Assembly: GCA_947475545.1 (NCBI GenBank)
Contig: CANJLL010000011.1
Location: 1-64,000, forward strand
DNA length: 64,000 bases
DNA from: Chloroflexota bacterium
GTDB lineage: Bacteria; Chloroflexota; Limnocylindria; Limnocylindrales; CSP1-4
Direction of reading: 5' to 3'
Shown: piece after piece, positions 1 to 64,000 of the stretch
How positions within the stretch are numbered: the first letter of the stretch is position 1
How the letters are laid out: every line of letters begins with the position of its first letter
Position numbers and translations under genes: made by a program
The notes under the pieces: generated by a model
Database searches by the model: none
Told to the model about the DNA's origin: nothing
The model's input: the letters and a program-made list of their open reading frames with translations, nothing else

Positions 1-237
1 GTCGAAACCACGTCGGCCACCAGCAGCACCATCAACTTCCCCGTGGGTGATGACCGGGCCAACGGGGTCACCGTGGCGCTCGGTGCCGGCGGCACCCTGT
101 CCGCCGTCTTCGGTGCAGCCCCCGGCAAGACCGTCGAGCTCATCTTCGATGTCACCGGCTACTTCGTGCCCTCAGGCGGTGCTGCCCCCACGCCCGCCTA
201 CACCTGGGCCCAGGTCCGCCTGGTCGCCCACGACTGA
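1..237 (+). CDS. C-terminal fragment of a secreted surface protein (VTGYF-type repeat)
   Basis: The reading frame is open from base 1 with no start, so this is the last 78 residues of a longer protein. It contains GTLSAVFGAAPGKTVELIFD followed by VTGYFVP. This beta-strand module ending in FDVTGYF recurs in large secreted proteins of Actinobacteria and Chloroflexota; this is from family knowledge. A short Ala/Pro-rich tail follows. The last 66 nt overlap the 3' end of the convergent methyltransferase gene on the other strand. The rest of the gene, including any signal peptide or catalytic domain, lies outside the window, so its function cannot be named. Confidence 0.7.
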   Translation, partial: VETTSATSSTINFPVGDDRANGVTVALGAGGTLSAVFGAAPGKTVELIFDVTGYFVPSGGAAPTPAYTWAQVRLVAHD

Positions 238-912
238 GGCCGTTCGGGCCAGCGGCCTCGCGAACGTATAGACCCCCACCTCCTTGGACGCCGCGCTCTC
301 CAGCTCCCGGCTGGTGGTGACGCGGTACGTGGCCACGCGCTCCAAACCCACCGGCAGGTAGGCGCGTCCCGGATCCCCCATCAGGACCCGTGTCCCCGAG
401 GCCGCCGCCGCGGCCAGCCACGGCAGCAGGAGAGCCGCCATACCGGGCTGGTAGCAGACGTCCCCTGCGAGGATCACGTCCACATCCGGCGGACGGTCAC
501 CGCTCATGTCTCGACCCACGAACCCGACGTCGAGTCGGTTCTCGCGGGCATTGAGCCAGACTGCCGCCCCGGCCAGCGGGTCGATGTCGTTGGCCACAAC
601 GCGCAGGGCGCCCTCCCGCGCGGCGACGAACCCGCACAGCCCGCTCCCGGCCGCCAGGTCGAGCACCCGCAATCCGGCTACCTCGGCGGGCCGCTCGGTG
701 AGGTGGCGAGCGACGGCCAGCCCACCCGCCCACGGGAACGCCCAGTAGGGCAGGTCCGGATCCGCCATGCCCAACTCCGCTCCCGCCAGGGCACACAGGG
801 CCATCACGTCGCTGCCCATGTGGAGGCGGAGCCCAGGAACGTCCGGGACGACTTGCAGGCGCGTGTGCTTGCGAACGAATGCGCGCAGCCGGGCCGACGA
901 CAGCGATGTCAC
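172..912 (-). CDS. class I SAM-dependent methyltransferase, ETFB-KMT/Nnt1-like
   Basis: This 246-residue protein has a Rossmann methyltransferase fold. Motif I is VLDLAAGSGLCG (about residues 83-94), followed by the acidic ANDIDPLA segment that would bind the SAM ribose. The upstream segments RAFVRKHTRLQ and LPYWAFPWAGGLAVAR are typical of the electron-transfer-flavoprotein lysine methyltransferase/nicotinamide methyltransferase-like group. The substrate is probably a protein lysine but is not proven. An ATG exists at 945, but the GTG at 912 is preferred because TACGCT lies 7 nt upstream, as in other leaderless genes here. The 3' end runs 66 nt antisense into the neighbouring surface-protein gene. 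Confidence 0.8.
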   Translation of the reverse strand: MTSLSSARLRAFVRKHTRLQVVPDVPGLRLHMGSDVMALCALAGAELGMADPDLPYWAFPWAGGLAVARHLTERPAEVAGLRVLDLAAGSGLCGFVAAREGALRVVANDIDPLAGAAVWLNARENRLDVGFVGRDMSGDRPPDVDVILAGDVCYQPGMAALLLPWLAAAAASGTRVLMGDPGRAYLPVGLERVATYRVTTSRELESAASKEVGVYTFARPLARTASVVGDQADLGPGVGGRGGSTA

Positions 913-919
913 GCCGCCA

Positions 920-925
920 AGCGTA
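920..925 (-). promoter_or_regulatory. -10 hexamer TACGCT for leaderless methyltransferase mRNA
   Basis: TACGCT on the minus strand ends 7 nt before the GTG at 912, so transcription would begin at or next to the start codon. There is no Shine-Dalgarno. No clear -35 is visible. Confidence 0.4.
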
Positions 926-1014
926 CCGGTCCCGTCTTCGGTCATGCTCTGCACGCACCGGCCCGGGCAAGCGAGATGCCAGGCATCGCCCGCCGGAGGC
1001 AGACCGGGAGCGTC

Positions 1015-1806
1015 ATGATCGGCCTGGGGACCCTCATCAACGTCGTCGCGATCGTGTTGGGCTCGTCGCTGGGCGTGGCGTTCGGCCATCGGCTCCCCGA
1101 GCGGACCACCCGGACCGTGACCGACGCGCTGGGCATGGTCTCGCTGGTGATCGGCGCGATGAACATCGTCGCCCTTCGCGACCCGGACTATGTCGCGGTC
1201 GCAGGCAGCGGGACGCTCCTGATCATGCTGGCCGCCCTGATCCTGGGGGGCACGGCCGGCTCGCTCTTGCGGATCGAGGATCGCCTGGAGTCCTTTGGTG
1301 GCTGGCTCCAGCGGCGGTTCGCCGGCAAGCCGGTTCCCGCCAGCGCCGAGGGTGAAGCCGGCGAACCGCCTACGCCGAGTGCGACCGCCGCTGCCCGCGC
1401 CCGGTTCATCGAGGGGTTCGTGGACGCATCGCTGATCTTCTGCATTGGTCCGCTCGCGGTGCTCGGATCGCTGAGCGACGGCCTGGGCCGGAGCATCGAC
1501 CAGCTGGTCCTCAAGTCGACGATGGACGGCTTCTTCTCGATCGCATTCGCCTCCACGCTGGGTTGGGGCGTGGCCGCGTCGGCGATCGCCGTGGGCGCCT
1601 ACCAGGGCGCACTGACGCTCCTGGCGGTCGCGCTGGGCGGCCTGCTGCCGGCCGCGGTCACGGCCTCCATGACGGCCACGGGGGGGATCCTGCTCCTGGG
1701 TGTCGGCCTCCGCCTGCTCCATATCCGCCAGGTCCCGGTGGGCGACCTGATGCCCGCGATCCTGCTGGCGCCGATCATCACCGCCGTGGTGATGCACTTC
1801 TCGTAG
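1015..1806 (+). CDS. DUF554 family membrane protein
   Basis: This 263-residue polytopic membrane protein begins MIGLGTLINVVAIVLGSSLG, the standard N-terminus of the DUF554 (YdfK-like) family. About seven hydrophobic segments are visible, split by a polar loop at roughly residues 95-125. The later segment GFVDASLIFCIGPLAVLGS is also a family hallmark. The ATG at 1015 follows a GGGAG ribosome-binding site. The biochemical role of the family is not established. The gene is divergent from the methyltransferase, with about 100 bp between the two starts. Confidence 0.85.
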   Translation: MIGLGTLINVVAIVLGSSLGVAFGHRLPERTTRTVTDALGMVSLVIGAMNIVALRDPDYVAVAGSGTLLIMLAALILGGTAGSLLRIEDRLESFGGWLQRRFAGKPVPASAEGEAGEPPTPSATAAARARFIEGFVDASLIFCIGPLAVLGSLSDGLGRSIDQLVLKSTMDGFFSIAFASTLGWGVAASAIAVGAYQGALTLLAVALGGLLPAAVTASMTATGGILLLGVGLRLLHIRQVPVGDLMPAILLAPIITAVVMHFS

Positions 1807-1907
1807 GAGCCGACGCCTGAGGCCGGGAACCGAACCGTCGGCGTGGGCGTCCACCGCCCAGCGAACCCAGCAGGCCCTTGGGCCGATCCCAGCACCGGAG
1901 GCCACGC

Positions 1908-3023
1908 ATGCTCCGCCAGGCCCTCAGCCTTGCCCTCGCCGCCGTCCTGCTCCTCCCGGCGGCCGGCCTGGCCGCCGATCCGGTCGCCCCGCCGATCGCG
2001 CCAGCGGCGCCCGGCCACTACTACGTTGTCGAAGGCGTCGAGCGCGGCGCCAACACCATCAAGGTCCAGGGCAAGCTCTGGATCGAGGGCGACCGGCTTG
2101 GGGTCTCGGTGGGCTGCAACACGATCGGTGCGGCGATCGCGTTCGACGGCAAGATCCTCCGGATCACGGGCCCGCTGACAACAACCGAGATGGGCTGCCC
2201 CGCGGATCTCGCCGCCGCAGAGTCCGGCCTGATCGCCGCGCTTGGCGGCGGGCCCTTCAGCGTTGACGGCTCGGCGTTCAGCGGGAAAGACGTCCGGATC
2301 CTGGCCGCCGCGATGGGCACCAGGACGGGGCCGATCATGCCGCCCGACGGCGGCGTCATCGTGTACCCGGGCATCCCCTTCGACCCGCTCCTGTGCAAGG
2401 ACCTGGTCACGCCAGAGGAGTGGTCCGCTCTATTTGGCGCCGAGGGAGCTTCAGACGGCTCAACCGGCGCCGCGCCAGGGTCGGCCCCGGGCTTCGATCC
2501 GGGTGCCACGCCGGGTTCTCAGCCAGGCGCGGCCGCAGGATCCGGCAGCGGGTCAAGCAGCGGGTCCGCCGGGTCCGCCGGGTCCGCCGGCTCGGGCGCC
2601 ACGACCATCACCAACCCTGCGCCAGGCCGGGTCGCGCCAGCGACGCCCTTCGGACCGGCGGGAACACCCGGCGTGGTCGAGCCCTTCCCGCGCCCGGGCG
2701 TCGTCCCGCCCGCCGTCAGCCTTCCGCTCCCGTCAGTCCCCGCCGGAAAGGGCGCTCCGGTGGTCGGGCCGGGGCCGGCGGCGACGCCCAGCGCCGAGCT
2801 CTGCCGCGAACTGCTCACCCGCGTGCAGGCGCTGGCCACCGACATGATGGGGCTGCCCAAGGCAGCCGGCGGTGCGACGAACGAGCTGGCGGTCGCGCGG
2901 GATGCGGCCTCCATCACGCGTGTGTCCGGCGAGGCGTCGTTCGCGCTGATCCTGGCGCTGGGGCTGCTGCTGATCGGCTGGATCCGCTCCGTCGCAGGCC
3001 GGCCATCGCCGGGCAGCGACTGA
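1908..3023 (+). CDS. secreted META-domain protein with C-terminal membrane anchor
   Basis: The protein (371 aa) opens with a signal peptide (MLRQALSLALAAVLLLPAAG, residues 1-20). Residues about 40-130 match a META/HslJ-like fold: GVSVGCNTIGAAI, then GPLTTTEMGCP with paired cysteines. A long low-complexity linker rich in Gly, Ser, Pro and Ala follows, containing tandem 9-bp repeats that encode SAG. A C-terminal hydrophobic helix (ALILALGLLLIGWIRSVA) and a basic tail look like a membrane anchor. The ATG has a GGAG site upstream. The protein is probably displayed on the outer face of the membrane; its ligand or role is unknown. Confidence 0.7.
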   Translation: MLRQALSLALAAVLLLPAAGLAADPVAPPIAPAAPGHYYVVEGVERGANTIKVQGKLWIEGDRLGVSVGCNTIGAAIAFDGKILRITGPLTTTEMGCPADLAAAESGLIAALGGGPFSVDGSAFSGKDVRILAAAMGTRTGPIMPPDGGVIVYPGIPFDPLLCKDLVTPEEWSALFGAEGASDGSTGAAPGSAPGFDPGATPGSQPGAAAGSGSGSSSGSAGSAGSAGSGATTITNPAPGRVAPATPFGPAGTPGVVEPFPRPGVVPPAVSLPLPSVPAGKGAPVVGPGPAATPSAELCRELLTRVQALATDMMGLPKAAGGATNELAVARDAASITRVSGEASFALILALGLLLIGWIRSVAGRPSPGSD

Positions 3024-3031
3024 GGAGTGCC

Positions 3032-3862
3032 TCAGCGGACGGTCACGTCCGCCGCCGTCGCCCTGAGCAATCGCGCCACGTCCGCGGGCAGTCCCCCCTC
3101 GTCGCGGACCTCGCGCGGGTCTGCTCCCAGGATGGCGGCGTACAACACGCACGCCGCCAGGTAGGTGCCGGCCGCGCTGGGGTGCGAGCCGTCCGGGCCC
3201 CACAGCCCGACCTCGGGATGGGCCGCGACCACGGACGCCCAGGCCCTGCCGACGGGGGCGACCGGGACGCCCAGCCGCAGGCCCATCTGCTCGTACCCGT
3301 CGATGAGTGCGGCCTGCATCGACCCGTAGTCCAGCCGCAGGTCCGCCCACCCGTCGCGGTGGCCCCACGTCTCGAACAGGATCGGCTGGGCGCCCATCGC
3401 GCGTGCCAGGTCCATCAGCGTCGCGGCCGCCGGCGCCATCCGGGTCTGTCGTGCCCGGACCGACGCCGGGATCTGGCTCTGCTCCTGGAGGACCACCGCG
3501 TCCCAGTGCGACCCGCCCAGCGCGTCGAGCGACCCGCGATCCGCCGCGTGACCGGCGAAGGTCTGGCCCCCGGGCGCCACCGACACCGTCTCCACCTGGC
3601 GACCCGCGGACGCCGCGAGCCGGCGTACCACCGCGGGCAGGTCGTTGGTCGCCGTGTAGCTGTTGCCGAGGAAGAGGATCCGGGCGCAGGCGCCCGAGGC
3701 CCCGTCGGGCGGGCACGTGGTGGGCGCCAGCAACGGCATGACATGCGCGGCGACTGCGGCAAGCGCCAGCACGGCGACGAGCGCCAGGCCAGCCGCGAGG
3801 GCGGTCCAGCGCCCTCCCGCCCGACCGCGAGTGCCTGACCGCTCACCAAACGCCGACCCCAT
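3032..3862 (-). CDS. SGNH/GDSL-like hydrolase (DUF4886-type), membrane-anchored
   Basis: The protein is 276 residues. A hydrophobic helix (LAAGLALVAVLALAAVAAH, about residues 20-40) serves as signal or anchor. The catalytic-type block I is ILFLGNSYTATNDLPAVVRR. Later blocks are VVLQEQS, ILFETWGHRDGW and GPDGSHPSAAGTYLAA, where the DGSHPS segment would carry the Asp/His pair. The GNSYT block fits the DUF4886/SGNH esterase superfamily, whose members act on acetyl esters. The substrate is unknown. ATG at 3862 was chosen because it precedes the hydrophobic segment and has a GGGAG site; the longer ORF-track start has no support. It is convergent with the META-domain gene, 8 bp away. Confidence 0.7.
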   Translation of the reverse strand: MGSAFGERSGTRGRAGGRWTALAAGLALVAVLALAAVAAHVMPLLAPTTCPPDGASGACARILFLGNSYTATNDLPAVVRRLAASAGRQVETVSVAPGGQTFAGHAADRGSLDALGGSHWDAVVLQEQSQIPASVRARQTRMAPAAATLMDLARAMGAQPILFETWGHRDGWADLRLDYGSMQAALIDGYEQMGLRLGVPVAPVGRAWASVVAAHPEVGLWGPDGSHPSAAGTYLAACVLYAAILGADPREVRDEGGLPADVARLLRATAADVTVR

Positions 3863-3960
3863 CGCCGCGCTCCCGTGGATCCGGACGGTCCGGGGCGTCC
3901 GTCCGTCGCTATGATCGCCCGCCTTGGCCCGTGCGATTGCAGGCCCGATTGCAGGACTGC

Positions 3961-5334
3961 CTAGGGGGCGTCCGGAATCGTGGTCACGATCGCGCCCTGC
4001 CAGATGCTGGTTGATGGCGCGATGGTCTCCCAGTACGGGAGCATGACCTTGCGCATCGTCTCGATGGAGTACCACTGGTCGGGCGGCGGATCGTAGAAGC
4101 CCTTCTTGAGGACCTGGCGCGGGTAGAGCGGCCCCTCCACATAGACGCCGGTCAGCTGCCAGTTATCGCTGACGAGCGGGTCGACGGTGGCCGTGAAGCC
4201 GCTCATCACCCAGGCGTGCGAGCCCCAGTTGACGAAGAGGGCGGCGGGACGCTTGAGCGTTCGGATGGCCAGGGCGGCCTCCCGGAGCGCGTCATCGCTG
4301 GACCGGTTCTTGCTCCACCGGTACGACCCTGCCCCGAAGGCCGACAGCGCCGCGACCATGCCCTGGGGATCCGACCCCGCGATCGATGACGAGAAGCGAT
4401 CGCGGGCGTGCTCGAAGCCGATGATGGCCAGCTGGCCCGCGTAGCTGGCGTCCTGCTGGCCCTGGACCATGTTGGCCATCATCTGCACGGACGCCGCCGT
4501 GCACCAGGTCCATGTCTGCTGCGGGGAGTAGACGCCGTCGCGATACAGGTCGAAGCGAAAGAACGGTTCGGGCGGCGCGGCAACCCAGAGCGGCGGCGAC
4601 ACCTGGTCGTGGGTCTCGGACTCAGCCAGGACCATGTGGACCGTGTAGCGGTAGCAGCGTCCGGCGCTCAGCCTGCCCGTGGCGGCCACGTGGTCCACCG
4701 GCGCGGGCATCGCCGAGACGCGCACGAATGCGGCGCACGCGCCCCCCACGAACGGCGCCTCCTCGGTGATCAGCGTCCTTGACGCGAGGGCGGTCCCCGC
4801 CGGGCCTTCTGCCCAGGTGACCAGGACCGGCTGGTCAAATGGCACCGGGTCCTCCGGGATGCCGCTGAACGTGACGAGCGGCCAGGGCACAACGCTCCAG
4901 GTCGTCGCATGAAAGCTCGCCACGGCGACCCGGCCCTGGTCATCGGCCGCGCGGGCCCCCCCAGGGGCGTGGCCTCCGTCGCGCGGCTGGCCGCGATCGG
5001 GGCCGGCCGGGTCCGGGACGAGAGGCGCGGTCTGGGAGTAACTGGCGAGCATCGGTCGGGCCGCCAGCGGGCCAGACCTCGCGGAGACGGGCGATCCGGG
5101 CGCGATCGGCGGAATGGCGCAGTCGCCCGCAACCAGGGCGGCGGCCAGCAGCCCAACGACTCTGAAGCCACGCCAGACACGCACGCGCGCCACCTCCGCG
5201 ACAGTTGGCAGGGTTCCGGGAGGCGCGGCGGATCGTTGTGGCGGCGGCACGGCGGCCTCGAGAGCCGATTTGGGTGCTCCGGCCTGGGGACCGGGGCGTG
5301 CCACCGTCGCGGACCGCCGCGGCCCGGACGTCAC
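3961..5334 (-). CDS. secreted C39-like cysteine peptidase family protein
   Basis: The 457-residue product starts at a GTG preceded by GGGAGG. A membrane segment (VVGLLAAALVA, about residues 58-69) follows a basic N-terminus. The middle part looks like a beta-sandwich with several Trp residues. The C-terminal 200 residues look like a papain-fold domain of the Peptidase_C39_2 kind: QQTWTWCTAASVQMM gives Gln and Cys (Cys about 278), NWGSHAWVMSGF gives the His (about 373), and SDNW follows with an acidic or amide residue. It is likely an extracytoplasmic protease or peptidase-like protein; its target is unknown. A possible -10 TATCGT lies at 5384-5389. Confidence 0.65.
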   Translation of the reverse strand: MTSGPRRSATVARPGPQAGAPKSALEAAVPPPQRSAAPPGTLPTVAEVARVRVWRGFRVVGLLAAALVAGDCAIPPIAPGSPVSARSGPLAARPMLASYSQTAPLVPDPAGPDRGQPRDGGHAPGGARAADDQGRVAVASFHATTWSVVPWPLVTFSGIPEDPVPFDQPVLVTWAEGPAGTALASRTLITEEAPFVGGACAAFVRVSAMPAPVDHVAATGRLSAGRCYRYTVHMVLAESETHDQVSPPLWVAAPPEPFFRFDLYRDGVYSPQQTWTWCTAASVQMMANMVQGQQDASYAGQLAIIGFEHARDRFSSSIAGSDPQGMVAALSAFGAGSYRWSKNRSSDDALREAALAIRTLKRPAALFVNWGSHAWVMSGFTATVDPLVSDNWQLTGVYVEGPLYPRQVLKKGFYDPPPDQWYSIETMRKVMLPYWETIAPSTSIWQGAIVTTIPDAP

Positions 5335-5496
5335 AGAACCTCCCTCGCCGGGACCTCCTCCCCCGAGGCATCCCGACCGGCGCACGATACGGGACCGCGC
5401 TTGCCTCCGCAACGCGAATCCGCCGCGCGCGGACCGCGCTCGACGCGGCCGGGAATGCCGGCCCAGGCGTCTCGCGGTGCAGCCAGGCACCGGCCA

Positions 5497-6387
5497 TTAG
5501 GCGACCGGCCCCCAGGGTGCTCCTGGCGAGACGCGCCGACCACCGGGCGAACGCCGGCGGACCGCGAGGGCCAGCACCGCCGCCAGCACAGACGCCGTCG
5601 CCAGCCGGATCAGCCCGCCCAGCCCGGCGCCGGACAGGTCCGCGTCGATCGACGCGGTCAGGGCTCGCGTGCTGTCCAGGTTGATCGCCTGGACAGCGCC
5701 CTCGGCCTCCAGCAGCCGGGGCACGAAGTCGGTCCCCAGGAGGCCCAGCGCCTGGAGTGGATCACGGGGCGCCGCCACGTGATCTCGCGCGATCCCGACC
5801 AGCTGCGCTGCGGCCTGCTCGTCGGCGAGCTCGCGGTCGATCAGGGCGAGCGCCGCACCGGCCGCGGCGCGATCGGCCTGGGCGACGGCCACGACCGCCG
5901 TCGCCAGTTCGGCCTCCAGCTTGGCCGGCGGCAGGCCGAGCGCCTGCAGGACGGGCCGGGGCGCGGCCACGCGGGCGATTGCGGCGGCCACGGCCGCGGC
6001 AGCCTCCACCTGGTCCCTGGCCGCGGCGGCGGCTCGGCTCAGCGCCGGGGCATCCAGGGCCCCCTCGAAGAGCCCCCTGACGGCCCCCGTTCCCACATCC
6101 GCGTCGGGTAGGAGACGATCCGCCCTGTCCACGTCGGCGATCAGGTCGAGTGCGATCGAGATGGCGGCAGCCGTCCCCGCGCAGCGCTCGGGTCCGCTCG
6201 GCACGGCCACGGCGGCGGACAGCTGCCACGGCGCCGCCGCCACGGCGAGCACGGCCCGCTGGGCCACGATCCACTCCAGCAGCGGGCAGGCTGCCTCGGC
6301 GCCCACGGCGCGTCCGGGTGCCAACAGGATGACGCCGACCAGGGCAAGGGCGGCCACGAGGGAGCGTCCTGCGTCGCGTGCACCCAT
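5497..6387 (-). CDS. hypothetical secreted helical protein with C-terminal membrane helix
   Basis: I do not recognise this 296-residue protein. It begins with a signal peptide (SLVAALALVGVILLAPGRAVGA, cleavage near residue 30). The body is very rich in Ala and predicted helical, with a few cysteines near the mature N-terminus. It ends with a hydrophobic stretch (IRLATASVLAAVLALAV) and a basic tail, as expected for a type I membrane protein. The ATG at 6387 has a strong GGAGGAG site. It lies between two other secreted or membrane genes on the same strand, which suggests an envelope role without naming one. Confidence 0.6.
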   Translation of the reverse strand: MGARDAGRSLVAALALVGVILLAPGRAVGAEAACPLLEWIVAQRAVLAVAAAPWQLSAAVAVPSGPERCAGTAAAISIALDLIADVDRADRLLPDADVGTGAVRGLFEGALDAPALSRAAAAARDQVEAAAAVAAAIARVAAPRPVLQALGLPPAKLEAELATAVVAVAQADRAAAGAALALIDRELADEQAAAQLVGIARDHVAAPRDPLQALGLLGTDFVPRLLEAEGAVQAINLDSTRALTASIDADLSGAGLGGLIRLATASVLAAVLALAVRRRSPGGRRVSPGAPWGPVA

Positions 6388-6498
6388 CGCTGCTCCTCCG
6401 GCCAGGGACTGCTCATCGTGTGCGCGGGGCGCCGCGCACGACCGAGTCTACGGGCTGCCGGTCGGGCACCTCTCGCTCACCGAGCGGAACGGGGCCGC

Positions 6499-7275
6499 CT
6501 AGCAGGTCACCGGGTGGGGCGCCGGGTGGGCCGCCGCGTCATCCACCGTCGACTGGCCGACCAGCGTCGCAACCACCTGCAGCTTTGGGACCGCGGCTCC
6601 CTGGCCCTCGGACGTCTGCAGCCAGAGCGATTCGGGCCCGTCCCAGGCGAAGGCCCCGCTCATGTCGGTGACGTGGCGGCGGACCTCGTCGATCCGGTAG
6701 CTGAATCGAAGGCTGTCACCCGTGTAGACGTCGACCAGCATGCCCAGCATCGCCGCGCCGTCGTTGACGAGCGACATCTTGAGGAGCGGCAGGAAGCTGC
6801 CGGTCTGGGCGTGGGCGTACAGGTAGGTGACGCCGGTCTGGCCGCCGCCGGGCTGGTCCAGCTCGACGATGTACATCGCAACGCCGCACGCGGGATACGG
6901 GGTCGCCTGTCGCATGACGGGCAGGTCGATCCCCAGGGCGCCCACGGCGACCCGTGTCGCGACGCGGTCCGTTGGCACCTTGATCGGCTTGGGCGTCGGG
7001 CCCGACGGCGGGGGTGCGCTGGGGGCCAGCGCCTGGTTGGTGGGGGCATCCGTCACCAGGCCGGCGGGCGGCAGCGTGGGCAGCAACGCGAAGGTGGGGG
7101 CGACGGCGAGGACGGGAGCAACGGTCGGTGCGGCCCTCGGTCCGACGTCTGGCTCGGCTGGGCGCAGCCCGGAGGCGGTCAGGACCGCGGCGGCCAGCAT
7201 GGCCGTGCCGCCGGCCAGGACGACCAGGCGGCGGAGAGTGGTCCGGGGTGGCGTCTGCTCAATCACCAGGTCCAC
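6499..7275 (-). CDS. sortase-like protein with Ser at the catalytic Cys position
   Basis: This 258-residue protein has an N-terminal membrane helix (residues 16-34), a Pro/Ala-rich spacer to about residue 100, and then a sortase beta-barrel: VAVGALGIDLPVM, VTYLYAHAQTGSFLPLL with the catalytic-type His155, VDVYTGDSLRFSYRIDEVRRH, and the terminal strand SLWLQTSEG. Sortases carry Cys after the Thr in this last strand (TxTC pattern); here codon 222 is TCC, Ser. The Arg usually found downstream is also absent, with Lys231 nearby. It may be inactive, may bind sorting signals, or may belong to a serine-variant lineage. GTG start. Confidence 0.7.
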   Translation of the reverse strand: MDLVIEQTPPRTTLRRLVVLAGGTAMLAAAVLTASGLRPAEPDVGPRAAPTVAPVLAVAPTFALLPTLPPAGLVTDAPTNQALAPSAPPPSGPTPKPIKVPTDRVATRVAVGALGIDLPVMRQATPYPACGVAMYIVELDQPGGGQTGVTYLYAHAQTGSFLPLLKMSLVNDGAAMLGMLVDVYTGDSLRFSYRIDEVRRHVTDMSGAFAWDGPESLWLQTSEGQGAAVPKLQVVATLVGQSTVDDAAAHPAPHPVTC

Positions 7276-7394
7276 GATCGTACCTCAGGCCCACCCGGTG
7301 ACCCGCCGCGCTGGGGCCCGGCAAGCCCGCACGTGGTGCGTCTCGGCCCCGGATTCCGGCGGCAGCGGCGCGTGGCGACCCGGCCGGGGCTGGC

Positions 7395-7400
7395 TACCAT
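7395..7400 (+). promoter_or_regulatory. -10 hexamer TACCAT for leaderless lysE-family mRNA
   Basis: TACCAT ends 6 nt before the ATG at 7407. The bases between are GCGGAG, too close to the ATG to act as a Shine-Dalgarno, so the transcript probably begins at the ATG. No clear -35 is seen. Confidence 0.4.
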
Positions 7401-7406
7401 GCGGAG

Positions 7407-8105
7407 ATGGACTCGTCACTGGTTGCGTTCACCGGGGTGGCCGCCCTGATGACGATCTCGCCCGGCCCGGACATGGCGTTGATGCTCAGGAACGTGCTGC
7501 GAGCCGGCCGGCCCGTGGTGCTGCCGACCACCCTCGGGATCGTCTCAGGCCTCGCGGTCTGGGCGGTCGCTTCCGCGGTGGGGATCTCCACGCTCGTCGC
7601 GGCTTCCGCCGAGGCATACGCGTCGCTCCGGCTCATTGGCGGTGCCTACCTGGCCATCCTGGGGCTCACGGCGCTCCGACACGCCGTCCGGTCACACGAT
7701 GGACGGCGCGGCGGGTCGCCGGAACGCTCGCCGGGCGGGTCCGCGTCCGGGTCGCCGGGTGGGTCCGCGTCCGCCGGGGCCTCGACCCCGACCTCGCCCG
7801 GCGGGTTGACCGGCGCGGGGGCGTTCCGGATGGGCCTGGTCACCAACGTGACCAACCCCAAGGTCGGCGTGTTCTACGCGACGCTCCTGCCCCAGTTCAT
7901 CCCGGCGGGGGCGCCCGTGCTGGGAACGTCGCTCCTGCTGGCGGGCATCCACGCCGTGCTGGGCATCGCGTGGCTGGTGTCCTACGGGACCGCGCTCAGC
8001 AGGCTGGGCACGGTCCTCGACCACGGCCGCGCCCGGCGCATCCTGGAAGGGACGACCGGGATCGTGCTGATCGCACTGGGGGCCCGAGTCGCGATTGCGG
8101 CGTGA
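7407..8105 (+). CDS. LysE/RhtB family amino-acid exporter
   Basis: This 232-residue inner-membrane protein belongs to the LysE/RhtB translocators that export amino acids or related small molecules. The N-terminal signature is ISPGPDMALMLRNVLRAGRP, and the second half has GLVTNVTNPKVGVFYATLLPQF, both diagnostic of the family. About six membrane helices are visible. The central loop (about residues 97-135) is expanded by a near-duplicate of about 24 bp encoding SPGGSAS twice, which is unusual. The substrate cannot be inferred. The gene stands alone and is convergent with the lipoprotein gene downstream. Confidence 0.85.
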   Translation: MDSSLVAFTGVAALMTISPGPDMALMLRNVLRAGRPVVLPTTLGIVSGLAVWAVASAVGISTLVAASAEAYASLRLIGGAYLAILGLTALRHAVRSHDGRRGGSPERSPGGSASGSPGGSASAGASTPTSPGGLTGAGAFRMGLVTNVTNPKVGVFYATLLPQFIPAGAPVLGTSLLLAGIHAVLGIAWLVSYGTALSRLGTVLDHGRARRILEGTTGIVLIALGARVAIAA

Positions 8106-8114
8106 CCGGCCCCC

Positions 8115-8129
8115 GGGGGGCGTCCCCCC
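8115..8129. terminator. G6/C6 hairpin between convergent genes
   Basis: GGGGGG-CGT-CCCCCC forms a short, very stable hairpin in the 30-bp gap between the convergent lysE-family and lipoprotein genes. It has no U tract, so termination there is only a guess. Confidence 0.3.
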
Positions 8130-8135
8130 CCCGAC

Positions 8136-8639
8136 TCAGCCCTTGAGGTGAAGGATGTGCCGCCAGGTGCCGTCGGCGTTGTGGGTGCTCTCGCACCAGC
8201 CCGACACGCCCGCGTAGGCGCCCGAACCCCCGACGATCGGACGGATCGTCGTGGTGCCTTCCGCGATCGTCGAGCCGGCCGACGGATAGACGCTGGCGCC
8301 CAGGACCGTCACCTGGTCCTCGCCCGTGCCGAAGGTGAAGATCAGCTGCCCGGTCCGGATCTCCGTCCCCTTCTGGGGCACGTCGATGCCCGTGGTCGAC
8401 AGGATCGCCTCGATGCGGCCCACGCCCCCGTCGCCGCCGACGACGATCGAGAAGTAGCGCTGATCGCCCACCGACGTGCCGGTCGGGGCCGCGTCGACGA
8501 GCGTCGCGGTCACGGCGGCGTGGGTCACGGTGACGGTCCGCTCACGTGGCCCGGCCGCGGTGCAGGCGGCGAGGGCCAGGACGAGAACGCCGGCGAGGGC
8601 GAGGCGGAGAGTGCTGGACACGAATCTGGTCCTTTCCAT
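8136..8639 (-). CDS. lipoprotein with allene-oxide-cyclase/dirigent-like barrel
   Basis: The 167-residue protein has a lipoprotein signal peptide ending in the lipobox LALAAC (Cys about 26). The mature part is beta-rich and ends with IVGGSGAYAGVSGWCEST and GTWRHILHL. That GGSGAYAGxxG segment is characteristic of the calycin-like allene oxide cyclase barrel/dirigent-like bacterial proteins. These bacterial homologs have no firmly assigned reaction. The ATG at 8639 has no Shine-Dalgarno; a GTG at 8621 preceded by AAAGGA is an alternative start and would still leave a usable signal peptide. It is probably anchored on the outer face of the cytoplasmic membrane. Confidence 0.65.
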   Translation of the reverse strand: MERTRFVSSTLRLALAGVLVLALAACTAAGPRERTVTVTHAAVTATLVDAAPTGTSVGDQRYFSIVVGGDGGVGRIEAILSTTGIDVPQKGTEIRTGQLIFTFGTGEDQVTVLGASVYPSAGSTIAEGTTTIRPIVGGSGAYAGVSGWCESTHNADGTWRHILHLKG

Positions 8640-8690
8640 TGGGAGAGCCTGGGCGGTGGGCCGGCGGGCTCCCGGATCGTGAAGTGGTTG

Positions 8691-9014
8691 TCAAGGCGCG
8701 GAGGGCGGCGGGCGCGCTTCCGTGATTGGGGCGAACTCGCCGTCACGCAGGAGGGTGGTCTCCAGGATCACGACAAGGGTATCGGTCTTGCTGATCCCGA
8801 AATGGACGACCGCTTCGCGTTCGACGATCCACTCGCCGACCACGATGAGGTCCGAGCCGCCTGCCGCGATGATCCGGGTGCCGCCAACGTGCTGGTGGAC
8901 GACTCTCCAGCCGCGACCACAGTGTAGGTGAGCCGTCCCCGCTCGATCAGCCCTATCCGGGTGCCGGGATGGTGACGGGCGCCGCCCCGATCTGGCTATC
9001 CCACCCCGGACCAT
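8691..9014 (-). CDS. possible small hypothetical protein (weak)
   Basis: The region 8640-9118 holds no recognised gene. This 107-codon minus-strand ORF is the best candidate: its last 60 residues (including LIVVGEWIVEREAVVHFGIS and TDTLVVILETTLL) read like a real protein, while the first 40 do not. The neighbouring frame just upstream also looks protein-like for about 20 residues, so a frameshifted or decayed gene is possible. No start with a ribosome-binding site was found and no family was recognised. Confidence 0.25.
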   Translation of the reverse strand: MVRGGIARSGRRPSPSRHPDRADRAGTAHLHCGRGWRVVHQHVGGTRIIAAGGSDLIVVGEWIVEREAVVHFGISKTDTLVVILETTLLRDGEFAPITEARPPPSAP

Positions 9015-9118
9015 CTGCCCGGATCGACGACATCGGATGGCCCTGCTACCTTGCGCAGCCTGGCCCGGACGAACTCACCGGGGGTCGGATGAGCGACCCG
9101 GGCCCGCGGGAGTGCCTG

Positions 9119-9571
9119 ATGACCGTCTTCGCGTTGAACATCAATGGCCAGGCCGTGACGGTGGACTGCGACGGGACCACCCGCCTGCTCTGGGTCCTGC
9201 GCGACATCCTCGGGATGACCGGGACCAAGTACGGCTGCGGCATCCAGGTCTGCTGGGCCTGCGCCGTGCTGGTCGATGGCCAGGCCGACAAGTCGTGCGG
9301 CCTCGAGATCAAGGAGATGGTCGGCAAGAAGATCGTCACGGTCGAGGGGATCGGGGCCACGCCGCAGGGGGCCAGGCTCCAGCAGGCCTGGATCGACGAG
9401 CAGGTCCCCCAGTGCGGCTATTGCCAGTCGGGGATGCTCTGCCGCGCGACGCAGCTCCTCGCGGAGAAGCCCAAGCCATCTGCGGGCGACGCGGCCGGGA
9501 TGCCGAACATCTGCGTCTGCGGGTCGTATCAGCGGGTGCAGAAGGCTGTCCTTCGCGCCTCCGGCCAGTAG
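9119..9571 (+). CDS. (2Fe-2S) subunit of a molybdenum hydroxylase, IorA-like
   Basis: This 150-residue protein is the small iron-sulfur subunit of a xanthine-oxidase-family enzyme. An N-terminal ferredoxin-type domain binds one cluster with Cys40, Cys45, Cys48 and Cys60 (TKYGCGIQVCWAC). The C-terminal helical domain binds the second with QCGYCQSGM and ICVCGSYQRV (Cys98, 101, 131, 133). The sequence and the partner gene match isoquinoline 1-oxidoreductase alpha-type subunits, which pass electrons from the Mo centre to an external acceptor. ATG at 9119 follows GGGAG; an in-frame ATG at 9089 is an alternative. A possible -10 TACCTT lies at 9047-9052. It is 11 nt from the large-subunit gene. Confidence 0.88.
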   Translation: MTVFALNINGQAVTVDCDGTTRLLWVLRDILGMTGTKYGCGIQVCWACAVLVDGQADKSCGLEIKEMVGKKIVTVEGIGATPQGARLQQAWIDEQVPQCGYCQSGMLCRATQLLAEKPKPSAGDAAGMPNICVCGSYQRVQKAVLRASGQ

Positions 9572-9582
9572 GAGGACGAACG

Positions 9583-11820
9583 ATGACCACCGAGACGAAC
9601 CCGCGCGGCGCTTCCTTCATCGACCAGATTCTCGACGCAACCCTCAGCCGCCGGCGATTCCTCGGCGGCGCCGGGGCGCTCGCCGTGGCCTTCGCCCTCT
9701 CGCCGCGGGCGACGCTCGCCGCGACCCAGCCCAGGGCGGGCGATGACCCGGCCGGGACGCCCGTGGGCGGCTGGGTCGTGATCGCGGCCGACGGCACGAT
9801 CACCATCCTGTACGGCGGCGCGGAGATGGGCCAGGGCACCAGCACCGGCCTGGCCCAGGCCATGGCCGAAGAGCTGGGCGCCAAGTGGTCGGACATCGCC
9901 GTCCAGAACGCGCCGGTCAGCGCCAGCTGGACCACCGGCGTGCCGTGGACCACCGGCGGCTCCAGCGGCATCACCCGGCACATTGCGGCCATGCGCGTCG
10001 CGGGCGCCCAGGCCCGCGAGATGCTCAAGGCAGCCGCGGCCGATGCCTGGGGCCTGCCGGACACCAGCGCGCTCATCACCATCGATTCCACCGTCCGCAA
10101 CACGTGGACCGGGCTCTCGCTGCCATTCGCCCAGCTCGCGGCGGCCGCGGCGGCCAAGCCCGTCCCGGCCAGCCCGGCGCTCCTCAAGACCGGCCAGTTC
10201 GTTGGCGTGTCGGTCCCCCGCCTGGACATCCCGGCCAAGACCAACGGATCGGCGCGCTACGGCATCGACGTCGTCATCCCCGGGATGGCCTTTGCCGTGG
10301 TGAAGAACGCGCCCGTCCTGGGCGGCACCCTGAAGGCAACGCCGAAGGTCCCGGCCGGGGCCACCGCGGTCGTCAACCTGGGCAACGCGTGTGCGGTGGT
10401 GGCCACCAACACGTGGGCCGCGATCATGGCCGCCAAGCAGCTGTCGGCCTCGTGGACCACCCCGGCCGATGCGGCCAGCAACGGCAGTGCCGCTGTCCTG
10501 GCGACCGCGCAGAGCCTGATGGCAAGCGGCGCCGGCCTGGTGGTCGCCGAGGGCAACCCGGCGTCGGCCACCGCCGCGATGGGCGCGACCGCGACGCTGG
10601 ACCAGACGTACTTCCTTCCGTACCTCGCCCACGCCCCGATGGAGGTGCCCAACACCACCGTCGTCCCGACCTATGACCTCCTGGGCACGTTGACCAAGCT
10701 GGACATCTGGGCCTCCACCCAGTCGCCCACGGGGGTCAAGGCCGCCGCTGCGGCCCTGGTCGCTCCGGGTGTCGTCATCAACGTCCATTCGACGCTGCTC
10801 GGCGGCGGGCTGGGCCGGAAGATCGAGACCGACTATCCCGTCCATGCCGTCAAGACGGCCCTGGGGATCAGGAAGCCGGTCAAGGTCATCTGGCCGCGTG
10901 AAGAGGACGTCTCCCACGACCAGTACCGGCCCATGGCGCTCTCGCGCGTCCGGGCCAGCATCGACCCCACCAGCAAGCTGATCACGGCCTGGTCAAACCG
11001 GATCGTCAGCCCGTCCATCGCCTTCCAGCGCGGGCGCCTGCCCGCGAGCGGGATCGACGGGTCCGGGATCGAGTGCGCGGCCATCGCCACGGGTGTGCCG
11101 TACGTGGCAGCCAACCCCAACCACGCGGTGGAGTACGTCCGGCATCCCAGCTCGATCTGGGTGGGCTACTGGCGCTCCGTCGGCGCGTCGATCAACGTCT
11201 TCGTCGTCGAGAGCGCGATCGACGAGCTGGCCCTGGCGGCCGGCATGGACGAGTACCAGTTCCGGCGCACCCAGCTCCTGGCCTCCACGGATCCGCGGGC
11301 CCCGCGGTTCCTGGCGGTCCTGGACGCGGCGGCAACGCTGGGCGGCTGGTCAACGCCCGTCCCGGCCGGCCGGGCGCGCGGCATCTCGCTGGGCACGTGC
11401 TTCGGCTCCGTGGTCGGCGAGGTGGTCGAGGTCTCGGCCCCCGTCGCCGGCGGCCTGGTGGTCCACAAGGTGGCGGTAGCGGTCGACTGCGGCAACGTGG
11501 TCAACCCCAACGCCGTCGAGGCCCAGATGGAGGGCGGCGTGGTTCACGCGCTGTCCGCCACGCTCTGGGGCCAGATCACGTTCACGGCCGGCAAGGCCGA
11601 CCAGAACAACTTCAACAAGTACCGGATGCTGCGCGGCCGCGAGATGCCGGTCGTCAGCACCACGATCATCCGGTCCACCGCCGACCCGACGGGCGGCGTG
11701 GGCGAGGTGGCTGTCCCCGGGATCGCCTCGGCGATCGTGACGGCGTACGCCAAGGCGACCAGGACCGCGCGGATTCGCAGCCTGCCGATGTTCCCGGCGG
11801 CGTCCACGATGGCCGGCTAG
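9583..11820 (+). CDS. molybdopterin-binding large subunit, IorB-like aldehyde/N-heterocycle dehydrogenase
   Basis: At 745 residues this is the catalytic partner of the preceding gene. A twin-arginine signal (SRRRFLGGAGALAVAFAL, residues 22-39) indicates folded export across the membrane. The Mo-cofactor domains contain GGAEMGQGTSTGLAQAMAEE, LLGGGLGRK and a C-terminal GGVGEVAVPG with the catalytic-type Glu. The layout (small subunit, then Tat-exported single-chain Mo subunit) is that of isoquinoline 1-oxidoreductase and related aldehyde dehydrogenases, which hydroxylate N-heterocycles or oxidise aldehydes. The substrate is unknown. It has a strong AGGAGGA site overlapping the end of the iorA-like gene. 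No FAD subunit gene is adjacent. Confidence 0.88.
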   Translation: MTTETNPRGASFIDQILDATLSRRRFLGGAGALAVAFALSPRATLAATQPRAGDDPAGTPVGGWVVIAADGTITILYGGAEMGQGTSTGLAQAMAEELGAKWSDIAVQNAPVSASWTTGVPWTTGGSSGITRHIAAMRVAGAQAREMLKAAAADAWGLPDTSALITIDSTVRNTWTGLSLPFAQLAAAAAAKPVPASPALLKTGQFVGVSVPRLDIPAKTNGSARYGIDVVIPGMAFAVVKNAPVLGGTLKATPKVPAGATAVVNLGNACAVVATNTWAAIMAAKQLSASWTTPADAASNGSAAVLATAQSLMASGAGLVVAEGNPASATAAMGATATLDQTYFLPYLAHAPMEVPNTTVVPTYDLLGTLTKLDIWASTQSPTGVKAAAAALVAPGVVINVHSTLLGGGLGRKIETDYPVHAVKTALGIRKPVKVIWPREEDVSHDQYRPMALSRVRASIDPTSKLITAWSNRIVSPSIAFQRGRLPASGIDGSGIECAAIATGVPYVAANPNHAVEYVRHPSSIWVGYWRSVGASINVFVVESAIDELALAAGMDEYQFRRTQLLASTDPRAPRFLAVLDAAATLGGWSTPVPAGRARGISLGTCFGSVVGEVVEVSAPVAGGLVVHKVAVAVDCGNVVNPNAVEAQMEGGVVHALSATLWGQITFTAGKADQNNFNKYRMLRGREMPVVSTTIIRSTADPTGGVGEVAVPGIASAIVTAYAKATRTARIRSLPMFPAASTMAG

Positions 11821-11832
11821 CTCCACGCACCT

Positions 11833-11854
11833 GTGCCTGCCGCGCGGCAGGCAC
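11833..11854. terminator. perfect 9-bp hairpin between convergent genes
   Basis: GTGCCTGCC-GCGC-GGCAGGCAC is a perfect inverted repeat just after the iorB-like stop, in the gap before the convergent oxidoreductase gene. It lacks a T tract but is well placed as a bidirectional terminator. Confidence 0.5.
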
Positions 11855-11914
11855 GATCCGGGCACGACCCCGCGAGGCAACCCGCCTGCTGGGTCGTTCC
11901 ATGTTCGGCTGGTC

Positions 11915-12799
11915 TCAGACGCGGGGATCCCCGGCGAGATTGCGGATGACGTCCTCACCCGAGCGGCCGGACTGGCGAGCGGCCTCGGGGCTCTCGTGAC
12001 CCAGGTCGGTCTCGGCCACGGCGGCGTACAGGCCGGCAATGCCCTCGAAGAGGTCCGGGGTCAGGCCGGCCTCCGCGAACGTGGCGGCAATCTCCTGCAT
12101 CTCGGGGACCCAGCGCCGTGCTTTGGGCGGGAGCGTGGGAAGCGACCGAAGCTGGGCATCGAGCAGGTCTGCGCGCCCCTCCCGGAGCTCCGCGAGGAGC
12201 GCGTCACCAACGCCCAGCCGCTGTGCGGCGACGAGCAGCTGGAGCACGACCGCGGAGAGGCCCTTGGTCAGGGCGGCGTTGCACATCTTCAGGGCCGACG
12301 CGTCGCCGATCCGATCTGACAGGACGCGCACCTGGAGCGCCGGGTGCCGGATCTGCTCGAGCAGCACGGCGTCCGGGCCGGAGGCCAGGATGCGCACCCG
12401 CTGCTCCCCGCGTGGCGGCACACCCAGGATGGCGCCGTCGATGAACCGCCCGCCCGCCTCGGCGACGAGGGCCGCCGCGGCTCGGGCGTGGCTTGGCGAG
12501 ATCGCGTTCAGGTCCGCGAGCACCACGCGGCGGCCGGTTCGGAGCATCGCCCCGGCAAGCCCGCCGGCCAGGTCCAGGGCGGATGCTGGATTGACCACCG
12601 AGATGATCAGGTCGCACGTGGCGACGAGCCCGTCGAGCGTCTCGCAGTCATGGAGCACCGCCGCTTCCGCCAGGGCCCGGGTTCGTTCGCTGCGGCCGCC
12701 CAGGGCCGTATGCACCACGAACCCGGCCTCGACCAGCCGCACGGCCAGCGCCTGGCCCATGTCGCCGGGGCTCAGCACGCCGACGTGCCTGATCTCCAT
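11915..12799 (-). CDS. NAD(P)-dependent oxidoreductase, 6-phosphogluconate/hydroxyisobutyrate dehydrogenase-like
   Basis: The 294-residue protein starts MEIRHVGVLSPGDMGQALAV, a Rossmann NAD(P)-binding segment of the beta-hydroxyacid dehydrogenase superfamily. IISVVNPASALDLAGGLA and the later GDASALKMCNAALTKGL (the lysine-bearing helix of the superfamily) support this. The C-terminal half resembles the DUF1932 dimerisation domain. The substrate is unknown; relatives reduce or oxidise small hydroxyacids. ATG at 12799 follows GGGAGG. The upstream extension in the ORF track has no support. Confidence 0.75.
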   Translation of the reverse strand: MEIRHVGVLSPGDMGQALAVRLVEAGFVVHTALGGRSERTRALAEAAVLHDCETLDGLVATCDLIISVVNPASALDLAGGLAGAMLRTGRRVVLADLNAISPSHARAAAALVAEAGGRFIDGAILGVPPRGEQRVRILASGPDAVLLEQIRHPALQVRVLSDRIGDASALKMCNAALTKGLSAVVLQLLVAAQRLGVGDALLAELREGRADLLDAQLRSLPTLPPKARRWVPEMQEIAATFAEAGLTPDLFEGIAGLYAAVAETDLGHESPEAARQSGRSGEDVIRNLAGDPRV

Positions 12800-12854
12800 G
12801 AGGCCCTCCCGCACCCTGCCCGGCAGGGCCTCCGCGGGTCGCCGGACGCCTACA

Positions 12855-13100
12855 TCATGCGCCGGCCTGAGCCGTCCGGCCAAGCCGCACGCGCCAGAGC
12901 TCCGGCCCCTCCTCGAGCCACTCCCAGGTGAAGGCGCCCGGCTGCTCCGCCGAGAAGTGGTAGTACAGGGGCTTGGGATCATGGTCGACGTGGATCTCGA
13001 AGCCATCACCCGGCGCAAGCGCCGCGAAGGTGCTGAAGATCGTCGAATGACGGCTGGAGTGCGGGATGGTGCGAACGTCGATGATGGGCTCGCTGGCCAT
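12855..13100 (-). CDS. DUF2249 domain protein
   Basis: This small 81-residue protein is a single DUF2249 domain. It shows the family pattern IIDVRTIPHSSRHSTIFSTF, then ALAPGDGFEIHVDHDPKPL and a closing WEWLEEGPELWRVRLGR. DUF2249 proteins often sit beside genes for nitric-oxide or oxygen response (NnrS, hemerythrins, Rrf2-type regulators); the exact role is unknown. The gene has a very good AGGAGG site and is divergent from a Cys-containing regulator followed by an NnrS-like gene, which fits that association. Confidence 0.85.
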   Translation of the reverse strand: MASEPIIDVRTIPHSSRHSTIFSTFAALAPGDGFEIHVDHDPKPLYYHFSAEQPGAFTWEWLEEGPELWRVRLGRTAQAGA

Positions 13101-13132
13101 GTGGGTGCCTCCTCAGTGGATTGCGGATGGGA

Positions 13133-13160
13133 CCCTTATGCACGCCTTGTTACGTGTCAA
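13133..13160 (-). promoter_or_regulatory. candidate promoter for the DUF2249 gene
   Basis: A perfect TTGACA -35 box (13155-13160 on the minus strand) is followed about 14-16 nt later by a weak -10 (CATAAG or TAAGGG). It lies in the 68-bp divergent gap before the regulator gene, so the regulator could control both directions. Confidence 0.35.
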
Positions 13161-13168
13161 TTAGCACG

Positions 13169-13858
13169 ATGATGGACGAGCGCCGAAGGCACCGGATCCT
13201 GGCCGGGGAGACACGCGACCGGATCCTCGGCGTCCTCATCGCCACCGGCCGACCCATCGGCGTGCGGGAGGTGGCCATCGCCGTGCGACGCCACCCCAAC
13301 TCCACTCGCGAGCAGCTGGACCAGCTGGTCGCCGCGGGGCTGGTGCTCCGGTCGGCTGCTGCGGCGTCCGGCCGTGGCCGTCCGGCCCACCAGTACGCCA
13401 TGGCGCCGGGTGCGGCCGACCCGCAGCTCGCGCCCGGGTCGGAGAGCTACCGCTCGCTCGCGGCGGTCCTCGCCGATCAGGTCGCGGCCGTGCCCGGCGC
13501 CGGAGCGGCCTCCGTCGCGGCCGGCGAGCGCTGGGGCAGTGCGCTGGCGGCAGGCCCGGTCGCGGAGGACGACGAGGCGGCCGTGGAGCGCCTCCTGGGG
13601 ATCCTCAGTGAGGCCGGGTTTGACCCGGAGCGGCCGGATCCGCGAGGGCCGGTCGAGCTGCGCAGTTGCCCCTTCTACCCGGTGGCCAAGGCCCAGCCCG
13701 GCATCGTGTGCGGTGTCCACCTGGGAATGATCCGCGGCGCCCTCGCCACGCTGGGATCGACGATCGACGTGGATCGCCTGGAACCGTTCGTGACGCCCGG
13801 CACGTGCCTCGTCCACCTTGCGTCCCGCCGACAGCCACCCGGCGACGAGACGCCGTGA
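13169..13858 (+). CDS. helix-turn-helix regulator with conserved C-terminal cysteines
   Basis: The 229-residue protein has an N-terminal winged-helix domain (about residues 5-75: RILAGETRDRILGVLI, then VREVAIAVRRHPNSTREQLD). The C-terminal domain carries three Cys: RSCPFYPVA, GIVCGVHLGMI and PGTCLVHL. This architecture is found in regulators next to DUF2249 and hemerythrin-like genes. The cysteines could bind an Fe-S cluster or metal and sense nitric oxide or redox state; this is inference. Two ATG codons in tandem (13169, 13172) are possible starts, without a clear ribosome-binding site. The stop overlaps the next start (GTGA). Confidence 0.7.
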   Translation: MMDERRRHRILAGETRDRILGVLIATGRPIGVREVAIAVRRHPNSTREQLDQLVAAGLVLRSAAAASGRGRPAHQYAMAPGAADPQLAPGSESYRSLAAVLADQVAAVPGAGAASVAAGERWGSALAAGPVAEDDEAAVERLLGILSEAGFDPERPDPRGPVELRSCPFYPVAKAQPGIVCGVHLGMIRGALATLGSTIDVDRLEPFVTPGTCLVHLASRRQPPGDETP

Positions 13859-15033
13859 CCGCCACCATTCGTCCGCTGGTCGCGCCGGATGGCAACCCCG
13901 GTCTGCCACGCGCGGCGCGTGCGGCCCTGCTGCTGATGGCAGGCGTCGCGCTGATCGCTGGCCTGACCAGCGCGCTGCTGCTGCTGGGCATCGGCATTCC
14001 CGACGGCTCCGCCCGGCTGGCCTCGGGCCACGGGCCGCTCATGACCATGGGCTTCCTTGGCACGCGGATCGCCCTGGAGCGGGCGGTTGCGCTGGGGCGG
14101 CCGTGGGCGTACGCCGCACCGCTGGCGGCGGGGGTCGGCGGTCTCGCCGTGGTGGGCGGGGTATCGGTCGCCGTCGCTGCCGTTCCCCTCGCGATCGGCG
14201 CCGCCGTCCTGCTCTGGATCTATGCGGCGGTCGCCCGCGTCCATGCCTCCCTGCACGGGAGCGTCCAGGCCGTGGGGGCGATGTGCTGGCTGGTTGCGGC
14301 CATCGTCCTTCGCCTGGGGCAGCCCGCGGCATCCGCCGTCCCGTGGCTCGCGGCCTTTCTCGTGCTGACGGTCGTCGGCGAGCGGCTCGAACTCTCTGCT
14401 CTGGTCCGACCATCCGCCGCGGCACGCCGGGCGTTCATCGTGGTTGCGGCCGTCTTCGGCCTGGGCATCCTGGCCACCCTGCCGGCGCCGGATGCGGGGT
14501 TCCGCGTGGCCGGCCTGGGCCTGATCGGGATCGCCGCCTGGGGAGCGCGCTACGACCTTGCGCGCCGCACCATCCGTGCGCGCGGGGTGACGCGCTTCAT
14601 CGCGGCCTGCCTGCTGGCCGGGTACGCGTGGCTGGCGATCGGCGGCGCGGCCTGGGCGCTGGCCTGTGGAGCCCCAACGAGCGCCGGCTACGACGCCTCG
14701 CTCCACGCAGTCTTCCTCGGCTTCGTCATCTCCATGGTCTTCGGCCACGCGCCGGTGATCCTGCCCGGGGTCCTGCGCATCCCGCTTGCCTACCACCCAG
14801 CGTTCTACGGCCATCTGGTCCTGCTCCATGCCGGCCTGCTGGTCCGTGTGGCGGCGGGCGACCTCCTCCGGATCGACGGCGCCTGGCAGCTGGGCGGGAT
14901 CCTCAACGTGGCGGCCGTGCTGCTCTTCATCACCATGTCGGCCGGGGCTGCGGTCAGGGGCGTGACAGCCCGACGGGCGGCCCGGCGGGCGGCCCGGCGC
15001 AGCAGGCCACCGGCAGGATCCCGACCCGCCTGA
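13855..15033 (+). CDS. NnrS-like multi-pass membrane protein
   Basis: This 392-residue polytopic protein has about 11-12 hydrophobic helices and a basic, Arg-rich tail. Conserved His-bearing segments SGHGPLMTMGFLGTRIALERA, HAVFLGFVISMVFGHAPVIL and YHPAFYGHLVLLHAGLLVRV resemble the NnrS family. NnrS is a haem- and copper-containing membrane protein linked to relief of nitric-oxide stress. The GTG start overlaps the regulator stop codon (GTGA), so the two are translationally coupled. Together with the DUF2249 gene it forms a small putative NO-response unit. Confidence 0.75.
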   Translation: MTATIRPLVAPDGNPGLPRAARAALLLMAGVALIAGLTSALLLLGIGIPDGSARLASGHGPLMTMGFLGTRIALERAVALGRPWAYAAPLAAGVGGLAVVGGVSVAVAAVPLAIGAAVLLWIYAAVARVHASLHGSVQAVGAMCWLVAAIVLRLGQPAASAVPWLAAFLVLTVVGERLELSALVRPSAAARRAFIVVAAVFGLGILATLPAPDAGFRVAGLGLIGIAAWGARYDLARRTIRARGVTRFIAACLLAGYAWLAIGGAAWALACGAPTSAGYDASLHAVFLGFVISMVFGHAPVILPGVLRIPLAYHPAFYGHLVLLHAGLLVRVAAGDLLRIDGAWQLGGILNVAAVLLFITMSAGAAVRGVTARRAARRAARRSRPPAGSRPA

Positions 15034-15110
15034 CGCGGGAACGGCCCCCACGGGCCGCCGGGGAACACCGTAGGCTGCGCTTGACGAAGGCAGCGAGCGG
15101 GAGGAGCACC

Positions 15111-15986
15111 ATGGTGACCCTGAAGGAACGGCTGGCGCGCGGTGAGTCGCTGGCCATCTCCGGCGTGACGGACGCCCTCTCCGCCCGCCTGGTGGAGCAG
15201 GCCGGCTTCGATGCCATCTGGCTGGGCTCGCTGCTGGGCACGGCCTCGTTCATGGGCAACGTGGACGTGGGGTTGATGGGGGCATCGGATCGCCTCGACC
15301 AGCTCCGGAAGATCCGGGCCGTCTCGAGCCTGCCCGTGATCGTCGATGGCGAGGAGGGCTGGGGCGACGCGCCGCAGGCCGCGTACTGGGTGCGCGAGTT
15401 CGCGCGCGCCGGGGCCACCGGGATCATGTTCGACGACAAGTCGGGCGACTTCATGACGCCGTATATCAAGGGCAGCGTGGGCGACGTGCTGGCCGTGGAC
15501 GTCGCCGCGCGGAAGTACCGCGCCGCCGTGGACGCCCGGCCTTCGGACGACTTCCTGGTCATCGCGCGCACCGGATCGCGCCGGCTGTACGGGCTGGACG
15601 AGCAGATCCGCCGGCTGGGCGCCTACAAGGCGGCGGGCGTTGACGTGCTGTGGGCCACGTCGTCAGACGAAGCCACGCTCCGGCGCCACCGAGCCGAGCT
15701 TGATGGGCCGCTCTGGGCGGTCTGCAACGAGCACTCCGGTGCCCAGGGTCGCCTCTCCCTGGCCGAGTTCGGGGCGCTCGGGATCCAGGCCGTGAGCTAC
15801 GAGCTGCCGGTCGCGCTGGTGGGCCTGCGCGCGATGATCGACGCCGCCCGGGAGCTGCGCGAGACGGGCAGCATCGTGGGCCTCCTGGACCGATCTGCCT
15901 CATTCGAGGAGTTCCTCGCGCTTGCCGGCTTCGGCGAGATGGAGGCCCTCGCCCGGCAGTACGGGGTCATCCCGGGCGGGAAGTGA
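15111..15986 (+). CDS. isocitrate lyase/PEP mutase superfamily enzyme
   Basis: The 291-residue protein is a PEP-mutase-type TIM barrel: GVTDALSARLVEQAGFDAIW, PVIVDGEEGWGD (metal-binding acidic residues) and FARAGATGIMFDDKSGDF. The isocitrate-lyase KKCGH loop is absent; DDK is closer to the EDK of PEP mutase and phosphonopyruvate hydrolase. The exact reaction (C-C or P-C bond lysis on an oxaloacetate-like or phosphonate-like substrate) cannot be told. The ATG has a GGAGGAG site and a candidate -10 TAGGCT at 15071-15076. No phosphonate genes are nearby. Confidence 0.75.
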   Translation: MVTLKERLARGESLAISGVTDALSARLVEQAGFDAIWLGSLLGTASFMGNVDVGLMGASDRLDQLRKIRAVSSLPVIVDGEEGWGDAPQAAYWVREFARAGATGIMFDDKSGDFMTPYIKGSVGDVLAVDVAARKYRAAVDARPSDDFLVIARTGSRRLYGLDEQIRRLGAYKAAGVDVLWATSSDEATLRRHRAELDGPLWAVCNEHSGAQGRLSLAEFGALGIQAVSYELPVALVGLRAMIDAARELRETGSIVGLLDRSASFEEFLALAGFGEMEALARQYGVIPGGK

Positions 15987-16113
15987 GCGGTCGGCACGGG
16001 GAGACGCCGGCCGCGGCGCAAGGCTTGACCGGCGACGGTCCGATGGGCAATCCTGCGCAGGCGCAGCGGGCCGGGTCGGCCCCCATCGTCCGCGCCGCCT
16101 CCAGGAGCCCCAA

Positions 16114-17199
16114 GTGCGCCCCTCAAATCGGACGCTCTCGATCTTCGGTGCCTACGGGCTGACCTTCGTCCTGGCCGGGGCCCTGCAGGCGGTGAGCGCG
16201 CCGGCCGTGGTGGTCTTCGCCGGCGCCACCGTGGCATTGGCGGCGGGCGCCGTCGCGGTGGGCGAGGCAACGGAGCGGCTGTCCACCCGGCTCTCCCCCG
16301 CCGCGACCGGGATCGTGCAGTCCGTCCTGGGCAACCTGCCGGAGCTCTTCCTCGCGATCTTCGCCCTGCAGGCGGGGCTCGTCGGGGTGGTCCTGGCGGC
16401 GCTGGTGGGCTCGGTCCTTGGCAATGCGCTGTTCGTGCTGGGCGTCGCGCTGCTGGCGGGCGGCCTCCGGCACGGGACGCTGCGCTTTGCCGGCGCCGCC
16501 AACCGCCTGCTCGCCGTCCAGCTGCTGCTGGGCGTGGCGGCGCTCGTCGTCCCGTTCCTGGCGACCCAGCCGGGCGAGCCCGATGCCGGCCACGGGGTCG
16601 AGCTGTCGGTGATCGTGGCGATCGTCCTGCTCGTGGTCTTCGCGTTCTCGGTGCCGGTGGCGATCCGGTCCGCGCAGCCCGGTCCGGGCACCAAGCCGGA
16701 CGTGTCCAACGAACCCCATGTCCCCGCGCCGATCGGCACCACCCTCGCCTTGCTGGGCCTGTCGGCCGGCAGCGCGGCCTTCGTGGCCGACTGGTTCGTG
16801 GGGGCACTCCGGCCCGCGATGGCCACGCTGGGGATGAGCGAGGCATTCGCCGGGCTCATCGTCGTGGCGCTGGCGGGCAATGCGGTCGAGAACCTGGCGG
16901 GTGTCACCGCCGCGTGGCGCGGACGGGCCGACCTGGCACTCTCCCTGATCCTCAACTCCGCGCTCCAGGTCACGCTGTTCCTGGCGCCGGTCCTCGTGAT
17001 CCTGAGCCTGTTCCTGGCGCCCACGCCGCTGACGCTGATCCTCGACCCGCTGCTGCTGGGTTCGCTGACGGTCAGCGCGCTGCTGGTCTTCGCCATCGTG
17101 CTGGACGGCGAGGCCAACGCCCTCGAGGGCGCGGCCCTGCTGGGCCTGTACGTGGTGCTCGCGGCGGCCGTCTGGTGGGGGCCTGCCATCGCGGCCTGA
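16114..17199 (+). CDS. Ca2+/cation:H+ antiporter, CaCA superfamily
   Basis: This 361-residue membrane protein has about 11 helices in two homologous halves. The first alpha-repeat is [21 protein letters not shown] and the second is [23 protein letters not shown]. Each carries the acidic residue that binds the cation in the CAX/ChaA group. It would expel Ca2+ (or Na+/K+) in exchange for protons. The start is a GTG preceded by AGGAG. It is convergent with the Rieske gene only 12 bp away and appears to be a single-gene unit. Confidence 0.85.
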
Positions 17200-17211
17200 A
17201 TCGGCGGGACG

Positions 17212-17526
17212 CTAGCCCTCGATCAGGAGATCCTCGCCATCCTGTGAGATGGCCCGGATCCGGATCGGCTCGGGGGGCGGACCGTCCAGCACCTCGCCGT
17301 TGCGCAGATCGAACCGACCCTTGTGGCAGCGGCAGGTCACGGTCGGGCCGGCAAGAGTGCCATTGGCCAGGGAGCAGCCGCGATGCGTGCACGCATCATC
17401 GAACGCGCGCAGCTTTCCGCCGACGTTGGCGACGGCAACCGCAGTCCCGTCGATGTCGACCGTCGCGATCTCGCCCGGACCGGGCGCCACCATGCGGATC
17501 CGAACCATCTGTGCGTCGCCGGCCAC
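17212..17526 (-). CDS. Rieske [2Fe-2S] ferredoxin
   Basis: This 104-residue soluble Rieske protein binds a cluster with CTHRGC and CRCHKGRFD (C-x-H-x16-C-x2-H). The rest is the usual small beta-barrel, as in ferredoxin components of dioxygenases and NirD-like proteins. GTG at 17526 sits 5 nt after GGGAGG; GTG at 17532 or ATG at 17508 are alternatives. A -10 TATGCT lies at 17562-17567. No oxygenase is adjacent, so its redox partner is unknown; it may be a general electron carrier. Confidence 0.88.
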
Positions 17527-17658
17527 GGTCACCTCCCGATCTGCTGGATGTACTCCCGGGGAGCATAGACCGGAACCCGGGCGGGGACCGCACGTCACCC
17601 GGCCGCGGCCACTCGGGCGACGGGCACGCCGGCAGTTCCCAGGCCGAAGCCTCGGGGG

Positions 17659-17664
17659 TACCCT
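17659..17664 (+). promoter_or_regulatory. candidate -10 TACCCT for phosphoketolase operon
   Basis: TACCCT lies 38 nt before the phosphoketolase ATG, leaving a short leader that contains the GGAGG site. It matches the TANNNT form seen at many starts in this window. Confidence 0.3.
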
Positions 17665-17702
17665 CTGGGCACGGCTCCATGCCCGCCCGGAGGTCCTGCC
17701 CG

Positions 17703-20093
17703 ATGACGACTGTCACGCCATACCTGACCCCGGACGAGCTGGCGGGCCTCGACGCGTGGTGGCGGGCCGCCAATTACCTGTCCGTCGGCCAGATCTACCT
17801 GCTGGCCGATCCCCTCCTCCGCCGCCCCCTGGCCGCCGCCGACGTGAAGCCCCGCCTCCTGGGCCACTGGGGCACGTCGCCCGGCCTGAGCCTGGTCTAC
17901 GCACACATGAACCGCGCGATCCGGGCGCGAGACCTGAACGCGATCTACATCACCGGACCCGGCCACGGCGGGCCCGCGCTGGTGGCCAACGCCTTCCTCG
18001 AGGGCACCTGGTCCGAGGTGTATCCGGACATCACGCCGGACGAGGCCGGCCTGGCCCGCCTCTTCCGCCAGTTCAGCTTCCCGGGCGGCATCCCCAGCCA
18101 CGTGGCGCCCACCACGCCGGGCTCCATCCACGAGGGCGGCGAGCTGGGCTACGCGCTTGCGCACGCCTATGGCGCCGCATTCGATGCCCCCGAGCTGGTG
18201 GTCTGCTGCGTGATTGGCGACGGCGAGGCCGAGACGGGGCCGCTCGCCGCCAGCTGGCACTCGAACAAGTTCCTCGACCCCGTCCATGATGGCGCCGTCC
18301 TCCCGATCCTCCACCTCAACGGCTACAAGATCGCGAATCCGACCGTGCTGGCGCGCATCCCGGAGTCGGAGCTTCGGGCGCTCCTCGAGGGCTACGGGCA
18401 CGAGGTCCACATCGTCTCCGGCGACGATCCCGCCGCGGTGCACCAGGCGATGGCAAGGACGCTCGACGCCTGCCTCGACCGGATCGCGGAGATCCAGCTG
18501 ACGGCCCGGACGGCGGTTGCCGCGGGCGGGCGTGGCGCGCTGGAGCGACCCCATTGGCCGATGATCGTGCTCCGCACTCCCAAGGGCTGGACGGGGCCGG
18601 ACGTCGTGGACGGCAAGCAGGTCCAGGGGACATGGCGCTCGCACCAGGTCCCGCTCGACGATGTCCGCAACAACCCGGCACACCTCGTCGCCCTGGAGGC
18701 GTGGCTGCGCAGCTACCGTCCCGCCGAGCTGTTCGACGAGGCCGGCCGGCTCCGTGCCGAGATCGCGGCCCTGGCGCCGCGCGGCGACCGGCGCTTGAGC
18801 GCGAACCCGAGGGCCAACGGCGGCCAACTGCTCCGCGACCTCCGTCTCCCGGACTTCCGTGAGTACGGCGTCCCCGTCCCGGAGCCCGGCGCCACGTCGG
18901 CCGAGGCGACGCGCGTGCTGGGCGGCTGGCTGCGGGACGTCATCCGCGCCAACCCCAGCACGTTCCGCCTGTTCGGGCCGGACGAGACGGCCTCGAACCG
19001 GCTGGGCAGCGTCTTCGAGGCCACGGACCGTGCCTGGGTCGCGGAGCGGCTGCCCGGCGACGACCATCTCGCCCCGGACGGGCGCGTCATGGAGATCTTG
19101 TCCGAGCACCTCTGCCAGGGCTGGCTGGAGGGCTACCTCCTGACCGGCCGGCACGGCCTGTTCAACTGCTACGAGGCGTTCATCCACATCATCGACGCCA
19201 TGTTCAACCAGCATGCGAAGTGGCTGAAGGCCACTCGCGAGATCGGCTGGCGCCGGCCCATCGCCTCGCTCAACTACCTGCTCACCAGCCACGTCTGGCG
19301 CCAGGATCACAACGGATTCAGCCACCAGGACCCGGGCTTCATCGACCACGTGATGACCAAGAAGCCCGAGGTGGTCCGGGTCTACCTGCCGCCGGACGCC
19401 AACACGCTGCTGGCCGTCGCGGACGAGTGCCTGCGCAGCCGGAACCTCGTCAACGTCATCGTGGCGGGCAAGCAGCCGGGGCCCAACTGGCTGTCCATGG
19501 ACGCCGCGATCCGACACGTGGAGCGCGGGGCGGGCATCTGGGAGTGGGCCAGCACGGACCACGACGGCGCGCCCGACGTGGTCCTGGCCTGCGCCGGGGA
19601 CGTCCCCACCCTGGAGACCCTGGCGGCCGCGGACCTCCTGCGCCGCCATCTCCCGGAGCTGCGTGTCCGGGTCGTGAACGTCGTGGATCTCCAGCGCCTG
19701 ATGGACCAGCGCGAGACGCCCCACGGGCTCCCGGACAACGAGTTTGACGCGCTGTTCACGGTCGATCGGCCGGTGATCTTCGCCTACCACGGCTACCCGT
19801 TCCTGATCCACCGGCTCACCTACCGGCGCCACAACCACGACAACCTCCACGTCCGCGGTTACCGCGAGGAGGGCACGACCACCACGCCGTTCGACATGGT
19901 CATGCTCAACGACCTGGACCGCTACCACCTCGTGATCGATGTGATCGACCGGGTGCCTGGGCTGGCCGAGCGGGCCGGCGAGCTGCGCGAGCTGATGGTG
20001 GAGCGGCGCCTCGAGGCCCGGGCGTGGACCCGGGCCACCGGCGAGGACCTGCCCGAGGTCCGCGACTGGGCGTGGCAGGCCCGGCCGGCATGA
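17703..20093 (+). CDS. xfp: xylulose-5-phosphate/fructose-6-phosphate phosphoketolase
   Basis: At 796 residues this is a full-length thiamine-diphosphate phosphoketolase. It splits xylulose-5-P or fructose-6-P with phosphate to acetyl phosphate plus a C3 or C4 sugar phosphate. Family motifs include [54 protein letters not shown] and the TPP-binding [19 protein letters not shown]. The C-terminal domain has the [13 protein letters not shown] region. The stop overlaps the acetate kinase start (ATGA), so acetyl phosphate would pass directly to ATP synthesis. The GGAGG site is 9 nt upstream. Confidence 0.97.
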
Positions 20094-21328
20094 GCGGGAC
20101 GACGGGACGCGGATCGGGCGCAGCCGGACCGGCGATCCACCCGGTCGGCGGACCCGTCCTGGTCTTCAACGCGGGGTCCAGCACGCTCAAGGCGTCCATC
20201 GTGGGCGTCACCCCGGAAGGCCGGCCGGCGCCCGCGCCGCTCGCAGCCCTGACCATCGAGTGGGGCAGCGACGCCAGCCGGGAGGCTGCCGTGACGGCCG
20301 GGGTCGATTCGGCGCTGGCCGGCCTGCGCGACCAGGGCGCCCAGCCGGCCGACTGTGTCGCCGTCGCCCACCGCGTGGTCCACGGCGGCGACGGGTTCCG
20401 CGCGCCGGCCATCGTCGATGAGGCCGCGATCCTCGCCATCGAGGCGCTCGCCCCGCTGGCCCCCCTCCACAACCCGGTCGCGGCCGCGACCATCCGGGCG
20501 GCGCGCGAGCGCCTGCCCACCCTCCCGCACGTGGCGGTCTTCGACACCGCGTTCCACGCCACCCTGCCCGAGGCGGCGTGGCGCTATCCCCTCCCCGCCG
20601 ACTGGGAGTCGTGGGGGATCCGCCGATATGGGTTCCACGGGCTCTCCGTGGCATGGGCGGTGGAGCGGGCGGCGGCGCTCCTCGGGCGCCCGGCGGGCGA
20701 CCTGTCCCTGGTCGTGGCGCACCTGGGCAGCGGCTGCTCGGTCACGGCGGTGGAACGCGGCCGCTCGGCGTGGACATCGATGGGGATGACGCCACTGGAG
20801 GGCCTGATGATGGGGACGCGGGCGGGATCCGTGGACCCAGGCATCCTCCTTGCCGTGCTGCGCGACGGACGACGGACCCTGGGGGCGCTGGCCGAAGACC
20901 TCGATCACCGGTCGGGCCTCCTCGGCGTGTCGGGATCCGCTGCCGGGATGCGGGAGTTGGAGATCTCGGCCGGCGGCGGGGACGAACGGGCCGCCCTGGC
21001 CATCGCCATGTTCGTGGACCGGGCCGCGGCCGGGATTGCCGCAGCGGCCACGGCGCTGCCACGGCTGGATGCCCTGGTGTTCACCGGCGGGATCGGCGAG
21101 CACGCGCGCGACGTGTGCGCAGCCATCATCGGGCGCCTCCGGGTCCTGGCCGTACCGCAGATGCCCGATGACCGGCGCGAGAATCCAGGCGCGGATACGG
21201 TGCTCGCCGACACCGGGCGTCCAGGCGTGCCGGTGGTGCTCCGCGTTTTGGCCCGCGAAGACGTGGTCGCGGCACGGGCGGCGCTCCGGCTCGCGAGACC
21301 AGGCCATCCGTTGGGCGGGCAGGCGTGA
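20090..21328 (+). CDS. ackA: acetate kinase
   Basis: This 412-residue acetate kinase transfers phosphate from acetyl phosphate to ADP. It shows [15 protein letters not shown] (N-terminal phosphate loop), [62 protein letters not shown] and [12 protein letters not shown]. All fit the ASKHA-fold acetokinase family. An N-terminal extension of about 20 residues precedes the core. It is coupled to phosphoketolase by an ATGA overlap and to the chromate-transporter gene by a GTGA overlap, making a three-gene operon. Confidence 0.95.
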
Positions 21329-22557
21329 GCGAGGCACTCGGTGGGCGGCCGTCGGCGGGCACCCCCGGTGAGGTCTTCCGGGCCGCCCTGGCCCTCGGCC
21401 TGACGTCCTTCGGCGGGCCGGTCGCCCACATCGGCTACTTCCGGCGCGAGTACGTCGAGCGCCGACACTGGCTGGGCGATGCCGCGTTCGCGGACCTCGT
21501 CGCCCTCGCGCAACTCCTCCCCGGGCCGGCCAGCAGCCAGCTGGGCATCGCCATCGGGGCGCGGCGCGCCGGGATCGCCGGCGGGGTCGCCGCATGGCTG
21601 GGCTTCACCCTGCCGTCGGCGCTGCTCCTGCTGGGGTTCGGTCTCGTGCTGTCCGCGGCCGACCTCGCATCGGCGGGCTGGGTCCACGGGCTCAAGGTGG
21701 CCGCTGTGGCGGTCGTCGCGCAGGCGATCTGGGCGATGGGCCGCACGCTTGCGCCGGACCGGCCGCGCCTCGCCATCGCAGCCGTCGCGGCAATCGTCTC
21801 CCTGGTCTGGGCGTCGTCCGCCGCCCAGCTGGTCCTGATCGCGGCGGGCGCCATCGCCGGCCGCCTCGCCCTGTCACCGCCGGCCGGCTCCATGGCAGGC
21901 CCAGGCTGGACCGCGATCTCCCGGCGAGCGGGCCTGGGCTTCCTTGGCGCGTACGCCATCCTGCTCGTCGTCCTTCCCGTGGCGGTGGGTGGAAGAGCCG
22001 GCCTCGCCTCGCTCTTCTCCGCGTTCTACGTCGCCGGCGCCCTGGTCTTCGGCGGTGGGCACGTGGTCCTGCCGCTACTCCACGGCACGGTGGTCGAGCC
22101 CGGCTGGGTGACCAACGGAGAGTTCCTGGCGGGCTACGGTGCCGCACAGGCGGTCCCGGGCCCACTGTTCACGGTGGCGGCGTTCCTGGGCGCCGTCGCG
22201 GTGGTGCCCAGTGCAACGGGCGTGACCGCCATCGCAGCGACGCCCGGCGGGATCCCGGGCGCGGGCGTCGCGCTCGCGGGGATCTTTCTCCCGTCGTTCC
22301 TGCTGGTCTTCGGGACCCTGCCGTTCTGGGATCGGCTGCGCCGCTCACCGGGGTTCCGGAGGGCGCTCGCGGGGACCAACGCGGTCGTGGTCGGGATCCT
22401 GGTCGCGGCGTTCTGGGACCCGATCTGGACGGGCGCTGTGCGCGGTCCAATCGACGTCGCGGTCGCCGGCATCGGCCTGGCGCTCCTGCTGACGCGGCGC
22501 GTGCCGCCGATCGTCGTGGTGGGCCTCGCGGCCTGCGCGGGACAGTTGCTGGGATAG
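21325..22557 (+). CDS. chrA: ChrA-type chromate transporter (two-domain)
   Basis: The 410-residue protein has two homologous CHR halves. The first has LGLTSFGGPVAHIGYFRREYVERRHWL and LLPGPASSQLGIAIGARRAG; the second has YVAGALVFGGGHVVLPLLHG and GYGAAQAVPGPLFTVAAFLG. ChrA proteins export chromate, with sulfate as a related anion; here specificity is unproven. Why it is coupled (GTGA overlap) to phosphoketolase and acetate kinase is not obvious; export of another anion is possible. It is the last gene of the operon. Confidence 0.88.
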   Translation: MSEALGGRPSAGTPGEVFRAALALGLTSFGGPVAHIGYFRREYVERRHWLGDAAFADLVALAQLLPGPASSQLGIAIGARRAGIAGGVAAWLGFTLPSALLLLGFGLVLSAADLASAGWVHGLKVAAVAVVAQAIWAMGRTLAPDRPRLAIAAVAAIVSLVWASSAAQLVLIAAGAIAGRLALSPPAGSMAGPGWTAISRRAGLGFLGAYAILLVVLPVAVGGRAGLASLFSAFYVAGALVFGGGHVVLPLLHGTVVEPGWVTNGEFLAGYGAAQAVPGPLFTVAAFLGAVAVVPSATGVTAIAATPGGIPGAGVALAGIFLPSFLLVFGTLPFWDRLRRSPGFRRALAGTNAVVVGILVAAFWDPIWTGAVRGPIDVAVAGIGLALLLTRRVPPIVVVGLAACAGQLLG

Positions 22558-22658
22558 CCGCGCCGCGCGTGTCGGGCCGTCCGGCGAGGCCACGCGCCGG
22601 GTACCCTTGATCGCCGGCCGGCTGACGGCCCGCGGCCAGGACGAGCATGGGAGGGACG

Positions 22659-23615
22659 ATGACCGACGCCCTGGTGGGCAGCGCATTCGCCCTGGCCAGT
22701 GCCGCCTCCTACGCCGCCATGTACTTCCTCGTGCGGGCGGGCGTCCGCAAGTCCGACGTCGACGGCGGCGCCTTCGTCACGACCGTCGTCAACGCGCTGC
22801 TGCTGGGTGGCGCGGTCGTCATCCTGACCCTCACCGGCCACCCGTTTGCCTGGGACCTGCGCGCGCTGGCGTGGTTCGCCGTCGCCGGGCTGCTCGGCAC
22901 CTTCACGGGGCGAGTCTTCATGCTGGCAGGCCTGCGCCGAATCGGGCCGGTGCGCACGGCAGCCATCGTCAACACGGCGCCGGTCCTGACGATCGGGATC
23001 AGCGTCCTGGTCCTCGGCGAGGTGCTCTCCGGCGTGGGCGTCGTCGCCGCAGCGCTGGTCCTGACCGGCCTCGCCCTGCTCGGCTCCGACGCCTTTCGAA
23101 CCGCCGACCCGACACGGGCGAGGGACGGCGGGCAAGCCGCCGCGGCCTCGGGGACGCCAGGCCTGGACCGGACGACGCCGGCCGTCTGGGGCCTCCTGCT
23201 CTCCACCCTGTCGGCGCTCTCCTTCGGGAGCGCCCGGATTGCCCGCCGGGTGGGCTTCGGGTTCATGCCCGACCCGCTGGCCGGCGCCATGGTCGGTGCG
23301 ACGGCCGGCATCCTGGGGAATCTCCTCCTCCAGGTCCTCCAGGGCCGGGTCCGGTCGGTGGTCCTGACCAGCTTCCGCGACGTCCGGCCGGCGCTCTGGG
23401 CAGCCGGGACGTGCTCCACGCTGGGCCTGCTCTTCTTCTTCACGGCGCTCCAGTTCGCGCCGCTCTCACACGTCGCGGTGGTCTCGGCCTCGGAGACGGT
23501 GATCACCATGCTCCTCAGTCGCGTCCTGTTCCCGCAGCGCGAGCACCTGTCACCACGCGTCCTGGTCGCGGCGGCCTGCGTGTTCGGCGCCGGGGTGCTG
23601 ATCTCGCTGGGCTGA
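22659..23615 (+). CDS. EamA/DMT family transporter
   Basis: The 318-residue membrane protein has about ten helices in two EamA halves. The first has ALASAASYAAMYFLVRAGVRK and RRIGPVRTAAIVNTAPVLTI; the second has LSTLSALSFGSARIARR and the closing LFPQREHLSPRVLVAAACVFGAGVLI. These drug/metabolite transporters export small metabolites; the substrate is unknown. ATG at 22659 is 4 nt after GGGAGGG and is preferred over the in-frame ATG at 22647. A candidate -10 TACCCT lies at 22602-22607. Confidence 0.85.
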   Translation: MTDALVGSAFALASAASYAAMYFLVRAGVRKSDVDGGAFVTTVVNALLLGGAVVILTLTGHPFAWDLRALAWFAVAGLLGTFTGRVFMLAGLRRIGPVRTAAIVNTAPVLTIGISVLVLGEVLSGVGVVAAALVLTGLALLGSDAFRTADPTRARDGGQAAAASGTPGLDRTTPAVWGLLLSTLSALSFGSARIARRVGFGFMPDPLAGAMVGATAGILGNLLLQVLQGRVRSVVLTSFRDVRPALWAAGTCSTLGLLFFFTALQFAPLSHVAVVSASETVITMLLSRVLFPQREHLSPRVLVAAACVFGAGVLISLG

Positions 23616-23650
23616 TCCGGGCGCAGCCCCTTCGACACCGCCCCGGCGGA

Positions 23651-23666
23651 GGCGACCCGCGTCGCC
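23651..23666. terminator. hairpin between convergent EamA and toastrack genes
   Basis: GGCGAC-CCGC-GTCGCC forms a 6-bp stem in the 61-bp gap between two convergent genes. There is no T tract, so this is a weak bidirectional terminator call. Confidence 0.3.
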
Positions 23667-23676
23667 GGGCCAATGG

Positions 23677-24648
23677 TCAGCCGACGCGCACCGAACCCAC
23701 CCCGCCCTGGATGTCGATGTCGACGCGGTTCGCGGCCGCCTCCCAATCGGGCGAGGCGTACCCGTCCACGGTGCGGGGGAATCGCGCTTCATCCACGACC
23801 ACCGAACCCAGCGCGATCTGCATCCGGATCCTCGCGGCCACGCCCTGCGGCACCTCGATGGCGAGGGACGCGGCGCCGGTCTCGGCCATGACGACGGTCC
23901 GCCCGGCGGCAGCCGGCAACTGCAGGCGCGTCTCGCTGGCGCCCATCCTGAGATCCAGGCGCTGCAGCTGAAGGTCGGTCAGGTCCAGGACCGCCCGCGC
24001 CGCACCCATCTCCACGCGCAAGTCCAGCGGGACCTCGCCGGTCAGCCCGAGGCGCCAGTCCAGCGGCCGGTCCCAGCCGACCCAGCCACCCGCAACGTCT
24101 GGCTGCAGGGCCACGCTGCCGGATCCATCCCGGGTGACCCGGATGCCGCCGGTGCCGGTTCCCGACGCGAGCGCGCCACCGGGCCCCCGGGTGACCGCGA
24201 GCTGGCCGGCCCCAAACCGGAGCGCGACCATGGCGTGCTGTGCCCCAGCCAGCGGCAGGCTCACCGTCTCGGAGGGAACGGCACGGCCGGGCCAGACGGC
24301 GGCGACGAGGAACCAGGCCCCGATGCCGATCGGGATCAGCGGCCACCAGTGGCTGACCAGGTCCCCGGGCGAGACGGCCAGGCGCCCGGTGGTGCTCATC
24401 AGCAGCACAAACCCGACCCCGATCCAGGCGATGGGCCAGACGCGCCACCACGAGCCCGCCCAGTGCCGGGGACCCCACGCGACGGACGAGGCCAACATGC
24501 CCAGGCCGACCAGCATCACGAACATCGGCCACGCCTTTCCCCAGCTGAGGCCCGCGTAGTCGCGCACGAGGAAGATCGTGCCGAGGCCCATGAGCCAGGC
24601 GGCCGCCACCAGTGCCCCACCACGAGGCCGGCCGGCCATGCCGGTCAC
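23677..24648 (-). CDS. LiaF-like membrane protein with toastrack domain
   Basis: The 323-residue protein has four short N-terminal membrane helices (about residues 10-30, 40-58, 68-85, 98-118) of the DUF5668/LiaI-LiaF type, then a beta-rich C-terminal domain of the toastrack (DUF4097-like) kind with regularly spaced hydrophobic strands such as LRVEMGAARAVLDLTDLQLQ. LiaF-like proteins modulate envelope-stress two-component systems, and toastrack domains occur in PspC-linked systems. Its GTG start overlaps the stop of the PspC gene (GTGA). It is the last gene of a three-gene operon. Confidence 0.75.
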   Translation of the reverse strand: MTGMAGRPRGGALVAAAWLMGLGTIFLVRDYAGLSWGKAWPMFVMLVGLGMLASSVAWGPRHWAGSWWRVWPIAWIGVGFVLLMSTTGRLAVSPGDLVSHWWPLIPIGIGAWFLVAAVWPGRAVPSETVSLPLAGAQHAMVALRFGAGQLAVTRGPGGALASGTGTGGIRVTRDGSGSVALQPDVAGGWVGWDRPLDWRLGLTGEVPLDLRVEMGAARAVLDLTDLQLQRLDLRMGASETRLQLPAAAGRTVVMAETGAASLAIEVPQGVAARIRMQIALGSVVVDEARFPRTVDGYASPDWEAAANRVDIDIQGGVGSVRVG

Positions 24649-25277
24649 GCGCCGCCGCCCGGCCTGCCGGCCGGTCCGCCCCCGGCTCCTCCGCCGCCGC
24701 GGTCACCGCCGCGCCCGCCGAAGGAGAAGACCAGCATGCCGACGCCGATGGCGAGCAGCAGGAACGGCCAGACTCGGTCGAAATCGATCTCCGGCACGTA
24801 CTCGCGCAGGAGGAACCAGGCGCCCAGGAGGATCAGCACGACCCCCACCACAACGCCGCCCCGCCCGGGCCCGTGCTGGGCCCGGCGGGCCTCCCGCGCC
24901 GCCCGGCGCTGGGCGCGCACCTGGGAGCGAAGCTGCGACGTGGTCGGGCCCGGTGCGCTGGCCCAGCCCGAGGGCCCTGGACTCGGGGCTGCCCCGGGGA
25001 CAGGCTGGCTGGCCGGATCCGTGGGAGCCGGCGCCCCGAACCCGTAGGCAACACCCGCGGGCGGCGGCATCGGCGAGAAGCCTCCGAGGTCCTCCTCCTC
25101 GGGGACCACGATCGCCATGATGATGTAGATCACGAGGAAAACGCCGCTGCTGGCGACGATCAGCAGGGCCCAGATGATGCGCACGAGGGACGGGTCGAGA
25201 CCCATCCGCTCGGCGAGGCCGCCGGCGACGCCAGCGACCACGCGGTCGTCGACCGAGCGATAGAGCCGATCGTTCAC
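24645..25277 (-). CDS. PspC domain protein with C-terminal LiaI-like helices
   Basis: The 210-residue protein starts with a PspC domain: RLYRSVDDRVVAGVAGGLAE, then LDPSLVRIIWALLIVASSG and the helix ending IIMAIVVPEEED (residues 1-60). A Pro/Ala linker and an Arg-rich segment (RSQVRAQRRAAREARRAQ) follow. The C-terminus has two more helices (GVVLILLGAWFLL; FLLLAIGVGMLVFSF) and a Gly-rich tail. PspC proteins sense or relay membrane stress. The GTG at 25277 has GGAGG 6 nt upstream and overlaps the stop of the upstream gene (GTGA). Confidence 0.82.
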   Translation of the reverse strand: MNDRLYRSVDDRVVAGVAGGLAERMGLDPSLVRIIWALLIVASSGVFLVIYIIMAIVVPEEEDLGGFSPMPPPAGVAYGFGAPAPTDPASQPVPGAAPSPGPSGWASAPGPTTSQLRSQVRAQRRAAREARRAQHGPGRGGVVVGVVLILLGAWFLLREYVPEIDFDRVWPFLLLAIGVGMLVFSFGGRGGDRGGGGAGGGPAGRPGGGA

Positions 25278-26221
25278 CTGCAGCCTCCAGTCGGATCCAG
25301 GTTGAAGCCGCCGAGATTGACCGAGACGTCCAGGCGGATCAACGGCCCACTCCCGGACCGGGTCCATACATCGCCACTCCGGCTCAGGCCGCGCTCGGCG
25401 AGGTTGGTCCCCGACAGGCTCTCCTGGGTGATCCTGAACTGCAGCTGGACGTCCGACGGGACGCACAGGTCGATCCCCCCGGCGTTGGCGCCGACGGCGC
25501 CGTCGACCGGACCGGCGAGGGTGAGGGCGACCCGTCCGGCATTCGCCTTGGCGTCGAGGCGGCTGATCGTCGCGCCGTTGGCAAGGAGGATCAGGTTGCC
25601 GGCGTTGACGTCGAGCCGGAGGCCCGCGAGGTGGCTGCCCGCCAGGTCCAGTGTCGCGTTGCCCGCGTTGACGCTGGCCTCGACGGAGGTGACCTGATCG
25701 CGCGGGAGGACGACCTTCCAGTCCTGGCCCTGGGTCCCGCCCCTTGGCGTGGTGACCTCGAGCCGGGTACCACCGGCGCTGACGACGGGCGGGCTGCCCC
25801 GGTACGCGGCACCCACGCTCCAGCCGTCGCCCGCCTGGGTGGTCACGTCCAGCGTCCCGCAGTTCAACGAGAACACCGCCGAGGCGCCCGAGGCGAGCAT
25901 CCCCGACTTCGTCTCCCGCGTGAGCGCCTGCGATCCCGCGGGGAAGCAGGTGTCACCGCTGATGACCATGCTGCCCGCGCCAGCGCTCGCGCCGCCGGCG
26001 AGTGTCCCGACCACGGCGGCGGCCAGCACGGTCCCCAGGATGGCGAACCGCGTCCGCGAGACCAGGATCGCCACCCCTGCCGCGATGATCGCCAGCGGCC
26101 AGAGGCGCCCGACGCCACCCAGCGCCGACGCATCGATCAGCCCCGTGCGGTCGGCCAGCGGGATGCCGCCCAAGAGCAGGAAGAAGAGACCCCAGAAGAG
26201 GGATCCGCGGTGCACGCGCAC
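25274..26221 (-). CDS. LiaF-like membrane protein with extracytoplasmic toastrack domain
   Basis: First gene of the PspC operon, 315 residues. Three N-terminal hydrophobic segments (SLFWGLFFLLLGGIPLA; LWPLAIIAAGVAILV; FAILGTVLAAAVVGTL) are followed by a repetitive beta-domain: VEASVNAGNATLDLAG, LRLDVNAGNLILLANG, LDAKANAGRVALTLAG. The recurring (V/A)NAG strand-turn repeat is the toastrack/adhesin-like pattern. Four Cys could form disulfides outside the membrane. It probably senses or scaffolds envelope stress with its partners. GTG start with GGAGG 6 nt upstream. Confidence 0.72.
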   Translation of the reverse strand: MRVHRGSLFWGLFFLLLGGIPLADRTGLIDASALGGVGRLWPLAIIAAGVAILVSRTRFAILGTVLAAAVVGTLAGGASAGAGSMVISGDTCFPAGSQALTRETKSGMLASGASAVFSLNCGTLDVTTQAGDGWSVGAAYRGSPPVVSAGGTRLEVTTPRGGTQGQDWKVVLPRDQVTSVEASVNAGNATLDLAGSHLAGLRLDVNAGNLILLANGATISRLDAKANAGRVALTLAGPVDGAVGANAGGIDLCVPSDVQLQFRITQESLSGTNLAERGLSRSGDVWTRSGSGPLIRLDVSVNLGGFNLDPTGGCR

Positions 26222-26475
26222 GATCGACCTCCATCCCTACCCGTGGGAGATCCCCTGGCCGTCCCGCGGGTGCAAGCCGCGACGTGGTCGCGCGGCACGC
26301 GGGCGGTGTTCAATCGCAAGCATGGCACCGCAGGTCAACCGGGGACGCTGCCATCCGGCCCGACCTTCCGGGTCCGTCGAACCATGCCCGAGCCTGGATC
26401 GGCCGCGGGGGACCGCGAGGCCGGTCGGGTAGAGTTGCAAGGGCCAAGTTGGGCCGCGAACGGGAGTCCACCACC

Positions 26476-29400
26476 TTGTCCTGCTCGAACTGTGGTTTCG
26501 AGATCACCACCGGGGCGAAGTTCTGCCCGGAGTGCGGTGCGCGCCAGGCGACGAGCTGCCCGTCGTGCGGCACGCCCTCGGCACCCGGGGCCAAGTTCTG
26601 CGCCGAGTGCGGAACCCCCATGGGCGCGTCCGCCGCCCGGCCCGTGACGGCACCGCCGCACGCACCGAGCGCGGCTGACGAGCCCGTCACCGACGGCGCC
26701 GGCCCCGCGCGGCTCGGCGCCGTCGCCGAGCGCCGCGTGGTGACCGTGCTGTTCGCGGACCTGGTGGGCTTCACCACCTATGCGGAGGGCCGCGACGCCG
26801 AGGATGTGCGCGAATCGCTGTCTGCCTACTTTGACCTGACCCGCGGCGTGATCGAGCGTCACGGGGGCGTCGTCGAGAAGTTCATCGGCGACGCGGTGAT
26901 GGCCGTCTGGGGCGCGCCGGTGGCCCACGAGGACGACGCTGAGCGGGCGGTCCGCACCGGGCTGGAGCTGGTCGCCGCCATTCGGGCGCTGGGGCCGGGG
27001 ACCATGGCACGCGTCGGGATCCTGACCGGCGAGGCCGCCGTCACCCTCGGCGCGACCAACCAGGGAATGGTCGCCGGCGATCTGGTCAACACCGCCGCCC
27101 GCCTCCAGTCGATCGCCGAGCCGGGCACCGTGCTGGTCGGCGAGCCCACCGCCCGCGCCGCCGCCGCCGCGATCTCCTTCGAGGCCGTCGGCGAGCAGCA
27201 GCTCAAGGGCAAGGTCATGCCCGTCCCCGCGCTCCGAGCACTCCGCGTCATCGCCGAGCGCGGCGGGCGCCGCCGGACGGACGTGCTGGAGGCCCCGTTC
27301 GTGGGCCGCGACGATGAGCTGCGCCTGATCAAGGACCTGTTCCATGCCACGCAGCGCGAGGGTCGCGCCCGTTTGGTCTCGGTGATCGGGCCGGCCGGGA
27401 TCGGCAAGACCCGGCTGGCGTGGGAGTTCGAGAAGTACCTCGATGGCATCGTGGACACCGTCTGGTGGCACCACGGCCGCGCCCCGGCCTACGGCGACGG
27501 CATGACGTTCTGGTCCCTGGGCGAGATAGTCCGTGGCCGGCTGGGCCTCGCCGAGACCGACGACGAGCGCACCGGTCGCCGCCAGATCGCCGACGCCCTG
27601 GCCCGGTTCGTCCCCGACGAGGCCGAGCGACGCTGGATCGAGCCCGCCCTCCTCGCCCTGCTGGGCATCGAGGCCGGATCGGGCGCACCCGAGCAGCTGT
27701 TCGCGGCCTGGCGGACCCTCTTCGAGCGGTTGTCCGCCACTGGCACGGTGGTCTTCGTCTTCGAGGACCTCCACTGGGCTGATGCCGGCACCCTCGACTT
27801 CATCGACCACCTGCTGGAGTGGAGCCGCAACGTCCCGTTCTACCTCGTGACCCTGGCGCGGCCGGAGCTGACGACGCGGCGGCCGGACTGGGGCGCGGGC
27901 AAGCGCAACTTCACCAGCATCTACCTGGATCCGCTGAGCGAGCCGTCCATGCGCCAGCTGCTGGTGGGCCTCGTACCGGGCCTCCCGGAGAGCACGGTCC
28001 GGACCATCATCGGCCGGGCAGACGGCATGCCGCTCTACGCGGTCGAGACAATCCGCATGCTCGTCGCGGACCGGCGGCTGGCCCAGGAAGGCGACCGGTA
28101 CGTGCCGATCGGCGACCTGACGACGCTGGCCATCCCGGACACGCTGACGGCGCTCATCGGCGCCCGGCTCGACAGCCTCGCGGCGGCGGACCGGGCCCTC
28201 CTGCAGGATGCCTCCGTCCTCGGCCAGAGCTTCACGCCCATCGCCCTCGCCACGGTGGCCGGGCAGGAGGTCGCCGCCGTCGAGGCACGCCTCCGGACCC
28301 TGGTGCGCGTGGAGATGGTCACCCACGAGGTGGACCCCCGCTCCCCCGAGCGCGGCCAGTACGCCTTCGTCCAGGCACTGCTCCGCGAGGTCACCTACAA
28401 CACGCTGGCCAAGCGTGACCGCAAGGTCCGCCACCTCGCCGCGGCCCGCTACTTCGAGAGCCTAGAGAGCGATGAGCTGGCTGGCGCGCTGGCGACCCAC
28501 TTCCTGGACGCCTTCCGGAACGCGGACGGCCCCGAAGCCGACGCGCTCGCCGCCCAGGCCCGGCTGGCCCTGGTCGGCGCGGCCGGTCGTGCCGCCGCCC
28601 TCGGGGCGCAGGAGCAGGCCGCCGCCTTCTACCTCCAGGCGATCCCGGTCTCGCGGGACCCGCGCGAGGAGTTGGACCTCCTCGCGCCGGCCGGCCTGGC
28701 GCTCGTCGGCGCCGGCCGCTACGACGAGGCCATCGGGCACCTGCAGCGCGCCCACGGGCTGGCGGCGCAGTCGGGTGGGGCCGCCGACCGGATCCGCGCC
28801 GGGACCGCGCTGGGCCGGGCGCTGGTGGCCGCGCGCCGCTCCACCGAAGGGGCGGCCCTCCTGGAGCCCCTGGCGGTGGAGCTTGCGGAGGCGCCCGACG
28901 TGCCGGCGATCGTTGCCGTCAGCCTCCTGGTGAGCCTGGGCAGCACGCGGATGCGGATGGAGAACCCGGCCGGCGCCATCGAGCTCGCCGAGCGCGCCCT
29001 CCAGCTGGCCGAGGCCGACCAGCTCTTCGATGGCCTGGCCGAGGCGCTCACCATGAAGGGCACGGCGCTGGCGGCCATCGGCCGCCGCGTCGAGGGCCTG
29101 GGGCTCATGCAGCTCGGGGGCGAGGTTGCGGATCGCCACGGATTCCCCCTGATCTCCCTGCGGGCGCTGGGCAATCGTGGCGCCTACCTCCTCGACGATC
29201 CGCGCGCCGCCCTGGAGGCGGAGCGCCAGGCGATCACGATGGCCCGGCGGCTGGGCCAGCGGCCGCTCCTGATCATCAACGTGATGAACGCCATGGAGGA
29301 CTCGTTCCGGCTGGGCGAGTGGGATTGGGGCGTCGCGCAGGTGCGCGCCGAGCTCACCGGCGACCTGGCGCCGCTGGACCGGGCCCAGATGCTCGCCGGC

Positions 29401-30048
29401 CTGATCCAGGTCGCGGCCTTCCGGGGTGAGCCCGTCGATGCGATGCGCCAGGAGATGAGCGACCTCGTGGCCGGCAACGACGACCCGATGATCGTGTCGA
29501 GCGTCACGAGCCTCGAGGCCATGCATGCCCTGGCCCGCGGCGACCTCGCGGAAGCCCGGCGCGAGGCGCGACTCACCAGCGAGGCCAGCGCGCTGAACGC
29601 GCCGGTCTTCTGCCTGGTCGCGGCTCGGGCCGCCGTGTGGGACCGCAACCCCGCCGGGGCGACCCAGGACCTGGCCGACCTTGCGGCCACGGGTGCCCGG
29701 GGCGCGGCCATCGAGATCGGCAGGGCTACCACGCTGGCCGCGATCGCCGCCCTGGAGGGCCGCCCCGACGACGCGCGCGCCGGGTTCCGCGACGCGATCC
29801 GCGGCTGGCGGATGCTGGGCCTGGACTGGGACGAGGCGTTGACCGCGATCGACATGGCCACGGTCATCGACCCTGCCGATGCCGACGTCCAGGAGGCCGT
29901 CGAGCGAGCAAGGCTCGTGTTCGATCGCCTTGGCGCCGTGCCCATGCTCCAGCGACTGGACACCCTCGTGGGCCAACCCCAACCACGCGACCGGGATGCT
30001 GCCGGCCGCGCAACCAGCACCGAACGGAGCGCGCGTGTCGACGCATGA
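26476..30048 (+). CDS. zinc-ribbon/class III nucleotide cyclase/AAA-ATPase/TPR protein
   Basis: This 1190-residue multidomain protein starts at TTG (GGGAG 9 nt upstream). Residues 2-48 form a double zinc ribbon (four CxxC pairs, e.g. CPEC, CAEC). Residues about 86-260 are an adenylate/guanylate cyclase homology domain: VVTVLFADLVGFTTYAE with metal-binding Asp95, and KFIGDAVMAVWGAP with Asp139. An AAA/STAND ATPase follows, with Walker A IGPAGIGKTRLAWE at about 303-316. The C-terminal 500 residues are TPR-like helices. Such proteins are putative signalling ATPases that may make cAMP. A candidate -10 TAGAGT lies at 26430-26435. Its end overlaps the peptidase gene by 14 nt. Confidence 0.85.
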   Translation: MSCSNCGFEITTGAKFCPECGARQATSCPSCGTPSAPGAKFCAECGTPMGASAARPVTAPPHAPSAADEPVTDGAGPARLGAVAERRVVTVLFADLVGFTTYAEGRDAEDVRESLSAYFDLTRGVIERHGGVVEKFIGDAVMAVWGAPVAHEDDAERAVRTGLELVAAIRALGPGTMARVGILTGEAAVTLGATNQGMVAGDLVNTAARLQSIAEPGTVLVGEPTARAAAAAISFEAVGEQQLKGKVMPVPALRALRVIAERGGRRRTDVLEAPFVGRDDELRLIKDLFHATQREGRARLVSVIGPAGIGKTRLAWEFEKYLDGIVDTVWWHHGRAPAYGDGMTFWSLGEIVRGRLGLAETDDERTGRRQIADALARFVPDEAERRWIEPALLALLGIEAGSGAPEQLFAAWRTLFERLSATGTVVFVFEDLHWADAGTLDFIDHLLEWSRNVPFYLVTLARPELTTRRPDWGAGKRNFTSIYLDPLSEPSMRQLLVGLVPGLPESTVRTIIGRADGMPLYAVETIRMLVADRRLAQEGDRYVPIGDLTTLAIPDTLTALIGARLDSLAAADRALLQDASVLGQSFTPIALATVAGQEVAAVEARLRTLVRVEMVTHEVDPRSPERGQYAFVQALLREVTYNTLAKRDRKVRHLAAARYFESLESDELAGALATHFLDAFRNADGPEADALAAQARLALVGAAGRAAALGAQEQAAAFYLQAIPVSRDPREELDLLAPAGLALVGAGRYDEAIGHLQRAHGLAAQSGGAADRIRAGTALGRALVAARRSTEGAALLEPLAVELAEAPDVPAIVAVSLLVSLGSTRMRMENPAGAIELAERALQLAEADQLFDGLAEALTMKGTALAAIGRRVEGLGLMQLGGEVADRHGFPLISLRALGNRGAYLLDDPRAALEAERQAITMARRLGQRPLLIINVMNAMEDSFRLGEWDWGVAQVRAELTGDLAPLDRAQMLAGLIQVAAFRGEPVDAMRQEMSDLVAGNDDPMIVSSVTSLEAMHALARGDLAEARREARLTSEASALNAPVFCLVAARAAVWDRNPAGATQDLADLAATGARGAAIEIGRATTLAAIAALEGRPDDARAGFRDAIRGWRMLGLDWDEALTAIDMATVIDPADADVQEAVERARLVFDRLGAVPMLQRLDTLVGQPQPRDRDAAGRATSTERSARVDA

Positions 30049-31822
30049 GATTCCCTCGCCGACCGCCACCCCGGGCGCCCCGGCTGTTCCGGTCGCCAGC
30101 CCAGCCGCCGAGGCTGGCGCCTTCCTGGAGCGCGCCGAGGAGCGCCTCCACCACCTCTCGAAGCGTGCCTCCCGCGCCGCCTGGGTGCAGCAGACCTACA
30201 TCACCGAAGAGACGGAGATCATCGCCGCGGAGTACGCCCAGGAGCTCATGGCGGCAAGCCTGGAGACGGCCATCGAGGCCCGCCGCTTCGACGGACTCAG
30301 CCTCCCGCCGGAGCAGTCCCGCAAGCTGATGCTCCTCAAGCTTTCGGAGGCGCTCCCCGGCCCCGCGGATCCGGCGCGCCTGGCCGAGCTGGCCGAGCAG
30401 GCCGCGTGGCTGGAAGGGTCATACGGCCGCGCCAAGTACAGCCCACCTGGTCGCCAGCCCATGGACCTGGACGCGCTGGAGCGAATCATGGGCCGGAGCC
30501 GCAATCCCGCGGAGCTGCGAGAAGCGTGGGCGGGCTGGCACGGCATCGGCGGGCCGCTGCGCGATGGCTACCAGCGGCTGGTGGAGCTGGGCAACGAAGG
30601 CGCACGCACGGTGGGCTTCCCCGACATGGGCCTCCTCTGGCGGTCCAGCTACGACGTGTCGCCAGAGGCATTCGAAGCGCAGCTGGACGACCTGTGGGCC
30701 GAGCTGAAGCCGCTCTACCAGTCACTCCACGCCTACGTCCGGACGCGGCTCAATCGCCATTACGGCGAGGAGGTCGTGCCTGCCCGCGGTCCCCTGCCCG
30801 CCCACCTGCTGGGCAACATGTGGGCCCAGGAGTGGCAGCAGATCCTCCCGCTCGTCGCCCCGGCCGGCAGCACCCCCGGCTATGACTTGACCGAGCGCCT
30901 GCAGCATGCCGGGTACGACGCGGTCCGGATGATGCGGACCGGGGAGGCCTTCTTCAGCTCGATCGGCTTCGAGCCGCTCCCCCAGAGCTTCTGGGAGCGA
31001 AGCATGTTCACCCGGCCGGCCGACCGCGAAGTGGTCTGCCACGCCAGCGCCTGGAGCCTGGACGGCGACCTGGACCTGCGCATCAAGATGTGTACCCAGG
31101 TCACGGGTGAGGACTTCCAGACCGTCCACCACGAGCTGGGCCACATCTACTACGACCGCGCCTACCGCCGCCAGCCGCTCCTGTTCCGGGGCGGCGCCAA
31201 CGACGGCTTCCACGAGGCCATCGGCGACGCCGTCGCGCTGTCGGTCACGCCGGAGTACCTCGTCCGCCTGGGGCTGATCGACCGGGCGCCGGACGCCTCC
31301 TCGGACATCGGGCTGCTCCTCGCCCGCGCCCTGGAGAAGGTGGTCTTCGTCCCCTTCGCCCTCGCGGTGGATCGCTGGCGCTGGGGCGTCTTCTCCGGGA
31401 AGATCGCGCCGGCCGACTACAACGCCGCGTGGTGGGAGATCCGGCGCGAGTACCAGGGGATCGTCCCGCCCATGGAGCGCTCCGAGGGGGACTTCGACGC
31501 GGGGGCCAAGTACCACATCCCGGCCCACGTCCCGTACGCCCGGTACTTCATCGCGGCGTTCCTGCAATACCAGCTGCATCGCTCGCTGACCGAGATCGCG
31601 GGCGTGCCCGGACCCCTGCACCGGCGGTCCATCCACGGCAGCGTGGCGGCGGGCCGGCGCCTGGAGGCGATGCTGGAGCTGGGCGCCAGCCGCCCCTGGC
31701 CCGAGACGCTGGAGGTGCTCACGGGCTCCCGGAAGATGGAGGCCAGCGGGATCCTCGACTACTACGCCCCGCTCAAGGCCTGGCTCGACGTGCAGAACGA
31801 GGGGCAGCCGGTCGGCTGGTAG
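30035..31822 (+). CDS. M2 family metallopeptidase (peptidyl-dipeptidase A/ACE-like)
   Basis: The 595-residue protein is a zinc dicarboxypeptidase of the angiotensin-converting-enzyme type. The zinc site is VHHELGHIYYD (His366, Glu367, His370), and the third ligand is in GFHEAIGDAVALS (Glu394). The Tyr/His-rich block KYHIPAHVPYARYFIAAFLQYQ corresponds to the ACE substrate pocket. These enzymes remove C-terminal dipeptides from oligopeptides. No clear signal peptide is seen, so it may be cytoplasmic. The GTG start has GGAG and lies inside the end of the cyclase gene (14-nt overlap), implying coupled translation. Confidence 0.88.
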   Translation: MSTHEIPSPTATPGAPAVPVASPAAEAGAFLERAEERLHHLSKRASRAAWVQQTYITEETEIIAAEYAQELMAASLETAIEARRFDGLSLPPEQSRKLMLLKLSEALPGPADPARLAELAEQAAWLEGSYGRAKYSPPGRQPMDLDALERIMGRSRNPAELREAWAGWHGIGGPLRDGYQRLVELGNEGARTVGFPDMGLLWRSSYDVSPEAFEAQLDDLWAELKPLYQSLHAYVRTRLNRHYGEEVVPARGPLPAHLLGNMWAQEWQQILPLVAPAGSTPGYDLTERLQHAGYDAVRMMRTGEAFFSSIGFEPLPQSFWERSMFTRPADREVVCHASAWSLDGDLDLRIKMCTQVTGEDFQTVHHELGHIYYDRAYRRQPLLFRGGANDGFHEAIGDAVALSVTPEYLVRLGLIDRAPDASSDIGLLLARALEKVVFVPFALAVDRWRWGVFSGKIAPADYNAAWWEIRREYQGIVPPMERSEGDFDAGAKYHIPAHVPYARYFIAAFLQYQLHRSLTEIAGVPGPLHRRSIHGSVAAGRRLEAMLELGASRPWPETLEVLTGSRKMEASGILDYYAPLKAWLDVQNEGQPVGW

Positions 31823-31879
31823 GCGGGTCGGCCGGCGCCGCTCGGGTCACCGGTCGGGCCCATCCTGCACCGGGCGGCC

Positions 31880-32755
31880 CTACAGCAGGATGACCCCGCC
31901 CACCACCGCGGCGGCGCCCAGGGCCATCCGTGCCGTAACCCGGTCCGTCTGGCGCAGGAAGACCCAGCTCAGGAGCACCGTGATCAGCGGGGCGCTCGAT
32001 GTGATGGGATACACCACGCTGACATCGCTGCCCGAGAGCGCGGCGGTGATGAACAGAATCCCCAGCGTCTGCATGACGCCGGATGCCATGAACCAGGGTG
32101 TCGACGGCTCGCGAGCCAGTGCGCCCAGGTCGAAGTCCGCGCGGCCCATCCGCCAGGGGCGCGACATGATCGTGGCGTAGACCAGGCCCGTTGCCGCACC
32201 GATCAGGGCGGCCGTCACCGGGATGGCGGCCGCGTCGAGCCCGACCTTGACGATGATGGGCCGGATCCCGTAAGACAGCGCCGAGCCGAACGCCGCCAGC
32301 ATCCCGTAGTCAAGCAGGCTGACTCGCTTACCCGGCTTCCAGCTGACCAGGGCCACCCCGGCCACGATCGCGATGGTCGCCAGCCAGTGGACGGCGGTGA
32401 CCGGCTCATCGAAGAGCACGATGGCAAACGCGGTGCTGAAGAGGGGCGCCGCGTTCTTGATCGCGGTCGCCGGCGAGGCCCCCAGCCGTTCGATCGCGAC
32501 GTACAGCCACCGCCGCCCAATCCCGGCCCCAAACAGCCCCCCGATCGCGAACCCGGCCAACGCCCGGGGCGTGACCTCGTCCCAGCGGAGCCCGCCCTGG
32601 AGCGGCAGCAGCAGGGCGTTGACGGGGATGGCGATCGTCAGCGCGATGACGACGGCGCTGTCGACCCGACCCTTCTGGGCAAAGCCCTGGCGGATGAGGA
32701 CCGGGCTCAGGCCGAAGCTGAGGGCGCACAGGATGGCGAACACCTTGTCATCCAC
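31880..32755 (-). CDS. EamA/DMT family transporter
   Basis: This 291-residue membrane protein has two EamA repeats: VFAILCALSFGLSPVLIRQGF with RLGASPATAIKNAAPLFSTAFA, and the C-terminal SDVSVVYPITSSAPLITVLLSWVFLRQTD. It would export a small metabolite of unknown identity. GTG at 32755 begins the first helix, but the GGGGAGGGG purine run is 18 nt away, so the start is uncertain; an in-frame ATG upstream coincides with the promoter. It is convergent with the M2 peptidase gene. Confidence 0.8.
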   Translation of the reverse strand: MDDKVFAILCALSFGLSPVLIRQGFAQKGRVDSAVVIALTIAIPVNALLLPLQGGLRWDEVTPRALAGFAIGGLFGAGIGRRWLYVAIERLGASPATAIKNAAPLFSTAFAIVLFDEPVTAVHWLATIAIVAGVALVSWKPGKRVSLLDYGMLAAFGSALSYGIRPIIVKVGLDAAAIPVTAALIGAATGLVYATIMSRPWRMGRADFDLGALAREPSTPWFMASGVMQTLGILFITAALSGSDVSVVYPITSSAPLITVLLSWVFLRQTDRVTARMALGAAAVVGGVILL

Positions 32756-32807
32756 GGCGCAGGTCCGGCATGTCCCCTCCCCCGCTCCCGGCTGGGAGCC
32801 CCGCGGC

Positions 32808-32813
32808 ATTCTA
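32808..32813 (-). promoter_or_regulatory. -10 TAGAAT and leader hairpin of the EamA gene
   Basis: TAGAAT on the minus strand would start a transcript near 32801. The leader of about 46 nt contains a GCTCCC/GGGAGC stem (around 32783-32798) followed by the GGGGAGGGG run. The hairpin could affect translation; this is inference. Confidence 0.35.
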
Positions 32814-32936
32814 GCGCCGCCCCGGCTGGTCCCCGGGGGCCTCGACTCGGCTCCGGGCCCGAATTGATCCATCACGGCCCACATGGAGGCCGCTTTCGCG
32901 TATGGTTCCTTTCACACAAGGAGGACCCCCAAGCCA

Positions 32937-33284
32937 GTGCCCAAGCGCAAGGTCAACTATCCGCCCGCCAAGACGGCCACCCGCCCCACCGACCGGCCCG
33001 GCGCCGGCCCGGAGGCGCCCATGGTTCGCCCCACCGTGGCGTCGATCAATCTCGCTGCAGCGACCGGCCGCGCCGGGCTGAGCGTCGGCGACCGCGTCCG
33101 CATCACCGGAAGCGGCCTGTACTCCGGCGAGCAAGCCGTCATCGAGCGGCTGGCCGGTGGTGTGATCCCCACCGCGCTGGTCCGCACCGACAGTGGCCGG
33201 ACGCGCCAGGTCCGCACCATCGACCTGGAGCCGGTCCGCGAGCCGCAGCCGCCGCGCGAAACGCAGCCGTCGCGCGAAGCGTAG
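32937..33284 (+). CDS. small basic KOW/SH3-like protein
   Basis: The 115-residue protein has a Lys/Pro-rich N-terminus and a central small beta-barrel: LSVGDRVRITGSGLYSGEQA, VIERLAGGVIPTALVRTDSG and RTRQVRTIDLEPV. This resembles KOW or SH3-like domains that bind RNA or ribosomal proteins. The tail is a PPRETQPSRE repeat. No specific family was recognised. GTG at 32937 is 12 nt after AAGGAGG; an in-frame ATG at 32883 would start upstream of the likely -10 TATGGT (32901-32906) and is less likely. Function unknown; nucleic-acid binding is a guess. Confidence 0.6.
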   Translation: MPKRKVNYPPAKTATRPTDRPGAGPEAPMVRPTVASINLAAATGRAGLSVGDRVRITGSGLYSGEQAVIERLAGGVIPTALVRTDSGRTRQVRTIDLEPVREPQPPRETQPSREA

Positions 33285-33463
33285 CCCCCGGGCCTGGTCG
33301 GCGAGTCCCAGCCGGCCCGGTTTCGGCACGCCAAGCGGCCCCCCCGCGAGGGGCGCTCCGGCGCCCCTCGTGACGCACAATGAAGCGAATGCGTCCGATT
33401 CCGTCACCATTCGATAGCATCACCGCCGGTGAGCCTGCCTGAATCGCGCCCAGGGGCGCCGAG

Positions 33464-35110
33464 TTGCTGGGCGACCTGCTCCTGAACAAGGACCAGGCAT
33501 TCCCGCCCGACGAGCGCAGCATGTTCGGCCTCCACGGCCTCCTCCCCACCGCCGTCCTGACGATCGAGGACCAGGTCGCGCTGGAGGTCGAGAAGCTCCG
33601 GCGGAAGGTGGACCCGCTCGAGCAGTACATCGGCCTGGCGGCGCTCCAGGATCGGAACACCACGCTCTTCTACCGGGTGATAGCCACCCACCTCGAGGAG
33701 TTCCTCCCGATCGTGTACACGCCCACCGTGGGGCGGGCGTGCCAGGAATACAGCCACATCATCCGGCGCACTCGCGGCGTCTGGATCTCGACGCGGGACA
33801 TCAGCCGGATCCCCCAACTGCTTCGGGCTGCGGCGGCGCACGACGTCCGACTGATCGTGGTGACCGACGCCGAGCGGATCCTGGGCCTGGGTGACCTTGG
33901 CGCCGGCGGGATGCCCATTCCGGTCGGCAAGCTGGCCCTGTACACCGCCGCCGGCGGGATCTACCCCGCCCTGACGCTGCCGGTCTGCCTGGACGTCGGC
34001 ACCAACAACCAGGCCCTGCTGGACGACCCGCTCTACCTGGGCGTCCGCCAGCCGCGGCTGCGTGGTCCCGCCTACGACGAGCTGGTCGAGGCCTTCGTGG
34101 TCGGCGTCCAGGAGGTCTGGCCCGGCTGCATCATCCAGTGGGAAGACTTCAAGCAGTACAACGCGCTGCGGATCCTGGAGCGCTTCCGCCACCGCGTCCC
34201 GTCGTTCAACGATGACGTCCAGGGCACGGCGGCCGTGGTCCTGGCTGGCGTCCTGGCCGGTCTCCGCGCCCAGGGCGCACGCATGTCGGAGCAGCGCATC
34301 GTCATGGCCGGCGCCGGCGCGGCCGGCCTCGGGATCGCCCAGCGCCTCGCGGAGTCGATGATCGACGACGGCCTGCCGTCGGCGCTCGTGCGTGAGCGCA
34401 TCGTCCTCGTGGACTCACGGGGGCTGGTGCATGACGGGCGCACGGACCTCGATCCCCTGAAGGCCACGGCGGCGCTCCCTGCCGCGGCCGCCGCCGCGCT
34501 CGGCCTCGGTGGAACGCCGCCTGCCCCACTGGCGGCGGTGGTGCGCGCCGTCCGGCCCACCATCCTCATCGGCACCACCGGCACGCCCGGGACGTTCGAT
34601 GAGCCGGTGCTCCGGGCGCTGGGGGAGACCGGCCGGCCCATCGTCATGCCGCTCTCAAACCCCACGTCAGCGTGCGAGGCCACGCCCGAGGACGTCCTGC
34701 GCTGGACCGACGGTCGGGCGATCGTGGCGACGGGCTCCCCGTTCCCACCGGCCACCATCAAGGGGACCGTCTACCAGGTCTCGCAGGCCAACAACGTGTA
34801 CATCTTCCCGGGTCTGGGGCTGGGCTGCATCGTCGCGGAGGTCACCGAGGTGAGCGACGCCATGATCCTCGCAGCGGCCACCACGCTGGCCGGGATGGTC
34901 TCGCCGGAGCGCCTCGCCGCCGGCTCCATCTACCCGCCCATCAACGAGATGCGCGAGGTGGCACGCGCGATCGCCGTGGCCGTGGTCCGCGAGGCCGTCG
35001 CCGGCGGTCAGTCCCGGCTGGGTCCGGATGTGGATATCGAGGCCGAGGTGGACGCCGCCATCTGGTGGCCCAAGTACGTCCCCTACTGCCCGGTGTCGTC
35101 GGCGGGCTGA
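33464..35110 (+). CDS. NAD-dependent malic enzyme (possible N-terminal frameshift)
   Basis: The product (548 aa from TTG) oxidatively decarboxylates malate to pyruvate. Motifs include FGLHGLLPTAVLTIEDQ, VYTPTVGRACQEYSHI, LGLGDLGAGGMPIPVGKLALY (catalytic region), FNDDVQGTAAVVLAG (metal-binding Asp residues) and the NAD-binding MAGAGAAGLGIAQ. The length matches the large, eukaryote-like malic enzymes. The start is not settled: homology-like sequence (GAELLGDLLLNK) begins before the TTG, and a GTG at 33429 in another frame, 8 nt after TAGCAT, would continue VSLPESRPG. A 1-nt loss near 33446-33458 would reconcile them. The end overlaps the MFS gene by 28 nt. Confidence 0.9.
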   Translation: MLGDLLLNKDQAFPPDERSMFGLHGLLPTAVLTIEDQVALEVEKLRRKVDPLEQYIGLAALQDRNTTLFYRVIATHLEEFLPIVYTPTVGRACQEYSHIIRRTRGVWISTRDISRIPQLLRAAAAHDVRLIVVTDAERILGLGDLGAGGMPIPVGKLALYTAAGGIYPALTLPVCLDVGTNNQALLDDPLYLGVRQPRLRGPAYDELVEAFVVGVQEVWPGCIIQWEDFKQYNALRILERFRHRVPSFNDDVQGTAAVVLAGVLAGLRAQGARMSEQRIVMAGAGAAGLGIAQRLAESMIDDGLPSALVRERIVLVDSRGLVHDGRTDLDPLKATAALPAAAAAALGLGGTPPAPLAAVVRAVRPTILIGTTGTPGTFDEPVLRALGETGRPIVMPLSNPTSACEATPEDVLRWTDGRAIVATGSPFPPATIKGTVYQVSQANNVYIFPGLGLGCIVAEVTEVSDAMILAAATTLAGMVSPERLAAGSIYPPINEMREVARAIAVAVVREAVAGGQSRLGPDVDIEAEVDAAIWWPKYVPYCPVSSAG

Positions 35111-36468
35111 TCGGCCGCATTCGCCGGATCGGCCGGGGCCTCGGCCCGCGGATGATCCGCGGGATCATCGCTCTCCTGCTTCCTGAGGTGGACCGAGTGA
35201 CGCCAGAGCGCGGGGAACGCCCTGGTCACGAGGATCGCCCCGGCCACGCACATCAGCCCGCCCGTGACGACCGCCCCCTCGGGGCCAAGGACCGTCGCCA
35301 CCGTGGCTGCCCGGATGTCCCCCAGCCGGGGGCCGCTGGTCACCGTCATGTTGCTGATGCTGGTGACGCGGCCGCGCAGCTGGTCGGGCGTCTCGGTCTG
35401 CACGATGGTCCAGCGCAGCATCGTGGACAGCACGTCGGCCGCACCGGACAGCGCGAGCAGCACCAGCGCCAGCTGGAACGAGAAGCTCGACAGGCCGAAG
35501 AAGGTGACCATGGCCCCCCACGCGATCACCGACAGCACCACCGCGCGCCCCACCCGCTGGATGGACGAGAGGCTGCCCGAGAGCAGCGCGCCGATGAAGG
35601 CGCCGACCGCCGGCGCCGCCGAGAGCAGGCCCAGGCCGGCGGCGCCGACGTGGAAGACATCGAGCGCCAGGACGGGGAACAGGCCCACCGGCCGGCCGAA
35701 GACCATAGCGTCGAGGTCCACCGCGAAGGCGCCCAGGATGACCTTCTTGCTCCGGACGAAGGTGATGCCCTCCTTGATGGCCGTCAGGCCGGGCGCCAGC
35801 GTCTGGTGGAGCGGCGGGATAGGGGCCAGGGCGATCAGCGCCCAGATGGAGATGCCAAACGCGGCCAGGTCCGTGGCGAATGCGCCCGTGGGCCCCACCC
35901 AGGCGATGATGATTCCGCCCAGCGCCGGGCCCACGATCGCCGACGTGTTCTGGCTCAGCTGCGTCAGCGCGATCGCCGCCGGGAGTCGCTCCCTGGGCAC
36001 CAGGCGCGGGACGGCGGCCAGGCGGGCCGGCCAGTCCAGCGACAGAAGCGCCCCGATTACCGCGGCCAAGGCGTAGATCAACCAGACCGGCGGATCCGGC
36101 TGGAGCGACAAGATGATCAGGCAGACGTTGGTCAGGGCGAGGCCGACCTGGGTCCCCATCAGGACGCGGCGACGGTCGAAGGCGTCCGCGATGGATCCCG
36201 CCGCGAGGGACAGGACCAGGATGGGCAGCAGTTGGGCGGCCGTCAGGATCGCGATGGCCAGCGGTTGGTGTCCAGTCAGGACGTAGACCTGGTACGGCAG
36301 GGCGATCCGCGTCACCTGGTTGCCCATGACGCTGATGACCTGCCCGACCCAGAGCTTGCGGTACTCCCGGTCCACCCGGAGCGGGCTGAGGTCGAGGAAC
36401 AGGCGGCTCCGGGCCGACCTGGGCCGGGAGCCGCCTGGGGTGGTGCCCCTGGGCGCTTCGCTGGTCAC
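35083..36468 (-). CDS. MFS transporter, EntS-like exporter
   Basis: This 461-residue major facilitator has about 12 helices. The first part, YRKLWVGQVISVMGNQVTRIALPYQVYVLTG, and the loop GSIADAFDRRRVLMGTQ (motif A-like) match the enterobactin-exporter (EntS/MFS_3) group. A later segment RGRVTSISNMTVTSGPRLGD is also typical. The substrate is unknown. The C-terminal tail is acidic and Pro/Ala-rich, and its coding region overlaps the convergent malic enzyme by 28 nt. GTG start at 36468 lacks a clear ribosome-binding site. It lies 33 bp downstream of the PPDK stop, on the same strand. Confidence 0.85.
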   Translation of the reverse strand: MTSEAPRGTTPGGSRPRSARSRLFLDLSPLRVDREYRKLWVGQVISVMGNQVTRIALPYQVYVLTGHQPLAIAILTAAQLLPILVLSLAAGSIADAFDRRRVLMGTQVGLALTNVCLIILSLQPDPPVWLIYALAAVIGALLSLDWPARLAAVPRLVPRERLPAAIALTQLSQNTSAIVGPALGGIIIAWVGPTGAFATDLAAFGISIWALIALAPIPPLHQTLAPGLTAIKEGITFVRSKKVILGAFAVDLDAMVFGRPVGLFPVLALDVFHVGAAGLGLLSAAPAVGAFIGALLSGSLSSIQRVGRAVVLSVIAWGAMVTFFGLSSFSFQLALVLLALSGAADVLSTMLRWTIVQTETPDQLRGRVTSISNMTVTSGPRLGDIRAATVATVLGPEGAVVTGGLMCVAGAILVTRAFPALWRHSVHLRKQESDDPADHPRAEAPADPANAADQPADDTGQ

Positions 36469-36501
36469 GCGGCCGGGGACGCGGCGCCGCGCATGGTCAA
36501 G

Positions 36502-39291
36502 CTACTTGTCTCGCTCGACGGCCCGTCCGGCCAGCGCCGCCTGCGCGGCGGCCAGGCGCGCCACCGGCACGCGGAAGGGCGAGCAGGAGACGTAGTCCAG
36601 GCCGATCTTCTCGCACTTCATGATGGACTCCGGGTCCCCGCCGTGCTCGCCGCAGATGCCCAATTCCAGGCCCGGCTTGGTGGACCGGCCCTTGTCGGCG
36701 GCGATCTTCATGAGCCCCGCGACGGCGTCGTCGAGCGTCTGGAAGGGGTTCACCGGCAGGATGCCGTCCTCGACATACTTGAGGAGGAAGCCACCCTCGG
36801 CGTCGTCCCGGCTGTAGCCAAACGTCATCTGGGTCAGGTCGTTGGTGCCGAAGCTGAAGAAATCGGCCTCGCGGGCGATCTCGTCGGCGGTCAGGGCGCC
36901 GCGCGGCACCTCGATCATGGTCCCGAACTTGTAGTTGACCTCGACGCCGCCGGCGGCCGCGCGGACGGACTCGGCCTCGGCCTCCAGCAGGCGGCGGGTG
37001 GCCGACAGCTCGTTCACGTGCCCGACGAGCGGGATCATGATCTTGGCGTACGGGTTGCCCCCGGCGCGCTTGCGCGCGATCAGAGCGTTGAGAATGGCCC
37101 GCGTCTGGACCTTGACGAAGTCCGGGATCATCAGGCCCAGCCGGCAGCCGCGCAGGCCCAGCATGGGGTTCTGCTCGTGCATCGACTTGATGGTGGCCAG
37201 CAGGTCGCGGTCCTCGGCGGACGCGCCGCCGGTGGACTCCGCACGAGTGACCTTGACCAGCTGATCCTCGAGATTCGGCAGGAACTCGTGGAGCGGCGGG
37301 TCGATCAGCCGGATCACCACCGGCAGGCCGTCCATCGCCTCGAAGATGCCCTCGAAGTCACCCTGCTGGAGGACCTCCAGCTTGGCCATCGCCGCGTCGA
37401 AGGTGGCGATTGCCTCCTGCTCGTCGGCGGTCAGGGTCTCGCCGGCGGCCACCTTGGCCTTCCCGCGCGTCGCGCCATTCGCGACGAGGATCGCGCCACG
37501 CACGATCTCCAGCCGCTCACCCTCGCGGAACATGTGCTCCGTGCGGCAGAGGCCGATCCCCTGGGCGCCGTAGCCGCGCGCCTGGGCGGCTTCCTCCGGC
37601 TTGTCAGCATTGGTCCAGACGCCCATCCGGCGGAACTCGTCGGCCCAATTGAGGATCTGCTGGAGCTCGGGCTGGTCCTCGAAACGCGCGGCGACCGTGG
37701 GGAGGGCGCCAACGAAGACCTCGCCGGTCGAACCATCCACGCTGATCCAGTCGCCCTCCGCGAAGGTGTGATCCGACAGCGTCGAGCGCGCGGAGCCCGT
37801 CTTGTAGTCCACGATGAGCTCGGCGCAACCCGCGACGCACGGCTTGCCGATCTGGCGTGCCACCACGGCCGCGTGCGACGTGGCGCCGCCCCGGGCGGTC
37901 AGGATCCCCTCGGCGACGGCCATGCCATGGAAGTCGTCCGGCGAGGTCTCGACGCGGACCAGGACCACCTTCTCGCCGCGGGCGACCCATGCGACGGCCG
38001 CATCGGCATTGAACACGGCGCGTCCGACGGCAGCACCGGGCGAGGCATTGAGGCCCTTGGCGATCCGCGGCGCGCCCTGGCGGGCCCTGGGGTCGAACTG
38101 GGCGCGCAGGAGCTGGTCCACCTGGACCGGCTCGATGCGGCCGACGGCCTCCTCCTTGGTGATCAGGCCCTCGCCGACCATGTCCACCGCGATCTTCACC
38201 GCAGCCGCCGCGGTCCGCTTGGCGTCGCGGGTCTGGAGCATGTAGAGGCGGCCGCGCTCGATCGTGAACTCCAGGTCCTGGACGTTCCGATAGTGCTGCT
38301 CCAGCTGCTGGCCGATGCGCATGAACTCGTCGAAGACCGCCGGCATGTCCTGGGCCATCTGCGCGATCTTGGGCGCGGTCCGGATGCCGGCCACCACGTC
38401 CTCGCCCTGCGCATTGGTCAGGTACTCGCCGTACAGGACCTTCTCGCCCGTGTTTGGATCGCGGGTGAACGCGACGCCCGTGCCGGAGTCATCGCCCATG
38501 TTGCCGAAGACCATCGTGACGACGTTGACCGCCGTGCCCAGGTCGTGGGCGATCTTCTGGCTGTTCCGATAGTCGTTCGCGCGCTTGCCGAACCACGACG
38601 CGAAGACCGCCTTGATGGCCAGGTCCAGCTGCTCGTTGGGGTCCGTCGGGAAGTCCCGCCCGGTGTCCTCGCGGACCACGACCTTGTAGACGCCGACCAG
38701 CGCCTTGAGATCATCAACGCCGAGGTCCGTGTCCTTGGCCGTTGGCCCGTACTGATGCTTGCTGGCCTCGAGCGGATGCTCGAACCGGGCGCCGTCAACG
38801 CCCATGACGATCCGCCCGAACATCGCGATGAAGCGGCGATACGCGTCCCAGCCAAAGCGCTCGTTGCCGGTCAGGGCGATCAGCCCCTCCAGCGTGCCCT
38901 CGTTGAGTCCCAGGTTCAGGACGGTGTCCATCATGCCGGGCATCGAGAACTTGGCGCCGGAGCGGACCGAGACCAGCAGCGGGTTCTTCGCGTCGCCAAA
39001 GCCCTTGCCGGAGCGTGCCTCCACCTCGCGCATGGCCTCGAGGGCGTCCTCCCAGAGGCCGGCCGGCAGCTGGTTGCCGCTGGCGAAGTAGTCGTTGCAC
39101 GCCTCGGTCGTGATGGTGAAGCCTGGCGGTGTCGGGAGGCCCGCCAGCGTCATCTCGGCGAGCCCGGCGCCCTTGCCGCCCAGGAAGCCCTTCATGGAGC
39201 CGTTGCCTTCGGCCGTCCCGGACCCCCACGCATAGATGTAGCGCTTCGCGGCCTTGTGCGGACGGTCGGCAGGCTGGGCGGATTGGGCCAT
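36502..39291 (-). CDS. ppdK: pyruvate, phosphate dikinase
   Basis: A 929-residue PPDK interconverting pyruvate + ATP + Pi with PEP + AMP + PPi. The N-terminal ATP-grasp part has GGKGAGLAEMTLAGLPTPPGF and SVRSGAKFSMPGMMDTVLNLG. The phosphohistidine domain has TARGGATSHAAVVARQIGKP (His473). The C-terminal TIM barrel ends with the catalytic Cys in ELGICGEHGGDP. ATG at 39291 has a GGAG site; the longer ORF-track start is not supported. A -10 TAGAAT lies at 39361-39366 on the minus strand. With malic enzyme nearby it supports a malate-pyruvate-PEP route for gluconeogenesis. Confidence 0.97.
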   Translation of the reverse strand: MAQSAQPADRPHKAAKRYIYAWGSGTAEGNGSMKGFLGGKGAGLAEMTLAGLPTPPGFTITTEACNDYFASGNQLPAGLWEDALEAMREVEARSGKGFGDAKNPLLVSVRSGAKFSMPGMMDTVLNLGLNEGTLEGLIALTGNERFGWDAYRRFIAMFGRIVMGVDGARFEHPLEASKHQYGPTAKDTDLGVDDLKALVGVYKVVVREDTGRDFPTDPNEQLDLAIKAVFASWFGKRANDYRNSQKIAHDLGTAVNVVTMVFGNMGDDSGTGVAFTRDPNTGEKVLYGEYLTNAQGEDVVAGIRTAPKIAQMAQDMPAVFDEFMRIGQQLEQHYRNVQDLEFTIERGRLYMLQTRDAKRTAAAAVKIAVDMVGEGLITKEEAVGRIEPVQVDQLLRAQFDPRARQGAPRIAKGLNASPGAAVGRAVFNADAAVAWVARGEKVVLVRVETSPDDFHGMAVAEGILTARGGATSHAAVVARQIGKPCVAGCAELIVDYKTGSARSTLSDHTFAEGDWISVDGSTGEVFVGALPTVAARFEDQPELQQILNWADEFRRMGVWTNADKPEEAAQARGYGAQGIGLCRTEHMFREGERLEIVRGAILVANGATRGKAKVAAGETLTADEQEAIATFDAAMAKLEVLQQGDFEGIFEAMDGLPVVIRLIDPPLHEFLPNLEDQLVKVTRAESTGGASAEDRDLLATIKSMHEQNPMLGLRGCRLGLMIPDFVKVQTRAILNALIARKRAGGNPYAKIMIPLVGHVNELSATRRLLEAEAESVRAAAGGVEVNYKFGTMIEVPRGALTADEIAREADFFSFGTNDLTQMTFGYSRDDAEGGFLLKYVEDGILPVNPFQTLDDAVAGLMKIAADKGRSTKPGLELGICGEHGGDPESIMKCEKIGLDYVSCSPFRVPVARLAAAQAALAGRAVERDK

Positions 39292-39471
39292 GCGAGGACT
39301 CCTACTGTGCTGCGCGATGCGGGGCCGCGGCATCGCGGATGGATGACAGGCAGTGCTCGCATTCTACCTTCGCCCGCCGGGGCCGATCCGTGCGCTCCGG
39401 CGCCATGGCGGGCCATGGACGCCCCCGGTTGGTACCATCAGGGCCGACACCGTGATGGAGGCAGCCCCACC

Positions 39472-40275
39472 TTGACCGACCCCGACCGCGCCACCGGCAT
39501 CGCCGCCGAGGCCCCCCAGTACAACGCCACGCTGGTGAAGCGCGTGGACGAGTCGCCCAGTCTCGCCTACTTCTTCATTAAGCTTGATGGCGATGCCACG
39601 CCGTACGAGCCGGGCCAGTACATGACCATCGGCGTCGTGGAGAACGGCAAGATGGTCCAGCGACCGTATTCGGTCGCTTCGGACCCGGGCACCGTCGGCG
39701 CGGACGGCTACGAGATGTACATCCGCCTCGTGCAGGGGGGGCAATTTACGCCGCTCCTCTGGGAGCTCCCGGTGGGCCACCGGATGCGCATGATCGGCCC
39801 CAAGGGCAAGTTCGTCCTGGAGCCGGATGACGATCGAACCCACATCTTCATCTCGTCAGGCACGGGCAACGCCCCGTTCGTCGCGATGATGCGCAAGCTC
39901 TTGCGCGAGGGCCGGCCGCGCAAGGCGGTCTTCCTGAACGGCGTCTCGTACGTCCAGGACATCGGGTACCGCCCGCTGCTGGAGGGCTGGCAGGCGTCCG
40001 GCGAGTACCCGGTCACGTTCATCCCCTCGGTCTCGCGGCCCAAGGCCGCCGAGAACGCGGGCTGGACGGGTCGCTGGGGCCGCGTCGAGAGCATCGTCGG
40101 GCCCGTCTGCGAGGAGCTGGGACTCACCGCGGACAACGCCATCGCCTACATCTGCGGCAACCCGGACATGATCCTGTCGGCCGAGCAGACGCTCCTCGGC
40201 CGCGGCTTCCCCGAAGCGCAGGTCAAGAAGGAGCTCTACTGGCCGCAGGGCAAGGAGCCCAAGGGCCGGGGATAG
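39472..40275 (+). CDS. fpr: ferredoxin/flavodoxin--NADP+ reductase
   Basis: The 267-residue flavoprotein transfers electrons between NADPH and ferredoxin or flavodoxin. The FAD domain has GQYMTIGVVENGKMVQRPYSVAS (RxYS motif). The NADP domain has FISSGTGNAPFVAMMRKL and YICGNPDMILSAEQTLLGRGF, ending with ELYWPQG. It starts at TTG, 10 nt after GGAGG, with a -10 TACCAT at 39433-39438. It is divergent from PPDK. A possible partner is the Rieske ferredoxin at 17.2 kb, but no ferredoxin gene is adjacent. Confidence 0.88.
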   Translation: MTDPDRATGIAAEAPQYNATLVKRVDESPSLAYFFIKLDGDATPYEPGQYMTIGVVENGKMVQRPYSVASDPGTVGADGYEMYIRLVQGGQFTPLLWELPVGHRMRMIGPKGKFVLEPDDDRTHIFISSGTGNAPFVAMMRKLLREGRPRKAVFLNGVSYVQDIGYRPLLEGWQASGEYPVTFIPSVSRPKAAENAGWTGRWGRVESIVGPVCEELGLTADNAIAYICGNPDMILSAEQTLLGRGFPEAQVKKELYWPQGKEPKGRG

Positions 40276-40276
40276 G

Positions 40277-40375
40277 GGCTGCGCCGCGACGGGTAACGGC
40301 ACCGCGGCGGGCTGCGCCGCGGCGGGTAACGGCACCGCGGCGGGCTGCGCCGCGGCGGGTAACGGCACCGCGTGC
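40277..40375 (+). repeat. three tandem 33-bp repeats, each with a hairpin
   Basis: Three nearly identical 33-bp units (GGCTGCGCCGCGGCGGGTAA...) start two bases after the fpr stop codon, at 40277, 40310 and 40343. Each holds GCCGCGG and CCGCGGC 12 nt apart, giving a 7-bp stem (the first copy has one A for G change). There are no spacers, so it is not a CRISPR. They may end transcription of fpr or be a recently expanded element. Confidence 0.8.
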
Positions 40376-40918
40376 GACCACCAGGCTTCAGCCAACGAAC
40401 TCACGCTATTCACACCCGGTAAGGACTACGCGGGTCGCCGCCCCGCACCCGAGTCGCCGCGCCTCCGGGATGTGCCGACGCGAGCGTGCGTCGGCATGAA
40501 TCTCGCCGTGGCAGCCGAGCGGGCCGGCCACCGTGACGTCCCGATCATCCGTACTTCTCACCCCATGGGAATTGCGAGAAACGGCTGGCGGCGCGGATGA
40601 CATTCCCGTAGGCCGTGGGAGGTCCGGCTCGATGCACGGGTGACGCGGCGATCCTTCCAGATGCGGCGCCGGCACGCCGTGGAGATGGTCGCGACGCGAG
40701 AAGATGCCTGATTCGCTCGCGAGTGGCGCCCGGCTGGGCGTGGGCGAGCGTACGCGTGCCAGGCGAGCCGGCCCGAACGGGCCCAAACCGGGCGGGATTC
40801 GAGCCCAAGGCGTGTCAGGCCGGCAGGTGACAGGAACCCGGCCGAGAGGCCCGATACATCGCGCGATGGTGCCGCCCGGCGGCGGGCGGCGTCCGCGCGC
40901 CACCGCGCCCCCCGCCCC
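40376..40918. other. 543-bp stretch without a credible gene
   Basis: Between the 33-bp repeats and the HEAT-like ORF I see no supported gene. ORFs here (such as 40406..40903 minus) have low-complexity, Arg/Pro-rich translations without domains or ribosome-binding sites. The segment around 40540-40640 is less G+C-rich than its surroundings, which could mark a decayed insertion. Confidence 0.5.
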
Positions 40919-41518
40919 TCAACCCGGGTAGCGCCCCGGATCCACCCCGCACTCGCGGCAGAGCGCCTCGAACGCGGCGCGCCGCACACCACCGTCCCCG
41001 TCCACCAGCTTCAGGAAGAACGGCCGACGCGCCATGTCGAACGGCTCCTTCGCGTGCCCGTGCAGGAACGCCAGCGCCGCGCCCGCGTTGACCGCCGACT
41101 CCGTCCGCAACGCAGCCCGGAAGAGCGCATCGATCACCACCGGCTTGGGCTCCGCCACCGGCTTGGGCTCCGCCACCGGCTTGGGCTCCGCCACCGGCTT
41201 GGGCTCCGCCACCGCCAGGTCCATCGCGTCCTTGAGCCCGCCGCCGAAGGCCGTCTCCCCCAGCCCGGCGACGATCGCCGCCTCGCGGTCCGCGGCCAGC
41301 GCCGGGTCTGGTCCCAGGAGCCGGGCCGCGGACAGCCGCATCTCAAGCGTGCCCCCGCGTAGCTGCCCTACCACGGCCGCCCGCGCCCGCGCCGTTCCCA
41401 GCGCGAGCAAGCCCTCCAGGTCGCGCCAGTCACGGTCCGCGCGCGCCACGAGCCAGGCTTCCGCGGCGTCGCGTTCGGCCCCCGCCAGCCCCCAGAGGGC
41501 GTCGAGGTCATACGGCAC
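40919..41518 (-). CDS. HEAT-like hypothetical protein with VAEPKP repeats; start unclear
   Basis: The ORF as drawn starts at GTG 41518 (199 aa), but the same frame reads as convincing protein (LGILDALRGLIGGGKSAAYQ...) back to the glyQS stop at 41633, with no ATG, GTG or TTG. A CTG at 41626, about 10 nt after a GGGGGG run, could be the start. The body (RARAAVVGQLRGGTLEMRLSAARLLG, VRRAAFEALCRECGVDPGRY) looks like short HEAT-type helical pairs. Four VAEPKP repeats interrupt it. Function unknown. It follows glyQS in the same frame and strand. Confidence 0.6.
   Translation of the reverse strand: MPYDLDALWGLAGAERDAAEAWLVARADRDWRDLEGLLALGTARARAAVVGQLRGGTLEMRLSAARLLGPDPALAADREAAIVAGLGETAFGGGLKDAMDLAVAEPKPVAEPKPVAEPKPVAEPKPVVIDALFRAALRTESAVNAGAALAFLHGHAKEPFDMARRPFFLKLVDGDGGVRRAAFEALCRECGVDPGRYPG
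41138..41209 (-). repeat. 4 x 18-bp in-frame tandem repeat (VAEPKP)
   Basis: Four identical 18-bp units encode a VAEPKP hexapeptide in the middle of the HEAT-like ORF. Being a multiple of three and identical, they look recently expanded and preserve the frame. Confidence 0.9.
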
Positions 41519-41632
41519 GCCGTCATGCCAGCGCTCGTAGTCGATGTTGGTGCTGGCCAGGAATCGTTGGTAGGCGGCCGACTTGCCGCCGCCTATCAGC
41601 CCCCGGAGCGCGTCCAGGATCCCCAGCGCCGG

Positions 41633-43057
41633 TCAGCCCCCCGCGATCGCGCGGCGGGCCGCCTCCATCCGATCCTGGATCGCGCGCTTGATCCCCTCGA
41701 CCGGGATCCGCTCCTGGGTCATGGAATCGCGGTCGCGGACCGTGACGGCCCCGTCCTCCAGCGAATCCACGTCCACCGTGATGCAGAACGGCGTGCCGAT
41801 CTCGTCCTGGCGCCGGTAGAGCTTCCCGATTGCGGCCGTGTCGTCGTAGACGGCCATCATGTCGCGCTTCAGGTCGTCCTTGATCGCGTGGCAGAGCTGG
41901 ACGATCTCCGGCCGCTTCTTGAGGAGCGGCAGGACGGCCACCTTGTAGGGGGCCAGGTCGGGGTGGAGGGCGAGGGAGACGCGCGTCTCGCCGCGGACCT
42001 CCTCCTCGCGGTAGCTGTCGATGAGGAACGTGAACGCCGCCCGGTCGGCGCCGGCCGCGGCCTCCACGATGAACGGGATGAACTTCTCGTTGGTGGCGGG
42101 GTCGAAGTACTCGAGGTTTTCGCCCGACATCTCGCTGTGGCGGGAGAGGTCGAAGTTGCCCCGGTTGTGGACGCCCTCCAACTCCTTCCAGCCGAACGGG
42201 AAGCGGTATTCGACGTCAACGGCCTTCCTGGCGTAGTGGGCCAGCTCGTCGGGGGCGTGCTCGCGCAGCCGAAGCCGGGACGGCGTGACGCCGTACGCCT
42301 TGTACCAGGCCAGCCGGCGCGGGAGCCACGTCTCGAACTGGTCGGCGGCCTCCTCCGGGCGGACGAAGTACTGCATCTCCATCTGCTCGAACTCGCGCAT
42401 CCGGAAGACGAAGTTGCCGGGGCTGATCTCGTTGCGGAACGACTTGCCGATCTGGGCGATGCCGAACGGCAGCTTCTTGCGCGACGACTGCTGCGCGTTC
42501 TTGAAGTTGACGTACGAGCCCTGCGCGGTCTCCGGGCGGAGGTAGACGATGTTCGCCTCCTCCTCGACCGGGCCCATGTACGTCTTGAACATCAGGTTGA
42601 AGCGGCGCGGCGCGGAGAGGGGGCCCTGGTCAACCGGGCAGCGGAGCCCCAGCCGGGCCACGATGGTGTCGTCGCGCAGCTCCGTGGCGCTCAGGTCTTC
42701 CGCGCCCGGCAGCTCGTCCAGGCGGAAGCGCCGACGGCAGGAGCCGCACTCCACGAGCGGATCGGAGAAGGAGCCCACGTGCCCCGATGCGATCCAGACG
42801 TTGGGGTGCATGAGGATCCCGGCGTCCAGGCCCACGACGTCGTCGCGCTCCTGGATCATGCTCTTCCACCAGGCGCGCTTGACGTTGTTCTTGAGCTCCA
42901 CGCCGAGGGGCCCGTAATCCCAGACGGCGTTGATGCCGCCGTAGATCTCGGATGAGGGGAAGACGAAGCCGCGCCGCTTGGACAGCGAGACGATGGTCTC
43001 CAGGTTGGCCATGCTGGGCGCAACCGCGTTGGGATCGAGCTCGGGGGTGGTGGTCAC
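41633..43057 (-). CDS. glyQS: glycine--tRNA ligase (class II, single chain)
   Basis: The 474-residue enzyme charges tRNA-Gly. Class II motifs are visible: motif 1 region GGINAVWDYGPLGVELKNNV, motif 2 GIAQIGKSFRNEISPGNFVFRMREFEQMEM, and HNRGNFDLSRHSE with the C-terminal anticodon-binding domain (LHPDLAPYKVAVLPLLKK). A zinc-finger-like insertion (CGSCRRRF ... CPVDQG) is present. It is the dimeric alpha2 type. GTG start with GGAG 6 nt upstream. The downstream gene is in the same frame just after its TGA. Confidence 0.97.
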   Translation of the reverse strand: MTTTPELDPNAVAPSMANLETIVSLSKRRGFVFPSSEIYGGINAVWDYGPLGVELKNNVKRAWWKSMIQERDDVVGLDAGILMHPNVWIASGHVGSFSDPLVECGSCRRRFRLDELPGAEDLSATELRDDTIVARLGLRCPVDQGPLSAPRRFNLMFKTYMGPVEEEANIVYLRPETAQGSYVNFKNAQQSSRKKLPFGIAQIGKSFRNEISPGNFVFRMREFEQMEMQYFVRPEEAADQFETWLPRRLAWYKAYGVTPSRLRLREHAPDELAHYARKAVDVEYRFPFGWKELEGVHNRGNFDLSRHSEMSGENLEYFDPATNEKFIPFIVEAAAGADRAAFTFLIDSYREEEVRGETRVSLALHPDLAPYKVAVLPLLKKRPEIVQLCHAIKDDLKRDMMAVYDDTAAIGKLYRRQDEIGTPFCITVDVDSLEDGAVTVRDRDSMTQERIPVEGIKRAIQDRMEAARRAIAGG

Positions 43058-43243
43058 GAGAGGCTCCGCTCGGGCGGCCGGGCCGTGGCAGGGCCGGACG
43101 CGGGGACATGAAGGTCGACGGATCGTACCAGACGGTCCATCGGCACCTCGGCTGCACCGCCGGCGGCCGGCCGCCGGGCCAGCGGGCCGGCACCTTTCCA
43201 GCCGCCTGCCGGGCGACCTGCCGCCAGGCCCAAGACCTGCGAC

Positions 43244-44008
43244 CTACCGCCCGGCCCGGACCTCGTCGAGGAAGGCCAGCGACTTCGCGCGACGTTCCAG
43301 GGCGCCAGACATGAAGTCGCGCAGCGCCACCTCCACCTCGCGCTCGGCAGCCGCCCCCACGCGCATCCCGGCCAGCGCTTCCACGTCCAGGCGCTGGTAG
43401 GCCTTGAGCAGCTTGAGCGCGTCAACGGACAAGCCCGCCCGGTCCTGCGGCGGGCCCGGGCATCGCTCGCACACCACGCCGCCCAGGGGTGGCACCCAGC
43501 GGAAGCGCTCATCTGACTCGAGGAGCCGGTCGCACTCGACGCAGCGGTCCACCTCGGGCCGCATGCCCAGGTCATCCGCGAGATGCATCTCGAACCAGCG
43601 TGCCACGCGGCCGGGTGCCATCCCGGCGTCGAGAAGCTCGTAGGCCCGCCGCAGGAGGTGGTAGACCGGATCCGCGGCGTGGCGCTCCTCCAGCGACCGG
43701 TCGGCCAGCTCCGCCAGGTACCAGGCCGTGGCCGTGGACTCCAGCGAATCGCGAAGCCGGAGCCAGGCGTGACCCACGACCACCTGGGTGACCACATCGA
43801 AGGTCCGGCCCCGGTGGAGCGCGATCCTCAGCTCGGCGAACGGCTCCAGGCTGCCGCCGATCCGCGAGGTGGGTCGCCGGATCCCCTTCGCGATCGCCTT
43901 GAGTTTGCCGATCCCCGGCGTGATCAGCGTGAGGACGCGGTCGGCCTCGCCAAGGTCGAAGCGCGAGAGAACGATGGCGTCCGTGGTGTAGCTGCGGGGC
44001 GGGGGCAC
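43244..44008 (-). CDS. recO: DNA repair protein RecO
   Basis: The 254-residue protein has an N-terminal OB fold (YTTDAIVLSRFDLGEADRVLTL, GKLKAIAKGIRRPTSRIGGSLEPF) and a helical C-terminal domain with a Cys4 zinc site (CVEC and CERC). RecO helps load RecA onto SSB-coated DNA with RecR. GTG at 44008 has no Shine-Dalgarno, but TACCGT lies 6 nt upstream, suggesting a leaderless transcript. It is divergent from the polyprenyl synthase gene; glyQS lies 186 bp downstream on the same strand. Confidence 0.92.
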   Translation of the reverse strand: MPPPRSYTTDAIVLSRFDLGEADRVLTLITPGIGKLKAIAKGIRRPTSRIGGSLEPFAELRIALHRGRTFDVVTQVVVGHAWLRLRDSLESTATAWYLAELADRSLEERHAADPVYHLLRRAYELLDAGMAPGRVARWFEMHLADDLGMRPEVDRCVECDRLLESDERFRWVPPLGGVVCERCPGPPQDRAGLSVDALKLLKAYQRLDVEALAGMRVGAAAEREVEVALRDFMSGALERRAKSLAFLDEVRAGR

Positions 44009-44014
44009 GCTGCG

Positions 44015-44020
44015 ACGGTA
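44015..44020 (-). promoter_or_regulatory. -10 hexamer TACCGT for leaderless recO mRNA
   Basis: TACCGT ends 6 nt before the recO GTG. The six bases between contain no ribosome-binding site. Confidence 0.45.
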
Positions 44021-44165
44021 CCACCGGCGCCCCCGTATTGGCGCGGGGCCGACCCAACGGCCGAACACCAGCGAGCCTCGGCCCCGACCGCCGCGAGCCG
44101 TCGCGAACCGCTGCAGACGCGCCGCAACCCGCTACCTGCACCGCGCCGGTTTGTACGCGTGGCGC

Positions 44166-44171
44166 TACACT
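44166..44171 (+). promoter_or_regulatory. -10 hexamer TACACT for leaderless polyprenyl synthase mRNA
   Basis: TACACT ends 7 nt before the ATG at 44179, with no Shine-Dalgarno between. Both divergent genes at this locus (recO and this one) share the arrangement. Confidence 0.45.
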
Positions 44172-44178
44172 CCCGATC

Positions 44179-45201
44179 ATGCCCGTGACACCCGACCTGA
44201 GCCTCTCAGAGATGATCGCCGACGTCGAGGCCGAGATCCTCCGCTTGGTCGGAGATCGCGATGCGTCCGCCGCGGGCGTCTACGCGATGGTCCGCTACCA
44301 CCTCGGCCTGGACGGCTCCGGAGCCGCCGCCGGCAAGCGGATGCGGCCCCTGCTGGGCCTCCTCGCCTACGCCTCGATTGCAGGCGACTACGCGGCAGCC
44401 CTGCCCGGCGCCGCGGCGGTGGAGCTGGGCCACAACTTCAGCCTGGTCCACGACGACATCGAGGACGGCGACGTGGAGCGCCGGCACCGGGCCACCCTGT
44501 GGAACGTCTACGGCGTCCCGCAGGCCATCAACGCCGGGGACATGCTCTTCAGCCTCAGCCGCGTCGCGCTCCACCGTCTCAGTGACCTGGGCTTCAGCGA
44601 CACCAAGGTCCTGCGGCTCATGCGCCTGTACGACCGCACCTGCGTGGCGCTGTGCGAGGGCCAGTACATCGACATCGCCACCAGCGAGACGGACCAGCTG
44701 ATGTCCGTAGACCTCTACTTCGACATGATCGGCCGCAAGACCGCGGCGCTGATCGCCGCCTCCATCGAGTCGGGCGCCCTGCTGGCGACGGACGACGAGG
44801 AGATCATCGGCCGCTACCGGGCGTTTGGCTGGGACCTGGGCCTCGCCTTCCAGCTCAACGACGACCTGCTCGGGATCTGGGGCGAAGAGCAGCTGACGGG
44901 CAAGGAGCCCACCGACATCGCCCGCAAGAAGAAGACGCTCCCCGTCATCTACGCCTTCGAGCACGCGGAGCCCGCGGCCCGGGCACGGCTCGAGGAGCTG
45001 TACGGCGCCGCGGACCCGGGGCCGGACCAGGTTGCCGAGATCGTCCGCATCCTGGAGGCCGCCGGCGCCCGCGAGTACACCCGAGATGCCGCCCGACGCC
45101 ATCGCGATGCGGCATTGGCATCGCTTGAAGCCGCGGGCGTCGTGGACGGTGCGGCGCGCGAGCGCCTGGGTCAGATCGTGGTCTCGGTGATCGCCGCGTA
45201 G
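44179..45201 (+). CDS. polyprenyl diphosphate synthase (trans-prenyltransferase)
   Basis: This 340-residue all-helical enzyme condenses isopentenyl diphosphate with allylic diphosphates. The first Asp-rich motif is LVHDDIEDGD and the second is FQLNDDLLGIWGEE. GKRMRPLLGLLAYA and the KKKTLPVIYAFEHA segment are also typical. The product chain length cannot be read safely. It would supply quinone side chains or carotenoid precursors, with ispE (49-50 kb) acting earlier in the same pathway. The start follows a TACACT box by 7 nt and has no ribosome-binding site. Confidence 0.93.
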   Translation: MPVTPDLSLSEMIADVEAEILRLVGDRDASAAGVYAMVRYHLGLDGSGAAAGKRMRPLLGLLAYASIAGDYAAALPGAAAVELGHNFSLVHDDIEDGDVERRHRATLWNVYGVPQAINAGDMLFSLSRVALHRLSDLGFSDTKVLRLMRLYDRTCVALCEGQYIDIATSETDQLMSVDLYFDMIGRKTAALIAASIESGALLATDDEEIIGRYRAFGWDLGLAFQLNDDLLGIWGEEQLTGKEPTDIARKKKTLPVIYAFEHAEPAARARLEELYGAADPGPDQVAEIVRILEAAGAREYTRDAARRHRDAALASLEAAGVVDGAARERLGQIVVSVIAA

Positions 45202-45373
45202 GCTTCCCGCCCGGGGCCCTGCCCGCGCCGCGCGCCCGCGCCGCCGCGCCGCCACGCCGGTCCGCCGAATCGCCGCCCGGCCCGAACGCGAACCTCCGCT
45301 GACTTCGGCCACGCCGGCGCTACGAACCTATCGGCCCTGCGCCGCCCGCCGCCGACCCGGTCACGCCCCCAAT

Positions 45374-45406
45374 TTCATCCCGGGCCACGCTCACGCCGGG
45401 ATGAAT
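45374..45406. repeat. palindromic repeat, copy 1
   Basis: TTCATCCCGG and CCGGGATGAA form a perfect 10-bp stem around a 12-nt loop. The 33-bp unit is 27/33 identical to the copy at 45591. It could be a REP-like or MITE-derived element, or the terminator of the upstream gene. Confidence 0.7.
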
Positions 45407-45590
45407 ATTGGCCGTTGTCCGCACCATCCTCCGCGCACCCACCCGCCACGGTGCGTAGCTACAAGCACAGCGACGTTATCAGCAGTCTCCCAGGGCGCCC
45501 CAGGGCTGGTTCCCGCCATATGACCACCACCGGATCCTTGGACGACGATCAGGCTCCCACGCCAGCTTGGACCAGGCCGCCCCGTCGAGA

Positions 45591-45623
45591 TTCGTCCCAA
45601 ACCATGCTCAGGCCGGGATGAAT
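45591..45623. repeat. palindromic repeat, copy 2
   Basis: TTCGTCCC ... GGGATGAAT has the same arms with one G/T wobble change and a related loop (CCATGCTCA versus CCACGCTCA). After both copies a CGTTGTCC string follows within about 20 nt, so the similarity extends beyond the hairpin. Confidence 0.65.
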
Positions 45624-45786
45624 CTGACCCCAGACGTTGTCCCGCGCCACCCCGTCAGGCGCAACCATCGCCCAATGCCCACCCGGTGATCATCTGGTAG
45701 CAATTGGCCAGGCCCATGGTCGCGGGCGCCGGTGTGCGTACCCGGACGCCGCAGTGTCCGCCCTCCACCGCCATCCGATCGACCCG

Positions 45787-47115
45787 CTACCGATCCGAGG
45801 CGTCCGGGTCCGGCGTCGGCTGGTCCCGGACCACCAGGACCCGGCCGACACGTCGGCCATCGGTGGTCTCCACCGTGATCGTCAGCCCCGAGACCTGGAC
45901 CCGGTCGCCCGGCGTCGGTACCCCGCCGATCCGGTGGAACACGAGCCCGCCCACCGTGTCGTACTCGGCTTCGTCCTCCAGCGAGAGCTCGATCCCGAAC
46001 AGCTCGCTGATCTCGTCCACCGACGCCCGCCCGTCGATCCTGGCCTCGTCGTCCGAGATCCGGACCACCATCGGCTCTTCGGTGTCGTACTCATCCTGGA
46101 TCTCGCCGACGATCTCCTCGAGCAGGTCCTCGATGGTCACCAGGCCGGCCGTCCCGCCATATTCGTCCAGCACGATCGCCATGTGGACGCGCTTGCGCTG
46201 GAGCTGGTGGAGCACGTCGTCGACCGGCAGGGACTCGGGCACCAGGATCGGCGGCCGGACCAGCGTCTTGAGGGCCGGCCGGGGTGTCACGCTGGAGCTG
46301 AGGAACGGCAGCAGGTCCTTCGCGTACAGGATGCCGACGACGTGGTCGATCGATTCCTCGTAGACCGGGATCCGGGAGTGTCCCGCGGCGATGATGACCT
46401 CGGTCGCCTCTTCGAACGAGGCCGTGGACGGCAGGCCGGTGATCGCGATGCGCGGGACCATGACCTCGTGGACGCGCACGGAGCCCAGCTCGATGACCGC
46501 GTTGATCATCTGCTCCTCCTCGGCCTCCAGGACGCCCTGCTCCCCGCCGCGCTCGATGAGCAGCTTCAGCTCCTCGGTGCTGATCACATCGCGGTCGACC
46601 TCGCCGACGCCCAGCACCCGGGTGATCCCGTTGGTGACCTTGGTCAGCGCCCACACGATGGGGGCCAGCGCCCGCCCAAAGACGTCCACCGGCGCCGCGA
46701 AGAAGATCGCGAAGCGCTCCGGGTGGGCCAGGGCGATGGTCTTGGGGACCAGCTCCCCGAACACGATCGTGAAGAAGCTCAGGATTGCGGTGACCGTGAC
46801 CAGTGCGAGGGCACCGGCGTAGTCGCGCAGGGCGCCGAAGCCCGCCAGCCAGGCCTCGAGCTCCTTGGTGAGGCTCACGCCCGCGAATGCGGCCGCCAGG
46901 AACCCGATGAAGGTGATCCCCACCTGGATGACCGCCAGGAAGCGGCCCGGATGGGCGATGAGCCGCTGCAGCCGGCGCGCACCGCGGCGGCCCTCCTCGA
47001 CGAGGTGCTCCACCCGGGTGGGACGGACCGTGACCAGGGCGATCTCGGCGGCCACGAACAGCGCATTCAGGCCGATCAGGAACGCGATGATGACCAGCTC
47101 GGTGAACGAGCTCAT
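45787..47115 (-). CDS. CorC/HlyC-type CNNM transporter with CBS pair
   Basis: The 442-residue protein has an N-terminal CNNM (DUF21) membrane domain with about four helices (LVIIAFLIGLNALFVAAEIALV; FFTIVFGELVPKTIALAHPE), two CBS domains (VRVHEVMVPRIAITGLP; MAIVLDEYGGTAGLVTIEDLLEEIVGEI) and a C-terminal CorC/HlyC domain (RIDGRASVDEISELFGIEL; VGGLVFHRIGGVPTPGD). Such proteins affect Mg2+ or Co2+ transport. The ATG overlaps the glmU stop (ATGA), so the two form an operon. Confidence 0.92.
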   Translation of the reverse strand: MSSFTELVIIAFLIGLNALFVAAEIALVTVRPTRVEHLVEEGRRGARRLQRLIAHPGRFLAVIQVGITFIGFLAAAFAGVSLTKELEAWLAGFGALRDYAGALALVTVTAILSFFTIVFGELVPKTIALAHPERFAIFFAAPVDVFGRALAPIVWALTKVTNGITRVLGVGEVDRDVISTEELKLLIERGGEQGVLEAEEEQMINAVIELGSVRVHEVMVPRIAITGLPSTASFEEATEVIIAAGHSRIPVYEESIDHVVGILYAKDLLPFLSSSVTPRPALKTLVRPPILVPESLPVDDVLHQLQRKRVHMAIVLDEYGGTAGLVTIEDLLEEIVGEIQDEYDTEEPMVVRISDDEARIDGRASVDEISELFGIELSLEDEAEYDTVGGLVFHRIGGVPTPGDRVQVSGLTITVETTDGRRVGRVLVVRDQPTPDPDASDR

Positions 47116-48509
47116 CGGGCGGTCTCGTCCCCCGCCGGCGGTCGCGGCATCCGGATCCGCGCAGGCACGCCAACCGCGAGGCTGCCGGCCGGAACATCGT
47201 GGGTCACGACGGCCCCGGCGCCGGTCTTGGCCCCGTCGCCGACGACCACCGGCGCGATCAGCATGGTGTCCACGCCCAGGAAGGCGCCCTTGCCGATGGT
47301 CGTCCGGTGCTTCACCTTCCCGTCGAAGTTGGCGGTGATGGTCCCGGCGCCCACGTTGGTGTCCGCTCCCAGGTCGGCGTCGCCCAGGTAGCTCATGTGG
47401 TGCTGCTTCACGCCGGGGCCCAGGCGAGTGTTCTTCAGCTCCGCATAGTTGCCCACCTCGGCACCGCGACCCACGGACGTGCGCGGGCGCAGGTGCGCGA
47501 ACGGGCCGACGCGGACCGCGTCCTCCAGCTCGGAGTGCTCGATGATGCTGGCCCAGACGTGGCAATCACGCCCAATCACGCTGTCGATGATCATGGAGCC
47601 GGCGGCGATCGTGGTCCCCTCCCCCACCCGGGTGGAGCCCCGCAGCGTCACGTTTGGCTCCAGCGTGACGTCCTCCGCCAGCTCGACCGTGGCGTCGAGG
47701 TAGACCGTCGACGGGTCCCGCATGGTCACGCCCCGGCGCATCCACGACTCGTTGAGCTCGGTCCGCATGTCCCACTCGGCCTGGGCGAGCTGCGCCCGGT
47801 CGTTGATACCCAGCAGCCGGCCATCGTCGTCCACGTCCAGCGAGGCCACCAGCCGCCCGTCGGCGCGGGCCATGTGGACCAGCTCGGTGAGGTACAGCTC
47901 GCCGGTTGCCGGGGACGGCGTCAGCGTGTGGATCCGATCGCGCAGCCAGTCCACATCGAAGGCATACAGGCCCGCGTTGATCTCGCCAAGCTCGCGCTCG
48001 TCCTCCGTCGCGTCCTTCTCCTCGACGATCCGCTCCACCCCGCCCGCCTCGTTGCGGACGACGCGACCCAGCCCGGTGGGATCGAACGCGGCGACGGCCG
48101 TCAGCGCGAACGCGGCCTGGTCCAGGCGGCGCTGGTCGAGCAGCTCCTCGAGCAGGTCCGCTCGGAGGCGCGGCACGTCGCCCGAGAGCACGAGCACCTC
48201 GCCGACATCGGCGGGGAGAACGTCGAGCGCCGCCCGCAGGGCATCACCTGTGCCGCGCGGCGAGGCCTGGAAGGCCCAGTCAACCTCGTCGCCGAAGGCG
48301 GCGCGGATGGCGGCGGTCTGCGGCGACGTCACGACCAGCGGCCGCTCCCCGGTGGCGGCGCGGGCCGCGTCCAGGACGTACGCCAGCAGGGGCCGGCCAC
48401 ACAGCGGGTGGAGCACCTTGGGGACGCGCGAATGCATCCGGGTGCCCAGCCCCGCGGCCAGGACGATGGCGACGACGCGCCGCGGTCCGGACGGCGCCTG
48501 GGGGCTCAT
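47112..48509 (-). CDS. glmU: bifunctional UDP-GlcNAc pyrophosphorylase/GlcN-1-P acetyltransferase
   Basis: The 465-residue enzyme makes UDP-GlcNAc for peptidoglycan. The N-terminal uridyltransferase has VLAAGLGTRMHSRVPKVLHPLCGRP and SPRGTGDALRAAL. The C-terminal left-handed beta-helix has repeated hexapeptides and the acetyltransferase signature KQHHMSYLGDADLGADTNVG. Together with glmM and glmS further along the same strand it completes hexosamine synthesis. A strong promoter (TTGACA, 18 nt, TACGAT) lies upstream. It overlaps the CNNM gene by ATGA. Confidence 0.96.
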   Translation of the reverse strand: MSPQAPSGPRRVVAIVLAAGLGTRMHSRVPKVLHPLCGRPLLAYVLDAARAATGERPLVVTSPQTAAIRAAFGDEVDWAFQASPRGTGDALRAALDVLPADVGEVLVLSGDVPRLRADLLEELLDQRRLDQAAFALTAVAAFDPTGLGRVVRNEAGGVERIVEEKDATEDERELGEINAGLYAFDVDWLRDRIHTLTPSPATGELYLTELVHMARADGRLVASLDVDDDGRLLGINDRAQLAQAEWDMRTELNESWMRRGVTMRDPSTVYLDATVELAEDVTLEPNVTLRGSTRVGEGTTIAAGSMIIDSVIGRDCHVWASIIEHSELEDAVRVGPFAHLRPRTSVGRGAEVGNYAELKNTRLGPGVKQHHMSYLGDADLGADTNVGAGTITANFDGKVKHRTTIGKGAFLGVDTMLIAPVVVGDGAKTGAGAVVTHDVPAGSLAVGVPARIRMPRPPAGDETAR

Positions 48510-48584
48510 GCGAGCCCCCGCCGCCGGGGCGTGCGCGGCGCGGCGCAGGGTGGGACCAGGTGGGCTGTCATCGGAAGTGGCCGC

Positions 48585-48614
48585 ATCGTAGGGGCGGCTC
48601 CGTCAGGGTGTCAA
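48585..48614 (-). promoter_or_regulatory. promoter of glmU: TTGACA-N18-TACGAT
   Basis: A consensus -35 TTGACA (48609-48614) and -10 TACGAT (48585-48590) are 18 nt apart on the minus strand, upstream of glmU, giving a leader of about 70 nt. This is the clearest two-box promoter in the window and marks glmU-corC as separate from the ridA run. Confidence 0.6.
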
Positions 48615-48638
48615 CCGAACGGTGCCGCCCCACGGGCG

Positions 48639-49025
48639 CTACGAGCGGACCGCGACCGCTTCGATCTCGATCAGCGCGTCCTTGGGCAGCGTCTTGACCG
48701 CCACGGTGGACCGGGCCGGCGCCGGGTGCGCGGTGAAGACCTGCGTGTACACGGCGTTCATGGCCGCGAAGTCGCTCATGTCGGCCAGGAAGACCGTGAC
48801 CTTGACGACGTCGGTGACCTCGAAGCCGGCGGCGTTCAGCACGGCGACCAGGTTCTTGAGCGCCCGCTGCGCCTGCGCCGCCGTGTCGCCCTCGACGAGG
48901 TGGCCGGTCGCCGGGTCCAGCCCCAGCTGCCCTGACGTGAAGAGCATGTCGCGGTTCCGGATCGCCTGGCTGTACGGCCCGATGGCGGCCGGGGCGCTGG
49001 TCGTGGAAACGGCTTCGTTGGGCAC
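48639..49025 (-). CDS. ridA: RidA family reactive intermediate deaminase
   Basis: The 128-residue protein is a RidA/YjgF homolog that hydrolyses reactive enamines and imines. It shows SAPAAIGPYSQAIRNRDMLFTSGQLGLDP, then GFEVTDVVKVTVFLADMSDFAAMNAVY and the C-terminal PARSTVAVKTLPKDALIEIEAVAV, with the conserved Arg that binds the carboxylate. GTG at 49025 has TAGGAG 7 nt upstream. It is the last gene of the long run, 10 bp after ispE. Confidence 0.95.
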   Translation of the reverse strand: MPNEAVSTTSAPAAIGPYSQAIRNRDMLFTSGQLGLDPATGHLVEGDTAAQAQRALKNLVAVLNAAGFEVTDVVKVTVFLADMSDFAAMNAVYTQVFTAHPAPARSTVAVKTLPKDALIEIEAVAVRS

Positions 49026-49035
49026 AGGGGCACTC

Positions 49036-50037
49036 CTACTCGGCCACGGGGCTTGGCGCCTCGGGGCGGCTGACGATGGACATCGCGGCGATGAAGGGCG
49101 GAGACGCTCCCGGCGCGACCAGGCGGCCGTCGGCCAGGGCGCCCGAGACGAGCGCGGCCGCCTCGCTGGCGGCGGCCTCCGTAGGATAGATCGCCCAGAG
49201 CGTTGGCCCGGAGCCTGACAGGCCCACGGCGCCGCCGGTGAGCCGCATGAGCGCCCGGCGGAACGGCAACAGCGCCGGCACGACGGTGTAGGCGGCGTTG
49301 GCGAGGTCGTTGGCCGTCGCCAGGATCCCCGCCCGGGCGACCAGGTCCGACGCCCGGAGAGCGCCACCCAGCAGCTCGCCGGCGAGGTGGACGGACGAGA
49401 TCCTGGTGGCGCCCGAGGCCGCCGGTGCGGCCGGCCCGCCGGCGGCGAGGGCGGCAAACACGGCGGGGGTGGGCACGGGGACGGCGGGGGTGACCAGGAG
49501 CACGCCCGGGGCCTCGCCACGGATGCCCCTGAGCGGCGTCAGGCGCTCGCCGCGCCCCTCCGCGAGGGCGGGCCCGCCCGAGAGGAAGAACGGGACGTCG
49601 GAGCCCAGGGCCGCGGCGACGTCCAGCCACCGTGCGTCGTCCAGGTCTGCTCCCCACGCCTCGAGGGCGGCATCGATAGCCGCGGCCGCGTCGCTGCTGC
49701 CACCACCCAGCCCCGCAGCCACGGGGATGCGCTTCTCCAGCCGCGCGGCGAGGGGCGGCGTCGAGGCGCCCCGGCCCACGGCGGCGCGTGTCGCCGCGAT
49801 GGCCCGGAGGACGAGGTTGCGCTCCGAAGGACCGGTATCGGCTCCCTCGACGTGGAGCGTGTCGCCGCCGCCCGGAAGCACGGCCACGCTCAGCCGGTCC
49901 GCCAGCGTGACCGGGACCATCACGGAGTGGAGGTTGTGGAAGCCGTCAGCGCGGCGACCCAGCACCGCGAGCGTCAGGTTGACCTTGGCGGGCGCCAGCC
50001 GGATCACCGGGGTGAGACGGCGGGTGGGGTCGCTCAC
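49036..50037 (-). CDS. ispE: 4-diphosphocytidyl-2-C-methyl-D-erythritol kinase
   Basis: This 333-residue GHMP kinase phosphorylates CDP-ME in the MEP isoprenoid pathway. The signature IRLAPAKVNLTLAVLGRRADG is followed by the ATP-binding RIPVAAGLGGGSSDAAAAIDA and SDVPFFLSGGPALAEGRGE, and AVGLSGSGPTLWAIYP near the end. The GTG start overlaps the rsmA stop (GTGA). The loop after residue 170 is Ala/Pro-rich. It feeds the polyprenyl synthase at 44 kb. Confidence 0.94.
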   Translation of the reverse strand: MSDPTRRLTPVIRLAPAKVNLTLAVLGRRADGFHNLHSVMVPVTLADRLSVAVLPGGGDTLHVEGADTGPSERNLVLRAIAATRAAVGRGASTPPLAARLEKRIPVAAGLGGGSSDAAAAIDAALEAWGADLDDARWLDVAAALGSDVPFFLSGGPALAEGRGERLTPLRGIRGEAPGVLLVTPAVPVPTPAVFAALAAGGPAAPAASGATRISSVHLAGELLGGALRASDLVARAGILATANDLANAAYTVVPALLPFRRALMRLTGGAVGLSGSGPTLWAIYPTEAAASEAAALVSGALADGRLVAPGASPPFIAAMSIVSRPEAPSPVAE

Positions 50038-51017
50038 ACGCCGTCTGCGGGTTCGTGTGGCGCATCGCTGCCTTCGTCCCCGGTCTCATCCGGAGCGAGG
50101 CTCTCCCGCCGGCGGCCTCGCAGGTCGGGCCCAACGGGCCCCAGCGCCTCGCGCAGCGCCAGCCACTCGCCCACGCCCAGCGTCTGGGGCCGACGGTCGG
50201 GCAGGATCCCCGCAGCGTCCAGCGCCGCGGCGACCTGCGCCCCCGACAGCGGCAGCTGGCGGGCCAGGACGTTGTGGATCATCTTCCGTCGCTCGCGGAA
50301 CGCCGCCTGCACGACGCGCCAGAGGGCATCCTCAGCCGCCGCATCGGGGAGCCGGTCGTCCTCCGGGTAGGGCTCCAGCACCAGGATCGCCGAATCCACC
50401 TTGGGCGCCGGCTCGAAGGAGTCCGGCCGGACGATGCGGGCGATCCGGACCTTGGCGTGGTATTGCACGAAGACCGACAGGTAGCTCATCTGGCCGGGCG
50501 GTGCCGCCACTCGCTCGGCGACCTCGCGCTGGACCATGAGCACCATCCGCGCCGGTCGCGGGGAGCGCTCCAGCAGGCGATGGAGGATGGGGCTGGTGAT
50601 GTGGTACGGCAGGTTTGCGACCACGTCGAACGGCGGCGGCACCAGGTCGGGGAGATCCTGGTCAAGCGCGTCGCCCTCGATCAGGCGGAGCGCCCCCGGC
50701 TCGCCGAAGCCCGCCACGGCCCCCCGGGTCACGGCGTCCACGAGCCGGGCCCGGAGGAACGACGCGAGCCCCGCATCCAGCTCCACCGCCGTCACGCACG
50801 CGCCGGCCTCCAGCAGCGCCCCTGTCAGGATCCCGAGGCCGGGCCCGATCTCCAGCACGCGCCCGCCGGTTCGCGGCTCCGCCGCCTCGAGGATCGACTC
50901 AAGCACTTCGACATCGACCAGGAAGTTCTGCGAGCGATCATGTCGGGCCCGCAGGCCGGCGGCGCGGAGGAGCGACCGAACCGACGCGGCATCCAGGAGC
51001 GGCCGGGCGCCGGTCAC
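50034..51017 (-). CDS. rsmA: 16S rRNA (adenine1518/1519-N6)-dimethyltransferase
   Basis: The 327-residue RsmA (KsgA) dimethylates two adenines in helix 45 of 16S rRNA. It has RHDRSQNFLVDVEVLE, the SAM site VLEIGPGLGILTGALLEAG, and the catalytic-type DVVANLPYHITSPILHRLL. The C-terminus carries a basic and acidic tail of about 30 residues beyond the usual end. Its GTG start overlaps the tsaD stop (GTGA). Confidence 0.95.
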   Translation of the reverse strand: MTGARPLLDAASVRSLLRAAGLRARHDRSQNFLVDVEVLESILEAAEPRTGGRVLEIGPGLGILTGALLEAGACVTAVELDAGLASFLRARLVDAVTRGAVAGFGEPGALRLIEGDALDQDLPDLVPPPFDVVANLPYHITSPILHRLLERSPRPARMVLMVQREVAERVAAPPGQMSYLSVFVQYHAKVRIARIVRPDSFEPAPKVDSAILVLEPYPEDDRLPDAAAEDALWRVVQAAFRERRKMIHNVLARQLPLSGAQVAAALDAAGILPDRRPQTLGVGEWLALREALGPVGPDLRGRRRESLAPDETGDEGSDAPHEPADGV

Positions 51018-52078
51018 GCGCGCGCCAGCGGGAGCGACGGCCGGGCGACCAGGTCCTCAGCCGCGGATCCGGCCGCGGTAAAGCGCAGATGGCCGGCCGC
51101 GCCGATCATCGCCCCGTTGTCCGTGCACAGGCCGGGTCGCGGGACGATGAGCCTGAGGCCGTGCGCCTCCGTGTCCGCGGCAAGGCGCGCGCGCAGCGCG
51201 CTGTTGGCGGCGACCCCCCCGCCCAGGATGATCGCGCGGGCGCCGGTGGCCGCTGCGGCCCGGATCGCCTTGGTCGCCAGCACGTCAACCACGGCGTCCT
51301 GGAATCCCCACGCCAGCTCGGCGATCATGCCGTCGGAGAGCGATGACTGTTCGTTCTCCGCGATCCCCTCGTCGGCCCGCGCCGTCGCGATCCGCCGGCG
51401 GGCCGCCGTCTTGAGGCCCGAGAAGCTGAAGTCGTACGTGTCGCCCAGCCAGGCTCGCGGGAAGACCAGCTTCCGGTCGATCGCCCGATCTGCCGCCCGC
51501 GAGACCGCCGGCCCGCCCGGGTAGCCCAGGCCCAGCAGGCGACCCACCTTGTCGAAGGCCTCGCCGGCCGCGTCGTCGATCGTCTCGCCCATGAGCCGGT
51601 AGTCTCGCTCGCCGCGCATCTCGAGCAGGAACGTGTGGCCGCCCGAGACGACCAGGGCGATCAGCGGGAAGGGTGGCGCCTCGTGCTCGGGCTCGTCGGG
51701 GTCCAGCAGCCAGGCCGCGTACACGTGCCCTTCGAGGTGGTTGACGCCGATCAACGGCTTGCCGTGCACCCAGGCCAGCGTCCGGGCCACGTTGATGCCC
51801 ACCAGCAGGGCGCCGATCAGGCCCGGCCCGCGGGTCACCGCGATGCCATCGATGTCGGCCCAGTCGGCCCCGGCGCCGGCCATGGCGTCGTCCAGGGCGG
51901 GCAGGATCCAGCGCAGGTGCGCCCGGGCGGCCAGCTCCGGGACCACCCCGCCCGAGGCCGCATGGAGCGCCGTCTGGCTGGCGACCACGTTGGCGTGGAT
52001 CCGCCGGCCGTCTTCGACCAGCGCCACGCCGGTCTCGTCGCACGAGGTCTCGATGGCCAGGAGGAGGCGGCCGCTCAC
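51014..52078 (-). CDS. tsaD: tRNA N6-threonylcarbamoyladenosine transferase catalytic subunit
   Basis: At 354 residues this is the Kae1/Qri7-family ASKHA protein that transfers the threonylcarbamoyl group to A37. It has LLAIETSCDETGVALVEDGR, the metal-binding GVNHLEGHVYAA, VVSGGHTFLLEM and GLGYPGGPAVSRAAD. It works with TsaB and TsaE, both encoded upstream in the same run. The GTG start overlaps the rimI stop (GTGA). Confidence 0.97.
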   Translation of the reverse strand: MSGRLLLAIETSCDETGVALVEDGRRIHANVVASQTALHAASGGVVPELAARAHLRWILPALDDAMAGAGADWADIDGIAVTRGPGLIGALLVGINVARTLAWVHGKPLIGVNHLEGHVYAAWLLDPDEPEHEAPPFPLIALVVSGGHTFLLEMRGERDYRLMGETIDDAAGEAFDKVGRLLGLGYPGGPAVSRAADRAIDRKLVFPRAWLGDTYDFSFSGLKTAARRRIATARADEGIAENEQSSLSDGMIAELAWGFQDAVVDVLATKAIRAAAATGARAIILGGGVAANSALRARLAADTEAHGLRLIVPRPGLCTDNGAMIGAAGHLRFTAAGSAAEDLVARPSLPLARA

Positions 52079-52629
52079 GACAACGCCCCGAGGTCGCCGG
52101 CGCCGCCCGTGTCGGGCCCATCCACGTCCGCAGCCGCAAGCTCCGCCCTGAGCCGCTCCAGGCGCTCGCGGAGCGCGGGCGTGGCCAGGGGCTCGGTCGT
52201 CATGATCAGGGCATCCTCGTTGTCGTCCGTGTAGTAGCGGGGCCGGAGGCCGACCGGGCGAAAGCCGTACTTCTCATACAGCCGGCGGGCCGCCAGGTTC
52301 GAGAGCCGGACCTCGAGGGTGGCCTCGTTGGCGCCCCGGCCCACGGCGACATCGAGCAGGGCAAGGAGCAGTCGCTCCCCGATCCGCCGGCGACGCATGG
52401 GCGGGTCGACGGCAAACGTGGTGATATGGGCCTCGTCGACCATCAGCCACACGCCGCCATAGGCGATCACCTCGCCGTTGCGCCGGACGACCAGGTAGGA
52501 CGCCAGGCGGTTCGCCTCGATCTCACTTCGGTATGCCTGCGTCGGCCAGGGCGTGGTGAAGCTGGCCTTCTCGATCGCCTGCACCGCGGGGAGATCGGCG
52601 ACGGTCATCGGGCCCACCTCCAGCCTCAC
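52075..52629 (-). CDS. rimI: ribosomal-protein-alanine N-acetyltransferase (RimI)
   Basis: The 184-residue GNAT acetyltransferase shows MTVADLPAVQAIEKASFTTPW, the acetyl-CoA loop RRRRIGERLLLALLD and the C-terminal RLYEKYGFRPVGLRPRYY. RimI acetylates the N-terminus of ribosomal protein S18. GTG at 52629 was chosen over the ORF-track ATG at 52647 because it overlaps the tsaB stop as GTGA, like its neighbours. A rimI gene between tsaB and tsaD is a common bacterial arrangement. Confidence 0.9.
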   Translation of the reverse strand: MRLEVGPMTVADLPAVQAIEKASFTTPWPTQAYRSEIEANRLASYLVVRRNGEVIAYGGVWLMVDEAHITTFAVDPPMRRRRIGERLLLALLDVAVGRGANEATLEVRLSNLAARRLYEKYGFRPVGLRPRYYTDDNEDALIMTTEPLATPALRERLERLRAELAAADVDGPDTGGAGDLGALS

Positions 52630-53351
52630 CGGTGGTCGCGCGACCATTCGATCTCCCCGGCGGCCTGCGGAACGCCGCGCGGCAGCGTCACGTACTCCGG
52701 GACCAGCGTGTGCGGGTCGTCGGCCTGGCCGTCGGCCAGTCGAGCCGCGCCCATGGACAGCAGCGTCGTGGCCAGGCCAGCCTGCGCGGCGAGCCCCAGC
52801 GCGATGGCGTCATCCGGCGCGCGCCCCGCGAGGTCCACCGCCACGAGGCGGTGCCCGACCGCAACCTCCGGATCGCGGCCGCCCGGCAGGAGCGCCGCCA
52901 CTGCGCCGAGCCGGAGGATCAGTCGGTCGGATGATCCGGCGGGCAGAAGCAGCACGCCATCTGGCGCGCCCGCGGCCCGCAGCAGCGCCTCGCCACTGGA
53001 CAGGCCCACCAGCGGGATCGCGAGCTGGTGCGCCAGCGTCTTGGCGGTCGCGAGCCCCACCCGGAGCCCCGTGAACGCCCCGGGCCCGGCGCCGACGACA
53101 ATCGCCGCCAGGTCGCCCGGGACCACCCCGGCATCCGTCAGCAGCAGCGCAATCCGGGGCAGGAGCTCCTCGGAGTGGCGCTGACCCGCCGTCCAGGACT
53201 GGGACGCGAGCACACGACCGTCCCGCCCGCCCAGGGCCACGACGGCTGTCGACGTCGCGGTGTCAATCGCCAGGATCAGCCCGCCGCCCGCCAGCCCGCC
53301 GCCCGCCAGCCCGCCGCCCGCCAGCCCGCCGCCCGCCACGCTGTCGCCCAT
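52626..53351 (-). CDS. tsaB: tRNA threonylcarbamoyladenosine biosynthesis protein TsaB
   Basis: The 241-residue protein is the ASKHA paralogue that pairs with TsaD. It has LILAIDTATSTAVVALGGRDG, SQSWTAGQRHSEELLPRI and VVGAGPGAFTGLRVGLATAKTLAHQL. It carries an odd N-terminal extension: four GGGLA repeats precede the first beta-strand. The ATG at 53351 overlaps the tsaE stop (TGATG); a TTG at 53354 is an alternative. Confidence 0.93.
   Translation of the reverse strand: MGDSVAGGGLAGGGLAGGGLAGGGLILAIDTATSTAVVALGGRDGRVLASQSWTAGQRHSEELLPRIALLLTDAGVVPGDLAAIVVGAGPGAFTGLRVGLATAKTLAHQLAIPLVGLSSGEALLRAAGAPDGVLLLPAGSSDRLILRLGAVAALLPGGRDPEVAVGHRLVAVDLAGRAPDDAIALGLAAQAGLATTLLSMGAARLADGQADDPHTLVPEYVTLPRGVPQAAGEIEWSRDHR
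53277..53336 (-). repeat. 4 x 15-bp tandem repeat in tsaB 5' end
   Basis: Four identical 15-bp units encode GGGLA four times in the TsaB N-terminal extension. The unit length is a multiple of three, so copy-number changes keep the frame. Confidence 0.9.
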
Positions 53352-53824
53352 CAACCCGCTGCCACGAGGTAGCGCGCCATGCGCGGCGTCCCGGCGCGGA
53401 GGGTGATGGTCCGCGAATCATCACCCGTCCCGGCGATCTCGATGTCGAGGCGGTCATCGGGCAGGGCATCGCCGAGCCGGTCCGGCCACTCGACGAGCGT
53501 GACCCCGCCGGCCCGGCGCTCATCGAGGAGACCGCCGGCGAGGGCATCGCTGGCATCGGCCAGCCGGTACAGGTCGACGTGGAAGAGCGGGAGGCGCCCC
53601 TCGTGCTCGGCCATCAGGATGAAGGTGGGCGAGGTCACGGTGCCCGGCACGCCCAGGCCGGCGCCAAACCCCTTGGCAAAGACCGTCTTGCCCGCGCCAA
53701 GGTCGCCCCACAGGCAGAGCAGGTCGCCCGGCTGTGCGACAGCGGCGAGGCGTGATCCCAGCAGCCGCGTCTCGGATGCATCGGAGCTGCGGACCTGGCG
53801 GATCATGGAGCTGGTCGCGAACAT
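53351..53824 (-). CDS. tsaE: tRNA threonylcarbamoyladenosine biosynthesis ATPase TsaE
   Basis: The 157-residue P-loop ATPase has GDLLCLWGDLGAGKTVFAKGF (Walker A), VTSPTFILMAEHEGRLPLFH and HVDLYRLAD, then LVEWPDRLGDALPDDRLDI. TsaE drives the TsaBD cycle in t6A synthesis. ATG at 53824 has no Shine-Dalgarno; instead TACCCT lies 6 nt upstream, suggesting a leaderless transcript that starts inside the long run. The upstream neighbour ends 32 bp away. Confidence 0.95.
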   Translation of the reverse strand: MFATSSMIRQVRSSDASETRLLGSRLAAVAQPGDLLCLWGDLGAGKTVFAKGFGAGLGVPGTVTSPTFILMAEHEGRLPLFHVDLYRLADASDALAGGLLDERRAGGVTLVEWPDRLGDALPDDRLDIEIAGTGDDSRTITLRAGTPRMARYLVAAG

Positions 53825-53830
53825 GAGGCG

Positions 53831-53860
53831 AGGGTAGCGGAAGGCGGGATCTTCGGTCAG
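53831..53860 (-). promoter_or_regulatory. internal promoter for leaderless tsaE mRNA
   Basis: TACCCT (53831-53836, minus strand) ends 6 nt before the tsaE ATG. CTGACC (53855-53860), 18 nt upstream, is a reasonable -35. It would allow tsaE-tsaB-rimI-tsaD-rsmA-ispE to be expressed apart from the upstream genes. Confidence 0.45.
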
Positions 53861-54945
53861 GCGAACCGCTCGAGGTCGCCAAGCGGGACGGAGATCGTCT
53901 CGCCGCCGTCGAGCTCCACGCGGCCGGTCTCCAGCCAGACCCCGCCCGGGAACCGGCGCGGGCCCGCCATGCCCGCCCAACGGCCCTCCGCGCCCGCGAG
54001 CGCACCGGCCCGGATCCGGACCAGGTCGGTCGGCGGGACGGGCAGCGCAGGCGCGTCCCCGGCCACCTCGAAGGCCAGGCAGGCCGGGTCCACGACGATG
54101 CCGACGTCCAGGCCCTCCAGGGCCTCGAGGATCGCCATCACGGGGGAGGAGATCGGCCGCCGAAGCGTTCCGTCCAGGACGAGCACGGCAAACGGCGGGA
54201 GCCGCTGGCGAGACGCCCGCTGGCGTGCCTCCGACGCCATGAAGTCGCGGCGCTCCTTGCTGGGCATGGCCCCAACCACCACCCCTCGAACACCCATCGC
54301 GCGCGCGCGGGTCAGCGCCTCCGCATCGATTCGTGCCCCGACCACGAGGATCTCGCCCGCCCGCCCAACGTCGATCGCCGAGGCCCGAAGCTCCCCACCC
54401 GGCGTCGCCGCAATGGCCAGTCGTCCGCGGGTCGGCCCGCCAAGGACGGTCGAGCCGAGGACGCCGGACGCAGTGGTTGCGAGGCTGATCCCGGCGCCAC
54501 CGCTGACGCTGGTGACGATGCCGTCGACCGGAGCCTCGAGCGGATCGGCAATCTCGCCGGCGATCACCCGCCAGCGCCCGTCGAGCTCGAACAGGTACTC
54601 CCCGGCCAGGTTGGGATCGATCCCGGCGCCGGGCTCCGGTGCCCAGCGCTGGCCCGGCCTGGGCGCTACGGCGGCGCGCTCGCCGCGTCCGACACGACCG
54701 GCTCGCCGGATCATCGGCTCTCGCAGCCGTCGCGCCAGGGCGCTGCCTGCCACGACCTGGTCCCCCGCCGCGACAAGCGGCTGATCGCCCGGCGCCAGCG
54801 CCAGCCGGACGGTCAGGACGGGATCGATGATGCGGCGAACGGCCAGCAGCGAGAAGCCAGCATCGCCGGCTGGGTCGCCATCGCCGGGCCCGGCGGGCCG
54901 GTTGGCGTCGGCCGCCGATCCGGCAGCCGACCAGCGCGCCCTCAC
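53857..54945 (-). CDS. hypothetical partner protein of the GlmL-like gene
   Basis: I cannot assign this 362-residue protein to a named family. The N-terminal half has barrel-like segments resembling lipoyl/RnfC-type sandwich hammerheads: RLALAPGDQPLVAAGDQVVA and IADPLEAPVDGIVTSVSGGA. The middle has alternating strands and helices (EILVVGARIDAEALTRARAM, GVRGVVVGAMPSKERRDF), then AILEALEGLDVGIVVD and a final beta-domain. No signal peptide or membrane helix is seen. The GTG start overlaps the stop of the GlmL-like gene (GTGA), so the two are made together and may form a complex. Confidence 0.6.
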   Translation of the reverse strand: MRARWSAAGSAADANRPAGPGDGDPAGDAGFSLLAVRRIIDPVLTVRLALAPGDQPLVAAGDQVVAGSALARRLREPMIRRAGRVGRGERAAVAPRPGQRWAPEPGAGIDPNLAGEYLFELDGRWRVIAGEIADPLEAPVDGIVTSVSGGAGISLATTASGVLGSTVLGGPTRGRLAIAATPGGELRASAIDVGRAGEILVVGARIDAEALTRARAMGVRGVVVGAMPSKERRDFMASEARQRASRQRLPPFAVLVLDGTLRRPISSPVMAILEALEGLDVGIVVDPACLAFEVAGDAPALPVPPTDLVRIRAGALAGAEGRWAGMAGPRRFPGGVWLETGRVELDGGETISVPLGDLERFA

Positions 54946-56630
54946 GCCGTCCCCCCGGGCCAGGCCGAATCCTCCCAACGGGCCAGCAGCTCGCGGCGCG
55001 CCTCCCGCCGATCCGGGAGCCGGAGCGGAACGTCGCGCAGGTCGATCAGCAACCCACCGACCCCACCGGCAACGTCGACCGAGAGACGGCGCCCGTAGCT
55101 CCCCAGGAGCACGGGCTCGGCGGACTCGAGCAGGACCGTGGCCTGCTCCCCCGGCGGAACCGGTGTGAATTCCAGGGCGCCATGATCGAGGCCCATCGTC
55201 ATCGTCCCGCCCGGGGAGTCGACGATCACGCGGCCGGCCCGTCGGCCGGGTCGGATCGCGCCGGGCATCACGATCGAGCCGAGCGGCAGGAGCAGGTCGC
55301 CGGCGAGATCTGCGACCAGGATGTCTCGCTCGACCGGGTCGCTGACGGTACCCAGGGGACCCAGGAGGCGCGCGTGGTCGAAGACCACCTGGATCGCCGC
55401 CGGCCGCCGGACGGCGTCCGCCAGCGCCAGGAGGATCGCCGCGGCGGGCGCAGGAGCAAATGCGCCGCCGGCCATCACCACCAGGTCGGGGGCAGGGCCG
55501 TCACCGATCTCCGGGGTGAGTGCCGCTAGGCGGCTGAGCGCGGCCCGGGCCGCCGCCAGGCGGAGCCGGGCACCATCGCCGGCCACCCCCGTCCACGGCG
55601 CGGCGCGCAGCTCGAGCAGGCGGTCACGGAGCCGATGGCGGTCGAACGGCTGGGTGGACCACGCCTGGACCGCCTCCAGGCGTGCCTCGCTGAGCTCGTA
55701 CGGCACCAGCGCCGCGCCTGCGCCCTGGACTGCCCGGACGTGGCTGCTGCCCGCGGTGGGACCCGGTGTCGCGCTGGCCCGCAGCCCCCCGTCCAGGCCG
55801 ATCTCCAGCAGCTCGACCCGCCGGTCCAGTGCCCCGGCCAGCCCCCCCAGGGCGGCCGTCATGGCCTGGCGCGACTCTGCCGGATCGCGCCGCAACCCCG
55901 CCAGCGCCGCGGTCAGGGCGGCCCATTCGACGCCGTCTTCGACGTCGCGGGGCACCAGCAGGACACGGGGGTGGGCCGACACGTCGTTCGATGCGGGTCG
56001 TGCCACGCCGGCCGCCGACTCCTGGTCGCCCCTGCGCAGGCCCCGGAGCCGTCCGTCGCGACCAGGGAGCCCGAACCGCGTCCGCAGGTTGCCTGCCGAC
56101 CCGGCCAGCACCACCGTGAGATCCGGGCGCCGCTGCGCCGCCGCAGCGGCCAGCGCCACCAGCTCCGGAAGGCCGGCCCGCTCATCCCCACCGGGCGGAT
56201 CGCCGGCGCCCACCACGGCAACGGAGACAGCGGGGTCCAGCAGGAGGGCGGTCATCGCTCCCGCGTGCAGCCGGTCGCCACTTGCCCCGCGCCAACGCCA
56301 GCCCGAGCGGGCCACAGCGACCGTCAGCGGCTCAAGGGCGCGCGCGGAAGCCGCGAACACAGCCACGGTCCCCGGCACCAAGCTTCGAGCGACCAGGTGC
56401 GGCATGTCCTGCGTGGACCCGCGGGCGAGCCCCACGGTCGCGGCCAGGTCGGGATCCGCGCTCCGGATGCGCTCCGCGAGCAGCTCGAGCAGGACATCGA
56501 CTGGGGCAGAGGCTGGCGCCGCGAGCGCTCCCAGCAGGCGCCACCGACCCGCGACGCGGCCGATCAACGCGGTCGCGGTCGTGGCAGCCCCAAGGTCGAG
56601 CGTGGCGAACGCGCGGGGAGTGCCCTTCAC
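54942..56630 (-). CDS. GlmL/MutL-like ASKHA family protein
   Basis: The 562-residue protein belongs to the glutamate mutase L (MutL) family. It starts RAFATLDLGAATTATALIGR, a phosphate-1-like ASKHA loop, and later has DRLHAGAMTALLLDPAVSVAVV, VVLAGSAGNLRTRF and APDLVVMAGGAFAPAPAAAI. In some bacteria MutL sits between mutS and mutE of B12-dependent glutamate mutase and is thought to act as an ATP-dependent reactivase. No mutase is visible here. GTG at 56630 has TAGCAT 7 nt upstream, suggesting a leaderless start. Its stop overlaps the next gene. Confidence 0.75.
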   Translation of the reverse strand: MKGTPRAFATLDLGAATTATALIGRVAGRWRLLGALAAPASAPVDVLLELLAERIRSADPDLAATVGLARGSTQDMPHLVARSLVPGTVAVFAASARALEPLTVAVARSGWRWRGASGDRLHAGAMTALLLDPAVSVAVVGAGDPPGGDERAGLPELVALAAAAAQRRPDLTVVLAGSAGNLRTRFGLPGRDGRLRGLRRGDQESAAGVARPASNDVSAHPRVLLVPRDVEDGVEWAALTAALAGLRRDPAESRQAMTAALGGLAGALDRRVELLEIGLDGGLRASATPGPTAGSSHVRAVQGAGAALVPYELSEARLEAVQAWSTQPFDRHRLRDRLLELRAAPWTGVAGDGARLRLAAARAALSRLAALTPEIGDGPAPDLVVMAGGAFAPAPAAAILLALADAVRRPAAIQVVFDHARLLGPLGTVSDPVERDILVADLAGDLLLPLGSIVMPGAIRPGRRAGRVIVDSPGGTMTMGLDHGALEFTPVPPGEQATVLLESAEPVLLGSYGRRLSVDVAGGVGGLLIDLRDVPLRLPDRREARRELLARWEDSAWPGGTA

Positions 56631-56637
56631 CTCGCCA

Positions 56638-56643
56638 ATGCTA
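56638..56643 (-). promoter_or_regulatory. -10 hexamer TAGCAT for leaderless GlmL-like mRNA
   Basis: TAGCAT ends 7 nt before the GTG at 56630, without a convincing Shine-Dalgarno. It gives the GlmL-like/partner pair its own transcription start inside the long run. Confidence 0.4.
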
Positions 56644-56741
56644 CGCGGCACCGCACGCTCCGGTGCCAGGACCCGGCCCGGCCTCGCCACGGGACCGGGA
56701 GCTTGAACCCGGGAGCGGCGGACGTGAACGCCCGACCCAGG

Positions 56742-57032
56742 TCAGGCGTCCCAGCCGTCATCCTCGTCGATCTCCTCGAGGCGCTCGATGAGAAGCTCGA
56801 TGCCGGCGTCGTCCGCGAGGATCGCGGACGCCGCGGCGAGCTCGCCGCCGAACACGCCGCGCAACACAGGGTCGAAGAAGAGCATGGCATTGGCGCCGAG
56901 GGCCCGGTATGGCCGGCTGGCCTGGAGGAACTGCACCGCCGGACCGGCGAGGCCGCGCAACATGATCTCGCGGGCAGCCTCTTCCACCAGCTCGCTGCGC
57001 TGCTCCTCGGTGGGCTCCATGGGGAGGCTCAT
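56742..57032 (-). CDS. small acidic hypothetical protein
   Basis: A 96-residue acidic protein, unrecognised. It reads as one helical domain: MEPTEEQRSELVEEAAREIM, LRGLAGPAVQFLQASRPYRA and IELLIERLEEIDEDD. No membrane segment or cofactor motif is seen. The ATG overlaps the alr stop (ATGA), so it is made with alanine racemase. A gap of 111 bp separates it from the GlmL-like gene. The tight coupling suggests it is real; its role is unknown. Confidence 0.7.
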   Translation of the reverse strand: MSLPMEPTEEQRSELVEEAAREIMLRGLAGPAVQFLQASRPYRALGANAMLFFDPVLRGVFGGELAAASAILADDAGIELLIERLEEIDEDDGWDA

Positions 57033-58243
57033 GCCCGGCGACCCTCGCTGACGAGCGTCCTGACGCCGGCGACGCCAGCGGCGGCATCGTACACCCGGGG
57101 CAGGCGCCGGGAGAGACCCGTGACGACCTCGCGGGAGATGGTGCCGCGGGTCAGCGCCACGTCCCCCGCGGTGATCTCATCATCACCCTGGCGGCCGATG
57201 AGCACGAACTCATCGTCCACGGTGACCGCCGGACCCGGGACGTCCGTCACGTCCGCCATGATGGCGTCCATCGCCACGTTGCCCACGAGCGGCACCCGCT
57301 GGCCGCGCACCAGGGCCTCTGCGCGGTTGGACAGGGCGCGCGGCCAGCCGTCCGCGTAGCCCAGCGGCAGGGTCGCGATGCGGCTGGGGCGAGCCGTCAC
57401 GAAGGTCGGCCCGTAGGAGATCCCCCACCCCGCCGGCAGGTCCAGGACGCGCACGGGGCGGGCATGCAGCGAGAGGGCCGGACGGACCGGCGGCACGTCC
57501 CGCGGACCGGCGAGAGCGCGGCCCACGTCGTCCACCGGGACTGGGTCGAGGACCAGGCCATACAGGAGGAGGCCGGGCCGGATCGCCTCCATGGCCGGCA
57601 CCGGGAGGTGCAGGAGGTCGCCGCTCGCCGAGATGTGCCGGTCAGGCACGGGCAGGCCGGCGGTGCGAAGGGCTCTCGCGGCGGCATCCAGCGACGCCTC
57701 CTGGGCCGTGGTCCGGCCCTCGTCCTCCGGCTCCTGCAGGTGCGTCCACAGGCCAGCCAGCCGGAGGCCCGGCGTCGCTCGGATGCGCCGGGCCGCGGCG
57801 ACCACGGAGGCGACGGCCACGCCGTCGCGTCCGAGGCCTGTCTCGACGCCGAGATGGACGCGGAGCGCACGCCGGCCCCTGGCGCCGACCATGGCTCCCG
57901 CGAGACGGTCAAGCAGGTCCATGTCGCCCACGGATACCGCCACGCCGCGGCGCGCGGCGTCGGGTGCGGCGCCCGCCGGAATGGCATAGAGCACCAGGAT
58001 GGGAGCCGTGACACCACCCCGTCGCAACTCGAGTGCCTCGTCCCAGGTGGCAACGCCAAAGCCGTCCGCGCCGGCGTCCTGCAGCGCCCGCGCCACCGGG
58101 ACGGCGCCGTGGCCGTAGGCGTCCGCCTTGACGACCGGCTCAACCCGCACTCCCGGGGCAACGAGCGGCCGCAGGACCCCGAGGTTATGGACCAGCGCGT
58201 CGAGGTCGATCTCCGCCCACGCGGTGCGCGGCAGGGCCGGCAA
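57029..58243 (-). CDS. alr: alanine racemase
   Basis: The 404-residue PLP enzyme makes D-alanine for peptidoglycan. PLP-binding Lys39 is in EPVVKADAYGHGAVPVARAL; the second catalytic residue (Tyr) is in GWGISYGPTFVTA. LPLGYADGWPRALSN, VPLVGNVAMDAIMADVTD and DDEFVLIGRQGDDEITAGDVA are standard. The start is a TTG at 58243; the same frame continues as protein-like sequence upstream (APIEERLTAAG), so a different non-standard start is possible. It lies 50 bp after nnrD and overlaps the 96-aa gene. Confidence 0.95.
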   Translation of the reverse strand: MPALPRTAWAEIDLDALVHNLGVLRPLVAPGVRVEPVVKADAYGHGAVPVARALQDAGADGFGVATWDEALELRRGGVTAPILVLYAIPAGAAPDAARRGVAVSVGDMDLLDRLAGAMVGARGRRALRVHLGVETGLGRDGVAVASVVAAARRIRATPGLRLAGLWTHLQEPEDEGRTTAQEASLDAAARALRTAGLPVPDRHISASGDLLHLPVPAMEAIRPGLLLYGLVLDPVPVDDVGRALAGPRDVPPVRPALSLHARPVRVLDLPAGWGISYGPTFVTARPSRIATLPLGYADGWPRALSNRAEALVRGQRVPLVGNVAMDAIMADVTDVPGPAVTVDDEFVLIGRQGDDEITAGDVALTRGTISREVVTGLSRRLPRVYDAAAGVAGVRTLVSEGRRA

Positions 58244-58293
58244 GCCCGCGGCGGTGAGGCGCTCCTCGATGGGGGCGCGCCGGGGCGGCTCGC

Positions 58294-59349
58294 TCAGGCG
58301 ACCGGGCCCCCGGCGTCGGGCAGCGCCGGCTCCCGGACGCCGAAACCCAGGCGCTTGCCGGCACGAGCCTGAGCAGCGACGTCCCCGAGGCGCTTGCGGG
58401 CCCGGGCGAGTTCGTCGGGCAGGTCCGAGGCGAGCAAGCCGGCATCGCCGATCCGCTCGCGAATCGCATCGCCCGCCAGCCCATGCAGATAGACGCCCAG
58501 TCGGGCGGCATCAAACGGCGAGCAGCCCTGGGCGAGCAGCGCGCCGATGGCCCCGGCAAGGACATCGCCCGTGCCGCCGCTCGCGAGCGCCGGGTTCTCG
58601 AACGGTGCCACCGCGATCGCACCATCGGGTGCCGCAATCACCGTCCGCGCCCCCTTCAACACGACGACCTGGCTCCATTCCCGGGCCGCCGCGCCGGCCG
58701 CAGTCGCCCGCGCCCCGTCGTCGCCAACCAGGTCGCCATCACCGCCCAATGAACCGCCCGCCCCGGCCCGCAGGCGGGCGAACTCGCCGGCATGCGGGGT
58801 CAGGACGGCGGCCCGGCCGATGTGCGTCCACCACGCGTCGATCGTAGCCATGCTCCGGAGAGCCTCGGCGTCGAGGACGATCGGGCAGGCGGGCGCCTCG
58901 CCCACCGCGGCCAGCAACAGCCCGACCAGCTCCGTGGTGGCCAGGCCCGGTCGGAGGCCGGGCCCCAGCACGATGGCGTCGTGTTCATGATCAAGGATCC
59001 GGGCCAGCGCCGGCTCGGGGTTGACCTCCTCGACGTCGTCCTCGGGGAGCGGCAGCGTCGTCGCCTCCAGGACCTTGGCGGCGAAGAGCGGCTGCAGCGA
59101 TTCCGGGACGGCCAGCGTGACCAGGCCAGCACCCGCCCGGCCAGCGGCCCGACAGACCAGGAGCGCAGCTCCGGCGTAGTCGAGCGATCCCGCGATGACC
59201 AGGAGGCGCCCAAAGCTCCCCTTGTGGCCGCGGACGGGGCGCTCGGGCAGCAGGCCGGCAGCGGCCGCATCGTCGAGGGTGTCCGGGGTCGCGGCGGCCG
59301 CCGGCTCCGCGGTTCTGCCGCGCCCGAAGCCAACTTCGCGACGCGTCAT
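58294..59349 (-). CDS. nnrD: ADP-dependent NAD(P)H-hydrate dehydratase
   Basis: The 351-residue ribokinase-fold enzyme repairs hydrated NAD(P)H. It has RGHKGSFGRLLVIAGSLDYAGAALL, VLTPHAGEFARL and the ADP/catalytic NPALASGGTGDVLAGAIGALL. Only the dehydratase domain is present; the epimerase (NnrE) domain often fused to it is missing, and no nnrE gene is seen. The ATG overlaps the acpS stop (ATGA). Confidence 0.93.
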   Translation of the reverse strand: MTRREVGFGRGRTAEPAAAATPDTLDDAAAAGLLPERPVRGHKGSFGRLLVIAGSLDYAGAALLVCRAAGRAGAGLVTLAVPESLQPLFAAKVLEATTLPLPEDDVEEVNPEPALARILDHEHDAIVLGPGLRPGLATTELVGLLLAAVGEAPACPIVLDAEALRSMATIDAWWTHIGRAAVLTPHAGEFARLRAGAGGSLGGDGDLVGDDGARATAAGAAAREWSQVVVLKGARTVIAAPDGAIAVAPFENPALASGGTGDVLAGAIGALLAQGCSPFDAARLGVYLHGLAGDAIRERIGDAGLLASDLPDELARARKRLGDVAAQARAGKRLGFGVREPALPDAGGPVA

Positions 59350-59900
59350 GGTCGGTCCTCCCCCGGCACCCGCGCGGTGCTCGCCTGCAGCGCCTGGAGC
59401 CGCTCCATCCGCTTGAGCAGCCGCTGCTCACGCTCGTCGAGGCGCGCATCGATGTCGAGCGGGAAGACGTACCGGCCGCCGGCGGTACGGACCCCGAAGG
59501 CGACCGCCACCGCGTAGTCGGACTCGTGGCTGATCGAGACGGCAATCCGCTCCATGCCCAGCTGCTCGGCCCGGTCCGCGGCCCGCCCGTGAAGACGCAC
59601 CGCGGGCTGGCCCGTGGGGAGCCGCTCGATCTCGATGTCCCGCCAGCCGATCCCCCGGACACCCAGTCCCAGGACCTTGCTCACCGCCTCCTTGGCGGCC
59701 CAGCGACCGGCCATCGTCTCCGGTCGGTCGCGGACGTAGCGCTGCTCTGCGGGCGTCAGGACGCGGTTGGTGAAGCGGGCGCCGAACTTGGCCAGCGTCT
59801 GGCGGATCCGGTCGACCCGGATGATGTCGATGCCCAGCTCCGTGGTCCCGGGTGGGACCAGCCCCGACGGGAGGGCCTGGCCAGGCTCCATGGGGGCCAC
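59346..59900 (-). CDS. acpS: holo-[acyl-carrier-protein] synthase with C-terminal extension
   Basis: The phosphopantetheinyl transferase core has TELGIDIIRVDRIRQTLAKFG (metal-binding Asp25) and GRWAAKEAVSKVLGLG (Glu71), with HESDYAVAVAFG near its end. AcpS proteins are usually about 120-130 residues; this one is 184, with an N-terminal 20-residue lead and a charged C-terminal tail (RLDEREQRLLKRMERLQALQ) that looks like a helix or coiled coil. GTG at 59900 has GGAG 7 nt upstream; ATG at 59891 is an alternative. It is 3 nt after glmS. Confidence 0.92.
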   Translation of the reverse strand: MAPMEPGQALPSGLVPPGTTELGIDIIRVDRIRQTLAKFGARFTNRVLTPAEQRYVRDRPETMAGRWAAKEAVSKVLGLGVRGIGWRDIEIERLPTGQPAVRLHGRAADRAEQLGMERIAVSISHESDYAVAVAFGVRTAGGRYVFPLDIDARLDEREQRLLKRMERLQALQASTARVPGEDRP

Positions 59901-59903
59901 CGG

Positions 59904-61736
59904 CTACTCCACCGTGACCGACTTCGCGAGGTTGCGCGGCTGGTCCACGTCGGTGCCGCGAGCCAGCGCCACCTGGTAGGCAAATAGTTGCAGCGGGATG
60001 ATCGCCAGGATCGGGCTGAGGATGTCGAGCGTGTCCGGCACCCACAGGACGTCCTCGGCAAAGCGCTCGATCTGCGGGTCACCCTCCGTGGCCACCGCGA
60101 TCACCCGGGCGCCGCGCGCGCGCCCTTCCATCACGTTGCTGATCAGCTTGTCGTAGACGTGCGAGCGCGTCGCGATCGCGACCAGCGGGCAGTCCTCGTC
60201 GAGGAGCGAGATGGGCCCGTGCTTGAGCTCGCCGGCCGCGTAGCCCTCCGCGTGGACGTAGCTGACCTCCTTGATCTTCAACGCGCCCTCGAGCGCAGCG
60301 GGATACGAGGCACCGCGGCCGATGTACATGAACCCCTGCGAGCGCACGTAGCGCGCTGCGAGGTCGGCCATCCCGGGCCCATTCCTGGCGACCGTCCATG
60401 CCGCCTGATCCGGGAGCGCCCGCAGGGCCTCGCCCAGTGCCAGCTCCTGGTCCGCCGGCAGCCGGCCCAGGGCCGCGGCGATGCCCGCCGCGAGGATCAC
60501 GAGCGTCGTGACCTGGGTGACGAACGTCTTGGACGCGGCGACCGCGATCTCGGGGCCGGCCTGGAGGAAGAGGACGGCATCCGCTTCGCGGGTGATGGCC
60601 GAGCCGACGGTGTTGGTCACCGCGATGACCGGGCAGCCGCGCTCACGCGCAAGGCGGGTGGGGGCGATGGTGTCGGCCGTCTCGCCGGACTGGGTGACGG
60701 CGATGACCAGCGTCCGCTCGTCGAGCGGGGGCGGGTCGTACCGAAACTCCGAGCCCACCGTGGCTCGGGTTGGCAGGCCGGTCCACGCCTGGAGCGCATT
60801 GGCGCCAATCAGGGAGGCGTAGAACGCGCTGCCGCAGGCGACCAGCTCCACCCGGTTCACTCGGGCCAGGGCATCGCCCAGCGGCTCCAGCTCCGGGACG
60901 CTGATCCGGCCATCGCGCCGCACCCGGCCCGCAATCGACTGCCGGAGCGCCTCGGGCTGCTCGTGGATCTCCTTGAGCATGAAGTGCTCGAAGCCGCCCT
61001 TCTCGGCCGCCTCGATCGTCCAGTCGACGACCGTCACGTCGCGCGACCGCGGCGCGCCGTCGACGCCCGTGATCTCGATCCCCCAGGGGCGAAGATCGAC
61101 CACGTCGTCGTTCTGGAGGTACACCACCCGGTTCGTGTGCGCGAGGATCGCGGACACGTCGCTGGCCAGGAAGCTCTCCCCCTCCGCCAGGCCGACCACC
61201 AGAGGGACATCGCGTCGCGCGCCGACCAGCCGGTCCCGCTCGCCGCGATGCATGACGACCAGCGCGAAGGCGCCCTCCGCCTGCCGGAGCGCCGCGCGGG
61301 TGGCCTCGACGAGGTCGCCGTGGTACGCCTCCTCGATCAGGTGGGCCAACGCCTCGGTGTCCGTCTCCGAGGCCAGGTGGTGGCCCCGGGCCTCCAGCCC
61401 GTCGCGCAGCTCGCGGAAGTTCTCGATGATCCCGTTGTGGATGACCGTCAAGTCACCCGTGCAGTCCTGGTGGGGATGGGCGTTCAGGTCGTTGGGCCGC
61501 CCGTGGGTGGCCCAACGGGTGTGCGCGAGGCCGATGGCGGCTTGCGGCGTGCGATCGGCGATGGCCGTCCGGAGGTTCTCGAGCTTGCCGGCCTTCTTCT
61601 CGACGAAGAGCAAGCCGGCCTCATCGACCAGAGCGATGCCGGCCGAGTCATAGCCGCGGTACTCGAGGCGCCGCAGCCCCTCCATGAGGATGGGCCCAGC
61701 CTCCCGCGGTCCCACGTAGCCGACGATCCCACACAT
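59904..61736 (-). CDS. glmS: glutamine--fructose-6-phosphate aminotransferase
   Basis: The 610-residue enzyme makes glucosamine-6-P. The N-terminal glutaminase begins MCGIVGYVGPREAGPILMEG with nucleophile Cys2, and has GLAHTRWATHGRPNDLNAHP. Two SIS domains follow (VACGSAFYASLIGANALQA; VTQSGETADTIAPTRLARER; MYIGRGASYPAALEGALKIKE). The C-terminus ends AKSVTVE. It lies between glmM and acpS on one strand, 71 bp after glmM. No glmS ribozyme was recognised in the short upstream gap. Confidence 0.97.
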   Translation of the reverse strand: MCGIVGYVGPREAGPILMEGLRRLEYRGYDSAGIALVDEAGLLFVEKKAGKLENLRTAIADRTPQAAIGLAHTRWATHGRPNDLNAHPHQDCTGDLTVIHNGIIENFRELRDGLEARGHHLASETDTEALAHLIEEAYHGDLVEATRAALRQAEGAFALVVMHRGERDRLVGARRDVPLVVGLAEGESFLASDVSAILAHTNRVVYLQNDDVVDLRPWGIEITGVDGAPRSRDVTVVDWTIEAAEKGGFEHFMLKEIHEQPEALRQSIAGRVRRDGRISVPELEPLGDALARVNRVELVACGSAFYASLIGANALQAWTGLPTRATVGSEFRYDPPPLDERTLVIAVTQSGETADTIAPTRLARERGCPVIAVTNTVGSAITREADAVLFLQAGPEIAVAASKTFVTQVTTLVILAAGIAAALGRLPADQELALGEALRALPDQAAWTVARNGPGMADLAARYVRSQGFMYIGRGASYPAALEGALKIKEVSYVHAEGYAAGELKHGPISLLDEDCPLVAIATRSHVYDKLISNVMEGRARGARVIAVATEGDPQIERFAEDVLWVPDTLDILSPILAIIPLQLFAYQVALARGTDVDQPRNLAKSVTVE

Positions 61737-61807
61737 GTCCTAGACGCTCCCCGATCTCGTCCGTGGCCGCGCCGACCGGAGCGGGCCCCAGTTGTGGCGA
61801 AGACGCG

Positions 61808-63142
61808 TCAGTTTAGACGCTCCCCGGCGAGGGCAGCCAGGGAGTCGGCCAACTCGGTCACCAGCGCGTCGTCCTGGCCCTCCACCATGACGCGCAGCGC
61901 GGGCTCCGTGCCCGACGGTCGAACCAGGACACGGCCGGCGGCCCCCAGCCGCCTCTCTGCCCGCCTGATTGCATCACGGATGAGCGGATCGCCTTCCCAC
62001 TGGTCCTTGTGACGGACCGTGATGGCGCGCTGCTGCTGTGGCAGGAGGGGAATGCCCACCGAGAGCGTCGCGAGGTCACGACCGCTTCGACCGATCACGG
62101 CGAGGAGCTCGAGGGCGCTGAGGACGCCGTCCCCCGAGGTCGCTGCCTCCGCGATGATGATGTGGCCGCTCTTCTCGCCGCCCAGGCCGGCCCCGGAGAC
62201 CACCATCCCGTCGGCGATGTGCTTGTCCCCGACCGGTGTCCGGATCACGGTCCCGCCGGCCGCCTCGACGGCCTGCTGGAGGCCGCCATTCGAGAGCACC
62301 GACACCACCAGCGATCCCTGGGCCAGCGCCCCGCGCGAGAGCCGGTCGAGGGCCATGATCCCCAGGACGATGTCGCCGTCCACCACCTGCCCTGTCGCAT
62401 CGACGGCGATCAAGCGGTCCGCGTCCCCGTCCAGCGCGAAGCCGACGTCTGCACGGCGGGCGACCACCTCGCGCGCCAGCGATTCGGGGGCCGTGGCGCC
62501 GCACTTGACATTGATGTTTCGACCATCGGGCTGGTTGTGGATGATCTCCACGACCGCGCCCGTCGCCGCCAGGATCCTCGGCCCGACCGTTCCACCGGCA
62601 CCGTTGGCACAGTCAAGCACGACCCGCATCCCGGTCGCACGCACGTTGCGCGCCAGGCCCAGCCGGTGCTCGACGTACTGCTCCAGCTCGGCACGGGCGT
62701 CCACCACGATGCCGAGGTCGCCGTTCCGTGGACCCACGAGCTCGTCAGATCGCCAGATCAGGGTCTCCAGCTCGTCCTCGACCCCATCGTCGAGCTTGCG
62801 GCCGTGTCCGTCCAGCACCTTGAGGCCGTTGTCGTCCGCCGGGTTGTGCGACGCCGAGACCATGATCCCGGCGCCATACCGCCCCGATCCCGCCAGAAAC
62901 GCCAGGGCGGGCGTCGGCAGGACGCCCGCGAGATGGACGTCGACGCCGAGGCTTGTGGCACCGGCGCAGATGGCGGCCACCAGCATGTCGCAGGACCGTC
63001 GCGTGTCCTGTCCGACGATCAGGGACCCACCGGCCCCTACCATGCGCCGGGCCGTGGCACGGCCCAGCGCAAAGGCCAGCATGGGCTTGAGGTCGACGTT
63101 CGCGATGCCGCGAATCCCGTCGGTGCCGAAGAGACGGGTCAA
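61808..63142 (-). CDS. glmM: phosphoglucosamine mutase
   Basis: The 444-residue enzyme converts GlcN-6-P to GlcN-1-P. It starts RLFGTDGIRGIANVDLKP. The phosphoserine loop is GIMVSASHNPADDNGLKVLD (Ser98), the metal loop is FALDGDADRLIAVDATG, and the substrate loop GLGGEKSGHIII is followed by VLVRPSGTEPALRVMVEG. TTG at 63142 is preceded by GGAGG at 6 nt, so it is preferred to the longer ORF-track start. The order cdaR-glmM-glmS is a common bacterial arrangement. Confidence 0.96.
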   Translation of the reverse strand: MTRLFGTDGIRGIANVDLKPMLAFALGRATARRMVGAGGSLIVGQDTRRSCDMLVAAICAGATSLGVDVHLAGVLPTPALAFLAGSGRYGAGIMVSASHNPADDNGLKVLDGHGRKLDDGVEDELETLIWRSDELVGPRNGDLGIVVDARAELEQYVEHRLGLARNVRATGMRVVLDCANGAGGTVGPRILAATGAVVEIIHNQPDGRNINVKCGATAPESLAREVVARRADVGFALDGDADRLIAVDATGQVVDGDIVLGIMALDRLSRGALAQGSLVVSVLSNGGLQQAVEAAGGTVIRTPVGDKHIADGMVVSGAGLGGEKSGHIIIAEAATSGDGVLSALELLAVIGRSGRDLATLSVGIPLLPQQQRAITVRHKDQWEGDPLIRDAIRRAERRLGAAGRVLVRPSGTEPALRVMVEGQDDALVTELADSLAALAGERLN

Positions 63143-63230
63143 CAGCGTCCTCCGCGTTCGCAGTGTTGGTGGTTCGACCGCCCGGGGGCAGTCGGGCCGC
63201 ATCGTGCGACCCAGGCGGGGGATGCCGTCA

Positions 63231-64000
63231 TCAGCCCGGCGAAGGGCCCGGGGTCGGCGACGACGGAGCGGCGGCCGTGACCGTCACGAACTGCGGACTG
63301 ATCGCGATGAGCGTCACGCCGACCGGCAGCGTGACCGTGACAAGCGTCGCGCGGCTTCCCGGGCCCAGGCCTGTGACATCAAGGCTGACCGTGAAGGCGG
63401 CGCCGGCGATCCGGTCGAGGTCGATCGTGGTCCCGCCCAGGGTGATGAGGACGCGATCGACCGACAGGCTGTAGGTCAGGTCGGAGCGGGCGCCGGCAAG
63501 GACGACGCCGACCGCGAGCGTCCGCGTGGCTGCAACCTGGCGGAGCGTGATCCGAACCGTGACGCTGGTGGTATTCAGGGCCAGCACCCCGGTCGGCAGG
63601 CTGAGCCCGGTCACGATGCTCACCGAGCCCGACGCGCCGGCCACCGAGACGGGGACGGTATCGATCCGTGACAGGTTGGCAAGCTGGTCCGCGTCGCCTT
63701 CAACAGACACGACCCGTGGATCGACACTGACCGAGGCGATCTCGTAGCCGGGTGCCGGGAGCCCGTTGATGATCGGCGAGACGGCCAGCGACTTGGTGTC
63801 GCGGTTGGTGAAGATGGCGATCCGGACACGCACCGCCGAAGGCGTGACGTCCAGCGGGCTGAGCGCCTGGCCCAGCTGGTCGACAGCCACCAGCTGCACG
63901 TCGCGATCGACGTCGAGGCCCGATGGGTCAATCCGCAACCGCGCCTCCGCCGCGACGACGCGGCGCACGACTGACGCCGGCCCGGCGATCGCGACCGAGT
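63231..64000 (-). CDS. cdaR: CdaR/YbbR domain protein, 3' part only
   Basis: The frame is open to the window edge, so the N-terminus is missing. The visible 255 residues contain two or three YbbR repeats: LAVSPIINGLPAPGYEIASV, VSVDPRVVSVEGDADQLANL, then a second unit (LAVGVVLAGARSDLTYSLSV, VDRVLITLGGTTIDLDRI). YbbR proteins (CdaR) sit outside the membrane and regulate the c-di-AMP cyclase CdaA. cdaA would be expected just beyond 64000. The protein ends in a Pro/Ser-rich tail. Confidence 0.85.
   Translation of the reverse strand, partial: SVAIAGPASVVRRVVAAEARLRIDPSGLDVDRDVQLVAVDQLGQALSPLDVTPSAVRVRIAIFTNRDTKSLAVSPIINGLPAPGYEIASVSVDPRVVSVEGDADQLANLSRIDTVPVSVAGASGSVSIVTGLSLPTGVLALNTTSVTVRITLRQVAATRTLAVGVVLAGARSDLTYSLSVDRVLITLGGTTIDLDRIAGAAFTVSLDVTGLGPGSRATLVTVTLPVGVTLIAISPQFVTVTAAAPSSPTPGPSPG

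Follow-up and report, generated by a model that had tools for sequence, protein, structure and literature searches.

The literature describes sortases as cysteine transpeptidases, and the inhibitors and protein-labelling tools of the field depend on the thiol. The gene considered here lies in a 64,000-nucleotide stretch of DNA from a Chloroflexota bacterium, the whole of which we call the window, and the original prediction gave its product a sortase fold with Ser in place of the catalytic Cys. The locus therefore raises the question of whether such a protein is a dead enzyme used for binding, or a member of a lineage in which serine serves as the nucleophile. We infer that the window's family is GTDB CSP1-4, in the class Limnocylindria, which has been described previously (PMC13212565). 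The features to which we refer are as follows.

6499–7275, minus strand: TSEG-type serine sortase-like gene, 258 amino acids, GTG start, stop codon within the coordinates (from the open reading frame and homologues)
7171–7227, minus strand: N-terminal hydrophobic segment, residues 17–35 (LVVLAGGTAMLAAAVLTAS), a signal anchor with the N-in/C-out orientation of sortases (hydropathy 1.97 across 19 residues)
6550–6963, minus strand: predicted sortase-fold domain, approximately residues 105–242 (AlphaFold2 and Foldseek)
6886–6888, minus strand: Cys130, invariant in the family
6811–6813, minus strand: His155, at the catalytic-His position within YLYAHA, invariant in the family
6610–6612, minus strand: Ser222 (codon TCC), in the sortase-Cys column, invariant in the family
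6583–6585, minus strand: Lys231, within VPKLQ, in the sortase-Arg column, almost invariant in the family
6502–6504, minus strand: Cys258, the final residue, invariant in the family
5497–6387, minus strand: the next gene downstream, encoding a secreted protein with a C-terminal transmembrane (TM) segment and an RRR tail

Sequence alone is insufficient as proof that the window protein belongs with the sortases: the Pfam Sortase profile (PF04203) matches it weakly and below threshold, at 13.5 bits (E 0.061) where the cut-off is 26.6, and it is the predicted fold that carries the assignment. The AlphaFold2 model, for which 52 relatives were the input, has a pLDDT of 91.3 and a pTM of 0.89, and the best PDB matches found with Foldseek are sortases A, C and E (E ~1e-8, probability 1.00, TM ~0.65). 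In this model, His155 comes directly after strand 54–58, the equivalent of beta4, Ser222 ends strand 121–127, at the position of beta7, and Lys231 opens strand 136–148, the equivalent of beta8. In S. coelicolor SrtE1, Cys320 ends beta7 and Arg329 follows nine residues further, in beta8 (PMC5148588), which is the same spacing as that from Ser222 to Lys231. Ser222 falls under the catalytic Cys in a profile search of PDB sequences, and Ser is again under Cys in a profile–profile comparison with the Cys sortases of the phylum (97.4%, E 1.4e-11), while multiple alignment places His155 under the sortase His and Lys231 under the sortase Arg.

The predicted structure and the alignments bear out the claim of a sortase fold with Ser at the Cys position, and the model places that serine at the end of beta7. 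The accompanying claim, that the downstream Arg is missing and that Lys231 lies nearby, was inexact: Lys231 occupies the Arg column itself, and a sister branch of enzymes (TST) retains Arg. Among the features by which sortases are recognized, the window protein has the predicted beta-barrel fold, the His after beta4 and, with its hydrophobic segment, the membrane anchor and extracellular domain; it has neither the Cys at the end of beta7 nor the Arg in beta8. Since it lacks the Cys, we class it as a sortase-like variant and not as a standard member of the family. A Pro/Thr-rich linker joins the anchor to the C-terminal domain, and the only cysteines of the protein are Cys130 and Cys258, which probably form a disulphide.

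The serine is a trait of the family. TSEG homologues are found in nearly all genomes of CSP1-4, many of which have several copies, and all 52 aligned TSEG domains of the family keep Ser, with the His, the Gln-Thr-Ser-Glu motif and the two cysteines invariant. Close homologues with Cys at this position were not found: the same Ser occurs in the sister species (90% identical), in a paralogue in the window's own genome (53%) and in every other homologue. Between the sister species, the sortase domain is under purifying selection, as estimated from a dN/dS of 0.17. These homologues refute the possibility that Ser222 results from a read error, a frameshift or a local mutation, to which we give a negligible probability. 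Moreover, the serine is written with codons from both of its codon islands (TCN 78 and AGY 20 in TSEG, and seven of each in the related TSQG branch), which argues for selection on serine itself.

Searching with the second homologue of the window's genome (L001) revealed a further branch, and there are three related serine branches across the Limnocylindria: TSEG, to which the window protein belongs, TST and TSQG. The TST enzymes (LQTST..PR) come from ten genomes of the window's family and from two other families of the class; their loci have Ser in 29 of 30 cases and Cys in one (L063). The TSQG branch, with Ser in 14 of 14, fills another family, f4, where its genes occupy the same nuoN locus as the core TSEG gene. 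Both TST and TSQG proteins score above the curated Pfam cut-off for PF04203, the TST model is likewise a sortase fold, and the TST profile matches Cys sortases at 99.4%. The Arg column is occupied by Lys in TSEG, Arg in TST and Glu in TSQG; to our knowledge, Glu at this site is unlike any known catalytic sortase. The TSQG enzymes (L164–L177) combine this Glu with a conserved Arg five residues past the Ser (NRNWGE). One member of the TSEG clade (L128, open reading frame from 4748, plus strand) has TSTGP, so that the Glu following the Ser is not absolutely fixed.

The history of the exchange depends on which relatives are included. A first tree, from which the nearest outside relatives were left out, has a single Ser clade (SH-aLRT 82) with one reversal. 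With those relatives added, at least four changes between Ser and Cys are needed, and the AU test marginally rejects a single Ser clade (p 0.028), and with it one common origin of the Ser state. The closest relatives read from outside the class have Cys.

Each TST gene of the window's family directly follows a gene whose product ends in LP[SRN]T[SD], a TM segment and Arg, the layout of a sorting signal. The L063 operon, in which the enzyme has Cys, carries the same type of substrate as the operons of the Ser-type TST enzymes. Using a profile built from real sorting-signal tails (A4), we searched 177 genomes and found matches (E <= 2e-5) in 26 of the 34 genomes with TST genes and in none of the 143 others, counts that are confounded with phylogeny and come mostly from incomplete MAGs. 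When the genomes from which the profile was made are excluded, the numbers are 10 of 18 and 0 of 143, respectively. Of the ten held-out tails we read nine, and each of these is LPST[NS]-TM-Arg. Pfam Gram_pos_anchor (PF00746) was rejected as a signal detector for being unspecific, as it also matches reduced genomes without a detected sortase. At two loci (L268 and L269) in reduced genomes of a family, f2, that is probably the Limnocylindraceae, proteins end in LPETN-TM-Arg, with the layout of a sorting signal, although the f2 genomes searched yielded no sortase homologue.

Sequence comparison gives the TSEG branch sorting-signal partners as well, in relatives of the window gene. Scanning gene neighbourhoods for motif-TM-Arg tails, we found that in two genomes (G024 and G005), TSEG genes lie 18–65 bases downstream of a secreted-protein gene on the same strand, and that the upstream proteins end in MPDTAT, MPDSST or SPSTDT followed by TM-Arg. 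Homologues of one of these TSEG-linked substrates occur in 13 genomes. In G076, such a homologue again precedes a TSEG gene, with a tail that looks damaged, and in f4 several end in [ML]PD[TA]A-TM-Arg, where the sortase does not adjoin. LPxTG-like substrates thus lie beside TST genes and some TSEG relatives, but no sorting-signal protein adjoins the window copy, or the conserved TSEG copy at the nuo locus. The product of the gene downstream of the window copy (5497–6387) has neither a Pfam match nor an xPxT motif, and is a weak candidate partner.

The search for canonical sortases found two in the window's own genome (L002 and L003), both with Cys. The L002 type is patchily distributed within CSP1-4, where every such sortase whose frame was read has Cys, and it was not found in other families of the Limnocylindria. 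In two genomes (G015 and G112), the Ser enzyme has a Cys paralogue within a few kilobases. L281 (2809–6920) and L282 combine a sortase that has Cys (LQTCLGP) with one that has Ser (LQTSTSY); a few kilobases separate the two, and an LPSTST substrate lies in between. There are also genomes in which the Ser enzymes appear to stand without a Cys sortase: the operon and substrate are present and a Cys sortase is not detectable in four (G011, G019, G064 and G073), in G024 the five TSEG genes are the only sortase matches, and genomes of the family f3 mostly have one sortase homologue, of the Ser type, with Ser in every f3 homologue read.

Whether these proteins are dead binders or have a serine nucleophile can be weighed against this background. 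The lineage itself is real and extends through the class, and the weight of the sequence evidence favours the nucleophile, with the dead binder as the main rival. In the latter case, TSEG proteins would be catalytically inactive sortase folds whose task is to bind the cell wall or sorting signals, with the serine retained because it makes a hydrogen bond or aids folding. This would account for the replacement of the thiol, for the Lys of TSEG and the Glu of TSQG in the Arg column, and for the lack of a linked substrate beside the window copy; the Cys sortases of the same genome could perform the chemistry, and the use of a cysteine-free C184S SrtA in spectroscopy indicates that the swap is structurally tolerable (PMC5578623). 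However, if the role of the serine were purely structural, some homologues would be expected to carry Ala, Thr or Gly at this site, whereas His and Ser are jointly invariant across the class and Ser is retained through both codon islands. Ser and Cys are also exchanged within one type of operon, and sorting signals are present in genomes with Ser enzymes only. We therefore regard the dead binder as unlikely.

A variant of the nucleophile hypothesis is that the serine does attack the sorting signal, but that the enzyme is a hydrolase, cutting the signal and releasing the protein without transpeptidation. Nothing that we found points to a transfer step; on the other hand, the partners retain the full sorting-signal layout that Cys sortases use for transfer. 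To our mind this is somewhat less probable again than a dead binder.

We consider it fairly likely, on the basis of the sequence comparisons and the predicted model, that the product of the window gene is a secreted sortase, anchored in the membrane, whose nucleophile is Ser instead of the catalytic Cys. This reading is favoured because of the sorting-signal partners, the genomes without a Cys sortase and the natural exchange of Ser and Cys within one operon type. Against it counts the fact that serine is a much weaker nucleophile than cysteine in an active site adapted to a thiolate. In the mechanism we propose, His155 would activate Ser222, which would attack a backbone carbonyl within the C-terminal sorting signal (an xPx[T/S/A][A/S/D]-TM-Arg tail) of a membrane-held secreted protein, giving an acyl-enzyme ester. 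The oxyanion would be stabilized by Lys231, which stands where sortases have Arg, and an acceptor at the cell surface would then take the protein from the enzyme. In this scheme we infer the catalytic step and its acyl ester, as well as the acceptor and the existence of a substrate for the window copy.

More generally, sortase chemistry probably runs on serine as well, as these sequence patterns suggest. We put at slightly better than even the broader proposal of a serine chemistry throughout the Limnocylindria, with at least three branches, each with its own xPx[T/S/A][A/S/D] signals, and with Cys and Ser swapped repeatedly in the same operon type. Our literature search for a serine or dead sortase found no report, with most subscription papers lying outside its reach. 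If the serine reading is true, the sortase fold and chemistry would be workable with an oxygen nucleophile, in a natural lineage with its own sorting signals. The contribution of the thiolate would become directly testable with homologous Ser and Cys enzymes that have near-identical substrates (for example, L061 and L063), and a labelling enzyme would be available whose nucleophile does not oxidize.

Compared with the class A, C and E sortases (PF04203; S. pyogenes SrtA, S. coelicolor SrtE1, PDB 5cuw), the window protein is alike in its fold, membrane anchor and His after beta4, in the placing of the nucleophile column where beta7 ends and of a basic residue nine positions later, in beta8, and in that its relatives adjoin sorting-signal proteins. 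It is unlike them in that its branch has Ser for Cys, Lys for Arg, an invariant pair of cysteines and a C-terminal extension, and in scoring under the Pfam cut-off. The Cys sortases of the Chloroflexota, both those of the same genome and those of other classes (L002, L003, L184–L213 and L324), have a homologous domain but retain Cys and Arg; L324, a Cys enzyme from outside the class, lies near a gene for a protein ending in LPNTSA-TM-RRR, a substrate like those of TST. Exchange of Ser and Cys within a single fold has a parallel in the PA clan, where chymotrypsin and the viral 3C proteases have one or the other as nucleophile, although the fold there is unrelated and the enzymes are proteases rather than transpeptidases. 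Rhombosortase, which is paired with GlyGly-CTERM, is a serine enzyme with C-terminal sorting signals, and is an analogy in working only, as it has a rhomboid intramembrane fold and not that of PF04203 (PMC3237569).

The core TSEG orthologue has a fixed position after the nuo genes throughout the family, and the window copy is a paralogue at another site. The genes of the core locus, which from reading their sequences we take to be nuoM/N, otsB, TSEG, corA, MFS, arsR, pgsA and ino1, point to no common function, and we rejected them as functional partners. At two loci (L045, 4989–6401, minus strand, and L047, 4611–6188, plus strand), two TSEG domains lie head to tail in a single open reading frame, adjoining a secreted-protein gene. 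These secreted neighbours, presumably DUF4331-like, were rejected as anchored substrates, as the TM tail is absent in every frame. In f3 (L064–L083), the TST gene lies between an opposite-strand M24-peptidase-like gene and a gene for a secreted double-psi beta-barrel (RlpA-like) protein, and the locus continues to a gene for a KGG-repeat protein, an arrangement that is conserved. Finally, in a genome of a different class (G186), an open reading frame from 1700 on the plus strand (L341) has LITSYPY in an otherwise Cys-type sortase lineage, an isolated Ser at the nucleophile position that is apparently independent of that in the Limnocylindria.
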